From a virus, in IMG/VR virus record IMGVR_UViG_3300009788_000208, positions 1 through 36,671 of that record: a stretch of 36,671 nt of DNA; one strand, 5' to 3'. The position numbers were made by a program, and so were the translations under genes. Of this stretch, positions 1 to 36,671 are shown piece by piece (the stretch's first letter is position 1; each line of letters starts with the position of its first letter). The notes under the pieces were generated by a model. That model was not told the DNA's origin and did no database searches. It was given only the letters and a program-made list of their open reading frames with translations.

Positions 1-1
1 A

Positions 2-415
2 GCAGCGTTTGAAAACTATGACGTTTGGCGCATGTACGCCGATCCCCCGTACTGGCAAGCCTGGGTCGCCAAGTGGGCCGGTGAATTTGGAGAAGATAGG
101 GTCGTGGAGTGGTGGACGAACCGCCGCAAGCCTATGACATTCGCCCTTGAAGCGTTCAATACATCGATCAAAGCTGGCGACATATCACACGACGGGAACG
201 ACAGATATATCAAACACATCGGCAATGCTCACCGCCACGATTTGCCCATGCTTGACGAACAAGGGAAAGCCATGTGGCTGATACGAAAAGACCGCTCTGA
301 TTCTCCGTACAAGATCGATCTTGCAATGGCGGGCGTCTTGTCTTGGGAAGCATATAACGATGCAATCACATCGGGCGTCAACAACGAGGGAATGCCTGGC
401 GTGATTCAACTCTAG
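2..415 (+). CDS. terL: Terminase large subunit, C-terminal end (5' truncated by window)
   Basis: The frame is open from base 2 and no start is inside the window, so only the last 137 residues are seen. The fragment begins with a segment reading YDVWRMYADPPYW, which is typical of the nuclease half of phage large terminases. Large terminases are ATP-driven motors that bind the portal, pump DNA into the prohead and cut the concatemer. The position directly before a portal gene supports the call. The stop is TAG at 413-415, and the portal ribosome binding site follows at once. If this TAG were read as sense, the frame would run about 40 codons into the portal gene in a wrong frame, so here TAG acts as a real stop. 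Confidence 0.88.
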   Translation, partial: AAFENYDVWRMYADPPYWQAWVAKWAGEFGEDRVVEWWTNRRKPMTFALEAFNTSIKAGDISHDGNDRYIKHIGNAHRHDLPMLDEQGKAMWLIRKDRSDSPYKIDLAMAGVLSWEAYNDAITSGVNNEGMPGVIQL

Positions 416-423
416 GAGAATCT

Positions 424-1836
424 ATGCAACTAGCCAATTGGGCTCGCGGCATTTATGCGGCTGGCCTTGAAGTATTGCGAGGGCGCAACGAGTTTGACGG
501 AGACGATCTGTTTTCATCCACACCGACCGGCGGCGTACCAGTAAACCAAAACTCCGCACTTCAACTGACAATCTTCTGGGCATGTGTCCGGTATATCTCT
601 GGCTCAGTGGCTGGTTTGCCTTGGGGTCCACATGAAGTCACAGGTACGGGTGGTCGCCGAGCGCTAAGAGATCATAGGCTATGGACGACTTTGCACCACA
701 TGGCAGCTCCGGGAGTCGCGGCAAACACCTGGCGCGAGGCTATGTTGTGGGGCGCCCTGATAAATGGAAACTCTTATTCAAGGATAACCAGAGACGGTCT
801 GATATTCATTGATGAGGCTGTCAGGGTCATGAAGCTGGAGAATGGCCAGCTTGCCTATGAACTACCCATGACGAGAGAGATCATCTTATCACCTGATATG
901 TTCCATCTTCGCGGTCCGTCGCGGGATGGCTATACGGGTCTATCAGTAATAGCCGCTGAACGTGAGTCGATCGGACTGGGCCTTGCAGCTCAGACCTATG
1001 GGGCTTCTTTCTTTGGTGCAGGCAGTCATGTCGGCGGGGTATACGAGACCGCCAAAGACATGACGACAGGTCAACTAGCAGACCTGAGACAACAGATCGA
1101 AGAGGACAAAGGAGCGAGGCGAGCGCACCGACCCCGCATCCTGACCAACGGCATGAAGTATGTCTCCGATACCATCCCGCCCCAAGACGCTGAATATCTT
1201 GAGGGCCGCAAGCATACCGACCGACAGATGGCCGCCATGTTCTTAGTCCCGCCTCATAAAGTTGGGATTGAAACCGGGTCAACGTCCTTTGCTTCTAGGG
1301 AACAGGCCGCCATCGAGGCCGTCATTGATTGCCTGATGCCCTGGGTTTTGCGGATGGAACAAGAATCAAACATGAAACTGCTCACTGAAAGAGAGCGGGC
1401 CAACGGTCAATTTACTAAGATGAACCTTGACGGGCAACTCAGGGGTGACACGAAGACACGCCCCGAGGGGTACAAGGTCAAGATTCGAGCGGGTGTCATG
1501 ACCCCGAATGAAGCCCGAGCCATGGAGAACATGGACTCTCTGCCAGCCGGTGACGATCTTCTAGTTGCTAGAGATATCGTTCAACTCGACAAAGTTGGCG
1601 ACCTGGCCGACTCACAGATAAGTAAGAACACCGCGCCCGCTGCCTTTGCTCCACTGGTTGCCGATGCCGTTGCTTGCATCAAGACAAGGGCGGCACAGGA
1701 TAGGAAGAGGGATAGGCCACCCGATAAAACCATAGAGTTTGCGAGGCTCAAGCTGGAGCCTTTAGAGGAAGCCCATCAACTTGCGGGGCTTCCTTTTGAT
1801 TTGGAAGACCTTATTCAACAGGGAGTGAAAGAATGA
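424..1836 (+). CDS. Portal protein, HK97 type
   Basis: The product is 470 residues, a usual length for HK97-family portals. These form the dodecameric ring at one capsid vertex through which DNA enters and leaves and to which terminase and neck proteins attach. Sequence features include the early segment QLTIFWACVRYISGSVAGLP, a middle region around residues 250-290 with EGRKHTDRQMAAMF and VPPHKVG typical of this family, and a charged C-terminal tail. The start ATG has AGGAG six bases upstream. The gene lies between terminase and protease and overlaps the protease start by four bases (ATGA), which implies translational coupling. Confidence 0.93.
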   Translation: MQLANWARGIYAAGLEVLRGRNEFDGDDLFSSTPTGGVPVNQNSALQLTIFWACVRYISGSVAGLPWGPHEVTGTGGRRALRDHRLWTTLHHMAAPGVAANTWREAMLWGALINGNSYSRITRDGLIFIDEAVRVMKLENGQLAYELPMTREIILSPDMFHLRGPSRDGYTGLSVIAAERESIGLGLAAQTYGASFFGAGSHVGGVYETAKDMTTGQLADLRQQIEEDKGARRAHRPRILTNGMKYVSDTIPPQDAEYLEGRKHTDRQMAAMFLVPPHKVGIETGSTSFASREQAAIEAVIDCLMPWVLRMEQESNMKLLTERERANGQFTKMNLDGQLRGDTKTRPEGYKVKIRAGVMTPNEARAMENMDSLPAGDDLLVARDIVQLDKVGDLADSQISKNTAPAAFAPLVADAVACIKTRAAQDRKRDRPPDKTIEFARLKLEPLEEAHQLAGLPFDLEDLIQQGVKE

Positions 1837-2633
1837 ACTGGTATGAGATCAAGGCAGCACACGAAGATACGGCCGAAGTTTGGATCTATGATGAGATCGG
1901 TGAGAGCTTTTGGGGTGAGGGCGTAAGCGCTAAGACGTTCAATAAAGAACTTAGTGAAATAACTGCGCCCAATATTGATTTACATATCCACAGTCCGGGT
2001 GGCATGTTCTTTGAGGGCCAAGCGATGCATGCAGCAATATCGCGCCACCCTGCGAAAGTCACGACCATTGTTGATGGCCTTGCCGCTTCGGCGGCGTCTC
2101 TTGTAGCCCTAGCCGGTGATGAGGTTGTCATGGCCGATGGTGCATACATGATGATTCATAACGCCTGGAGTCTTGCTATGGGCAATGCTTCTGATCTTCG
2201 AGATTCGGCAGACCTGTTAGATAAGATTGACCAGACACAGCAAAACACATATCAACGCAAGTCCGGTCAAGCCCTCTCAGCCATCCAAGACGCTATGGCA
2301 GAAGAGACTTGGTTCACCGCTTCAGAGGCGGTCGAGTTCGGCCTTGCAGACCGGGTTGAAGAGGGCTTGAAAGCAGCGGCGATGACAATTACGCCTGAGA
2401 TCGCGGCGCGGTTTAAGAATATGCCGAGAGGCTTGACGCCTGAGAAACCACACCAGATCGAGCCCGATGGTGAGATTCCAGACGATGCCAGGTATATCCA
2501 AGTTGTTGTGAACCAAACGCATCCAACACCGCCCGGCGCGGGCGAGACAAATAGCGATGGCGCATCGCAAAAAGAAGAAAACCAACCATACGATTTAGAG
2601 CTTGAACGCATAAAGCTCAGAAAGAAGGAATAA
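1833..2633 (+). CDS. ClpP-like prohead (head maturation) protease
   Basis: The 266-residue protein shows a ClpP/crotonase-fold serine protease domain in residues 1-185. The catalytic serine lies in GLAASAAS (about Ser86), the histidine in MMIHNAW (about His109), and a HSPGG turn sits near residue 55. In HK97-like phages this enzyme cleaves the scaffold or delta domain of the capsid protein during maturation. The tail after residue 190 is Pro- and charge-rich and may be a scaffold-like extension or a self-cleaved piece. It starts in the ATGA overlap with the portal gene, and its TAA overlaps the ATG of the capsid gene. Confidence 0.92.
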   Translation: MNWYEIKAAHEDTAEVWIYDEIGESFWGEGVSAKTFNKELSEITAPNIDLHIHSPGGMFFEGQAMHAAISRHPAKVTTIVDGLAASAASLVALAGDEVVMADGAYMMIHNAWSLAMGNASDLRDSADLLDKIDQTQQNTYQRKSGQALSAIQDAMAEETWFTASEAVEFGLADRVEEGLKAAAMTITPEIAARFKNMPRGLTPEKPHQIEPDGEIPDDARYIQVVVNQTHPTPPGAGETNSDGASQKEENQPYDLELERIKLRKKE

Positions 2634-3808
2634 TGTCACTTAGCTATCAAGCGATTTCTGATCAGATAATCGATCTAGAAACGCAACAGCGCGACATCGT
2701 TGTGGAAGGTGAAACGCCTAGCAACGAAGATCGCGACCAGATCAAAAAGCTTGAAGGGTCGCTTGACATCTTGAGAGCACAGAAAGACTTTGCCCACAAA
2801 GACGAGGTTGAAGCGGCCAAGAAAACCGTAACGCCTATCGTCGGCAACAAGGGCGAAGAGTTAGACTTTCGCACCATGGCAAAGGGAGACGAGTACGATA
2901 TTCAGTTCTTCCGTTCTGCCAAGCACAGAAAGACTCCCGAGAAACACATCAAGGAAGCGCGGGCGGCTTTGCAGTCAGATGCGACGCCTGGCTCTATCCT
3001 TGTTGATGAGGAGTGGAGCGCGGTTGTAGAGAAAGTCCGCTTCGAGCGGAACTTCATGAGGTCAGTCGGGGCCAAGGTCATCACGACCTCGACCACTCAC
3101 AACATCCCGGTACTGACCGCACTCGGTACGGCTGCAATCGTCGGAGAGAGAACGGCCTACACGACCGGGGATGTCACATGGGAAAACGTCGTGCTCAATG
3201 CCTACAAGCTGACTCACAAGACTCCGGTCTCCGAGGAACTTCTGGCTGATGCGGCTTACGATGTCGCTGGTGAACTTGCCGAGGCGATCGGTCTGACTCT
3301 GGCCGCGGGGGAAGAGCAGTTGTTCCTCACCGGCACAGGTTCAAGCGAGCCGACCGGTATCTTCAACAAGACGGCCGATAAGACTGTTGCAGCCGCGGCC
3401 GCCGTGACCAACGATGAGTTGATCGACATTGTGTACGGTCTGCCTCGTCACTACAGGCGCGAGGCCATTTGGGCTTTCAACGACTTAACTGTTGCTGAGA
3501 TCGCCAAGGCCAAGCTCACCGTGACGACTTCCGGTACGCTGCCTTCCTTCTGGAGCGATTCAGAACGCGGCGAGCCGTCCAGACTGTTGGGCTTTCCGGT
3601 TGAGACCAGTTCCAACATTGCCCAGCTTGGAACTGGCAATAAGTTTGTCTGTTTCTTCAATCCTCTCTTCTATCTGATCGGCGAACGTGGTCCGATCAAC
3701 GTGAAGAGGTTGCAGCTCGACGAGCATAGCGACACATTCGCATGGAACCAGCGCATCGATGGAAAGCCGCTGGATGAGAATGCGTTCTATGTCGCGAAAA
3801 ACAACTAG
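2633..3808 (+). CDS. Major capsid protein, HK97 fold
   Basis: The protein has 391 residues. Residues 1 to about 100 are charged and helical (LETQQRDIVV, KKLEGSLDIL), matching the scaffolding delta domain that the upstream protease would remove. The rest has the HK97 pattern: SILVDEEW at the start of the mature region, then HNIPVL, TPVSEELLADA, GEEQLFLTGTGSSEPTGI and a C-terminal SDTFAWNQRIDG. It builds the icosahedral shell. The start ATG overlaps the protease stop (TAATG). The stop is TAG at 3806-3808, and reading through it would add only ten residues. Confidence 0.95.
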   Translation: MSLSYQAISDQIIDLETQQRDIVVEGETPSNEDRDQIKKLEGSLDILRAQKDFAHKDEVEAAKKTVTPIVGNKGEELDFRTMAKGDEYDIQFFRSAKHRKTPEKHIKEARAALQSDATPGSILVDEEWSAVVEKVRFERNFMRSVGAKVITTSTTHNIPVLTALGTAAIVGERTAYTTGDVTWENVVLNAYKLTHKTPVSEELLADAAYDVAGELAEAIGLTLAAGEEQLFLTGTGSSEPTGIFNKTADKTVAAAAAVTNDELIDIVYGLPRHYRREAIWAFNDLTVAEIAKAKLTVTTSGTLPSFWSDSERGEPSRLLGFPVETSSNIAQLGTGNKFVCFFNPLFYLIGERGPINVKRLQLDEHSDTFAWNQRIDGKPLDENAFYVAKNN

Positions 3809-3837
3809 ATAGTAGTCAACAAAAAAGGAGCAGGGGA

Positions 3838-4086
3838 ATGAAAGTCATCTTTTTGCAAGAGTTCAATTCGTCGCAACAAGGCTTTGATGAGGGTCAGGTT
3901 TGTGAAATGACCCCCAAGCAGGCCAAGCCATTCATCAAGGATAAGATCGCGAAGAAAGCGACCAATGCAGAAGTCAAGGCAGCCGAAGAGGCGGCAGAAA
4001 AAGCCAAAACCGATGCCGAAGCTGCCAAGGACGCGATGATCGGCGATGTCGAAGAGGAAGAAAAACCAGAGGAAGATGACAAGTAA
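3838..4086 (+). CDS. Small acidic protein downstream of capsid, unknown function
   Basis: This 82-residue protein starts with a short beta-like segment (MKVIFLQEF) and a stretch containing FDEGQVCEM, then an Ala/Glu/Lys-rich probable helix of about 35 residues, and ends in a very acidic tail. A strong AAAAAGGAG site precedes the ATG. Small proteins with a similar opening often occur between capsid and connector genes in phages, so a head-associated or connector role is possible. I recognise no defined family. It is translated with the head genes. Confidence 0.75.
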   Translation: MKVIFLQEFNSSQQGFDEGQVCEMTPKQAKPFIKDKIAKKATNAEVKAAEEAAEKAKTDAEAAKDAMIGDVEEEEKPEEDDK

Positions 4087-4111
4087 TCCCTTGCATTAGG
4101 AGGGAGGCAAT

Positions 4112-4870
4112 ATGCCCATAAACGAAGATCGCAAGTATGTCCTAGCCTTGGCTAACGCATCCGGTACCGCTGATCGTAATGGCGCGATTGTGGACATGAG
4201 CCAGATCGAAGAGATTGATATCGTTGTCAATGTCGGAGTCGTGGCGCCTGGAGCGGTGACACGCATCAGGGTCGACAGTGATTCCGATTCCGCAATGGCT
4301 TCTCCGCAAGAGATTGATGGAGCCAGCATGGATATCGAGGATGACGATGATGGACAAGTGTTCGTTATCCCGATTCAAAACCCGCCCGAGCGGTATGTCC
4401 GTTTGGTCGTTGACAAGGACGGGGCCAACGCTTGCGAGGAAAGCGCCAATTATGTGCTTGCCAAGTTTGGCCGGACGCCGCAAGAGTCAGCCGTGGCCAA
4501 CGTGATGAACATTGACACGATTCATCAATGGCCGTCAGTCGGTACAGGCGCAAGCGCGTCGCCGTCAGTGTCTGTGTCCTTGTCGCCGTCGCTCTCGGCC
4601 AGTTCGTCCGAGTCGAGATCGTCAAGCGCGTCAACTTCGCCGTCGTCGTCTGTCTCATTGTCGCCGTCAGCGAGTCCGAGTTCGTCTTCGAGTCCGAGTT
4701 CTAGTGCATCGGTTTCCGAGTCTCGAAGTGTCTCGCTCAGCCCGAGTGCTTCGGAGTCCAGATCGCCCTCGGTGTCAGAATCGAGATCGGTTTCGCTCTC
4801 ACCGAGCGCGTCAGATTCGCCGTCAGCGAGTCCGTCACTCTCACCGAGCGCGTCGCCTAGTCCATCTTAA
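4112..4870 (+). CDS. Putative head decoration or fibre protein with C-terminal Ser/Pro repeat
   Basis: Residues 1 to about 146 form a globular, beta-rich domain (KYVLALANASGTADRNGAIV, VFVIPI, RYVRLVV). The gene position right after the capsid genes suggests a decoration, fibre or similar surface protein. From residue 147 to the end at 252 the sequence is almost purely Ser, Pro, Ala, Val and Leu, with units such as SVSLSPS and SPSASES. Serine is encoded by all six codons, so the pattern is kept at the protein level and is not simple DNA slippage. Two other structural genes in this window carry the same kind of tract. The start has AGGAGG upstream, and a hairpin terminator follows the stop. Function is inferred from position only. 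Confidence 0.8.
   Translation: MPINEDRKYVLALANASGTADRNGAIVDMSQIEEIDIVVNVGVVAPGAVTRIRVDSDSDSAMASPQEIDGASMDIEDDDDGQVFVIPIQNPPERYVRLVVDKDGANACEESANYVLAKFGRTPQESAVANVMNIDTIHQWPSVGTGASASPSVSVSLSPSLSASSSESRSSSASTSPSSSVSLSPSASPSSSSSPSSSASVSESRSVSLSPSASESRSPSVSESRSVSLSPSASDSPSASPSLSPSASPSPS
4550..4867 (+). repeat. Ser/Pro/Ala/Val low-complexity repeat tract 1
   Basis: This tract encodes residues 147-252 of the decoration-like protein. The degenerate unit is S-x-S-(L/V)-S-P-S with inserted SESRS pieces. DNA units such as tcgccgtcagc recur but are not exact copies. It matches tracts at 11683-12165 and 14808-14930 in style and in unit sequence. Confidence 0.95.
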
Positions 4871-4889
4871 CGAAAATCAGATTGCATCT

Positions 4890-4924
4890 GGCCCCTCCGG
4901 GGGCCGGGTGTTGTCTTGTTTTGA
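4890..4924 (+). terminator. Likely intrinsic terminator or attenuating hairpin
   Basis: A six-base-pair GC-only stem, GGCCCC with GGGGCC, closes a TCCG loop at 4890-4905. A T-rich stretch with several T pairs and a TTTT at 4919-4922 follows. It lies between the first Ser/Pro-repeat gene and the next structural gene and would lower expression of the accessory block relative to the capsid. The T tract is interrupted by G, so termination may be partial. Confidence 0.55.
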
Positions 4925-4933
4925 GGAAGTGAA

Positions 4934-5845
4934 ATGGCAGATATAGATCAAGAAGCTCAGGCCCCAGATGGAACAGACTTTACCCGGACCCTTGAGGATT
5001 TAGGAGATGGTAGTCACGCGCCCGGACAAGTCCTTTACCTCAGAAAGACAGACGGAACATATGTCGAGGCCGCGGGCAATGCTGACGGCTCTCTGATCCT
5101 ATCTGACCGTGGCCACCAAGTAGCTTTAGGTAACGTCGCAGGGGAAAAAGCGTTTCATCTTGCAGGCAGGCGCGATGGTGGCTCAACAGCCAACCTGGAA
5201 GACCTGACCGAGACTGGCATGGACGTTTTGCCTAGACCGGCAGGGGCGACGATTGATCTTGTATTTGCCAGTGGTGATGATGATGTTGCGGGAAGTGGCG
5301 TTCAAGTCGTCGAGATTGAATACCTTGATATAAATGGAGACGAACAGCAACTGCAATGCAATAGCAACGGGGGGACTGTCGCAGATGTAGGCGGCGGTAC
5401 TATCTATGATGTACAGTGGATGCATGGACAACAGATTGGCGGTGGAGCTCTTGGCATAGCGGCTGGCAATATAACACTTCTGAATCAAGGAGATAACGCA
5501 ATTGTCTATGAACGAATAAACGCGGGTGGGAATCAATCTCTGACAGCCCGGTATAAGGTGCCAAGAGCAAAGAAAGGGCTAGTCACGGGATGGGATGCCA
5601 GCGCGATCACGAGGAAGGTTGACTTTAGACTGAGGGCAGATGTGGACAGATTCAGCCGCGCTTTGCAGACAGGCGTTTTCAATTTTCAAGCGGTAGAAGT
5701 TTTAGAGCAAGTGGCTAGCGGTTGGCTTCCGTTCGACCCGCCGCTTTTGATGCCCGCACTGTCAACTGTGAAAATATCCGCGATCAGTTTCGCCGGAGCA
5801 GGTGATGGCGGCGGGAATTTCTCTATCACCTTGATCGACGATTAA
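4934..5845 (+). CDS. Putative virion structural protein, unknown
   Basis: The product has 303 residues. It is Gly- and Asp-rich with many short beta-like segments (DGTYVEAAGNADGSLIL, GATIDLVFASGDDD, FNFQAVEVLEQV), the style of phage surface or fibre proteins. No signal peptide or membrane segment is visible. A RBS (GAGGAAGTGAA) precedes the ATG. It sits between the first Ser/Pro-repeat protein and the glycosyltransferase genes. I do not recognise a family, so the structural call rests on composition and neighbourhood. Confidence 0.65.
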   Translation: MADIDQEAQAPDGTDFTRTLEDLGDGSHAPGQVLYLRKTDGTYVEAAGNADGSLILSDRGHQVALGNVAGEKAFHLAGRRDGGSTANLEDLTETGMDVLPRPAGATIDLVFASGDDDVAGSGVQVVEIEYLDINGDEQQLQCNSNGGTVADVGGGTIYDVQWMHGQQIGGGALGIAAGNITLLNQGDNAIVYERINAGGNQSLTARYKVPRAKKGLVTGWDASAITRKVDFRLRADVDRFSRALQTGVFNFQAVEVLEQVASGWLPFDPPLLMPALSTVKISAISFAGAGDGGGNFSITLIDD

Positions 5846-5868
5846 CCAACAACCCTGGAGAGGAAAAG

Positions 5869-6660
5869 ATGATAACCACAAGCGTAATTATTCCAGCTCG
5901 TAATGAGCAATACCTAGAACGGACAATCGATTCACTTCTAAACAATGCCCGAGGCGAGATAGAGGTTCTGGTCGTCCTTGATGGCTACTGGCCTCACATA
6001 ACGATAGACGATAAGCGGGTCAAGTACATCCACAAAGGCAAGGCAGAGGGGATGCGCCCGGCCATCAATTCAGCCGCCGCCATCGCTCAAGGCGAATACT
6101 TATTGAAGACCGACGCGCATTGTCTATTCGATCAGGGCTATGATGTTAAACTGGCCGCTGACATGAAGGACAACTGGATAGTTGTACCGAGGCGCCACCG
6201 GCTCGACGCTGAGAATTGGTGCATTGATAACGGAGGCCGTGAACCTGTCGACTATATGTACCTCTCGTCGGATCTTCACGGCAAGATATGGAACCGACCC
6301 GACCTGGCAGACAAAATGATAGATGATCTCATGTCGGCTCAAGGCTCTTGCTACTTTATAAAGCGCGACTATTTCTATGAGCTAGAGCTGCTTGACGATG
6401 TGAGCTATGGCAACTTCTGGTCTGAGTTCCAAGAGGTGGGCTTGAAGTGCTGGCTATCTGGTGGGGCCGTCAAGGTCAACAAGAGAACCTATTATGCCCA
6501 TCTTCACAAGAAAGATCGCGGCTATGCTATGGGGGGCTCGCAGAAACAGATAGCATCCGCCCAGGTCGAGAAATGGAGAGAGTTCAAGGCGGCATGGCCC
6601 AAGCAGACTCTACCGCTTGAGTCGTTGATTCAGAAGTTTGGGCCGGTGCCGACATGGTAG
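5869..6660 (+). CDS. GT2-family glycosyltransferase
   Basis: The 263-residue protein opens with TSVIIPARNEQYLERTI, the nucleotide-sugar-binding start of GT-A fold family 2 enzymes, then VLVVLDG. A DxD-like metal site reads TDAH at about residues 81-84. The middle and C-terminal parts have AQGSCYFIKRDYF and FQEVGLKCWLSGG, as expected for an acceptor-side region. Such enzymes move a sugar from a nucleotide-sugar to an acceptor. It lacks membrane segments, so it should be cytoplasmic. It is paralogous to the N-terminal half of the interrupted protein at 9028-10776 (shared PARNE, VVLDG, DAHC and KTWLSGG-type motifs). RBS GGAGAGGAAAAG. Its substrate is unknown; virion proteins are a reasonable guess from context. 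Confidence 0.85.
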   Translation: MITTSVIIPARNEQYLERTIDSLLNNARGEIEVLVVLDGYWPHITIDDKRVKYIHKGKAEGMRPAINSAAAIAQGEYLLKTDAHCLFDQGYDVKLAADMKDNWIVVPRRHRLDAENWCIDNGGREPVDYMYLSSDLHGKIWNRPDLADKMIDDLMSAQGSCYFIKRDYFYELELLDDVSYGNFWSEFQEVGLKCWLSGGAVKVNKRTYYAHLHKKDRGYAMGGSQKQIASAQVEKWREFKAAWPKQTLPLESLIQKFGPVPTW

Positions 6661-6905
6661 ACAAAAAGATAATAAAAGAAGATATGGGCGACATGGGGAT
6701 GTTGGAAAAGCCGCCCTATGACTGGATACCGAACGCAGAGATTAAAGAGATTTCAGACACGAACGACAAAAAGATGCAAGAGATAATGTCCGGTCAGCCC
6801 GCGGAAGACGGTGTATATGTTGAGGTAGATATTGATCATCATACATTGCAGGTTTTGTTAGAAGAAATAATCATGCTACGACGCGGCGATGTGTCTTATG
6901 GCTGA
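6654..6905 (+). CDS. Small hypothetical protein
   Basis: This gene encodes 83 residues, charged and without Cys or membrane segments. It overlaps the end of the glycosyltransferase gene by seven bases (ATG inside GACATGGTAG), so it is probably translationally coupled. The N-terminal half is Lys/Asp/Met-rich; the C-terminal half (VYVEVDIDHHTLQVLLEEI) looks like a strand followed by a helix. I recognise no family. Confidence 0.6.
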   Translation: MVDKKIIKEDMGDMGMLEKPPYDWIPNAEIKEISDTNDKKMQEIMSGQPAEDGVYVEVDIDHHTLQVLLEEIIMLRRGDVSYG

Positions 6906-7080
6906 CCCAATCTGCGAGTATCGAGCAACGCCACACGATAGCCCAAGCATCAGCATATACGCAGATGATGGCTCTGGAGTGAAGTCTGGAGATTGGCGAC
7001 AAGATCACGTTTGCGGTAAGGGTTTGTTTGATAGCATTTCTTCCTGGTGCTATGGGTGTCCAGACATGGAGAAGAAATGA
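6898..7080 (+). CDS. Small Cys-containing hypothetical protein
   Basis: The 60-residue product has four Cys (in PICEY, HVCGKG, and SWCYGC), which could bind a metal. An in-frame ATG nine bases earlier (6889) would add three residues, and no clear ribosome binding site separates the two options; I use 6898. It overlaps the preceding gene and ends in an ATGA overlap with the glycosyltransferase-like gene at 7077. Another Cys-rich small gene also stands right before the second glycosyltransferase gene (8816-9034). Confidence 0.55.
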   Translation: MADPICEYRATPHDSPSISIYADDGSGVKSGDWRQDHVCGKGLFDSISSWCYGCPDMEKK

Positions 7081-7787
7081 ATGACCTCACGGCCGTCTTC
7101 TACACCTCCAATTTCATGACCGGTCACTTCATTGAAAAGGTCAAAGAGCATACCTTGAAAGTTATCGGAGACTGTCCTCTGATCTCCGTGTCACAAAAGG
7201 AGATGGACTTCGGAGAAAACATCTGCATCGGTGACGTTGGCCGCTCACACCTGAACATCTACCGGCAAATCTTGATCGGGGCGAAAGCCGCAAAGACCAA
7301 ATACATAGCACTAATCGAAGATGACATACTCTACCATCCGTCGCACTTTATAGAGAAGCGGCCTAGCCCCGGTCATTTCCTCTACGACATGAACAAGTGG
7401 AGCATATTCACCTGGACTGATCCGCCCATGTTTTCACTTCGCAGGCGCAAGGTCGTCAATCATGTCATCTCAGAGACGTCATTGATGATCGAAGCCATGG
7501 AAGAGCGATTCGACCGGTATGACTGCCTGGACTTTGGAACCGATGACAGAGTCCCGAAGCTTGGTTATTGGGGCGACCCTGGCCGGTATGAACAGTATCT
7601 TGATGTGACAGTCAGGCCCACAGAAGAGTTCTACGCCACCGCGCCCGGTATCGTCTTCACCCATCCAGAAGCATACGGTTTCACCTCCAGGGGCAAGCGC
7701 AAGGCCCTGGCCAACGAGAAGTCAGATTGGTTGCCCGATTGGGGTACGGCTGATGAGGTCATGAGGGAGTATTATCATGGCAGATGA
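7077..7787 (+). CDS. Glycosyltransferase-like protein (second family)
   Basis: I chose ATG 7077 because it has GGAGAAGAA upstream and forms an ATGA overlap with the preceding stop. That leaves 236 residues. The key segment is KYIALIEDDILYHPSHF, with an acidic EDD triad that resembles the metal site of GT-A enzymes. The same segment, as FCEHDVLYHPSHF, is found in the C-terminal half of the protein at 9028-10776, so these are paralogous domains. A C-terminal FTHPEAYGFTSRGKRK follows. A sugar-transfer role is inferred from the motif and the adjacent GT2 gene. Confidence 0.7.
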   Translation: MNDLTAVFYTSNFMTGHFIEKVKEHTLKVIGDCPLISVSQKEMDFGENICIGDVGRSHLNIYRQILIGAKAAKTKYIALIEDDILYHPSHFIEKRPSPGHFLYDMNKWSIFTWTDPPMFSLRRRKVVNHVISETSLMIEAMEERFDRYDCLDFGTDDRVPKLGYWGDPGRYEQYLDVTVRPTEEFYATAPGIVFTHPEAYGFTSRGKRKALANEKSDWLPDWGTADEVMREYYHGR

Positions 7788-8268
7788 AGCAGGCACCCAC
7801 CTAGCCATTCTATTGAAATGCTTTGAGCTTGGTGACGGCCCTATCCTCGAAATGGGGACTGGACAATTCAGCACCCCGATACTTGACATGATGTGCAAGC
7901 GGCGTCAAAAGAGGTGGATACTATCGCTTGAGAATGACCCGGAATGGTACGCGATAAATAAGGCCAAATACGAGAGCGACTACCACAAGTTTATGTTTGT
8001 CCAGGATTGGGATGCCCCCCCGATAATGGAAACTCATTGGGGCCTAGTCCTGATAGACCATAAGCCCGCGTTAAGGCGCAAGACAGATATAGTGAGGCTC
8101 AAGCATCGGGCTCATTACATCTTGTGCCACGACTCAGAGCCAGAGATTGAACGGTTTTATCGGTGTGACCGGGCATATCCACACTTTAAATATCGGTATG
8201 ACTATGAAGAATGCGAACCGTTCACGACAGTATTGAGTAATTTTTCTAACCTTGGAGAGTTGAGATGA
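7777..8268 (+). CDS. SAM-dependent methyltransferase-like protein
   Basis: The 163-residue protein contains ILEMGTGQFSTP near residues 24-35, matching the glycine-rich SAM-binding motif I of class I methyltransferases. The segment LSLENDPEW fits motif II with an acidic residue after the second strand, and LVLIDHKP could be the end of strand four. It overlaps the preceding gene by 11 bases and the next by four. With the neighbouring methyltransferase-like gene it may modify a sugar or protein made by the glycosyltransferases. The substrate cannot be read from sequence. Confidence 0.65.
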   Translation: MADEAGTHLAILLKCFELGDGPILEMGTGQFSTPILDMMCKRRQKRWILSLENDPEWYAINKAKYESDYHKFMFVQDWDAPPIMETHWGLVLIDHKPALRRKTDIVRLKHRAHYILCHDSEPEIERFYRCDRAYPHFKYRYDYEECEPFTTVLSNFSNLGELR

Positions 8269-8819
8269 TGGAATTAAATAACCGATTCGACCTGGCTAAG
8301 TTTTTCCATGCCAGAGGCTACAAAGTAGGCGCCGAAATAGGAACGGCGGCTGGACAATATGCCGAGGCCCTTTGTGAACGCATCCCAAAAGTTGAGCTGT
8401 ATTGCATAGACCCCTGGAAGAAATACAAGGGGAACAGGCGCGGCGGGTCACACGACCATCAAGTCAACAACCATGCGGCGGCGGTCAACCGGCTCAGGCA
8501 CTACCGGACACACCTCATTCAGTTAATGAGCGTTGATGCTTTACCGCTATTTGCAGAAGAGTCCTTAGACTTTGTCTTCATCGACGGCCATCACGACTAT
8601 GAATATGTCAGAGACGATATTAGAGACTGGTCATACAAGGTTCGTAAGGGTGGGATAGTCGCAGGCCATGACTATTATGAGTTCGACAATTCAGGTGTCA
8701 TTCAGGCAGTTGATGAGTATGCCCAGGCCAAGGGGATAGAGCTTAACATCATACCCGAAGACCCGAGCCAGGGGCGTAAGGATAATCGGTATCCTTGTTT
8801 TTGGTGGGTGAAGTCGTGA
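8265..8819 (+). CDS. Class I SAM-dependent methyltransferase (methyltransferase-24 style)
   Basis: The protein has 184 residues. The segment VGAEIGTAAGQYAEAL (about residues 23-38) is motif I, ELYCIDPW is motif II, and LDFVFIDGHHDYEYVRDDI is the FIDG-type block typical of the methyltransferase-24 group, often found in glycan-modifying O-methyltransferases. GGIVAGHDYYEF follows as the next conserved strand. RBS GGAGAG precedes the tandem ATGATG start. The position between glycosyltransferases suggests methylation of a glycan, which is inference. Confidence 0.8.
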   Translation: MMELNNRFDLAKFFHARGYKVGAEIGTAAGQYAEALCERIPKVELYCIDPWKKYKGNRRGGSHDHQVNNHAAAVNRLRHYRTHLIQLMSVDALPLFAEESLDFVFIDGHHDYEYVRDDIRDWSYKVRKGGIVAGHDYYEFDNSGVIQAVDEYAQAKGIELNIIPEDPSQGRKDNRYPCFWWVKS

Positions 8820-9034
8820 CCGAGAATAGGGCCATTCCCCAACTTTGCAGGTCTAAAAACCTCTGCATGTGGTGCAGTGAGTATTCAGTTGAAACACTTA
8901 GCCGTGGTGACGAGGGGTGTTGTGCCCCATGTCCGGTAAGATTCGGAGACTTTGAATGTCGAGACGCTAGCTGCAAATGGGTCGATGCTTTTTGCCCCAA
9001 TCCACCAGTGCCAGAGTGGGTGAGGTCATGCTAG
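8816..9034 (+). CDS. Small Cys-rich protein
   Basis: I place the start at GTG 8816, overlapping the previous TGA as GTGA. The 72-residue product has ten Cys, among them CRSKNLCMWC, CCAPC, CRDASC and a final Cys. It has no membrane segment or signal peptide. It could bind zinc or be a structural cysteine-knot-like module. The stop TAG (9032-9034) lies inside the start of the next gene. I recognise no family. Confidence 0.6.
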   Translation: MTENRAIPQLCRSKNLCMWCSEYSVETLSRGDEGCCAPCPVRFGDFECRDASCKWVDAFCPNPPVPEWVRSC

Positions 9035-10776
9035 ACCTATCTGTCCTCATACCGGCCAGAAATGAAGAGTTTCTAGACCGCACAATCAAGTCAGTCCTCG
9101 AAGCATCCGAGGCAGACACGGAAGTTATAGTCGTCCTAGATGGACAGGGGTCGGTGACACCTCTAGAGCAGCATCCATAGGTGAAAGTTGTCTATCTGCC
9201 AGAGTCGATCGGGCAGAGGGCGGCTACAAACCTGGCAGCCAAACTCTCAACGGCCAAGTACATCATGAAGCTCGACGCTCATTGCATACTTGGCCAGGGC
9301 TTTGACCGGATATTGATAGAGGCCCACGAACCTGGAATGACACAGATTCCCAGACTCTATAACCTCCACGCATTCAACTGGAAATGCAAAGAGTGTGGAG
9401 ATGAGACATACCAAGCCCCGATGCCTACCGAGTGCATCAAGCCCGACATGGATAAGATATCCGATGCTTTCAAGCAGGGTGTGGACAAGATCAAGGGGGT
9501 TTCATATAACAGGGGTAATCCATCAACAGGGGTCGAGGCCAAGAAAGACATTCCGAAAGAGTACCGGGCAAACTGCCCGAGCACTGACTTTGAACGAGTA
9601 ATTGTCTGGGCGCCGCGTGACGGCAAGGCAGTACCCGAGAAGAGAGTCAGCGACTTCTAGCGGTTCGATCATACCCTCCACTTTCAGTATTGGAGAGAAT
9701 ACGGGAAACGAGCCGAGGGCCAAGGTGATATCTGTGACGTCTTCGGAAACCTGGGCGCGTGTTGGTTCATGGAGCGCGAGCGCTATTGGGAGATTGACGG
9801 CCTAGATGAAGATCATGGCTCATGGGGTCAGATGGGAGTCGAGATATCATGCAAGACTTGGCTCTCCGGAGGGCGCCAGGTAGTCAACAAGAAAACCTGG
9901 TTTTCCCATCTGTTCAGGACTCAGGGCGGCACGTTTGGGTTCCCTTATCCGCAAAGCGCCAAAGGGGTCGATGAGGCCCGGAAGCATTCCCGCGAGTTGT
10001 GGATGAATAACACCTGGGATAAGCAGGTGCATCGTTTGCCTTGGCTGCTTGAGAGGTTCCATCCCCCGGATTGGCCGAGCAAAAGCATTCTTTACTATAC
10101 CGATTCCAAGCTTGATGTTCGGATAGCCAACGTGGTCCGGGGTCAGATCAACAAGGCCGAATTACCTATCAGAAGCGTGTCTCTTGAGCCCTTGAATTGG
10201 GGCAACAATATCAGTCTGGATATGCGGCCTGGTGCCTTGACGATGTTCAAGCAGATACTAGCGGGCCTTGAAGCCAGCACAGCCGACATTATATTCTTTT
10301 GTGAGCACGATGTTTTGTACCATCCGTCTCACTTTGACTTTATTCCGGAGCGGGAAGATGTCTATTATTACAATCTGAACATCTGGAAAGTAGATGCCAC
10401 CGGTGAACACAGGCCGCTGCATTACGATTGCAAGCAGACCTCTGGGTTATGTGCCTATCGAGAGTTCTTGATTACCCATTACAAGGAACGGATCAGGCGA
10501 GTCGAGGCAGATAGGTACTACAACTGGATGGGTTTTGAGCCCGGTACTCATAATCGCGACGATAAGGAAGATGGACGACTCGGACGGGTCGACAAGTTCG
10601 GATCTGAAACCTGGCGATCACAGACACCGAATATAGACATCAGGCATAGGCAGAATCTGACCAACACTCGATGGGATAAGAGTCAGTTTCGCAACGCCAT
10701 CTCTTGTCGGAATTGGGAGAGAGCAGATCAGGTTCCGGGCTGGCCTGATATCAAGGAGATTATCCGTGGTTATTAA
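9028..10776 (+). CDS. Fused two-domain glycosyltransferase interrupted by two in-frame TAG codons
   Basis: From ATG 9028 one frame runs for 582 codons to TAA 10774-10776, broken only by TAG at 9178-9180 (codon 51) and at 9658-9660 (codon 211). Residues 1 to about 330 are GT2-like: LSVLIPARNEEFLDRTI, VIVVLDG, then after the first TAG VKVVYLPES and KLDAHC, and after the second TAG RFDHTLHFQYW and CKTWLSGG. Residues 350-582 match the second glycosyltransferase-like family of the gene at 7077 (FCEHDVLYHPSHF). Homology is continuous across both TAGs, no frameshift is needed, and neither downstream piece has a good ribosome binding site (GTG 9181, ATG 9769). Thus it is either read through, for example by amber suppression, or it is a decaying gene. 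Confidence 0.75.
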
Positions 10777-11095
10777 ATATCCGGTCACGAGCAACACAAA
10801 CGAAGAAAAGAGGGAATTTCTTTATCGATCCAGGGAAAAACTAAGGCTTGAGCATAACGAAAAAGGAAGACAGTTTCGCGAGGAAGAAATCTCAGAATCA
10901 CAATGGTTGGCTTATAAGGCCACGTTCTCTCCAAAAAATATGGCGTTATCTGAGGCCATCGCTCCGCTGCAACATGAGAAAGTTTTGTCGAATGGCGGAT
11001 ACGACCGATTGAACACTAACTTTAGTTTCAAAGAGCAATACAAAAAGAGCACCAAACACGACTCAGTGATTAACCTTGGAGATTTGGTGAAGTAG
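10766..11095 (+). CDS. Hypothetical charged protein
   Basis: The start is GTG 10766 with AAGGAG eight bases upstream, overlapping the end of the fused glycosyltransferase by 11 bases. The product has 109 residues, rich in Lys, Glu and Arg, mostly helical in appearance, with no Cys and no membrane segments. Its TAG (11093-11095) overlaps the GTG start of the next gene. I recognise no family; coupling places it with the accessory late block. Confidence 0.65.
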
Positions 11096-12255
11096 TGGCA
11101 ACGGAAGACCTAACTACTTATACGGAAACCGACCCTAACGGGCGGCTCACTGTCACAACAGACAGGGTAACTGCCGCCAACCTTAGCCGACAAGAAGACG
11201 CATCTTTACGTGATGACAAGGGCGCTAGTCACTTTAATGCCTTAGATATTCTCGTAACAATGAACCAAGCCTCATCTAGTACCGATAACGGTTTTATGTT
11301 GATTGGTCAGTCAGGTGCTATCGAGGGCGATCTGACAGAGTTCACATCAACTGACTGGGCACTCGGCATCGTTGAAATCGGTACGGGCGATAAGACGTTT
11401 CATTTAACCAGAGGAAGCTTTGTCGCCAGCGATAACTTCGCAACCGCAGCCACACCTATCACCTGGTTTCCAAATGTTTTAAGAACGGCAGCAAGCGATA
11501 CAATTACCGCTGAGCTTTATTCAGATTCAATCAGAACAACCCTAGAAGACACATTAAGCGTTTCGGGCTACGGCGGCGCTACTAGATGGCGTTATATGTA
11601 TGCGGCGCTTAGCATGAATGATGGAACCGGCAGCGCTATGTTTGATGGCTTCTTCGAAGACATTGATTTGCAAGAAGTGGGCAGTGCTTCGCCGTCACTC
11701 AGCCCGAGCGCATCAATAAGCGCAAGTCCCTCAGCATCAGTATCATTATCGCCCTCGGTTTCCGAGTCCAGGTCGCCATCGAGTTCAGCTTCGGCCAGTG
11801 AGTCGAGATCAGTAAGCTTGTCTCCAAGCGCCTCAGAAAGTAGAAGCCCGAGCTCAAGTCAGTCGCCGTCATCCAGCGAATCAGTCAGTGAGAGCAGATC
11901 AATCTCATTGTCGCCGTCGTCTAGTGAATCAAGAAGTCCGAGCGCGAGCCAAAGCCCGTCAAGCTCAGAATCAAGATCAGTCAGTTTGTCGCCCTCAGCC
12001 AGCGAGAGTAGAAGTTCGTCGGCCAGCCCATCGGCCAGTATTTCACAAAGCCTGTCTGTGTCGGTCAGTTTATCGCCGTCAGCATCAGAGAGTCCGAGCG
12101 CGTCAGTGTCAGCGTCGCCCTCGGTCAGCGTTTCATTATCGCCAAGTGCCAGCCCATCGGCCAGCTTCCCGGCGCTTAGGGGCGATCTGGAGGCTTCGAG
12201 TATTACAGGTTCGATGACAGCAAGTAGCATAAAAGGTTCAATGGAGGTCACATAA
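11095..12255 (+). CDS. Putative virion structural protein with long Ser/Pro repeat
   Basis: The 386-residue product begins at GTG 11095. Residues 1-196 form a globular domain with many beta-like segments ([37 protein letters not shown]) that resembles a carbohydrate-binding or lectin-like fold in texture only. Residues 197-357 are Ser/Pro/Ala/Glu/Arg repeats ([13 protein letters not shown]). Unlike the other two repeat proteins, a short ordered end follows ([16 protein letters not shown]). It is followed by the head-tail connector with a TAATG overlap, so it is expressed with neck genes. Role inferred: an exposed virion appendage or a glycosylation target. Confidence 0.75.
11683..12165 (+). 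repeat. Ser/Pro/Ala/Val low-complexity repeat tract 2
   Basis: This is the longest of the three tracts, about 161 codons. Units such as [17 protein letters not shown] repeat imperfectly. All six Ser codons are mixed within each unit. It codes an internal segment, since about 29 ordinary residues follow before the stop. Confidence 0.95.
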
Positions 12256-13184
12256 TGGCAGCTAGTTTTCCATATAAGACAACAGGACAGCTCACCTATA
12301 CCTGCAAGAACGCGGCAGATGTGGCTGTCGAGCCTGATACGATTTCAGTCACAGTTGCCAAGCCTGACGGTACTGATCTGTTTGGGCCAAAGACTCCGAG
12401 TGCAGGTGTGGGCACAGGTGAACGCACTCAAGAGATAACGAACACCGAGGCGGACACAATCGGCAAGTGGTCGGCTGTCTGGACATGGACGAAAGATGGA
12501 TCTACGACCAAGGACATTGAACCATTCTGGATTGATGGAGTTGTTGAGCCTGTCAATGCGGTCGGCCTTTGCACCTTGGAACAGGTCCAGAGTCTTCCGA
12601 ATATCACCACGACAGATGATGACACGCTAATAGCGGAGTTGATTCTGGCCGCGACCCGAGTCATATGCAACAGATATGAGCGAGAGTTCGTTCCGCAAGT
12701 CGCCTCCACGGTCAGGACGTTTAAGGTTCAAAAACGATTTATCAGTCTCGCGCCTTTTGATTTGAGGTCAGCGGATACGGTCAAGATGCACCCGGAAGAA
12801 AGCTCGCCAACGACTCTGACAGCGGGCACCGATTAGAACTTGCAACCAGTGGACGGCAACCCATTAACTGGAACGTTCTTAGACATTCAACTGGGCGCCA
12901 ATGTCAGTCTGGTATCTACGCTCAGCAACAACTTCGGATATGTACAGATTGAGATCACCGGGAATTGGGGAATCTGGTCGACCGAATCAGATGTGCCGGA
13001 AGATGTTAGGCAGGCCGCGATCACCACTGTCTTGTCATGGCTTGATAGGCCATCCGCTGAAATATCGGCCATTAACGCCATTGGTGAGGCCGGACGTTTA
13101 CCCTCAAGCGGCGGCACCTGGGAGATACCCTTTTCATCTCATATGATATTACAGCGGTATGCGCGACTGAATTGGATTAGCTAA
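12255..13184 (+). CDS. Head-tail connector protein with one in-frame TAG codon
   Basis: The frame from ATG 12255 to TAA 13182-13184 has 309 codons and one internal TAG at 12834-12836 (codon 194). Residues 1-95 look like an Ig-like beta domain (TISVTVAKPDGT, GKWSAVWTWTK). Residues 105-309 resemble gp6-type head-tail connectors: CTLEQVQSLPNI, an LILAATRVICNRYER helix, then TLTAGTD, the TAG, and NLQPVDGNPLTG, followed by DVPEDVRQAAITTVLSW. The connector fold spans the TAG, because the beta segment before it and the strands after it form one domain. There is no ribosome binding site before the TTG at 12840. A connector is essential for joining head and tail, so loss by truncation is unlikely in a viable phage. 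Confidence 0.8.
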
Positions 13185-13645
13185 TGTCAGTTTCTACTAT
13201 TCGAGACATGAAAGCAGACCTCAAGACTCGGTTTGATGCAGATGACGATCTATCGGGTGTTCAGATCACGCGAGGCAATCCATATCCGACAAGGACACAA
13301 GAAGAACAGGTAATCATCGGCCCCGTGACACAGCAAGAGCTACCGGCCGGCCTTGGGAATAACGGAATCGAAGAAACCTATGACATAGACATTATTGTCA
13401 GCATTCAAAGATCGTCAAGGGAATCATACGAGACCCTTGAGGATAGAGCTTTTGTCATAGCCGGTCATATCGAGGAAAGCATGATCGATTGGCGGAGCGA
13501 GTCTCCGGTTTTCAACGGTCTAGAGGGCTGGATACAAGTCTCTGCCATAACTACAAATGAAGCTTTGATCACGAATGAGGCAGGGCAGGTGACAGAAAGA
13601 GAAGCCTTTGTAACCATAACTTTCAGTGTAGTCGCTAGAAAATAG
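13184..13645 (+). CDS. Neck or tail-completion protein
   Basis: The 153-residue protein starts in a TAATG overlap with the connector. It has an N-terminal helix (TIRDMKADLKTRF), then alternating beta segments (EETYDIDIIVSIQR, EAFVTITFSVVARK), and an Arg/Asp-rich middle. Size, fold texture and place between connector and tail tube match tail-terminator or neck proteins of siphophages. It ends with TAG at 13643-13645. The next small gene lies in the same frame but has its own strong GGGAGG site, so this TAG is a true stop. Confidence 0.65.
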   Translation: MSVSTIRDMKADLKTRFDADDDLSGVQITRGNPYPTRTQEEQVIIGPVTQQELPAGLGNNGIEETYDIDIIVSIQRSSRESYETLEDRAFVIAGHIEESMIDWRSESPVFNGLEGWIQVSAITTNEALITNEAGQVTEREAFVTITFSVVARK

Positions 13646-13654
13646 GGAGGATTT

Positions 13655-13813
13655 ATGAAGATCAAATACATCGGAACTGACATAGCGGTCAACGTCTACC
13701 CAGAGACTGGCGGTCAGATTCTGTGCAAACGAAATGTCGCGACCAAAGTGCCTGATTCATTGGGCAAAAGATTGTTGGAACAGAAAACTAATTGGAAGAA
13801 AGTAGGTAAGTAG
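13655..13813 (+). CDS. Small neck-region protein, 52 residues
   Basis: A 52-codon gene starts at ATG 13655 with GGGAGG seven bases upstream and ends at TAG 13811-13813. The product is basic and strand-rich at the start (MKIKYIGTDIAVNVYP) with a Lys-rich helix at the end (SLGKRLLEQKTNWKKVG). Similar short proteins, with the VPDSLGKRLLEQ-like end, are often seen beside the tail tube gene in phages. I do not know the function. Confidence 0.7.
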   Translation: MKIKYIGTDIAVNVYPETGGQILCKRNVATKVPDSLGKRLLEQKTNWKKVGK

Positions 13814-13814
13814 C

Positions 13815-14933
13815 ATGGCAATACCAGGAGGATTATCAGCACAGTTGGGAATAGCTCTGGAGACGGCTTACGGCACGTTCGCAACGCCTACCAAGTTTGT
13901 CGAGTTCGACTCCGATTCAATGGCGCTTGAGGAAGAGCGGATTGAGAGCGAGGGTCTTGGCCTATCCGATAGCGTTCTTCACGAAGACAACTGGAAACCC
14001 GGACAAAGACAAGGGCTCGGATCTATCCCGATGGACGTTAAGACGAACGGCTTTAACATCATATGGGAGCAGATATTTGGGGCTTCTGATGCCGTGACTC
14101 CGGGTGGCGCCACGAACACCATCGACACAAGTCACACCTTCGCAGACCTAACTGGCACATATGCGACCTGGCAGCTAGGCAAACCCGACACAGGCGGAGT
14201 TGTCAGACCGTTTTCATATCTTGGCTGCAAGGTCATGGAATGGGAACTGTCTAACAACATCAACGAGTTTTTAAAGCTCAATGTGACTCTCGATGCCAAT
14301 GACGAAGTCACAACCGAGGCATTGGCCGCCAAGAGCTACGCTTCCGGAGCGATGGCCCTGCCATTCTCAGGAGCTGTGATCACTGCCAACGGCAATACCT
14401 TTGTCATTCGCTCCATAACGATCAGCGGCAACAATGGACTTGAGGCCGACCGATTTGGCATAGGTTCGGCGACGAAAAGTGAACCCCTGAGAGAAGCCAG
14501 GCAAGAGGTCACAGTTGAGATGGAAGTCGAGTTTAAGGATTTGGTCGCCTATAATCTGTTTAAGAATGGAACGATGGGTGAGATCGTCGCCAGGTGGCAG
14601 TCTGGAACTGCCATCGAGGGGTCGTTCTTCCCTTATGTCAGAGTGACGATGCCGAAATGTCGTTATGACAGCCCGACCACGCCACCGGTTGAGGGACCGG
14701 GCAGACTTTTTCAGATCATCAATGCCAAGGTGTTGAAACCCAGGGATGGAAGCGAGCCTATCACGTTGGTCTATCGGTCCACTGATGGGGATACATTCCC
14801 GTCGAGGAGTCCATCAGCATCGCCGTCTGTCTCTGTGTCTCTGTCGCCGTCAGCGTCCGTGTCGCTGTCCGAATCAGCGTCGCCTAGCGTTTCTGTCTCA
14901 CTGAGTCCGTCAGCGTCGCCTAGCCCCTCATAG
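13815..14933 (+). CDS. Major tail tube protein with C-terminal Ser/Pro repeat
   Basis: The 372-residue protein starts one base after the previous stop. Residues 1-330 have the order seen in siphophage tail tube proteins: an opening AIPGGLSAQLGIALETAYGTF, then FVEFDSDSM, GFNIIWEQIFG, WELSNNINEFLKLNVTL and QEVTVEMEVEF. These rings stack to make the tail tube. Residues 332-372 are a Ser/Pro/Ala/Val tract ([13 protein letters not shown]) like those in two other virion proteins. If the tract is exposed, each ring would carry six of them along the whole tail. Confidence 0.85.
   Translation: MAIPGGLSAQLGIALETAYGTFATPTKFVEFDSDSMALEEERIESEGLGLSDSVLHEDNWKPGQRQGLGSIPMDVKTNGFNIIWEQIFGASDAVTPGGATNTIDTSHTFADLTGTYATWQLGKPDTGGVVRPFSYLGCKVMEWELSNNINEFLKLNVTLDANDEVTTEALAAKSYASGAMALPFSGAVITANGNTFVIRSITISGNNGLEADRFGIGSATKSEPLREARQEVTVEMEVEFKDLVAYNLFKNGTMGEIVARWQSGTAIEGSFFPYVRVTMPKCRYDSPTTPPVEGPGRLFQIINAKVLKPRDGSEPITLVYRSTDGDTFPSRSPSASPSVSVSLSPSASVSLSESASPSVSVSLSPSASPSPS
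14808..14930 (+). repeat. Ser/Pro/Ala/Val low-complexity repeat tract 3
   Basis: About 41 codons at the very end of the tail tube gene, again as [15 protein letters not shown]-like units. The strand DNA near tctgtgtctctgtcgccgtc is very close to tract 1, hinting at common origin or exchange. Confidence 0.93.
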
Positions 14934-14937
14934 GGAC

Positions 14938-15339
14938 ATGGCAGTAACAGCTACGGTCTTTGTCACTGGCATTCGTGAACTGAGCCGGGCGACGAGACGT
15001 ATGGAAGCTGGAGAAAGAAAGCAAGTAAGAGAAGCATTCAAGGGCGTCGGGCGTATAGTTTCGACACAAGCACAAATAAACGCTCGCGCCCAGGGCCTTG
15101 TCGGGAAAACGGGGGACTTGGCAAGAAAGATTGTGCCGCGTTCATCTGCTCGCGGTGTGTTCATAGTCGCCAGCGCCAAACATGGCCCTAAGAAATACAA
15201 TTATCCGGGTCGGCTTGAGTTCGATCAAAAGCTCGGCCCCAAACCATTTTTATATCCCGCTGTCGATGAAAAGCAGGATGAAGCGATAAAAGAATTGGAG
15301 AAAGTGTTGGATTGGCTGGAGAGAGAGTGGTTGAAGTGA
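14938..15339 (+). CDS. HK97 gp10-like neck or tail-completion protein
   Basis: The 133-residue protein opens with VFVTGIRELSRATRRMEAGERKQV, a strand and an amphipathic helix, and contains ARAQGLVGKTGDLARKI, YNYPGRLEFDQ and GPKPFLYPAVDEK, all typical of the HK97 gp10 family. These proteins act at the neck during tail attachment or completion. It is rich in Arg and Lys. ATG 14938 follows the tail tube stop by four bases, with the CCCCTCATAGGGAC region giving only a weak ribosome site. Confidence 0.85.
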   Translation: MAVTATVFVTGIRELSRATRRMEAGERKQVREAFKGVGRIVSTQAQINARAQGLVGKTGDLARKIVPRSSARGVFIVASAKHGPKKYNYPGRLEFDQKLGPKPFLYPAVDEKQDEAIKELEKVLDWLEREWLK

Positions 15340-15680
15340 GCAAGGACACAGTAGCAAGATTCAAATATGATGGAATGGAATATTCTATTGATATTGCAGA
15401 CTTGACTGGGGAAGAGTCGGGGATACTCAAGACCCGCGTTAAAGGTTATCGAGGAGTCAATGATTTCGACGTGCTTCTTGGTGCTGGAGATATTCAGTTG
15501 ATGGTTGTTTTGATCGGTCTAGCAATGGCAAGAATGGGCAATCCAAAAGTAAATTACAAGCATCTTCTTAGTCGCCCGCTAGGCGAATTTGAAATACTTG
15601 GGGATGATGACGAAGACCCTACCGAGGGGGCGGCACCAGAAGTCAGTGGTCCCCCGTCCTCGGAAGAATCTACGGAATAA
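15336..15680 (+). CDS. Tail assembly chaperone gpG-like
   Basis: I use GTG 15336, which overlaps the previous TGA (GTGA); GTG 15327 is an alternative. The product is 114 residues, with RFKYDGMEYSID and a helix-rich middle (IQLMVVLIGLAMARMG), ending in an acidic Pro/Ser-rich tail (DDDEDPTEGAAPEV). Genes at this site before the tape measure encode chaperones that coat it during tail assembly, usually with a frameshifted longer form. Here the -1 frame continues as a recognisable gpT-like domain (see the next entry). Confidence 0.8.
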   Translation: MSKDTVARFKYDGMEYSIDIADLTGEESGILKTRVKGYRGVNDFDVLLGAGDIQLMVVLIGLAMARMGNPKVNYKHLLSRPLGEFEILGDDDEDPTEGAAPEVSGPPSSEESTE

Positions 15681-15757
15681 GACCCTGGGAGTACGACAAA
15701 CTCCGGCAGTCTGAGATAGCAGCGATGGTAGAAGATCTAAAAAACGGGGGCGATTGA
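15336..15757 (+). CDS. Tail assembly chaperone gpGT-like, made by -1 frameshift
   Basis: The -1 frame is open from 15611 to TGA 15755-15757. It encodes IYGIRPWEYDKL and then EIAAMVEDL, matching the short T-type domain of tail assembly chaperones (PWEYDKL, E-x4-M). The 0 frame ends at TAA 15678-15680. A -1 slip between 15611 and 15680 would join both. Candidate slip sites are the G run at 15626-15630 (in-frame GAG GGG GCG) and the C run at 15651-15655 (GGT CCC CCG). Neither is a textbook heptamer. No start codon with ribosome site exists in the -1 frame, so a frameshift is the likely route. The tape measure gene follows, as expected. Confidence 0.75.
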
Positions 15758-15758
15758 T

Positions 15759-17510
15759 TTGGCGAAACGAGACTTAACAGCGCATTTCGTAGGCGATACA
15801 AAGAGCTTGCAAGCGGCTGTATCTAGAGCAAATAAGCTGGCTGATGGCTTCGGCGGCCGCATGAAAAAGCTCGGCGGTAACATGAAGAGCATCGGCAAGT
15901 CTATGACTAAAAATGTCACTTTACCTATTCTTGCTATCGGTGCTGGTCTTATTAAGGTCGGACTCGATTTCGACAAAGCTAAAAAGACGATCAGAGCAGG
16001 AACCGGAGCAACGAGCAAAGACCTAGAGAAGTTAAACAAGTCATTCAAGAAGGTATTTGAGACTGTACCTAATTCGATGGAAGATACATCGACCGCAATC
16101 GCTGACCTCAACACCCGAACTGGTGCCACAGGTAAGACTCTCGAAAACCTCACAGAACAGATGCTTGATTTGGCGAGGGTCACAGACACGGAGATCGCAC
16201 CTTTGATAGCGGCGACCACTAGAGTCTTTGGTGATTGGGGTGTTGCCACAGAAGATCAGGCTGATTCTCTGGACTTTTTGTTCAGGACATCCCAAACGAC
16301 TGGAATTGGGGTCGATAGGCTTAGCACTCTAATTGTCAATTTCGGAGCGCCAATGCGTGAGCTCGGTTTAAATTTTGAAGAGGCTGCCGCGCTTATGGGC
16401 AAGTTTGAAAAAGAGGGTGTAGCGACAGAAGTTGTCTTAGCCGGAATGAAACAAGGCCTTGGTAAATTAGCGGCTGCCGGCAAAGATCCGGAAGAAGAGA
16501 TGTTAAGGCTGCAAAACGCCATACAAGAGGCCGGTTTTACAGCGGAGAACAAGAAACTTGCCTTTGAGATATTCGGACAACGCGCCGGTATCGACATGGG
16601 TAAGGCTATGCAAGAGGGTCGGTTTGATCTTGAAGAGTTGTTGGGCGTTATCAGAGATAGTCCAGAGACTATCAATGCGGCGGCAAAAGAGACTGAGACA
16701 TTCACAGAAAAACTAAATCAGTTAAAAAACAAGGCATTGTTAGCTGTTGAGCCTATTGGAACGGAACTTCTAGGAGCTGCAGAAGACTTGATACCTGTTC
16801 TTGTGGATGTTCTTGAAGGAATAAATGGTCTGATCAAAAAGTTTCAGGCTCTTCCCAAAGAGACCCAGGCCAACGTTGTGAAGTTTGCACTATTATTGGC
16901 TGCTGCTGGGCCTGTTATTGGCGTAATCGGCGGCTTGATAGGCGCATTGGGTGGCCTGGTCACTATTCTGAGCGGTCCTGTTGTCGCTGTTCTCGCTGGC
17001 GGGATAGCAATGTTCACGGCGGGCTTTGTCGCTGCCAGAAAATTCAGAAACATGATAGGCGGCACAGGGAGTCTCGGCGCGTTCTTATTGAATTTGGTTA
17101 ATCCTGTCTTGGGCGCCGCTGCAGCTATAGAAGCATTGATTGCCGGATGGGACAGGGTTACTCGTGCCGCTGATAGAGCGCTTGCAGCTATTAAACGTGT
17201 ATTGAGAATCAAAACCCCAACCGGACCTCAAAACCTCGGAGTATTCGGCCTAGATACAGCCGTCCCCCAAATGGGTGATGGTGGGATAGTCAATCAGCCC
17301 ACAAACGTGATCTTGGGAGACAAGGGTCCGGAAGCCGCTGTCCCTCTGAAAAACGGCAAGATACCCATAGAGGGCGGGGGCCAGTCCATCATTATAGACA
17401 CCATAAACATCGTCGCTGATACAGTCGAGGGCGGTCGTGCGGCGGCTCAAGGATTTATATCAGAGTTTGATCTGGTTGGTATTAATGCAAAACTTGGAGG
17501 GGCAACATAA
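15759..17510 (+). CDS. Tape measure protein
   Basis: The 583-residue protein sets tail length. It starts at TTG 15759 (LAKRDLTAHFVGDTKSLQ). A long helical region includes IAPLIAATTRVFGDWGVATE and LSTLIVNFGAPMRELGLNFE, typical of the phage tail tape-measure domain. A hydrophobic stretch around residues 370-430 (FALLLAAAGPVIGVIGGLIG and onward) may be the part that enters the membrane. The end (ATNVILGDKGPEAAVPL type, VTNQPTNVILGDKGPEA) resembles tape measure C-termini. By the usual 1.5 Angstrom per residue rule it suggests a tail near 90 nm (inference). The stop overlaps the next start (TAATG). Confidence 0.9.
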   Translation: MAKRDLTAHFVGDTKSLQAAVSRANKLADGFGGRMKKLGGNMKSIGKSMTKNVTLPILAIGAGLIKVGLDFDKAKKTIRAGTGATSKDLEKLNKSFKKVFETVPNSMEDTSTAIADLNTRTGATGKTLENLTEQMLDLARVTDTEIAPLIAATTRVFGDWGVATEDQADSLDFLFRTSQTTGIGVDRLSTLIVNFGAPMRELGLNFEEAAALMGKFEKEGVATEVVLAGMKQGLGKLAAAGKDPEEEMLRLQNAIQEAGFTAENKKLAFEIFGQRAGIDMGKAMQEGRFDLEELLGVIRDSPETINAAAKETETFTEKLNQLKNKALLAVEPIGTELLGAAEDLIPVLVDVLEGINGLIKKFQALPKETQANVVKFALLLAAAGPVIGVIGGLIGALGGLVTILSGPVVAVLAGGIAMFTAGFVAARKFRNMIGGTGSLGAFLLNLVNPVLGAAAAIEALIAGWDRVTRAADRALAAIKRVLRIKTPTGPQNLGVFGLDTAVPQMGDGGIVNQPTNVILGDKGPEAAVPLKNGKIPIEGGGQSIIIDTINIVADTVEGGRAAAQGFISEFDLVGINAKLGGAT

Positions 17511-18841
17511 TGGCTGATGACTTCACAAAGATAGGGGACCTCGAATTAAAGCTGACAAGTGGCTTTGGATACAACGTCACGAAACATGACTTCCCTGAGC
17601 CTCGCAAGAGGATAGATACTCAAGGATTCATTCAAGGCAATGGCGGCAATATTGTCTCTGCTCTCTATGAGAACTCTAATCGAGGGCTTGAGATGGATAT
17701 AACAGGGGCCAACAAAGAAGACCTCTTGACCAATATCGCGGTGCTCCAAGACGAACTAAAGAAGCTTGACCGAGGCGAAGCCTTGCCGTTGGAATACAAA
17801 GCGGCCGATGCCGACAATACCAATTTCTCCGACCTGCTTGAATACGATAGGCGCATGTTGGCAGATTGGCAGTTTGTCAATACGAACCTAGCAAAGATGC
17901 GGTTGGCTATGCCCGCTGATCCATTCTGGCGCGGAGACTTTATCTTGAGCGCGGTCCAGTCCCTTTTGTCTCCGGGCATTCTCAGTATATCTAACGTCAA
18001 AGGGGACGTTGAGACTCCTTTGAGTATTTTCTTTGATGCTCGGGATGGCAGCTATGATTTAAATTCTAAGTATTGGGCAGGGTCGAGGTTTGGTTCAACC
18101 GGACGTTTCCTGTATGACCAGATTGGAACAGTTGATGCTAGTCGGCACAACGGGTTATTGAGAAGAACAAGCCTTGCAGATAGCGAATTAGTTTTAAGCT
18201 CCATTCCTGGCGGTGCAGGGCTTCCAGAGGTGGACGACGAAAAGGGCAAGTATCGAATGATACGCCTTGCGCGAACAGCCGACGGAAGCCCGACTGATGT
18301 ATCAGTTAGGGCTCGCACTCAACTAAATACCGCAAGCGCCAATATTTACACTTGGAACGCCGCTATCAATCCATTCACAGCGGCCGATACCTGGACTTGG
18401 TTTGATGCTGGTGAGATTAATATCCCAAACGCTGACTTGCCATCGACCGTTGATGAAAGCACCCTGAGTGCCGCCATATGGCTATATGGCACAGGATCAA
18501 GCGCCGCCGCCGCAAATTTTGATCTTGATCTGTTTATCTTGATCCCGGTCAATAATGGTGCTGTGTTCGCTCAAGGAACTCTAGACGATTCAGACAACTT
18601 TATACTGTTTGATTCTCAAGAAAATAAGATATACGAGGCAGAAACGGCCGCAGCATTATCCGCAGCGGCCATATGGCCCGGAACATCGAACCCGGTATGG
18701 TCAGCAGTATTCCAGCCAATGATGGTCCAACCCGGAGCCAATCAGATACCATTCGCATCATTCCCGACAGTCGATACTTTTGGCACAGTCTTTTTTCAGA
18801 CAGGGTACTTTCCTCGGTATCTCTCCCCGGTTAGAACATGA
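17510..18841 (+). CDS. Distal tail protein (Dit-like)
   Basis: The product has 443 residues and follows the tape measure gene directly. The N-terminal 140 residues match Dit-like proteins in texture: KIGDLELKLTSGFGYNV, RKRIDTQGFIQGNGG, an LLTNIAVLQDELKKLDRGEA helix and RLAMPADPFWRGDF. The remaining residues form a beta-rich extension (YTWNAAINPFTAADTWTWFD), likely a carbohydrate-binding style insertion, as in evolved Dit proteins. It would form the hub ring at the tail tip. Ends in an ATGA overlap with the next gene. Confidence 0.72.
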   Translation: MADDFTKIGDLELKLTSGFGYNVTKHDFPEPRKRIDTQGFIQGNGGNIVSALYENSNRGLEMDITGANKEDLLTNIAVLQDELKKLDRGEALPLEYKAADADNTNFSDLLEYDRRMLADWQFVNTNLAKMRLAMPADPFWRGDFILSAVQSLLSPGILSISNVKGDVETPLSIFFDARDGSYDLNSKYWAGSRFGSTGRFLYDQIGTVDASRHNGLLRRTSLADSELVLSSIPGGAGLPEVDDEKGKYRMIRLARTADGSPTDVSVRARTQLNTASANIYTWNAAINPFTAADTWTWFDAGEINIPNADLPSTVDESTLSAAIWLYGTGSSAAAANFDLDLFILIPVNNGAVFAQGTLDDSDNFILFDSQENKIYEAETAAALSAAAIWPGTSNPVWSAVFQPMMVQPGANQIPFASFPTVDTFGTVFFQTGYFPRYLSPVRT

Positions 18842-20397
18842 TAAGTCTGGTCTTTCGGGATGCTGATAAAAAAGAGATAGCGTTCTTCAATGAGGTCTAT
18901 GATCTGAGAACTGCCAGCGTAGCTCAAGGCGGGCCGCTGTCTTTGATAGCTACTGTTCCTATTGATGTCTTGGGGTCTAAGATCGATCTTCTCCATGATG
19001 TCAGATTCTATGATGGGTTCGACGAGCCTTGGATTGGGAGAGTCAAAGAGCGTCCGAGGGTATCCAAGAATCGCCAAGCGGCTACAATCATCCGCCAGGG
19101 CTATTCTGATCACATGAAAGACACTCGATTCAAGCGGCATTATATTGATACTGGCTATGCAAACTGGAGCACTGTAACCCCTGTCGGATATAGCGCGGAC
19201 AGGGTATGGGAACACGGGAACAGAGACAACAACAATCGAGTGTTAATTCAGATGCCCGCCAATGTATTCTCACCGGCGGGGATGATAACTGGTCTATACT
19301 ATCGCCCTGCCAATATCGACCAGATCAACCAGACTTTACTCTCGATCACGTTCGACTGGGAGACCGGCGCGGGCTATCTTACGGCTGAGAATGAATTAAG
19401 ACTCGCCTCTTTTGTCTCAGATATTACCCTTGGAACTGCTACCGTGGAATGGACTCAGGGGGTAGACGGCGCTCAGTCAGGCAGCGAGACGATAACAATC
19501 ACCGGCAGCAAGAAAGCGTTGCAGTTCTACTTTTTTGGAATATCGACCGACACCCCTGCCGATGAAACCAATTGGGGAATAATCACCAATATTAGAGTGA
19601 ACGGTCTGACTGGGTTTGAAGTGGGTGACACACCGAAGCCGGATGACTTCATCAAGAACTTCATCTCAGTATCCGAATCACTCTCGACTGATGTCAGCCA
19701 AATAGATGCCGGCACGTTCACGATAACTGATCTGGTCTTTGAAAACCCGACGACACCCTTTGAAGCTTTGACAGAGGTCAATAAATACGAGCGATATAAT
19801 TGGGGGGTATCAGACCGGGACTCAAGCAATGACCCCCGTCTGACTTATGAGCCCCACGACAAGGGGACTGTTCATTATTACGCGAGCCTGCAAAACTCAC
19901 AAATGAACATCGTTGGGGAGTCGATTGAGAATCAATACAACGAAGTCGATGTCATATATCAAGATGCTGTCTCCGGACGGAACATAACTGAGAATCGAAC
20001 CGCTACTCATACCCTTTTGGATGCTCTGGGGATAACCAGAAAAGCCAAGATAAGCGTTCAAACGACTTCTCTGGTAGCAGCACAACAGGCAGGCGACGCA
20101 TTCTTAGCTGACAAGGCTCAGAAGCAAGGGAAGGGGTCAATGAAGATTCAGGGCGATGTGATTGACGAGGGTGGGCGCACAGTACCCGCGTACACGATAA
20201 AGCCCGGTACGAATATCTTAGTCTATGACTTAGAAATAAAGCCAGGAAATGTGGACACCTTGGCTGGCGCTGATGTCTTGAATGGTGAAAACTGTTTTCG
20301 GATAGTCCGAGTTGATGCAGATGTCAAAAAGAGAGAGGCCACATTGCAGCTAGATAATGAGGGCGACCGGCTTGACCTATTAATGGCGAGGAGATAA
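18838..20397 (+). CDS. Tail-tip or baseplate hub protein (Tal-like)
   Basis: The 519-residue protein starts in the ATGA overlap with the Dit-like gene. It opens with MISLVFRDADKKEIAFFNEV and has a SLIATVPIDVLGSKIDLLHD segment typical of phage tail-associated hub proteins, followed by DGFDEPWIGRVKE. The C-terminal part (LVYDLEIKPGNV, CFRIVRVDADVKKREATLQL) matches the end of the hub fold that closes the tube. The middle (LLSITFDWETGAGYLTAEN) looks like an inserted beta domain. No peptidase motif is visible. Confidence 0.7.
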   Translation: MISLVFRDADKKEIAFFNEVYDLRTASVAQGGPLSLIATVPIDVLGSKIDLLHDVRFYDGFDEPWIGRVKERPRVSKNRQAATIIRQGYSDHMKDTRFKRHYIDTGYANWSTVTPVGYSADRVWEHGNRDNNNRVLIQMPANVFSPAGMITGLYYRPANIDQINQTLLSITFDWETGAGYLTAENELRLASFVSDITLGTATVEWTQGVDGAQSGSETITITGSKKALQFYFFGISTDTPADETNWGIITNIRVNGLTGFEVGDTPKPDDFIKNFISVSESLSTDVSQIDAGTFTITDLVFENPTTPFEALTEVNKYERYNWGVSDRDSSNDPRLTYEPHDKGTVHYYASLQNSQMNIVGESIENQYNEVDVIYQDAVSGRNITENRTATHTLLDALGITRKAKISVQTTSLVAAQQAGDAFLADKAQKQGKGSMKIQGDVIDEGGRTVPAYTIKPGTNILVYDLEIKPGNVDTLAGADVLNGENCFRIVRVDADVKKREATLQLDNEGDRLDLLMARR

Positions 20398-20406
20398 AGG
20401 AGCAGC

Positions 20407-20691
20407 ATGGATTATTCAACATTGGGCCTAGAGCTTAGTGCGCTCGGGGCGCTCGTCTATTTCGGAAAACTGTTCTTCCAGTATCTAGCAACTAGAAGCA
20501 ACAGAGCAGACGAGCGAGAGAAAGACATGATCGCTTTACAGAGAGAGACACAGACGATGCAATCCAACCACATGAACCATTCTACTCAGGCCATCAATGA
20601 TCTCACGCGGGTCGTAGGCAAGAATACAGAAGCATCAGAGGCCCTTGTGGACGTTGTGCAGAGTTGTGCTAAGCGTCGCACCCGCGAATAG
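20407..20691 (+). CDS. Small membrane protein with coiled coil, possible holin or lysis partner
   Basis: This 94-residue protein has a hydrophobic segment at about residues 7-28 (LELSALGALVYFGKLFFQYL) followed by a charged, Gln/Met-rich helix likely to form a coiled coil. It sits between the tail genes and the M23 endolysin, the usual place for a holin or lysis regulator. RBS AAAGGAGCAGC precedes the ATG. The TAG stop is at 20689-20691. Alternatives are a tail-associated membrane protein or a spanin-like role. Confidence 0.6.
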   Translation: MDYSTLGLELSALGALVYFGKLFFQYLATRSNRADEREKDMIALQRETQTMQSNHMNHSTQAINDLTRVVGKNTEASEALVDVVQSCAKRRTRE

Positions 20692-20737
20692 CTGGTTGAA
20701 CTCACTGAGACGCGCCCTGTTGGACGAGCGAGGAGAG

Positions 20738-21574
20738 GTGAATCTAGACTGCTCAGCTTTTAGGGCAGCCGTGATGATATATGCAATATTCGCTACTTTA
20801 TTGATGGGCATGAGTATGATATTCCCTGTTGACGCGACTCCTGTTGATGCAGCCAATAGTTTAGAAAGATCACAACTCGGAGTCAGATACTTTGGCGCAC
20901 CCAGAAACGGCGGGGCCAGGCTTCATGCCGGTATCGATCTTGGCGCCCCCGATGGCTCATGGTCATGGGCACACCGAAAAGTATATGCTGCTACCGATGG
21001 TGAAGTTATGTGGATCGCCAGTGCGGGACCGAACTATGGTCAGATGGTCACTGTCAAGCCGACAGGGGATCTTCCTTGGCCGCCAGGTCGAGTCAGCGAG
21101 GTTCGCTATGTTCATCTCAATATGGACGTTGCGGTCAGGCAAGGGCAGACTATTAAGGCAGGGCAGCTACTTGGAACTCTCTATAGTGCCATCTGGCCAC
21201 ACCTGCATTTCCAGTTGGGGCCGGGGGTGCCGGGGCATGATCTCAGCACTTGTATCGACCCGTATCCAGTTCTAAAAGCCAATGCGTTTCAACAGCCGCA
21301 ACTACCCAAACCAGAAGAGAGGAAGATCATGGTACAAAATGGCAAAATGCATGACTGGCCCATAGTGCCGACAGACAAGATGCTCCGGGTTTCAAATCCT
21401 GATGACAACAGTCCGATAAATGTACGGCGGGTGTTTCTCGATGAAAGAGGCGAGGTCACTTCTGAAAACTCAAAGCTGATTGATGCTGGCAAAACCTGGT
21501 CTCTCCCTCTTCATAACTTCTATGGTCTATTAAAACTCCGATCAGGCGGGACTTTCAGCTCTCGCATTGAATAG
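20738..21574 (+). CDS. M23-family metallopeptidase, likely endolysin
   Basis: I chose GTG 20738 for its AGGAGAG site; an upstream in-frame TTG would extend into the previous gene. The 278-residue protein has a hydrophobic segment at residues 10-30 (VMIYAIFATLLMGMSMIF), a signal anchor or signal-arrest-release segment. The M23 zinc site reads RLHAGIDLG (H63, D67), YVHLN (H126) and WPHLHFQLG (H155, H157). These enzymes cut the cross-bridge or stem peptides of peptidoglycan. A C-terminal domain of about 90 residues follows, perhaps wall binding. A strong terminator lies 50 bases after the stop. It is the last late gene. Confidence 0.87.
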   Translation: MNLDCSAFRAAVMIYAIFATLLMGMSMIFPVDATPVDAANSLERSQLGVRYFGAPRNGGARLHAGIDLGAPDGSWSWAHRKVYAATDGEVMWIASAGPNYGQMVTVKPTGDLPWPPGRVSEVRYVHLNMDVAVRQGQTIKAGQLLGTLYSAIWPHLHFQLGPGVPGHDLSTCIDPYPVLKANAFQQPQLPKPEERKIMVQNGKMHDWPIVPTDKMLRVSNPDDNSPINVRRVFLDERGEVTSENSKLIDAGKTWSLPLHNFYGLLKLRSGGTFSSRIE

Positions 21575-21624
21575 GGTCTACCGGGGCCGCATCCCCCCGT
21601 TGACCAACTCTCCGCTCCAGGAGG

Positions 21625-21656
21625 CCCCCTCTGCTTCGGCAGGGGGGGTTATTTTT
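21625..21656 (+). terminator. Strong intrinsic terminator after lysis genes
   Basis: A ten-base-pair stem (CCCCCTCTGC with GCAGGGGGGG, one G-T pair) closes a TTCG tetraloop, followed by TTATTTTT. This is a textbook Rho-independent terminator. It marks the end of the late operon and insulates the early promoter that follows. Confidence 0.93.
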
Positions 21657-21673
21657 ATGCCTGAAATTAGTTA

Positions 21674-21701
21674 TTGACATTCTTAAAATTGGGTATATGA
21701 T
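21674..21701 (+). promoter_or_regulatory. Sigma-70-like promoter for the early region
   Basis: TTGACA at 21674-21679 and TATGAT at 21696-21701 are separated by 16 bases. The predicted start of transcription, about 7 bases after the -10 box, coincides with the ATG at 21709, so the first gene would be leaderless. It stands 18 bases after the late terminator and faces the early genes. Confidence 0.8.
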
Positions 21702-21708
21702 AATAACC

Positions 21709-21825
21709 ATGAAGAAATTGAAGTGCCAAAGATGCGGTTATGAATGGACGCCAAGAACAGATAACGTCAAGGCGTGTCCAGATTGCAAATCAAGACGTTG
21801 GGACCGCCCAAAGAAACAGAAGTAA
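21709..21825 (+). CDS. 38-residue zinc-ribbon protein, leaderless early gene
   Basis: ATG 21709 to TAA 21823-21825 encodes a basic protein with two CxxC pairs (KCQRCGY at residues 6-9 and ACPDCK at 23-26) and a Lys/Arg-rich end. The fold would be a rubredoxin-like zinc ribbon. Similar tiny zinc-ribbon proteins with the KCxRCGYEW start are common in phages and bacteria. It has no ribosome binding site, and the -10 box lies only 7 bases before the ATG, so translation on a leaderless transcript is likely. First gene of the early region: a regulatory or nucleic-acid-binding role is possible but not shown. Confidence 0.75.
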   Translation: MKKLKCQRCGYEWTPRTDNVKACPDCKSRRWDRPKKQK

Positions 21826-21831
21826 GCTTTG

Positions 21832-21888
21832 GCCGCCTTTGGGCCAGTGATTGAGCACCACTGGGCTGATTTCTGACTCAAGGGCGGC
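21832..21888 (+). promoter_or_regulatory. Two-armed RNA hairpin between first two early genes
   Basis: An outer stem pairs 21832-21840 (GCCGCCTTT) with 21880-21888 (AAGGGCGGC), nine pairs with one G-T. An inner stem pairs CCAGTG (21844-21849) with CACTGG (21859-21864). No T tract follows, so it is not a terminator. It could be a processing site, a stabiliser of the downstream message, or a protein-binding site in DNA or RNA. The ribosome site for the next gene starts 10 bases later. Confidence 0.6.
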
Positions 21889-21907
21889 TAATATAAAAGG
21901 AGTGATT

Positions 21908-22087
21908 ATGACATTAGCTGACGACAGAATCATAATCTATAACGACTGGCAACTGGATAACTATTGCCCGTTTGTAGATGGCAAATGTCGGAAAGATTGT
22001 AACTTTTTCGAGGGCTCCAGAGCGAGCAGCCACGCCCCTGACATACACGCTGATGCAGCCTATTGTAAATTGGAAAAGAAAGCATGA
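21908..22087 (+). CDS. Small Cys-containing hypothetical protein, 59 residues
   Basis: ATG 21908 follows AAAGGAGTGATT and is preferred over an upstream in-frame start inside the hairpin. The protein has Cys at NYCPF, GKCRKDCNFF and AYCKLE, four in total, plus His in SSHAPDIHADA, which suggests metal binding. It overlaps the next gene as ATGA. I recognise no family. Confidence 0.7.
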   Translation: MTLADDRIIIYNDWQLDNYCPFVDGKCRKDCNFFEGSRASSHAPDIHADAAYCKLEKKA

Positions 22088-22284
22088 CATTCCTACTCGG
22101 CACCATCCAAGCAGAGCGAGCATTGGGCAATCAACTCGCCATCATCTGCCTAATCCTAATCGGCATCATCTTTGCCGCTCTCATAGGCGCTCACTTGTTG
22201 AATAGAAATACTCGGCGCCTTGAGGCTGAGCGGAATAAGGAATCGGCATATGACTATGAGGGGCGGCATAAGGGATGGCTGTAA
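22084..22284 (+). CDS. Small single-pass membrane protein
   Basis: The 66-residue product has one strong transmembrane segment at about residues 17-39 (LAIICLILIGIIFAALIGAHL) and a charged Arg/Glu-rich tail. The start ATG overlaps the previous TGA. It is in the early region, so it is not an obvious holin, although such proteins resemble them. It may be a host-membrane modifier such as a superinfection or early takeover protein. Overlaps the next small membrane gene. Confidence 0.7.
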   Translation: MTFLLGTIQAERALGNQLAIICLILIGIIFAALIGAHLLNRNTRRLEAERNKESAYDYEGRHKGWL

Positions 22285-22400
22285 TCCAACTCAACTGGCA
22301 AGAGGCAATAGCCCTTTTGATGGCGGCAGGAGCGCTCACTGTCTCAGTCATATATCTGATAGCGCTGGCAATTAAGACGATCAAGGGGGATTTAGGGTGA
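22275..22400 (+). CDS. 41-residue membrane protein
   Basis: ATG 22275 to TGA 22398-22400 encodes a tiny protein with one transmembrane segment (LLMAAGALTVSVIYLIALAI). It has a GGGCGGCATAAGGG stretch as a ribosome site upstream, overlaps the end of the previous membrane gene by 10 bases, and its TGA overlaps the GTG start of the nuclease gene. The tight overlaps on both sides support it as real. Function unknown. Confidence 0.65.
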   Translation: MAVIQLNWQEAIALLMAAGALTVSVIYLIALAIKTIKGDLG

Positions 22401-23200
22401 ATAGTTTGCTGACAGGTTTTGGCTCATACGTTGATGATCTCAGGCCCGCGCAACCGTTCAACCCTACCCGCTGTTCTAATCTTGGTTCATGCGCCAAGCA
22501 GAACGCTCTTAAATTAGAGGGTGCCGACGAACAATCCAAGACGACAGACCAGGACTCGGCTAAACAGTGGATGTTTGAAATAGCCCATTTTCAGCATGAG
22601 AAGTTGGGCCAATACTTCAAGGAAAAGGGATGGCTCGTTAAGACGGAACAGGCCGTGGATCTTCCAGAGCCTTGGACAGGTCGCTTCGATTATCTGCTCA
22701 AAATCAACCATAGATATATAGTCATCGACCTGAAAACCATGCACCCGAACGGATTGCATTATCTCAAAGGCCCAAAGGATCATCATGTCTTGCAGGTCGG
22801 CTCATATCATATTGGCCTGCATGAAGCCTATCAGCCCCTAGACGCGGCCATCATCTACGCCGACCGTGGCGGTCAGAATCTTCCAGTGTCTTTCATGGTG
22901 AAGCCGGACCATGAGGCTGTCAGGGCAGACATGACACGTATCGAGGCCGCTTTACAGATTCCGTCAAAAGAGCTACCGCTGATGCCTCGCGTCCAGAAAG
23001 TAGACAGCAAGTTTGATGTGAAATTGATACCCGATTGGCGCTGTGAATACTGCGAGTTTGAGGGTGTCAGTTGTGGCCCGAATATGTCAAAGAACAAAGT
23101 CGGGGAGTGGATACCCGGCACGGGCGAGTTTATTCCGAGAATGAACAAGGACGAGACATTGTACGCACCGGATTTTGTATTCGATAAGGAGGCTGTCTAG
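22397..23200 (+). CDS. Cas4/RecB-like PD-(D/E)XK nuclease with Fe-S cysteines
   Basis: The 267-residue protein begins at GTG 22397. The nuclease core reads GRFDYLL (D98), VIDLKTM (D111, K113) and HHVLQVGSYHIGL (Q133, Y137), the PD-(D/E)XK plus QxxxY arrangement of Cas4/RecB enzymes. Cys26 or Cys32 near the start and Cys216, Cys219, Cys226 (CEYCEFEGVSC) near the end fit a Cas4-type 4Fe-4S cluster. Such phage enzymes are 5'-3' exonucleases used in recombination or end processing. The next gene encodes a probable OB-fold protein, so they may act together. No CRISPR array or other Cas protein is present. Confidence 0.82.
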   Translation: MNSLLTGFGSYVDDLRPAQPFNPTRCSNLGSCAKQNALKLEGADEQSKTTDQDSAKQWMFEIAHFQHEKLGQYFKEKGWLVKTEQAVDLPEPWTGRFDYLLKINHRYIVIDLKTMHPNGLHYLKGPKDHHVLQVGSYHIGLHEAYQPLDAAIIYADRGGQNLPVSFMVKPDHEAVRADMTRIEAALQIPSKELPLMPRVQKVDSKFDVKLIPDWRCEYCEFEGVSCGPNMSKNKVGEWIPGTGEFIPRMNKDETLYAPDFVFDKEAV

Positions 23201-23709
23201 TGACTAGAAAGACGATTCAAGGCGTGGAAATCAAACCAGGGGCTAAGGGTCCATACAAACGAGTCAATTGGACGGACGGCAAGGGGGCCAATCTCTTTGA
23301 CGACAAGTTGACAGGGATTGCGGAGGCCAATGTCGGGAGCGAGGTCGAGGTTAATTTCGTAGAGAGCAACGGCTACTGGAACGTAGAGAGCATTATGCCT
23401 ATCGGTGGGCAACCCCAAGCCCCTAGCGCCCCTCAGACAGCTTCACAGCCGCCTTCATCGCCCTCTGGCTATGATTTAAAGGATAGGTCGGTATGTCTCT
23501 CCTACGGCAAGGACATCGTTCAGTCCCTTATCCACGCCAAGATCATCAAGGACAAAGACGAGGCACTAGTGGTGATGCAGGAATTAGGCCAGGGAGCCTA
23601 TGAGTGGTTAAAAGGCGAGGAACCAGAAAAGACAGCGCCTAAACAGCCAGAACAAGAGTTTGATATGGAAGAAGATCCAATGGCGGGGCTAGGGGATATG
23701 CCCACCTAA
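23200..23709 (+). CDS. OB-fold-like, possible single-stranded DNA-binding protein
   Basis: Start GTG 23200 overlaps the nuclease stop. The 169 residues divide into a beta-rich N-terminal domain (residues 1-70, GSEVEVNFVESNGYWNVESI), a Pro/Ser/Gln linker (APSAPQTASQPPSSPSG), a helical middle (DIVQSLIHAKIIKDKDEALV) and an acidic tail (DMEEDPMAGLGDMP). Beta domain, flexible linker and acidic end resemble SSB proteins, whose tail binds partners such as exonucleases. The pairing with a Cas4-like nuclease supports a recombination or replication role. Not confirmed by motif. Confidence 0.6.
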   Translation: MTRKTIQGVEIKPGAKGPYKRVNWTDGKGANLFDDKLTGIAEANVGSEVEVNFVESNGYWNVESIMPIGGQPQAPSAPQTASQPPSSPSGYDLKDRSVCLSYGKDIVQSLIHAKIIKDKDEALVVMQELGQGAYEWLKGEEPEKTAPKQPEQEFDMEEDPMAGLGDMPT

Positions 23710-23927
23710 TGACCGAATCAGTAACCCAAAAAGCCCAACGCCTACTCATTGAGGGCAAGGTCAGGATAACCGGGGCCAATCAGGTCAAGGTCTACGCAGA
23801 TGTTCAGGGTGACAACGGAGAGTACATGGTGGCGGGAATCAGAGATCAGTTCGGATGCTCATGCGCCAACGTGAAAAACCAATGGTCACATATAGAGGCC
23901 GTGAAGATGATTTGGAAATGTCGGTAA
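23709..23927 (+). CDS. Small protein with degenerate SWIM-like motif
   Basis: This 72-residue protein starts in a TAATG overlap. Its C-terminal half reads FGCSCANVKNQWSHIEAVKMI, close to the SWIM zinc finger pattern CxC...CxH, but the third Cys appears replaced (WSH). A beta hairpin (VRITGANQVKVYADV, GEYMVAGI) precedes it. SWIM-like proteins bind DNA or protein partners. Residues 1-15 are a helix. It lies with recombination genes. Confidence 0.65.
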   Translation: MTESVTQKAQRLLIEGKVRITGANQVKVYADVQGDNGEYMVAGIRDQFGCSCANVKNQWSHIEAVKMIWKCR

Positions 23928-23943
23928 ACGAGAGAGGAGCAGA

Positions 23944-24831
23944 ATGAACAAAGAAGCAAAGCAGTTATTGAGGTGGGGTGTCTACTTGTTGGTGGCGTTC
24001 CTTTGTGGTTGGTGGTTCTTCAACTCATCGAATATGCCCATTAGCCATCAGGGGCTTGTCTACACAGGCGGGCCGCTCGATGGAAACACCTACGTCCGAA
24101 CGCTCAAGCCAGGGGTCAAGCGCACACTGATAGCGCGTCATCCGCTCGACTGGCTGAACAAGTCGTATCGGTATCCGGTGACTCAGCGCGATTACATCAT
24201 ATCGTCAAGAGCAAATGAGGGCGACGTAAAAGGCAAGGACGCGATCAGCTATCCGTCAAAAGATTCCGTGATGATGACGTTCAATATTGCGCTCTATTTT
24301 GACCCGAACTGGAATGCTGAGGTAAAGGGCTATCGCGGCAACATGCAACAGAAGTTTCACGAACGAATCGGCGTCAAATACCGGGCATGGACAGATGACG
24401 GATGGCGGGCGATGTTGGCCGCGAAGTTCGGCAAACAGATCGAGAACGCTTTGCAAAAGCAGGCCGCGAACTATACGGCTGAGCAAATCTACACAACCGC
24501 AAAGTTTCAGATAGAGAAAGACATTGCCAAGGACATCGAGGAGCACATGGAAAAGGTGCTTGGCGATAACTACTTTACTCACTTTCGACTCAAGATCACA
24601 CGGGCTGAGCCGCCGAACAAGGTTAAAGAGGCATATAACAAGAAACGCGCTGCTGAAATCGGCATTGAGGAACAAAAAGCATTGGTTGAGCAGGCCAACG
24701 AGCAAGCTAAAGCAGCCGCGAAACTCGACCAGGCCGGGATAAATTACGCCATCCTCAAGGCAATCGAAAAAGATAAGGTGCAAGTGATAGTTGTGCCGAG
24801 CGGTAGCCCTGTCGCGGTGCCCGTTAGATAA
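23944..24831 (+). CDS. Band 7/SPFH (prohibitin-like) membrane protein
   Basis: The 295-residue protein has an N-terminal membrane segment (WGVYLLVAFLCGWWFF, about residues 11-26) followed by an SPFH-type domain: RTLKPGVKRTLIAR, VTQRDYIISSR, VMMTFNIALYFD (residues 100-120). A long helix follows (VKEAYNKKRAAEIGIEEQKALVEQANEQAKAAAKL) with the NKKRAAEIG pattern typical of prohibitin coiled coils. In bacteria such proteins organise membrane microdomains or control the FtsH protease. A phage copy might protect, sequester or retune FtsH-like proteolysis. RBS GAGAGGAGCAG. Confidence 0.82.
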   Translation: MNKEAKQLLRWGVYLLVAFLCGWWFFNSSNMPISHQGLVYTGGPLDGNTYVRTLKPGVKRTLIARHPLDWLNKSYRYPVTQRDYIISSRANEGDVKGKDAISYPSKDSVMMTFNIALYFDPNWNAEVKGYRGNMQQKFHERIGVKYRAWTDDGWRAMLAAKFGKQIENALQKQAANYTAEQIYTTAKFQIEKDIAKDIEEHMEKVLGDNYFTHFRLKITRAEPPNKVKEAYNKKRAAEIGIEEQKALVEQANEQAKAAAKLDQAGINYAILKAIEKDKVQVIVVPSGSPVAVPVR

Positions 24832-24839
24832 AGAAAACC

Positions 24840-24910
24840 GGGAGTTAAACCCCGCCTAAAAGCAACTCCCCCTACGCGATAGCGGCGTTGGTTCAAAGCC
24901 ATAGGGGGAG
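24840..24910 (+). promoter_or_regulatory. Alternative-pairing RNA leader upstream of DUF5131 gene
   Basis: CTCCCCCTA (24866-24874) pairs perfectly with TAGGGGGAG (24902-24910). Inside its loop CGC-GATA-GCG (24875-24884) can form a small hairpin, giving a branched structure. AACTCCC (24864-24870) can instead pair with GGGAGTT (24840-24846), seven pairs. The two states exclude each other, as in riboswitches or attenuators. No T tract follows, so control might be at translation; the ribosome site AGAGGAG lies 10 bases after the second stem. Confidence 0.55.
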
Positions 24911-24933
24911 CTGAGACAACAAGAGGAGAACCC

Positions 24934-25722
24934 ATCAATAAGACTAAGATTCCGACATTCGACTACACATGGAACCCAGTCACTGGCTGTCGTAAGGGGT
25001 GCGGGTACTGCTATGCGAAGCCTATAGCGACGCGGTTTCAGTGTGGAGGCATTTTAACAAACGAGTTGCTAAGCACCCCTGGGTATAAACATGAGCTATT
25101 TGACGGGCCACAGGAGAACGGCCTACATATCGCAGCGACCAGAGCGGCCACATTCCCAAGGCGGTTTGAGCTGACGATTTATCCGCTTCGCTTAGGTGAT
25201 CCCCAAAAGGTCAAGAAGCCGTCCACAGTGTTTGTCTGCTCGATGGGCGATCTGCTCGGGGATTGGGTGCCGCGACCCTGGATCGAGCTGGTTATCAACG
25301 CGACCACCAAGGCGCCACAGCACAAGTATTTCTTCCTGACAAAAAACCCTGCACGCTATGCGGAGTTCGAGTGGCCGGAGAATTGCTGGCTCGGGACGAC
25401 GGTGACAGGGCCACAAAATGTTCGGAGATCTCGAAGACTGGTCAACGACAACGACGGTAAGAACAAGACCTGGCTCTCAGTTGAGCCGCTGCTCGGATCG
25501 GTTGAGGGAATCTTTAGGCATGAATGGATTATTGTTGGCTCCCAAACAGGCTCGAAAAACAAAACCATTCCGGAGTTTGGTTGGCTTAACTGGCTCGCTC
25601 AGTCCCATGCATATGCGGAAAACCGAGTGGGCGGCAAGATGTTTCCCCTCTACATGAAACCCTCCCTAGCCGACGTCTGGCCCAGCGATCTTATCCAAGA
25701 GTTTCCGGAGGGCATAGAGTGA
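24934..25722 (+). CDS. DUF5131 (phage Gp37/Gp68-like) Fe-S protein, non-AUG start
   Basis: The frame is open with homology well upstream of the first ATG/GTG/TTG at 25066. Residues around 13-28 read WNPVTGC RKGCGYCYAKP, the diagnostic start of DUF5131, whose CX3CX2C cysteines (C19, C23, C26 counted from 24934) match a radical-SAM cluster. AAGAGGAGAA lies eight bases before ATC 24934, and ATT 24949 is another possible start. With ATC the protein is 262 residues. The rest has FVCSMGDLLGDWVP, HKYFFLTKNPARY, WLGTTVTGPQNV and WIIVGSQTG, all family-like. The function is unknown, possibly base or nucleotide modification. It overlaps the HNH gene as GTGA. Confidence 0.78.
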   Translation: MNKTKIPTFDYTWNPVTGCRKGCGYCYAKPIATRFQCGGILTNELLSTPGYKHELFDGPQENGLHIAATRAATFPRRFELTIYPLRLGDPQKVKKPSTVFVCSMGDLLGDWVPRPWIELVINATTKAPQHKYFFLTKNPARYAEFEWPENCWLGTTVTGPQNVRRSRRLVNDNDGKNKTWLSVEPLLGSVEGIFRHEWIIVGSQTGSKNKTIPEFGWLNWLAQSHAYAENRVGGKMFPLYMKPSLADVWPSDLIQEFPEGIE

Positions 25723-26537
25723 CCCCAACCCAAACACCCGACCAAACTGAACTCAGTCTTGAACTTGAGCTGTATAAGTCTGAGCCGGAGGTCTATAAGG
25801 CGTGCCATGAGCGGTATATTTGGTGCGTTGCTTGCGGTAAGCCTGAGGTACAGGCGCATCATATCGTGTTTAAGTCACAAAGCGGCAAGACCACGCTAGA
25901 TAATCTAATTCCGCTGTGTCCTGAGTGTCACATGAGAGCGCATGGTCAAATGGTTAATGGGCAGAAGCCTATCAAACTAGAGTCTAATCTGCTTGGGACG
26001 ATAAGCATTTATGACCACAGGGACGCTGAGCTTCTTCGCTTCGATCAAGCACCCCACGAACCAACCGAAACAGACGGCCAAATAGCATTCGATCTCAACA
26101 CCGAAATCAAAGCCCTGGCTCAAGTCTTTCAGTCTGCCGGCCTTGAATTGGGCGAAAAGCTATATCAGATGGAACAACAAGAGATATTCAAGACTCTCGG
26201 CTATGAGACATTTCCTGAATATGTCGCTGGGGAACTCCCCATAGGGCCGGGACAGGCGTACAGGGTCAAACAGATAGCGGGACAGCGGGACCGCCTACAA
26301 ATCGCTCCTGAGAGCCTTGAGGGGATTGCTATTGATAAATTGGCCATCGTTTTGCCAAGCGCAACCCCTGAATCAGTCAATGAGGCGCTTAATCTGGCCC
26401 GGACTACTCATGGAATCAAAGACCTTAGAGCTTTGGTCAAGGGGGAGGAACCGGAAATGCCCGATCCATCAAAGCCTGATTTGTGTCCGAGTTGTGAGAA
26501 TGAATGTTGTCCGAAGCATCGGAGGAATCATGTCTGA
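25719..26537 (+). CDS. HNH nuclease fused to a helix-turn-helix-like domain
   Basis: The 272-residue protein begins at GTG 25719. Residues 30-77 hold an HNH zinc nuclease domain: WCVAC (C36, C39), QAHHIVF (H47, H48), DNLIPLCPECHMRAH (N62, C67, C70, H71, H75). Residues 120-240 look like a ParB/KorB-type DNA-binding helical region (YETFPEYVAGELPIGPGQAY, AYRVKQIAG, LAIVLPSATPESVNEAL). The last 20 residues add CPSCENECCPKH, perhaps another zinc site. Fusion of these modules suggests a sequence-directed nicking or cleaving enzyme. Confidence 0.78.
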   Translation: MTPTQTPDQTELSLELELYKSEPEVYKACHERYIWCVACGKPEVQAHHIVFKSQSGKTTLDNLIPLCPECHMRAHGQMVNGQKPIKLESNLLGTISIYDHRDAELLRFDQAPHEPTETDGQIAFDLNTEIKALAQVFQSAGLELGEKLYQMEQQEIFKTLGYETFPEYVAGELPIGPGQAYRVKQIAGQRDRLQIAPESLEGIAIDKLAIVLPSATPESVNEALNLARTTHGIKDLRALVKGEEPEMPDPSKPDLCPSCENECCPKHRRNHV

Positions 26538-27117
26538 GAAAGAGGCGTATCCCCTCCACTGGCCTAGCGGATGGAAGCGAACAGATTACCCGGAATTTTC
26601 ACGGTTTGACACGCCATTGGCCCAAGCGCGTGACGGGTTGATAAGAGAACTGGAAATGCTGGGCGCGACGAACACAATCCTATCGACCAACATTGAATTA
26701 CGCCTTGACGGTTTGCCGTATGCTTCCAGGCGTCCACCAGAAGATTCAGGTGTGGCCGTCTATTTCAAACTTGACGGCCAAGATCAATGCATCCCCTGCG
26801 ATAAATGGTACTACGTCCAAGACAATCTTCATGCAGTAGAGCTAACTGTGGCCGCGCTCAGAGGCTTAGAGCGTTGGGGCGCCAAGGAAATGGTCAATGC
26901 CGCGTTTCGAGGGTTTAAGGCATTGCCGGAGGCGACTGTCGCTGGTCGCCCTTGGTGCGAAACTTTAGGTGTTGAGCCCAATGCCTCGACCGCTGAAGTT
27001 GAGCGAGCCTATAAGCGACTTGCCCGAGAGCATCATCCCGACACTGGCGGGTCACATGAGGCTTTTATTGAGCTTCAAGGCGCCTATAAACAAGCTATCG
27101 AGGCTGTGTCTGCGTGA
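26530..27117 (+). CDS. J-domain (DnaJ-like) protein
   Basis: I place the start at ATG 26530 (GGAGGA upstream); earlier in-frame starts lie inside the HNH gene. The 195-residue protein has an N-terminal domain of about 140 residues (PLHWPSGWKRT, VAVYFKLDGQDQCIPCDKWY) and a C-terminal J domain with WCETLGVEPNAS, AYKRLAREHHPDTGGS (HPD at residues 169-171). The HPD loop stimulates Hsp70 (DnaK) ATPase. Phages use DnaK in replication, so it may recruit host DnaK to the replisome. The same domain order is recurrent in phages (my recollection). Confidence 0.82.
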   Translation: MSEKEAYPLHWPSGWKRTDYPEFSRFDTPLAQARDGLIRELEMLGATNTILSTNIELRLDGLPYASRRPPEDSGVAVYFKLDGQDQCIPCDKWYYVQDNLHAVELTVAALRGLERWGAKEMVNAAFRGFKALPEATVAGRPWCETLGVEPNASTAEVERAYKRLAREHHPDTGGSHEAFIELQGAYKQAIEAVSA

Positions 27118-27148
27118 TGGATTGCTGCCCGACTAAGAGGGGGATTGT

Positions 27149-27850
27149 GTGAAGCCCTATTACCAAGATGAGGCGGTGACACTATACCACGGCGATTGCT
27201 TAGAGATCATGCCTCAGCTCGAGGCCGAAGTGGATCTGCTCTTAACTGACCCCCCTTATGGCGGACGGCTATCGGTTGATTATGCGGAGCGATTCAGCCA
27301 CAAAGCGGGGGAGTGGTGGCAAAATGCTGACCGGAGCACGAACCCTAGACATGAGCCGATTGTCGGTGATGACGAACCTTTTGACCCGACCCCTCTGCTC
27401 GGGCTGCCCGCTAAAGTTAAGGTGCTCTGGGGGGCAAATTGGTACGCAAGCCGTCTGCCTGATCGTGGCGGCTGGTGGGTTTGGGATAAACGATGCGGTC
27501 GGCGCGATGTATCTGCAGGCGGCTGGCCTATGTCTGAGGCTGAGTTGGCCTGGACGACGATCGGCAAGGGTGTCCGGGTTTTCAGGCATACATGGTTCGG
27601 CCTGATACGAGATAGCGAGCGCGGCGAACATTGGCACCCGACACAAAAACCAGTTGCCTTGATGCAGTGGGCGATCGACAAATCAAAGACGACCGGATTG
27701 ATTCTCGACCCCTACGCTGGATCTGGCCCGACCCTACGAGCAGCCAAGAATTTAGGCCGCAAAGCCATCGGTATCGAGATCGAAGAAAAGTATTGCGAGA
27801 TAGCCGCCGATCGATGTCGGCAAGGTGTCCTCGACTTGGGGGCTCAATGA
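27149..27850 (+). CDS. DNA methyltransferase, DPPY type (beta-like order)
   Basis: The 233-residue enzyme starts at GTG 27149 with AAGAGGGGG upstream. Catalytic motif IV is DPPY at residues 34-37 (LLTDPPYGG), and the SAM motif I, LILDPYAGSG (about 184-193), comes later, the order seen in beta-group amino methyltransferases (adenine-N6 or cytosine-N4). The EHWHPTQKPVALMQWAI segment is the typical motif before it. In phages such solitary enzymes protect DNA from host restriction or serve regulation. No cognate restriction enzyme is adjacent. Confidence 0.9.
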   Translation: MKPYYQDEAVTLYHGDCLEIMPQLEAEVDLLLTDPPYGGRLSVDYAERFSHKAGEWWQNADRSTNPRHEPIVGDDEPFDPTPLLGLPAKVKVLWGANWYASRLPDRGGWWVWDKRCGRRDVSAGGWPMSEAELAWTTIGKGVRVFRHTWFGLIRDSERGEHWHPTQKPVALMQWAIDKSKTTGLILDPYAGSGPTLRAAKNLGRKAIGIEIEEKYCEIAADRCRQGVLDLGAQ

Positions 27851-28029
27851 CCAAACTCCTAAACATATTCACATGCCAAGACACCCAAAACGATGAGGAT
27901 TGTTCCCATTTTCAGGATGTGTGCTTGGAGAAAGATCGGGAGAAGTGTGAGGGCTGGCACAAACAGTATGGGGTTGAGTTTGATATCGGCTGTACGTTGA
28001 CTGTTATGAGAGAGGTTGAGGGACGATGA
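27847..28029 (+). CDS. Small Cys-containing protein, 60 residues
   Basis: ATG 27847 overlaps the methyltransferase TGA (ATGA). Cys residues occur in FTCQD, EDCSHF, VCLEKDREKCEGW and GCTL, six spaced like a small metal-binding fold. Acidic overall. It is coupled to the next gene by another ATGA overlap (28026). No family recognised. Confidence 0.65.
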   Translation: MTKLLNIFTCQDTQNDEDCSHFQDVCLEKDREKCEGWHKQYGVEFDIGCTLTVMREVEGR

Positions 28030-28604
28030 GCATCTTCGATATGACATTTCTCGACATCTTGTTATCCGTATACCTCTCGGCCTTTGTCTTCTTGGCTTGG
28101 ATGCAACATAGGGCGCTCAAGGCGCGGCGGTTGCGGATAGCGGAACTGGAAAGAGACATTGATTTAACGTCAAGAAAATTCCAAGAAGATTTTGATAATG
28201 CCGTCGATTTCTATCTTGAGAAAACCGCAAAAGGAAAGGTTAACAAGCTCAAACAAGACCTCACCAAATCACGCCAACAAGTAGAGCGGTTGACCAAATA
28301 TATTAAATCTGGCATCAAAACACCGTCTCGCTATCACTACATATGTTACGCCGGTTCTAGTGCGGCTTCTCTTGTTGACCAATGGGGCGATGCGGCTACC
28401 TATCCCTGTCCTTATGTGCGGCCAGACAAAAGCATGGCGATGACTACTTGCTCTGGCTGTTCTGGTGTAATTGAGGGCCACTTACGACTGACCGAGCGTG
28501 AGGCCATTGAGAGCCAGGTGTATGAGGGACTGATGAATTTTCTCAAACATTCCAGCGATAACTCCGTTATCGGGCCAAAAGAAACAGACCAAGAGGGGGC
28601 ATGA
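28026..28604 (+). CDS. Membrane-anchored coiled-coil protein with Cys-rich end
   Basis: The 192-residue protein has an N-terminal transmembrane segment (FLDILLSVYLSAFVFLAW, about 8-25) followed by a long charged coiled-coil region (ALKARRLRIAELERDIDL up to about residue 95). A C-terminal part around residues 105-150 has YICYAG, YPCPYV and TTCSGCSG, maybe a zinc site. It is coupled by ATGA on both sides. No known family. Confidence 0.68.
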   Translation: MSIFDMTFLDILLSVYLSAFVFLAWMQHRALKARRLRIAELERDIDLTSRKFQEDFDNAVDFYLEKTAKGKVNKLKQDLTKSRQQVERLTKYIKSGIKTPSRYHYICYAGSSAASLVDQWGDAATYPCPYVRPDKSMAMTTCSGCSGVIEGHLRLTEREAIESQVYEGLMNFLKHSSDNSVIGPKETDQEGA

Positions 28605-28747
28605 TGGGAGAGCCTACGTTTGAATATTGTCCATCTTGTCAGAGAAAAACAAGAGTTACCAGGCTATCAATCGAAGTGAACGACGAAACACCTGAGAACT
28701 ATTGTGTCTGCAACAGATGCGGCAAAGACATCAAGGAAACAACATGA
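28601..28747 (+). CDS. 48-residue zinc-ribbon protein
   Basis: ATG 28601 to TGA 28745-28747 encodes a small protein with YCPSCQRK and CVCNRCGK, i.e. two CxxC pairs that can hold one zinc. It overlaps the previous and next genes (ATGA each side), so coding potential is supported by the tight overlap chain. Function unknown. Confidence 0.7.
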   Translation: MMGEPTFEYCPSCQRKTRVTRLSIEVNDETPENYCVCNRCGKDIKETT

Positions 28748-28935
28748 CCCTAACCAGAGCAATCACTAGAGCGGTGGAGGAACCTGGCATGATCGAGGGC
28801 CATTGCTCTAGTTGCGGCAAGCCAATATCACTTCCGCGAGGCTTTGTCGGATGCGCGTGGTGTGCCGCCTGTCGAAAGCTCCAAGATCATCCCGGCTGGA
28901 CGCTAAAAGAAGACGATACGAGGTTGCCGTGGTGA
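28744..28935 (+). CDS. 63-residue zinc-finger-like protein
   Basis: ATG 28744 overlaps the previous TGA. The middle part has GHCSSCGKPISLPRGFVGCAWCAACRK, with two Cys pairs spaced as a treble-clef or ribbon. The N-terminal helix is ALTRAITRAVEE-like. It ends in GTGA overlap with the next small gene. Function unknown. Confidence 0.68.
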   Translation: MTLTRAITRAVEEPGMIEGHCSSCGKPISLPRGFVGCAWCAACRKLQDHPGWTLKEDDTRLPW

Positions 28936-29060
28936 ATAACTGCAAAACCTGTCGCTGCTATGAATGCACCAAACCAAACTGTTGCCTCTGCGGGGCTTGC
29001 GTCGCTGAGGGCCAGGCTAATCCTAGTGAGTTCTGTGCGATTGAGGGTCATGGTGGGTAG
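28932..29060 (+). CDS. 42-residue Cys-rich protein
   Basis: Starts at GTG 28932. It has nine Cys in 42 residues (NNCKTCRCYEC, PNCCLCGACV, EFCAI), consistent with two metal sites or a cluster. It overlaps the previous stop and the next gene. Too short to identify a family. Confidence 0.55.
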   Translation: MNNCKTCRCYECTKPNCCLCGACVAEGQANPSEFCAIEGHGG

Positions 29061-29370
29061 CCCGTGTAAATACATTAGAACTCGTTACGGTGTGCCGGCA
29101 GAGATCGGGCGGCGCGTTGTGATTGACGGCAAGCCCGGAGTTATCGCCCAAGACAGGGGCACATATATCGGCGTCGTGCTTGACGAAGATCCCCCAAACA
29201 GAATCCTACCCTATCACCCTACATGGTTGGTTGAGTATGGAGACATGGGCGAGGTTCGCAAGATGACCCGATCTCAAAAGAGGTATCAGGACTATCTTGA
29301 GGTTGCCGATTGCTTTGAGGGCTTTATGGACTATTTGAACTATCTGACAATGGACAATAATGCCAGCTAA
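29050..29370 (+). CDS. Hypothetical protein, 106 residues
   Basis: ATG 29050 is chosen over an earlier in-frame start. The protein has beta strands (RRVVIDGKPGVIAQD, YIGVVLDED) typical of a small barrel (SH3-like) in residues 10-60 and a helix-rich end (QKRYQDYLEVADCFEGFMDY). It is the last gene before a promoter and structured leader. Function unknown. Confidence 0.65.
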   Translation: MVGSPCKYIRTRYGVPAEIGRRVVIDGKPGVIAQDRGTYIGVVLDEDPPNRILPYHPTWLVEYGDMGEVRKMTRSQKRYQDYLEVADCFEGFMDYLNYLTMDNNAS

Positions 29371-29374
29371 CCCC

Positions 29375-29403
29375 TCGACAACGGAGCATGTGTTCGCTAT
29401 AAT
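29375..29403 (+). promoter_or_regulatory. Sigma-70-like promoter upstream of winged-helix gene
   Basis: TCGACA (29375-29380) and TATAAT (29398-29403) are separated by 17 bases. A start of transcription near 29409-29411 puts the transcript's 5' end at GTTGAGGACAA, the left arm of a long inverted repeat. A second possible -10 (TATAGT, 29443-29448) with a weak -35 (TGGTCA, 29421-29426) lies inside the leader. Confidence 0.78.
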
Positions 29404-29407
29404 TAGA

Positions 29408-29518
29408 CCGTTGAGGACAATGGTCAAATGTTGCCCATATGGTATAGTTTGCATCAGTCACCGAGACACCGTTGTCCTCAACAGCAGCGGCATTTTTTGT
29501 CTCGGTGGCTTTTTGTTT
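29408..29518 (+). promoter_or_regulatory. Structured leader with interleaved repeats and intrinsic terminator
   Basis: GTTGAGGACAATGGT (29410-29424) pairs with ACCGTTGTCCTCAAC (29468-29482), 14 standard pairs and one G-U. A second stem, AGTCACCGAGACA (29456-29468) with TGTCTCGGTGGCT (29498-29510), 13 pairs with one G-U, is followed by TTTTGTTT: a terminator. The right arm of the first repeat sits in the loop of the second, so they interleave (pseudoknot or mutually adjusted folding), and a mini hairpin GTTG-TCCT-CAAC can also form. The leader ends 11 bases before the winged-helix gene, so it could be an attenuator or give a roughly 105-base RNA. Confidence 0.7.
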
Positions 29519-29529
29519 GGAGAAGCGAT

Positions 29530-29886
29530 ATGAGCGTGAAAAGAATAGAAGCATTGATAGCAAAAAAGCAGCAGGAAATAGACTCTTACGAAATAAAACT
29601 CGCTGAGATCAGAGGGTATAAAGCGGCTCTAAAAGATTTAAAAGAAATGCTTCCGAATAGGACCAAGGCGCTGAAACCAGGTAGCCGGATGCACCAAGCA
29701 TATCAAGCTATTGAACGCGCTGGACACCCCCTACATGTTAAAGAAATCATAAATCAAACTGGGCGACCTGATACCAAAAAAGAATACACAAATATGATGA
29801 GTGGCTTGAATGAAAACGTAAGCCAAAATAGATATTTTTGCAGGACAGACAAAGCGACTTTTGGTTTGCTTGGAGTGAATAGCTGA
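29530..29886 (+). CDS. Coiled-coil protein with winged-helix (HARE-HTH-like) domain
   Basis: ATG 29530 with GGAGAAGCGAT upstream. The 118 residues start with a coiled coil (IEALIAKKQQEIDSYEIKLA) and continue with a winged helix resembling HARE-HTH/RpoE-delta style domains: SRMHQAYQAIERAGHPLHVK, EIINQTGRP, MMSGLNENVSQNRYFCR. This suggests a DNA-binding regulator. It is the first gene of a promoter with an elaborate leader, so it may regulate its own operon. TGATG overlap with the replication gene follows. Confidence 0.75.
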   Translation: MSVKRIEALIAKKQQEIDSYEIKLAEIRGYKAALKDLKEMLPNRTKALKPGSRMHQAYQAIERAGHPLHVKEIINQTGRPDTKKEYTNMMSGLNENVSQNRYFCRTDKATFGLLGVNS

Positions 29887-30679
29887 TGGCACGCGCAAGA
29901 AATATCAAGCCCGCGCTTTACTTTGACGAAGAATTGGCAGAGCTTCCGTTGTCAGCCAGATATCTGTTTCCGGGCCTTTGGATGGTGGCCGACAGAGAGG
30001 GTCGGATAGAGGATCGACCAAAACGAATCAAGGCCGAAATCTACCCATACGATCAACAAAACGTGGATCAGCTTTTAGATAAACTGGTTGATTCTGGTCA
30101 CATCGTCCGATATATCGTTGATGATTGCCGGTATATTCAGATTCTTGGCTTTACGAAGCATCAAAATCCACACAAGAACGAGAAGCCTAGTGAAATACCA
30201 GCTTATGACCCTAATCGAGAAACGTCGAGTAATTACCGGAGCGCTCAAGTAATTGACGGTACGACTCGGCTGATTCCCTCTCTTCTGATTCCCTTAACAC
30301 TGATACTCGCACTCCGTCCAAAAACGGAGCGACGGGGTTTGATAGTTTCTGGGAAGAGTACCCAAGAAAAGACGCTAAGAAAAAAGCGCTTGAGGCTTGG
30401 GAGAAGATCAACCCCGATGCAGCTCTAACTGAAACGATCATCAAAGCGGTTGTCAGATCAAAGAGCGCGGGGATCTGGACCGAGCGAAAGTTCACACCCT
30501 TACCAGCAAGCTACCTCAACGGCGAACGCTGGACTGATGACACCAAAGACAACGGCCAAAAACCAAAATCCCAAGCCCCACCAGTAGCGCCCAACTGCCA
30601 ATGTGGCGTACCTCTTATTTACGACGAGGACAAAGAGGCTGGCAAGTGTCCGAACTGTCGAGAGAAGAGTAAGGCATGA
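29886..30679 (+). CDS. Replisome organiser-like replication protein split by a -1 frameshift
   Basis: Residues 1-110 in the first frame are typical of phage replisome organisers: RARNIKPALYFDEELAELPL, FPGLWMVADREGRIED, KRIKAEIYPYD, QILGFTKHQNPHK. The frame then enters a hydrophobic, improbable tail ending at 30428. The -1 frame, open from 30257 to TGA 30677-30679, encodes SADSLSSDSLNTDTRTPSK, FDSFWEEYPRKDAKKKALEA, FTPLPASYLNGERW and a CQCGVPL...CPNC ribbon, the usual C-terminal part of the same family. No start codon in -1 frame precedes it. Either programmed frameshifting (A AAA ACG at 30320-30326 is a candidate) or a one-base deletion between 30254 and about 30300. Confidence 0.7.
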
Positions 30680-30813
30680 CAGACCAACACGAATACCGCG
30701 CCAAATGGAAAGATGGCCCGCCAATATCACAGGTGGCTAAGTTGGTTATTGCGGCTATGGCGGGGGATGAGGAAGCTAAAAAGCAACTTGAGGAGATGGG
30801 ATATGAAGTTTGA
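30676..30813 (+). CDS. 45-residue hypothetical protein
   Basis: ATG 30676 overlaps the TGA of the replication frame, and the product ends at TGA 30811-30813. It is a charged helix-rich protein (SQVAKLVIAAMAGDEEAKKQ). The end overlaps the next gene start by 11 bases. Function unknown; overlaps on both sides support coding. Confidence 0.6.
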   Translation: MTDQHEYRAKWKDGPPISQVAKLVIAAMAGDEEAKKQLEEMGYEV

Positions 30814-31198
30814 ACTAGCAAAAGAACTGAAAGAGGCGGGGTATCCGCAGGCTGCGATTAACTTTGGTGACTTTTATTGTGGCCTATGCGAGCAAGAGGG
30901 AAAACAGGACGAAATGAGTAGTCCTACGTGTGATTGTCACGAGAAAGAGCGCAAGAGACTCTCTCTGGCTGACAACACAACATGGGGCGAATATTTGGCC
31001 AAGTGGGAAAGAGCGCAAATTACTGTTCCAACCCTCTCAGAGCTGATAGCTGCCTGTGGGGACGACGGCCCTTTCATACTAATGACTGGCACAGACCCCC
31101 AGTGGAAAGCAACGGACTTAATAAAAACAGAACTTGGCGATACCCCCGAAGAAGCAGTAGCCCGCCTCTGGATCGCTCTCCAAAAGGACCAGACATGA
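30803..31198 (+). CDS. Hypothetical protein, 131 residues, Cys-containing
   Basis: I place the start at ATG 30803 (GGAGATGGGAT upstream); an earlier in-frame start lies within the previous gene. Features: FYCGLCEQEG and SPTCDCHEKE, four Cys that may hold a zinc; a C-terminal SELIAACGDDGPFILMTGT and ATDLIKTELGDTPEEAVARL, a motif seen in many phage proteins of unknown function. ATGA overlap with the next gene. Confidence 0.65.
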   Translation: MKFELAKELKEAGYPQAAINFGDFYCGLCEQEGKQDEMSSPTCDCHEKERKRLSLADNTTWGEYLAKWERAQITVPTLSELIAACGDDGPFILMTGTDPQWKATDLIKTELGDTPEEAVARLWIALQKDQT

Positions 31199-31482
31199 TC
31201 GCCCACCAACCACAAACCCTATTCAACGACATAGAGGCCCGCCAGATCAAAGACATGCCATATCTGAATAGGCAGACAAGCAACGGGGCCGGAGATCGCC
31301 GCAAACGATCAGACGAGGCCACCATGGAGAAAATAGCCCTAGCCATGCCAAGAGGAGAGATCATGCAGAATAAAGAGATCCGCGAGCGTACCGGAATGAA
31401 CCCCAAATCGTTGACAAGTGCTCTAAATAGGCACCCGGAGCTATACGAGAATGGTGGGCGGGGGGAGTGGAGGCGGTTGTGA
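31195..31482 (+). CDS. Small helix-turn-helix-like protein, 95 residues
   Basis: ATG 31195 overlaps the previous TGA. The C-terminal half reads NKEIRERTGMNPKSLTSALN, HPELYENGGRGEWRRL, a winged helix-turn-helix pattern with a recognition helix and a short wing. The N-terminal third is charged. It may be a transcription regulator or DNA-binding replication accessory. Function not shown. Confidence 0.65.
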   Translation: MIAHQPQTLFNDIEARQIKDMPYLNRQTSNGAGDRRKRSDEATMEKIALAMPRGEIMQNKEIRERTGMNPKSLTSALNRHPELYENGGRGEWRRL

Positions 31483-31655
31483 AGAAAGTAATTGAGGGCT
31501 GGGCGTGTGGTTATCAGATTAAACAGTTTGGAATCATAGACAACCAGGCAAACATTAGCACCACGAACATGATCTGTGCGGAACAATGCTGTGTTGGGCA
31601 AGATGACTGCACTCCAATCAAGCTCACCCTTGAAACAATAAAGGAAACACCATGA
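31479..31655 (+). CDS. Small Cys-containing protein, 58 residues
   Basis: GTG 31479 overlaps the previous TGA (GTGA), with GGAGG upstream. Cys at GWACGY, ICAEQCCVGQDDC suggest metal or disulfide binding, five in total. ATGA overlap with the next gene. Function unknown. Confidence 0.58.
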   Translation: MKKVIEGWACGYQIKQFGIIDNQANISTTNMICAEQCCVGQDDCTPIKLTLETIKETP

Positions 31656-31879
31656 CACCAGACGAGATACAAGAGATACGAGAGGACATTGGTTCGCAGC
31701 CATACTCGGTAGTCTTGCGAATGATTGAGCACATAGAGGAACGAGATCGGGAGATTGAGCGGTTGAAGCCATTTGAAGAATTGGTCAAAGCCTGGGAGGA
31801 AGACCGGCGAAAGATGGATCAGGGGTTTGACGCGGCGACGTTGAAAGAATTTAAGAGACAAGATGATTCTAGGAACTAG
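31652..31879 (+). CDS. Charged coiled-coil protein, 75 residues
   Basis: This acidic protein is almost all helix (IEERDREIERLKPFEELVKAW), a probable coiled coil. It starts in ATGA overlap and ends with TAG at 31877-31879. A DNA-independent structural or regulatory role is likely. No family recognised. Confidence 0.6.
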   Translation: MTPDEIQEIREDIGSQPYSVVLRMIEHIEERDREIERLKPFEELVKAWEEDRRKMDQGFDAATLKEFKRQDDSRN

Positions 31880-31891
31880 AAAGGCGGAGTG

Positions 31892-32218
31892 ATGAAAGAA
31901 AAAGACGTCCAGATTCAAATAGTCGAATACCTCCGCTTAACAGGCTGGGTAGTATTCGAGACCAACCAGCCCGGATTGAGCCATGCCACGCCTGGGTTGC
32001 CTGATGTGATAGCTGTACGTGAAGCACGCTGTCGTGACTGTGTGACCATGCACAAAATACATAACCGCACCCTCTGGATAGAAGTCAAAGGCCCAAGAGG
32101 GAAGATGTCAGACGCGCAAATCAAGGCCAAGGAAGATATTGAGGGGCAGGGCGGGGAGTTCTTGGAGGCCAACAGTCTCGACGTTGTGATGGATTATTTG
32201 GGAGGAGTGAGAGGATGA
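31892..32218 (+). CDS. VRR-NUC domain protein (Holliday-junction-resolvase-like)
   Basis: ATG 31892 follows AAGGCGGAGTG; a GTG one codon earlier (31889) is possible. The 108 residues hold a VRR-NUC fold: VQIQIVEYLRLTGW, GLPDVIAV (catalytic D), LWIEVKGPRGKMSDAQ (E-x-K). Phage VRR-NUC enzymes cut branched or structured DNA during recombination and replication. ATGA overlap with the next gene. Confidence 0.85.
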   Translation: MKEKDVQIQIVEYLRLTGWVVFETNQPGLSHATPGLPDVIAVREARCRDCVTMHKIHNRTLWIEVKGPRGKMSDAQIKAKEDIEGQGGEFLEANSLDVVMDYLGGVRG

Positions 32219-32376
32219 ACAAAGAAGATCAGCCAGCAGAAAAAACAAAAAAGAAAGACAAGCAAACCGTCTGTCAGAAGCGGGGCAGACATGAGTATGT
32301 CGATGTCGTCAAATGTCTTGATTGTGGGCGTGTTCAGATCAAGGCGAAGCCTGTTAAGGGGAGGGTGAGAAGATGA
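32215..32376 (+). CDS. 53-residue basic zinc-ribbon-like protein
   Basis: ATG 32215 to TGA 32374-32376. It begins with a Lys-rich segment and has CQKRGRHEY and KCLDCGRVQ, three Cys and one His, close to a single zinc site. It is translationally coupled on both sides. Function unknown. Confidence 0.62.
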   Translation: MNKEDQPAEKTKKKDKQTVCQKRGRHEYVDVVKCLDCGRVQIKAKPVKGRVRR

Positions 32377-32645
32377 GAAAACCAACAATCTTTAATGTAG
32401 GTGATACTGTGACATGGAGTGCGTTCGGGCAGAGGTGGCCCGCGGACGAGTACACAAGAAAATATTTCAAGGTTACAAAAACTAAGTTTGTATCTGAATC
32501 AGCATTGCAAAGTGTCGGTCATCCCCAACATATCACGATAAATTCATACGAGCGTGAGGAAGACCGAATATTTTCAGGTAAATTTTTCAAGATTAGCAAA
32601 AGGGCAAAAACAGAAAGAGGCGACGAATGCCAGCCCAAGGCCTAG
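32373..32645 (+). CDS. Hypothetical basic protein, 90 residues
   Basis: ATGA overlap at the start. It has a small beta-barrel-like N-terminal segment (FNVGDTVTWSAFGQ) and Lys/Arg-rich end. Stop TAG 32643-32645 lies inside the next gene, whose ATG is at 32627. No family recognised. Confidence 0.6.
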   Translation: MRKPTIFNVGDTVTWSAFGQRWPADEYTRKYFKVTKTKFVSESALQSVGHPQHITINSYEREEDRIFSGKFFKISKRAKTERGDECQPKA

Positions 32646-33136
32646 CCGACCTAATAGCCGCCTATCAAGCCCTTGAGCACATAGCCTGCCACGGATGGGC
32701 CAAAGGGGTCGATAGCGACGGCCGGCCAATGAAGTCGAAGTCTCGCGGGGATGGTATCACCCATGACCCCAAGGCTGTCTCTCGATTGGGTCAGTTGAAA
32801 ATCGAGCTGTATGATGCCACCAAGACAGCCCTCGATGGCGAAAAGCCAACCGTGACCATCAAGGCCCCGAATGAGTTTTTGACCGATGCAGTCAGCGCGT
32901 TCAATGTCCTATCAGGCGATCAGGATAGGGTCGATCGGTATGACAAGCGCCTAGGCATAATGGCCTATTCGGTGAATTGCTGGCTGGACGACAGAGATGT
33001 GGAAGTGAATGGATGCCAACCGCCAAAGGATTGCACCCGGCATGATCTAGACCTTGGACGGTCTCGGGCTTGTGGGCACCTTAATGCGACTGGAAACTGT
33101 AAGATACGCGACAGAAAAAATATTGGGAGGAAATGA
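32627..33136 (+). CDS. Hypothetical protein, 169 residues
   Basis: ATG 32627 (GAGGCGACGA upstream) begins a protein with a helical first half (GLADLIAAYQALEHIACHGWA) and a Cys/His end (GCQPPKDCTRHDL, ACGHLNATGNCKI) that may bind zinc. Overlaps the previous gene by 19 bases. Its TGA overlaps the next start. No family recognised. Confidence 0.6.
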   Translation: MPAQGLADLIAAYQALEHIACHGWAKGVDSDGRPMKSKSRGDGITHDPKAVSRLGQLKIELYDATKTALDGEKPTVTIKAPNEFLTDAVSAFNVLSGDQDRVDRYDKRLGIMAYSVNCWLDDRDVEVNGCQPPKDCTRHDLDLGRSRACGHLNATGNCKIRDRKNIGRK

Positions 33137-33540
33137 TGCAAATACCAAGATTCAGAGTATGGATTGAAAATACGATGGTCTCGCCTGCTCCAGTTCATTT
33201 TAATTTTCACGACGATGGCGAGGCATATGTGGTGTTGAACTTTCGTGGTTTCGATCATGCGCTGGCCTTAAATAATGTTGAGCCTGATGTCATCATGCAA
33301 TCGACCGGCCTCAAGGATAAGAACGGCAAGGAGATATTTGTCGATGACATTCTCAACTATCAATGGTCCGGGGCAGGATTTAACGATAACTATCTAGTCC
33401 GTTTTGAGGGCGGCACGTCTGAGCGTCCACAGATGCGGGCATATGGAGCTCCAGGGGTCGAGCCGCTAGATTGGGCGCATAACACTGAGATCATCGGCAA
33501 TATCCACGAAAACCCGGAACTCATAAAGGAGCAATCATGA
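33136..33540 (+). CDS. YopX-family protein
   Basis: Of the two tandem ATGs (33133, 33136), the second has better spacing to GGGAGG. The 134-residue protein shows the YopX pattern: FRVWIENTM at the start, IMQSTGLKDKNGKEIFVDDIL in the middle and EIIGNIHENPELI at the end. The role of YopX proteins is not known; they are frequent in phages of Gram-positive and other bacteria. ATGA overlap with the next gene. Confidence 0.88.
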   Translation: MQIPRFRVWIENTMVSPAPVHFNFHDDGEAYVVLNFRGFDHALALNNVEPDVIMQSTGLKDKNGKEIFVDDILNYQWSGAGFNDNYLVRFEGGTSERPQMRAYGAPGVEPLDWAHNTEIIGNIHENPELIKEQS

Positions 33541-33758
33541 AAACCAGAAAACAACAAATTCAGAATTGGTATTACGGTCATTTTTATGCCCGCCAGCTCA
33601 CTTTTGGAATCTCTGTCGCTTGGTTATCGATTGCGGGCTTTTTTGTTTATGTTGCCCGTGGGAGCGATATGGAAAGTGCAAAATATGCGTTTGGCTTTAT
33701 GGCTATTTGGGCCGCCGTTAAAGCATACAACGCATTGCGTACAGCAAGGAGAATATGA
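33537..33758 (+). CDS. Small membrane protein with two segments
   Basis: This 73-residue protein has hydrophobic segments near residues 22-40 (LTFGISVAWLSIAGFFVYVA) and 50-63 (FGFMAIWAAVKAY), with basic ends. It starts in an ATGA overlap. Function unknown; may sit in the inner membrane. Confidence 0.65.
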   Translation: MKTRKQQIQNWYYGHFYARQLTFGISVAWLSIAGFFVYVARGSDMESAKYAFGFMAIWAAVKAYNALRTARRI

Positions 33759-33759
33759 A

Positions 33760-34071
33760 ATGACCTATTACGAATGCCCGACTCATGGCCCGACAAATCA
33801 GACATCGGTTAAAGATGGTCAGCGGTATTGTATATATCGACAAGACGACTGGCCAGAGGGAACCATATGCGGCACAAATTTGAGTGAAGACACTATTGAC
33901 CCGATTTTGTGGAAGCTCGACGGCGGCGCAGAACGTCTCATGGACTGGCATATCAATCTTGGGTATGCAGTCGAGAGAATGGGCATGTGTCAAAAACAAG
34001 ATGTTAAATTTGTCCCGCAAGATGTCTTCGAGCGGCATGTTATCGGAATAGTCAGGAGAAGAAATGGATAA
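33760..34071 (+). CDS. Hypothetical protein, 103 residues
   Basis: ATG 33760 follows AAGGAGAATATGAA. It has YYECPTHGPTNQ and RYCIYRQD, GTICGTN in the first half, a zinc-site-like arrangement of three Cys and His. The rest is Asp/Arg-rich helix. Overlaps the next start by eight bases. No family recognised. Confidence 0.6.
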   Translation: MTYYECPTHGPTNQTSVKDGQRYCIYRQDDWPEGTICGTNLSEDTIDPILWKLDGGAERLMDWHINLGYAVERMGMCQKQDVKFVPQDVFERHVIGIVRRRNG

Positions 34072-34363
34072 GACCAGAAAAGAGCGAAAAGCCCAAGTCC
34101 TACTCAACGCCAAAGGCCATTACGACTTCCACACAGCCACCGACCTGATGCTGACAGGCAAGAAAATGAGATCGGCGTCATGGCCCAATTCCAGAGACTT
34201 CGCTTATATGAGGCTCTTGAATAACGACGGAACCGATTATGAGGGCGGTCCAGACCCGGAGAAAAACCGCTTGATGCTGCATAGGGAAAACGAGGAGAAA
34301 GACGGCACGTTTTGGATAAGTGAAGTTGATCTGTTGGCTGATGATTGGGAGGTGTTGGGGTGA
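34064..34363 (+). CDS. DUF2829/Tad2-like protein, candidate anti-Thoeris factor
   Basis: This 99-residue protein matches the DUF2829 layout: YDFHTATDLMLTGKKMRSAS (helix, then GKK-R), a tryptophan-proline pair (SWPNS), YMRLLNN strand, and FWISEVDLLADDWEVL at the end. Some DUF2829 proteins (Tad2) bind the cyclic nucleotide signal of Thoeris defence and sequester it, so this may be an anti-defence gene. The family is broad and most members lack shown activity. RBS CAGGAGAAGAA; GTGA overlap with the next gene. Confidence 0.75.
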   Translation: MDKTRKERKAQVLLNAKGHYDFHTATDLMLTGKKMRSASWPNSRDFAYMRLLNNDGTDYEGGPDPEKNRLMLHRENEEKDGTFWISEVDLLADDWEVLG

Positions 34364-34758
34364 AACAAACATATGTTGAATTTATGTATCCGGGGATTAT
34401 GGTATCTGAGTCCAGCAGCAAACCGGTCGATAATCGAGATACAGAGAATATCGAGCCAAGCAAGGGAGTCTATGCGTTTCGATTTTATGATCGGCTAGAG
34501 GCTGAGATTGACGGCGAAACTGTTATGGGCGAAAAGAAGAACTATTCCGGGTTTTATTATCTCAATGGCAAGGTCGTTACGATCGCAGACCTTGAAGAAA
34601 ACGCTAGACCAAGTGACCGCATCTTAATCAGCAACATGAGGGGCAACAAATGGGCCAAAGTTATTATGATGGATAATGGGCAGGCTTTTCCCTGGAAAGA
34701 GGATGATGTTTTGTGGGAGAAGAGGTTTGTTGATGGGCGATTGGGGGAGTTGTTGTGA
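34360..34758 (+). CDS. Hypothetical protein, 132 residues
   Basis: Start GTG 34360 overlaps the previous TGA. It is a beta-rich protein (YAFRFYDRLEAEIDGETV, NYSGFYYLNGKVVT, KVIMMDNGQAF) suggesting a small barrel. No Cys. The end overlaps the next GTG start. Function unknown. Confidence 0.65.
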   Translation: MKQTYVEFMYPGIMVSESSSKPVDNRDTENIEPSKGVYAFRFYDRLEAEIDGETVMGEKKNYSGFYYLNGKVVTIADLEENARPSDRILISNMRGNKWAKVIMMDNGQAFPWKEDDVLWEKRFVDGRLGELL

Positions 34759-34982
34759 GCGAGGAAACGATCATGGAATCATTCGTTAACCGTGCGGCTG
34801 ATGACCTAGGGGGGCCGCATGGGCCGACGTTGAAAATGGTCTATCTGTTTTTGCGTGGGGCTAAGATGGTGCCGACCGAAGACTCAGAGAAGCGCGTCTT
34901 GGAGCTTGCCACCATAACGGCATCGCTCGCAAAGGAAGTCGTCGCGGAAGCCGACAAGCTTATGGCCGAGGGGAAGTCTTGA
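34755..34982 (+). CDS. Hypothetical protein, 75 residues
   Basis: GTG 34755 overlaps the previous TGA. Mostly helical and acidic (LATITASLAKEVVAEADKLM), with RAADDLGGPHGPTLKMVYLF near the middle. The last codons overlap a TTGACA box of a candidate promoter. Function unknown. Confidence 0.6.
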   Translation: MSEETIMESFVNRAADDLGGPHGPTLKMVYLFLRGAKMVPTEDSEKRVLELATITASLAKEVVAEADKLMAEGKS

Positions 34983-35007
34983 CACAACCAAACCAACCAC
35001 ATAAACT
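34979..35007 (+). promoter_or_regulatory. Candidate promoter ahead of a short structured transcript
   Basis: TTGACA (34979-34984, perfect -35) is followed after 17 bases by TAAACT (35002-35007, four of six -10 bases). It overlaps the end of the previous gene. Transcription would start near 35014 and meet an intrinsic terminator about 100 bases later, ahead of the next coding sequence. Confidence 0.5.
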
Positions 35008-35013
35008 AAGAGG

Positions 35014-35118
35014 CGTAGGCGCCCGAATCGCGCCCAAAAACTGAATAGGGGAGGGCATCGACGTCAACATTAGAAGCCCGACCCAGCAATCCAAGTCTCT
35101 AGCAATAGGGGCTTTTTT
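35014..35118 (+). ncRNA. Candidate small RNA or attenuated leader
   Basis: No coding frame with ribosome site is evident in this stretch. Sequence between the candidate promoter and the terminator can form GGCGC/GCGCC near the 5' part and GGGC/GCCC in the middle, then a strong terminator stem. Length of about 105 bases is similar to the leader at 29408-29518, which has the same order of promoter, structure and terminator before a gene. It may also simply attenuate the gene at 35132. Confidence 0.45.
35093..35118 (+). terminator. Intrinsic terminator with GCAA loop
   Basis: AAGTCTCTA (35093-35101) pairs with TAGGGGCTT (35106-35114), nine pairs including two G-U, around a GCAA tetraloop, followed by TTTT. 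It is a good Rho-independent terminator located 14 bases before the next gene. Confidence 0.8.
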
Positions 35119-35131
35119 GTATGAGGTATGA

Positions 35132-35395
35132 ATGAAGAAGCTCTGGCAAATACTCTATGACAATATCGGACAGGAAGCTAGAATCTACTGCCAAGTGGCA
35201 AAGCATATTTATCAAGGCGTCATAGCAGACGTTAATGATTCAGCGCTCAAGCTAGAGAATGCTAGCGCGCTGTTGGAACGTGGGGCGTTTAACGATCCTG
35301 CATGGATGGCTGCATTGCGGTTGCCCACAGGTGACGATGGACATTGGTATATTCAGGTTGATTGTATTGAGAGTTTTGGGATGCTGGAGGGGTGA
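35132..35395 (+). CDS. Hypothetical protein, 87 residues
   Basis: ATG 35132 has a weak ATGAGGT ribosome site. It contains LWQILYDNIGQEARIYCQVA and DGHWYIQVDCIESFGML; a mixed alpha/beta fold is likely. It follows the attenuator-like structure. No family recognised. Confidence 0.65.
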   Translation: MKKLWQILYDNIGQEARIYCQVAKHIYQGVIADVNDSALKLENASALLERGAFNDPAWMAALRLPTGDDGHWYIQVDCIESFGMLEG

Positions 35396-35405
35396 GGGAG
35401 AAGAG

Positions 35406-35573
35406 ATGATGGAAGCTGACAACGCAACGATAGACGCTGATGCCATAAGAGAGGCGTTCGACAAGCTAAACACTGGACCGCGCGAATACATTGAGATAGT
35501 TCATCCTAAAGAGTACGCGAGGCGTAGAGCATTAAGAGAGCGTGAATGGATTAGCATCAGTCGTCGTGCCTAA
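35406..35573 (+). CDS. Small charged protein, 55 residues
   Basis: ATG 35406 follows GAGGGAGAAGAG; a second ATG follows at once. Helical and charged (DADAIREAFDKLNTG, KEYARRRALREREWI). Its end overlaps the HNH gene. Function unknown. Confidence 0.6.
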   Translation: MMEADNATIDADAIREAFDKLNTGPREYIEIVHPKEYARRRALREREWISISRRA

Positions 35574-35904
35574 ACCTAAGAGCCCATGCTCAACCAAAGG
35601 ATGTCCGAATCTTATGCCGTGTGGGGATCATCCGAAGGTTGTGGTTGACCGTAGACCAACGGCGCATCAAAGGGGATACACCTATGCATGGAGAAAGTAT
35701 AGCCGTGCGTTTCTGAAGACCTACCCAGTGTGCGCGGTTATTGGGTGCGGGATGCCATCGCAAGCCACTGATCACATCATCCCTCATAAGGGCGATAGTA
35801 GATTGTTTTGGGACCCTAACAACCACGCTCCAGCTTGTGCATCTCACCATAATTCTAAGACTGCTCGGGAAGACGGCGGCTATGGCAACAAGCGGATCAG
35901 TTAA
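35566..35904 (+). CDS. HNH endonuclease upstream of the terminase end
   Basis: Start GTG 35566 overlaps the previous stop (an upstream GTG at 35542 is possible). The 112-residue product has STKGCPNLMPCGDH, RGYTYAWRKYSRAFLKTYPV, CAVIGCG, then TDHIIPHKGDSRLFWDPNNH and ACASHHNSKT, the HNH triad order of small phage HNH nucleases encoded next to terminase genes. Those enzymes often act with terminase in packaging or cos cleavage. The window's terminase end and this gene are probably close if the genome is circularly arranged. Confidence 0.85.
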   Translation: MPKPKSPCSTKGCPNLMPCGDHPKVVVDRRPTAHQRGYTYAWRKYSRAFLKTYPVCAVIGCGMPSQATDHIIPHKGDSRLFWDPNNHAPACASHHNSKTAREDGGYGNKRIS

Positions 35905-35923
35905 ATAATCATATTGGCCTAGT

Positions 35924-35970
35924 TCCGGTGCTCCTGGTAGACGCCGGGGCTGGGTCAACATCCACCAGGA
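35924..35970 (+). promoter_or_regulatory. Competing hairpins upstream of HNH gene
   Basis: TCCTGGT (35932-35938) pairs with ACCAGGA (35964-35970). Alternatively CCGGTG (35925-35930) pairs with CGCCGG (35942-35947), with one G-U. They share the intervening bases, so both cannot form fully. The HNH start is 10 bases further on, with TTGAATATG and weak ribosome sites. Could be translational control or the edge of a mobile element. Confidence 0.4.
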
Positions 35971-35979
35971 TGGTTGAAT

Positions 35980-36627
35980 ATGAAGAAGTCTTGTGTTTGT
36001 CAGTGGTGCAACAAAACCTATATTCCCAAACAAGCGAACAGGAACAAGTATGGCTCGCGAGAATGTGGATTCAAAGGTCTTAGCAAGAAGCGATCGCTGA
36101 AAGCAAAAGCGCGTCTAGAGCAGAAGCGAGCAGCGCGAGACCAGTCATTAACTAAACGTTGCGAGTATTGCGGGGCAACGTTCAAGGGACAGACAACGAA
36201 GAAGCGATATTGTTCCGTTAGGTGCTGCGGGAGAGCGGCACACAGGCGCAACTACGTGCCCAAGCCAATGATAGCCAGAGAGTGTTTTCATTGCGGTAAG
36301 CCGTTTGAAACTAAGCGGAGCAGGTTTTGTTCCAAGCGTTGTGGTAATCGACATAACGAGAAGAGACGGGAAGCCAGAGAACGCAAAGCATTTGTATCTG
36401 AGGTTAGCTTCGATGAGATCGTAAAGCGAGACGGTGGGACATGTCAGTTGTGTGGCAGGGAAGTAAGCCTAGACAGAATGGCTCCTGACCCACTGTCGCC
36501 AGTGCTCGACCATATACTGCCATTAGCGTGTGGCGGGACACACGAACCAAAGAACACTCAACTGGCACACTTCCTCTGCAATAGTAGAAAAGGGGCTAGG
36601 GGAGCGGATCAGTTGAGGTTGATCTGA
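35980..36627 (+). CDS. HNH endonuclease with tandem zinc ribbons (possible homing enzyme)
   Basis: ATG 35980 (TTG 35974 is an alternative). The 215-residue protein has three Cys-pair zinc motifs (CVCQWCNKTY, CEYCGATFKG, CFHCGKPFET, each followed by a YGSREC, YCSVRCC or FCSKRC half), then an HNH core with CQLCGREV, LDHILPLACGG and HEPKNTQLAHFLCNSRKG. Tandem zinc ribbons joined to an HNH core are typical of free-standing phage homing endonucleases, which nick allelic sites and spread their own gene. It is basic and very Lys/Arg-rich. It has neighbouring structure upstream. No intron was recognised. Confidence 0.82.
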   Translation: MKKSCVCQWCNKTYIPKQANRNKYGSRECGFKGLSKKRSLKAKARLEQKRAARDQSLTKRCEYCGATFKGQTTKKRYCSVRCCGRAAHRRNYVPKPMIARECFHCGKPFETKRSRFCSKRCGNRHNEKRREARERKAFVSEVSFDEIVKRDGGTCQLCGREVSLDRMAPDPLSPVLDHILPLACGGTHEPKNTQLAHFLCNSRKGARGADQLRLI

Positions 36628-36671
36628 AAGTGTCCCCCCGGTCGAAAGTTGCAGCAGGTTAGACTAGCTAC

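Follow-up and report, generated by a model that had tools for sequence, protein, structure and literature searches.

A probable O-glycosylation system in uncultured phages: serine-repeat virion proteins beside a GalNAc-transferase-like enzyme

The DNA analysed here, called the window, is a 36.7-kb (36,671 nt) IMG/VR virus record from an uncultured phage (IMGVR_UViG_3300009788_000208), in which the genes for portal, ClpP-type protease, HK97 capsid protein, connector, tail tube, tape measure and M23 peptidase follow one another in this order. A glycosyltransferase (GT) cassette lies inside the late structural operon, and three proteins around it carry tracts in which serine alternates with other residues, written (SX)n (Table 1). 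The same phage also encodes a protein with an SPFH/Band 7 (stomatin-like) domain (positions 23944-24831; PF01145, E=2e-12).

Table 1. Features of the cassette and its structural neighbours in the window.
Feature	Position	Strand	Basis
Major capsid protein, HK97 type (context)	2633..3808	+	PF05065, E=1.6e-45; phrog_10
Small virion-type protein, encoded immediately downstream of the capsid gene; C-terminal (SX)n tract	4112..4870	+	N-domain phrog_5707
(SX)n tract 1, predicted O-glycan acceptor	4535-4867	+	In-phase Ser 54/56
GT2a, GT-A glycosyltransferase, predicted initiating enzyme	5869..6660	+	PF00535, E=2e-17
GTb, second glycosyltransferase family, E-D-D motif, predicted extender	7077..7787	+	AlphaFold2/Foldseek
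Class-I methyltransferase-like protein	7777..8268	+	Motif only; L002 holds an 82% identical homologue in the same position
Methyltransferase, Methyltransf_24	8265..8819	+	PF13578, E=3.6e-17
GT2 + GTb fusion, cut by TAG at 9178 and 9658	9028..10776	+	Both domains by profile
Modular (SX)n protein, short conserved tail beyond the tract	11095..12255	+	L002 counterpart
(SX)n tract 2	11674-12174	+	In-phase Ser 81/83
Head-tail connector, in-frame TAG at 12834 (context)	12255..13184	+	PF05135
Tail tube protein (Phage_tube_2), C-terminal (SX)n tract	13815..14933	+	PF18906, E=4.6e-25
(SX)n tract 3	14793-14930	+	In-phase Ser 22/23

All three tracts reported in a first-pass annotation of this DNA were refound, with the boundaries listed in Table 1. 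Serine occupies 157 of the 162 in-phase positions in the three tracts together, and the counts of Table 1 were never attained when these residues were shuffled 20,000 times. The serine codons are drawn from both codon boxes (TCN/AGY: 45/15, 51/36 and 18/4 in tracts 1, 2 and 3, respectively), which no single synonymous change can interconvert, and the tracts are therefore not one slipped DNA repeat. Tract 1 is under purifying selection, as the codons that differ between the window and the related locus L003 are synonymous in 35 cases and non-synonymous in 3 (dN/dS about 0.07). Taken together, the mixed codon boxes and this excess of silent changes argue for selection on the amino-acid pattern and not for DNA slippage. 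Across 139 tract proteins, the serine phase is 91% Ser, AGY codons account for 34%, and Thr is nearly missing, at 2.4% of the non-Ser-phase positions. Tracts were defined by 30-residue windows in which Ser fills no fewer than 12 of the 15 in-phase positions, stretches of at least 36 residues being flagged; these thresholds were chosen after the window had been seen, and the analysis is exploratory.

The proteins that carry the tracts are diverse. Pfam bore out the earlier identification of the 13815 product as a tail tube protein. The 4112 gene comes behind the HK97-type capsid gene, and this position is the ground for regarding its product as a putative decoration protein; the sole match of its N-domain is phrog_5707, of unknown function (E=3e-4). 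In the 11095 protein, described before as unknown, no known domain was found either. Its counterpart in L002, a relative about 80-90% identical to the window, has the same tract and C-terminal tail behind an unrelated N-domain, LamG (PF13385), the exchanged region spanning positions 11095-11673 of the window and 6632-7351 of L002. This pair suggests that different heads can be swapped onto a shared stalk. The 139 tract proteins fall into at least 49 N-domain clusters that have no detectable similarity to each other, and the presence of tracts on about 49 such dissimilar clusters argues for many separate attachments of the tract. Among the carrier N-domains, some could be assigned to tail tube, tail-sheath stabiliser, sheath or minor tail proteins, others to LamG or F5/8-type lectin domains. 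With 40 members, the largest cluster comprises a small protein encoded mostly less than 50 bp from GT2a; it comes after a capsid-type ORF in the loci inspected by eye, is unrelated to the 4112 N-domain, and its fold gave no significant match in the PDB, only weak phage fibre-like ones. A richer form of the window layout was seen in L028 (6677-13964), where four tract proteins, GT2a, GTb and the fusion enzyme share one 14-kb stretch.

GT2a had already been read as a GT2 enzyme, with which Pfam agrees. In a single-sequence search its best PDB matches were polypeptide GalNAc-transferases (E=2e-6), and a 17-member profile of the family (A1) matched these structures with E=4.2e-19, the alignment covering positions 3-259 of 282; bacterial or ordinary GT2 structures align with A1 mostly over the N-terminal half. 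Residues D82, H84 and H211 of GT2a are each conserved in 151 of 152 domains and align with the D-x-H motif and the distal histidine of the GalNAc-transferases, which are metal ligands in GT27. GT2a is related to polypeptide GalNAc-transferases, which in animals initiate mucin glycans. As the nearest solved relatives are protein O-GalNAc-transferases, a protein acceptor is supported independently of gene position.

GTb gave only sub-threshold Pfam matches (GT25 and GT2) and no convincing sequence match in the PDB. Its AlphaFold2 model (pLDDT 90) was assigned by Foldseek to GT-A-like structures, with probability 1.0 to both SpsA and WrtF and modest TM-scores of about 0.47. According to this model GTb folds as a GT-A glycosyltransferase, in agreement with the earlier proposal of a second-family glycosyltransferase-like protein. 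Of two methyltransferases proposed alongside it, the 8265 product was confirmed by its Methyltransf_24 match and possibly serves glycan O-methylation, its homologue in L008 also matching TylF sugar O-methyltransferase weakly. The 7777 ORF has no Pfam match, and what speaks for it is a motif of class-I type and the fact that it recurs in further cassettes. Related cassettes additionally hold sugar genes, namely a DegT aminotransferase, an RmlD/epimerase and a hexapeptide acyltransferase.

Both domains of the fused glycosyltransferase were recovered by profile as claimed; the first-pass annotation had missed, however, that the gene is not intact. In-frame TAG codons lie at 9178-9180 and 9658-9660 of the fusion gene and at 12834-12836 of the connector gene, and both are otherwise intact late genes. 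In L002, where the fusion is intact (4134-5849), the codons corresponding to positions 9178, 9658 and 12834 are AGG (R), TGG (W) and TAC. Because two TAGs break the gene, the fusion glycosyltransferase step may be lost in the window genome; an ORF starting from the ATG at 9769 retains the entire GTb domain. Wholesale recoding of TAG was rejected as a simple answer, given that TAG terminates 7 of the 40 window genes and that no tRNA was found. Sequence error, decay or TAG read-through may account for the three codons.

The first-pass annotation would, on its own terms, have been refuted had tract and glycosyltransferases failed to occur together across relatives; instead, the two are linked in both directions. 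A GT2a profile scan of IMG/VR returned at least 580 relatives; in the best 80 of these loci, a tract protein was present in 73 (7 had none) and GTb in 63. With near-duplicates removed, the median gap between GT2a and the nearest tract gene was 39 bp, and a tract gene lay within 100 bp of GT2a in 49 of 72 loci, compared with 14.6% of other ORFs. The reverse test used two DNA-pattern scans for the tract, blind to the enzymes, and yielded 13 records whose (SX)n tracts are long and mixed. PF00535 was found in 9 of these 13, in all nine cases as the GT2a family and mostly with GTb alongside, whereas among 72 control records with a pattern hit and no tract PF00535 occurred in 5 and the GT2a family in none. 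The resulting Fisher p=1.7e-9 (9/13 versus 0/72) serves as a guide only, because related phages are non-independent samples. In choosing the 13 records, ORFs that were short and repeats consisting purely of (SP)n or (SG)n were set aside by eye; four borderline loci of this sort (L150, L168, L181 and L197) stood outside the search, and the count becomes 9/17 if all four are scored negative. Three of the four tract records without GT2a are on short contigs (10-17 kb). The tract and these two enzyme families therefore co-occur well beyond chance, in both directions and in a family-specific manner. Recurrence of the pairing in many uncultured phages that are unrelated to one another makes it likely that the particle wears a genetically encoded sugar coat.

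We propose that the window, with good probability, encodes an O-glycosylation system for virion proteins that is mobile and would resemble in its working the glycosylation of bacterial serine-rich repeat proteins (SRRPs), with other initiating enzymes; the SRRPs, O-glycosylated on Ser in their alternating domains, provide a precedent for such an acceptor. The co-occurrence and the GalNAc-transferase-like enzyme family both favour the phage-encoded glycosylation suggested by the first-pass annotation. In the infected cell, GT2a, as an enzyme of the polypeptide GalNAc-transferase type, would add the first sugar to serines of the alternating tracts. Its extension would fall to GTb, joined by the GT2-GTb fusion in genomes where that gene is intact, and capping of the glycan may be the task of the Methyltransf_24 enzyme. 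With tracts hanging from the tail tube, the capsid-proximal protein and the modular adhesin-like protein, particles would bear many glycosylated bristles or stalks, which might act in shielding, in stalk extension or in mimicry of a host surface glycoprotein. We infer catalysis, order of action, sugar identity, surface display and biological role of the cassette from the observations above.

It is improbable that the glycosyltransferases instead alter the host surface by O-antigen or capsule conversion against superinfection, with the tracts as plain disordered spacers that are neighbours by chance. Phage GtrB-type GT2 enzymes do act in this way and two A1 members weakly match a GtrB-like PHROG, but the cassette sits among late structural genes, in most cases no more than about 40 bp away from a tract gene, and no flippase-like partner was noticed. 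The link is moreover specific to the GT2a family, none of the five control records with other GT2 genes having it, and the solved enzymes nearest to GT2a act on protein. Somewhat less credible again is selection of the tracts as unmodified, flexible, hydrophilic stalks for which serine alternation alone suffices. Ser/Pro/Ala tracts are indeed expected to be soluble and disordered, and modular adhesin-like proteins are among the many carriers; such stalks would nevertheless leave unexplained the near-obligate link with two glycosyltransferase families, the scarcity of Thr and the strictness of the serine phase. Glycosylation of hypermodified phage DNA, with a separate mechanical role for the tracts, is very unlikely: many phage glycosyltransferases target DNA and the Pfam scan found an N6/N4 DNA methylase at 27149, yet the scans of the main window ORFs gave no thymidylate-synthase-like or hydroxymethylating gene, the glycosyltransferases co-occur with tracts, and the closest GT2a structures are protein-modifying.

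O-glycosylation of the tracts thus remains our preferred reading, and its components are not confined to viruses. Megablast and tblastn found no GT relative in 50,697 phage records, which presumably include mycobacteriophages, or in 72,556 plasmids; the sole match in these searches was the tail tube, with 24-30% identity to Streptomyces phages. The literature search likewise turned up no paper pairing phage serine-repeat tracts with these enzymes. In cellular genomes, scanned with the query profile A4, the GT family appeared mainly in Patescibacteria assemblies; a scan with the GTb sequence gave no match. The complete Woesebacteria chromosome L323 (CP066693, 1-16228) holds the cassette and giant tract ORFs near tatC and comM, and the 744-kb contig L324 holds them near tatC. 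Since their neighbours are cellular, these two cassettes are cellular islands, and their presence on Patescibacteria chromosomes means that the system is not exclusively a virion one. In L323, L324, L321 and L316, all from Patescibacteria, the GT2a/GTb/methyltransferase cassette was accompanied by (SX)n ORFs reaching about 1,600 aa in length, possibly host surface glycoproteins. A small genome contains L317, a contig of phage type on which a Mu-type portal, capsid protein E and a tail tube flank the cassette. The family is rare in cellular genomes: it was present in 4 of 287 genomes sampled from the Patescibacteria-side phylum (two already known), in 2 of 294 from the phylum of G110 (one of them known before) and in 0 of 300 from that of G112, a search run without a positive control. 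The window capsid protein had one weak match (30%) in the same 287 genomes. In a quick tree the glycosyltransferases form two paralogue clades with cellular rows interspersed among viral ones. Given these mixed rows and the same cassette on chromosomes, exchange between phages and Patescibacteria, in either direction, is likely. We consider more tentatively, as a possibility still short of an even chance, that a mucin-like O-glycoprotein system is swapped between Patescibacteria and phages, the phage wearing its host's serine-tract coat as stalk, shield or mimic, and that swapped lectin domains on the stalks tune adhesion.

If the proposed glycosylation holds, a common class of uncultured phages would decorate its own particles by means of GalNAc-transferase-like enzymes and serine-repeat acceptors, a combination absent from the cultured phage records and literature searched. 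It would offer an acceptor-enzyme pair for prokaryotic protein O-glycosylation together with a set of compact candidate protein O-glycosyltransferases, would likely explain many serine-repeat proteins in viral metagenomes, and would give a lead on phage-host interaction in Patescibacteria.

Among known systems, SRRPs (Fap1, GspB and the L. reuteri SRRP) have Ser alternating with Ala, Val, Thr and others and are O-glycosylated on Ser inside the cell, and their Gtf clusters link glycosyltransferases that include a fused two-domain enzyme, dGT1 (PMC6973325, PMC5207161). The window proteins have the long alternating-Ser repeat domain by which SRRPs are defined (PMC6973325), and the window system, as known from its genes, shares the linked cluster with a fused two-domain glycosyltransferase. 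It differs in that the carriers are phage virion proteins, that X in the window tracts is Pro-rich and Thr-poor, and that the likely initiator is GT-A/GalNAc-T-like in place of the Gtf1-Gtf2 complex. Pfam scans of the larger window ORFs gave no accessory Sec component (SecA2/SecY2), and no Glycos_transf_1 or Gtf match indicative of a GtfA/GtfB-type initiating complex turned up in the window, whose glycosyltransferases are GT2/GalNAc-T-like and GTb. Because both were sought and not found, we do not class the system with the SRRPs. GT27 enzymes are the best full-length profile matches of GT2a, which keeps the D-x-H motif and the distal His; GT2a differs in being prokaryotic or viral, of low identity and only about 260 aa long. 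Ending about 50 aa past the catalytic domain, it gave no match to a ricin-type lectin domain, for which this length leaves no room. In mycobacteriophages, capsid and tail-tube subunits are glycosylated at their C-termini, according to the passages of PMC12619734 that cite Freeman et al. 2023. The window places its predicted acceptors similarly, on a capsid-proximal protein and at the tail tube C-terminus. Its glycosyltransferases, in contrast, have no detectable homologue in the 50,697 phage records, and alternating-Ser tracts of the window type occur on many carrier types. What the window has in common with phage-encoded virion glycosylation is the linkage of glycosyltransferase genes to predicted acceptor domains on virion proteins.
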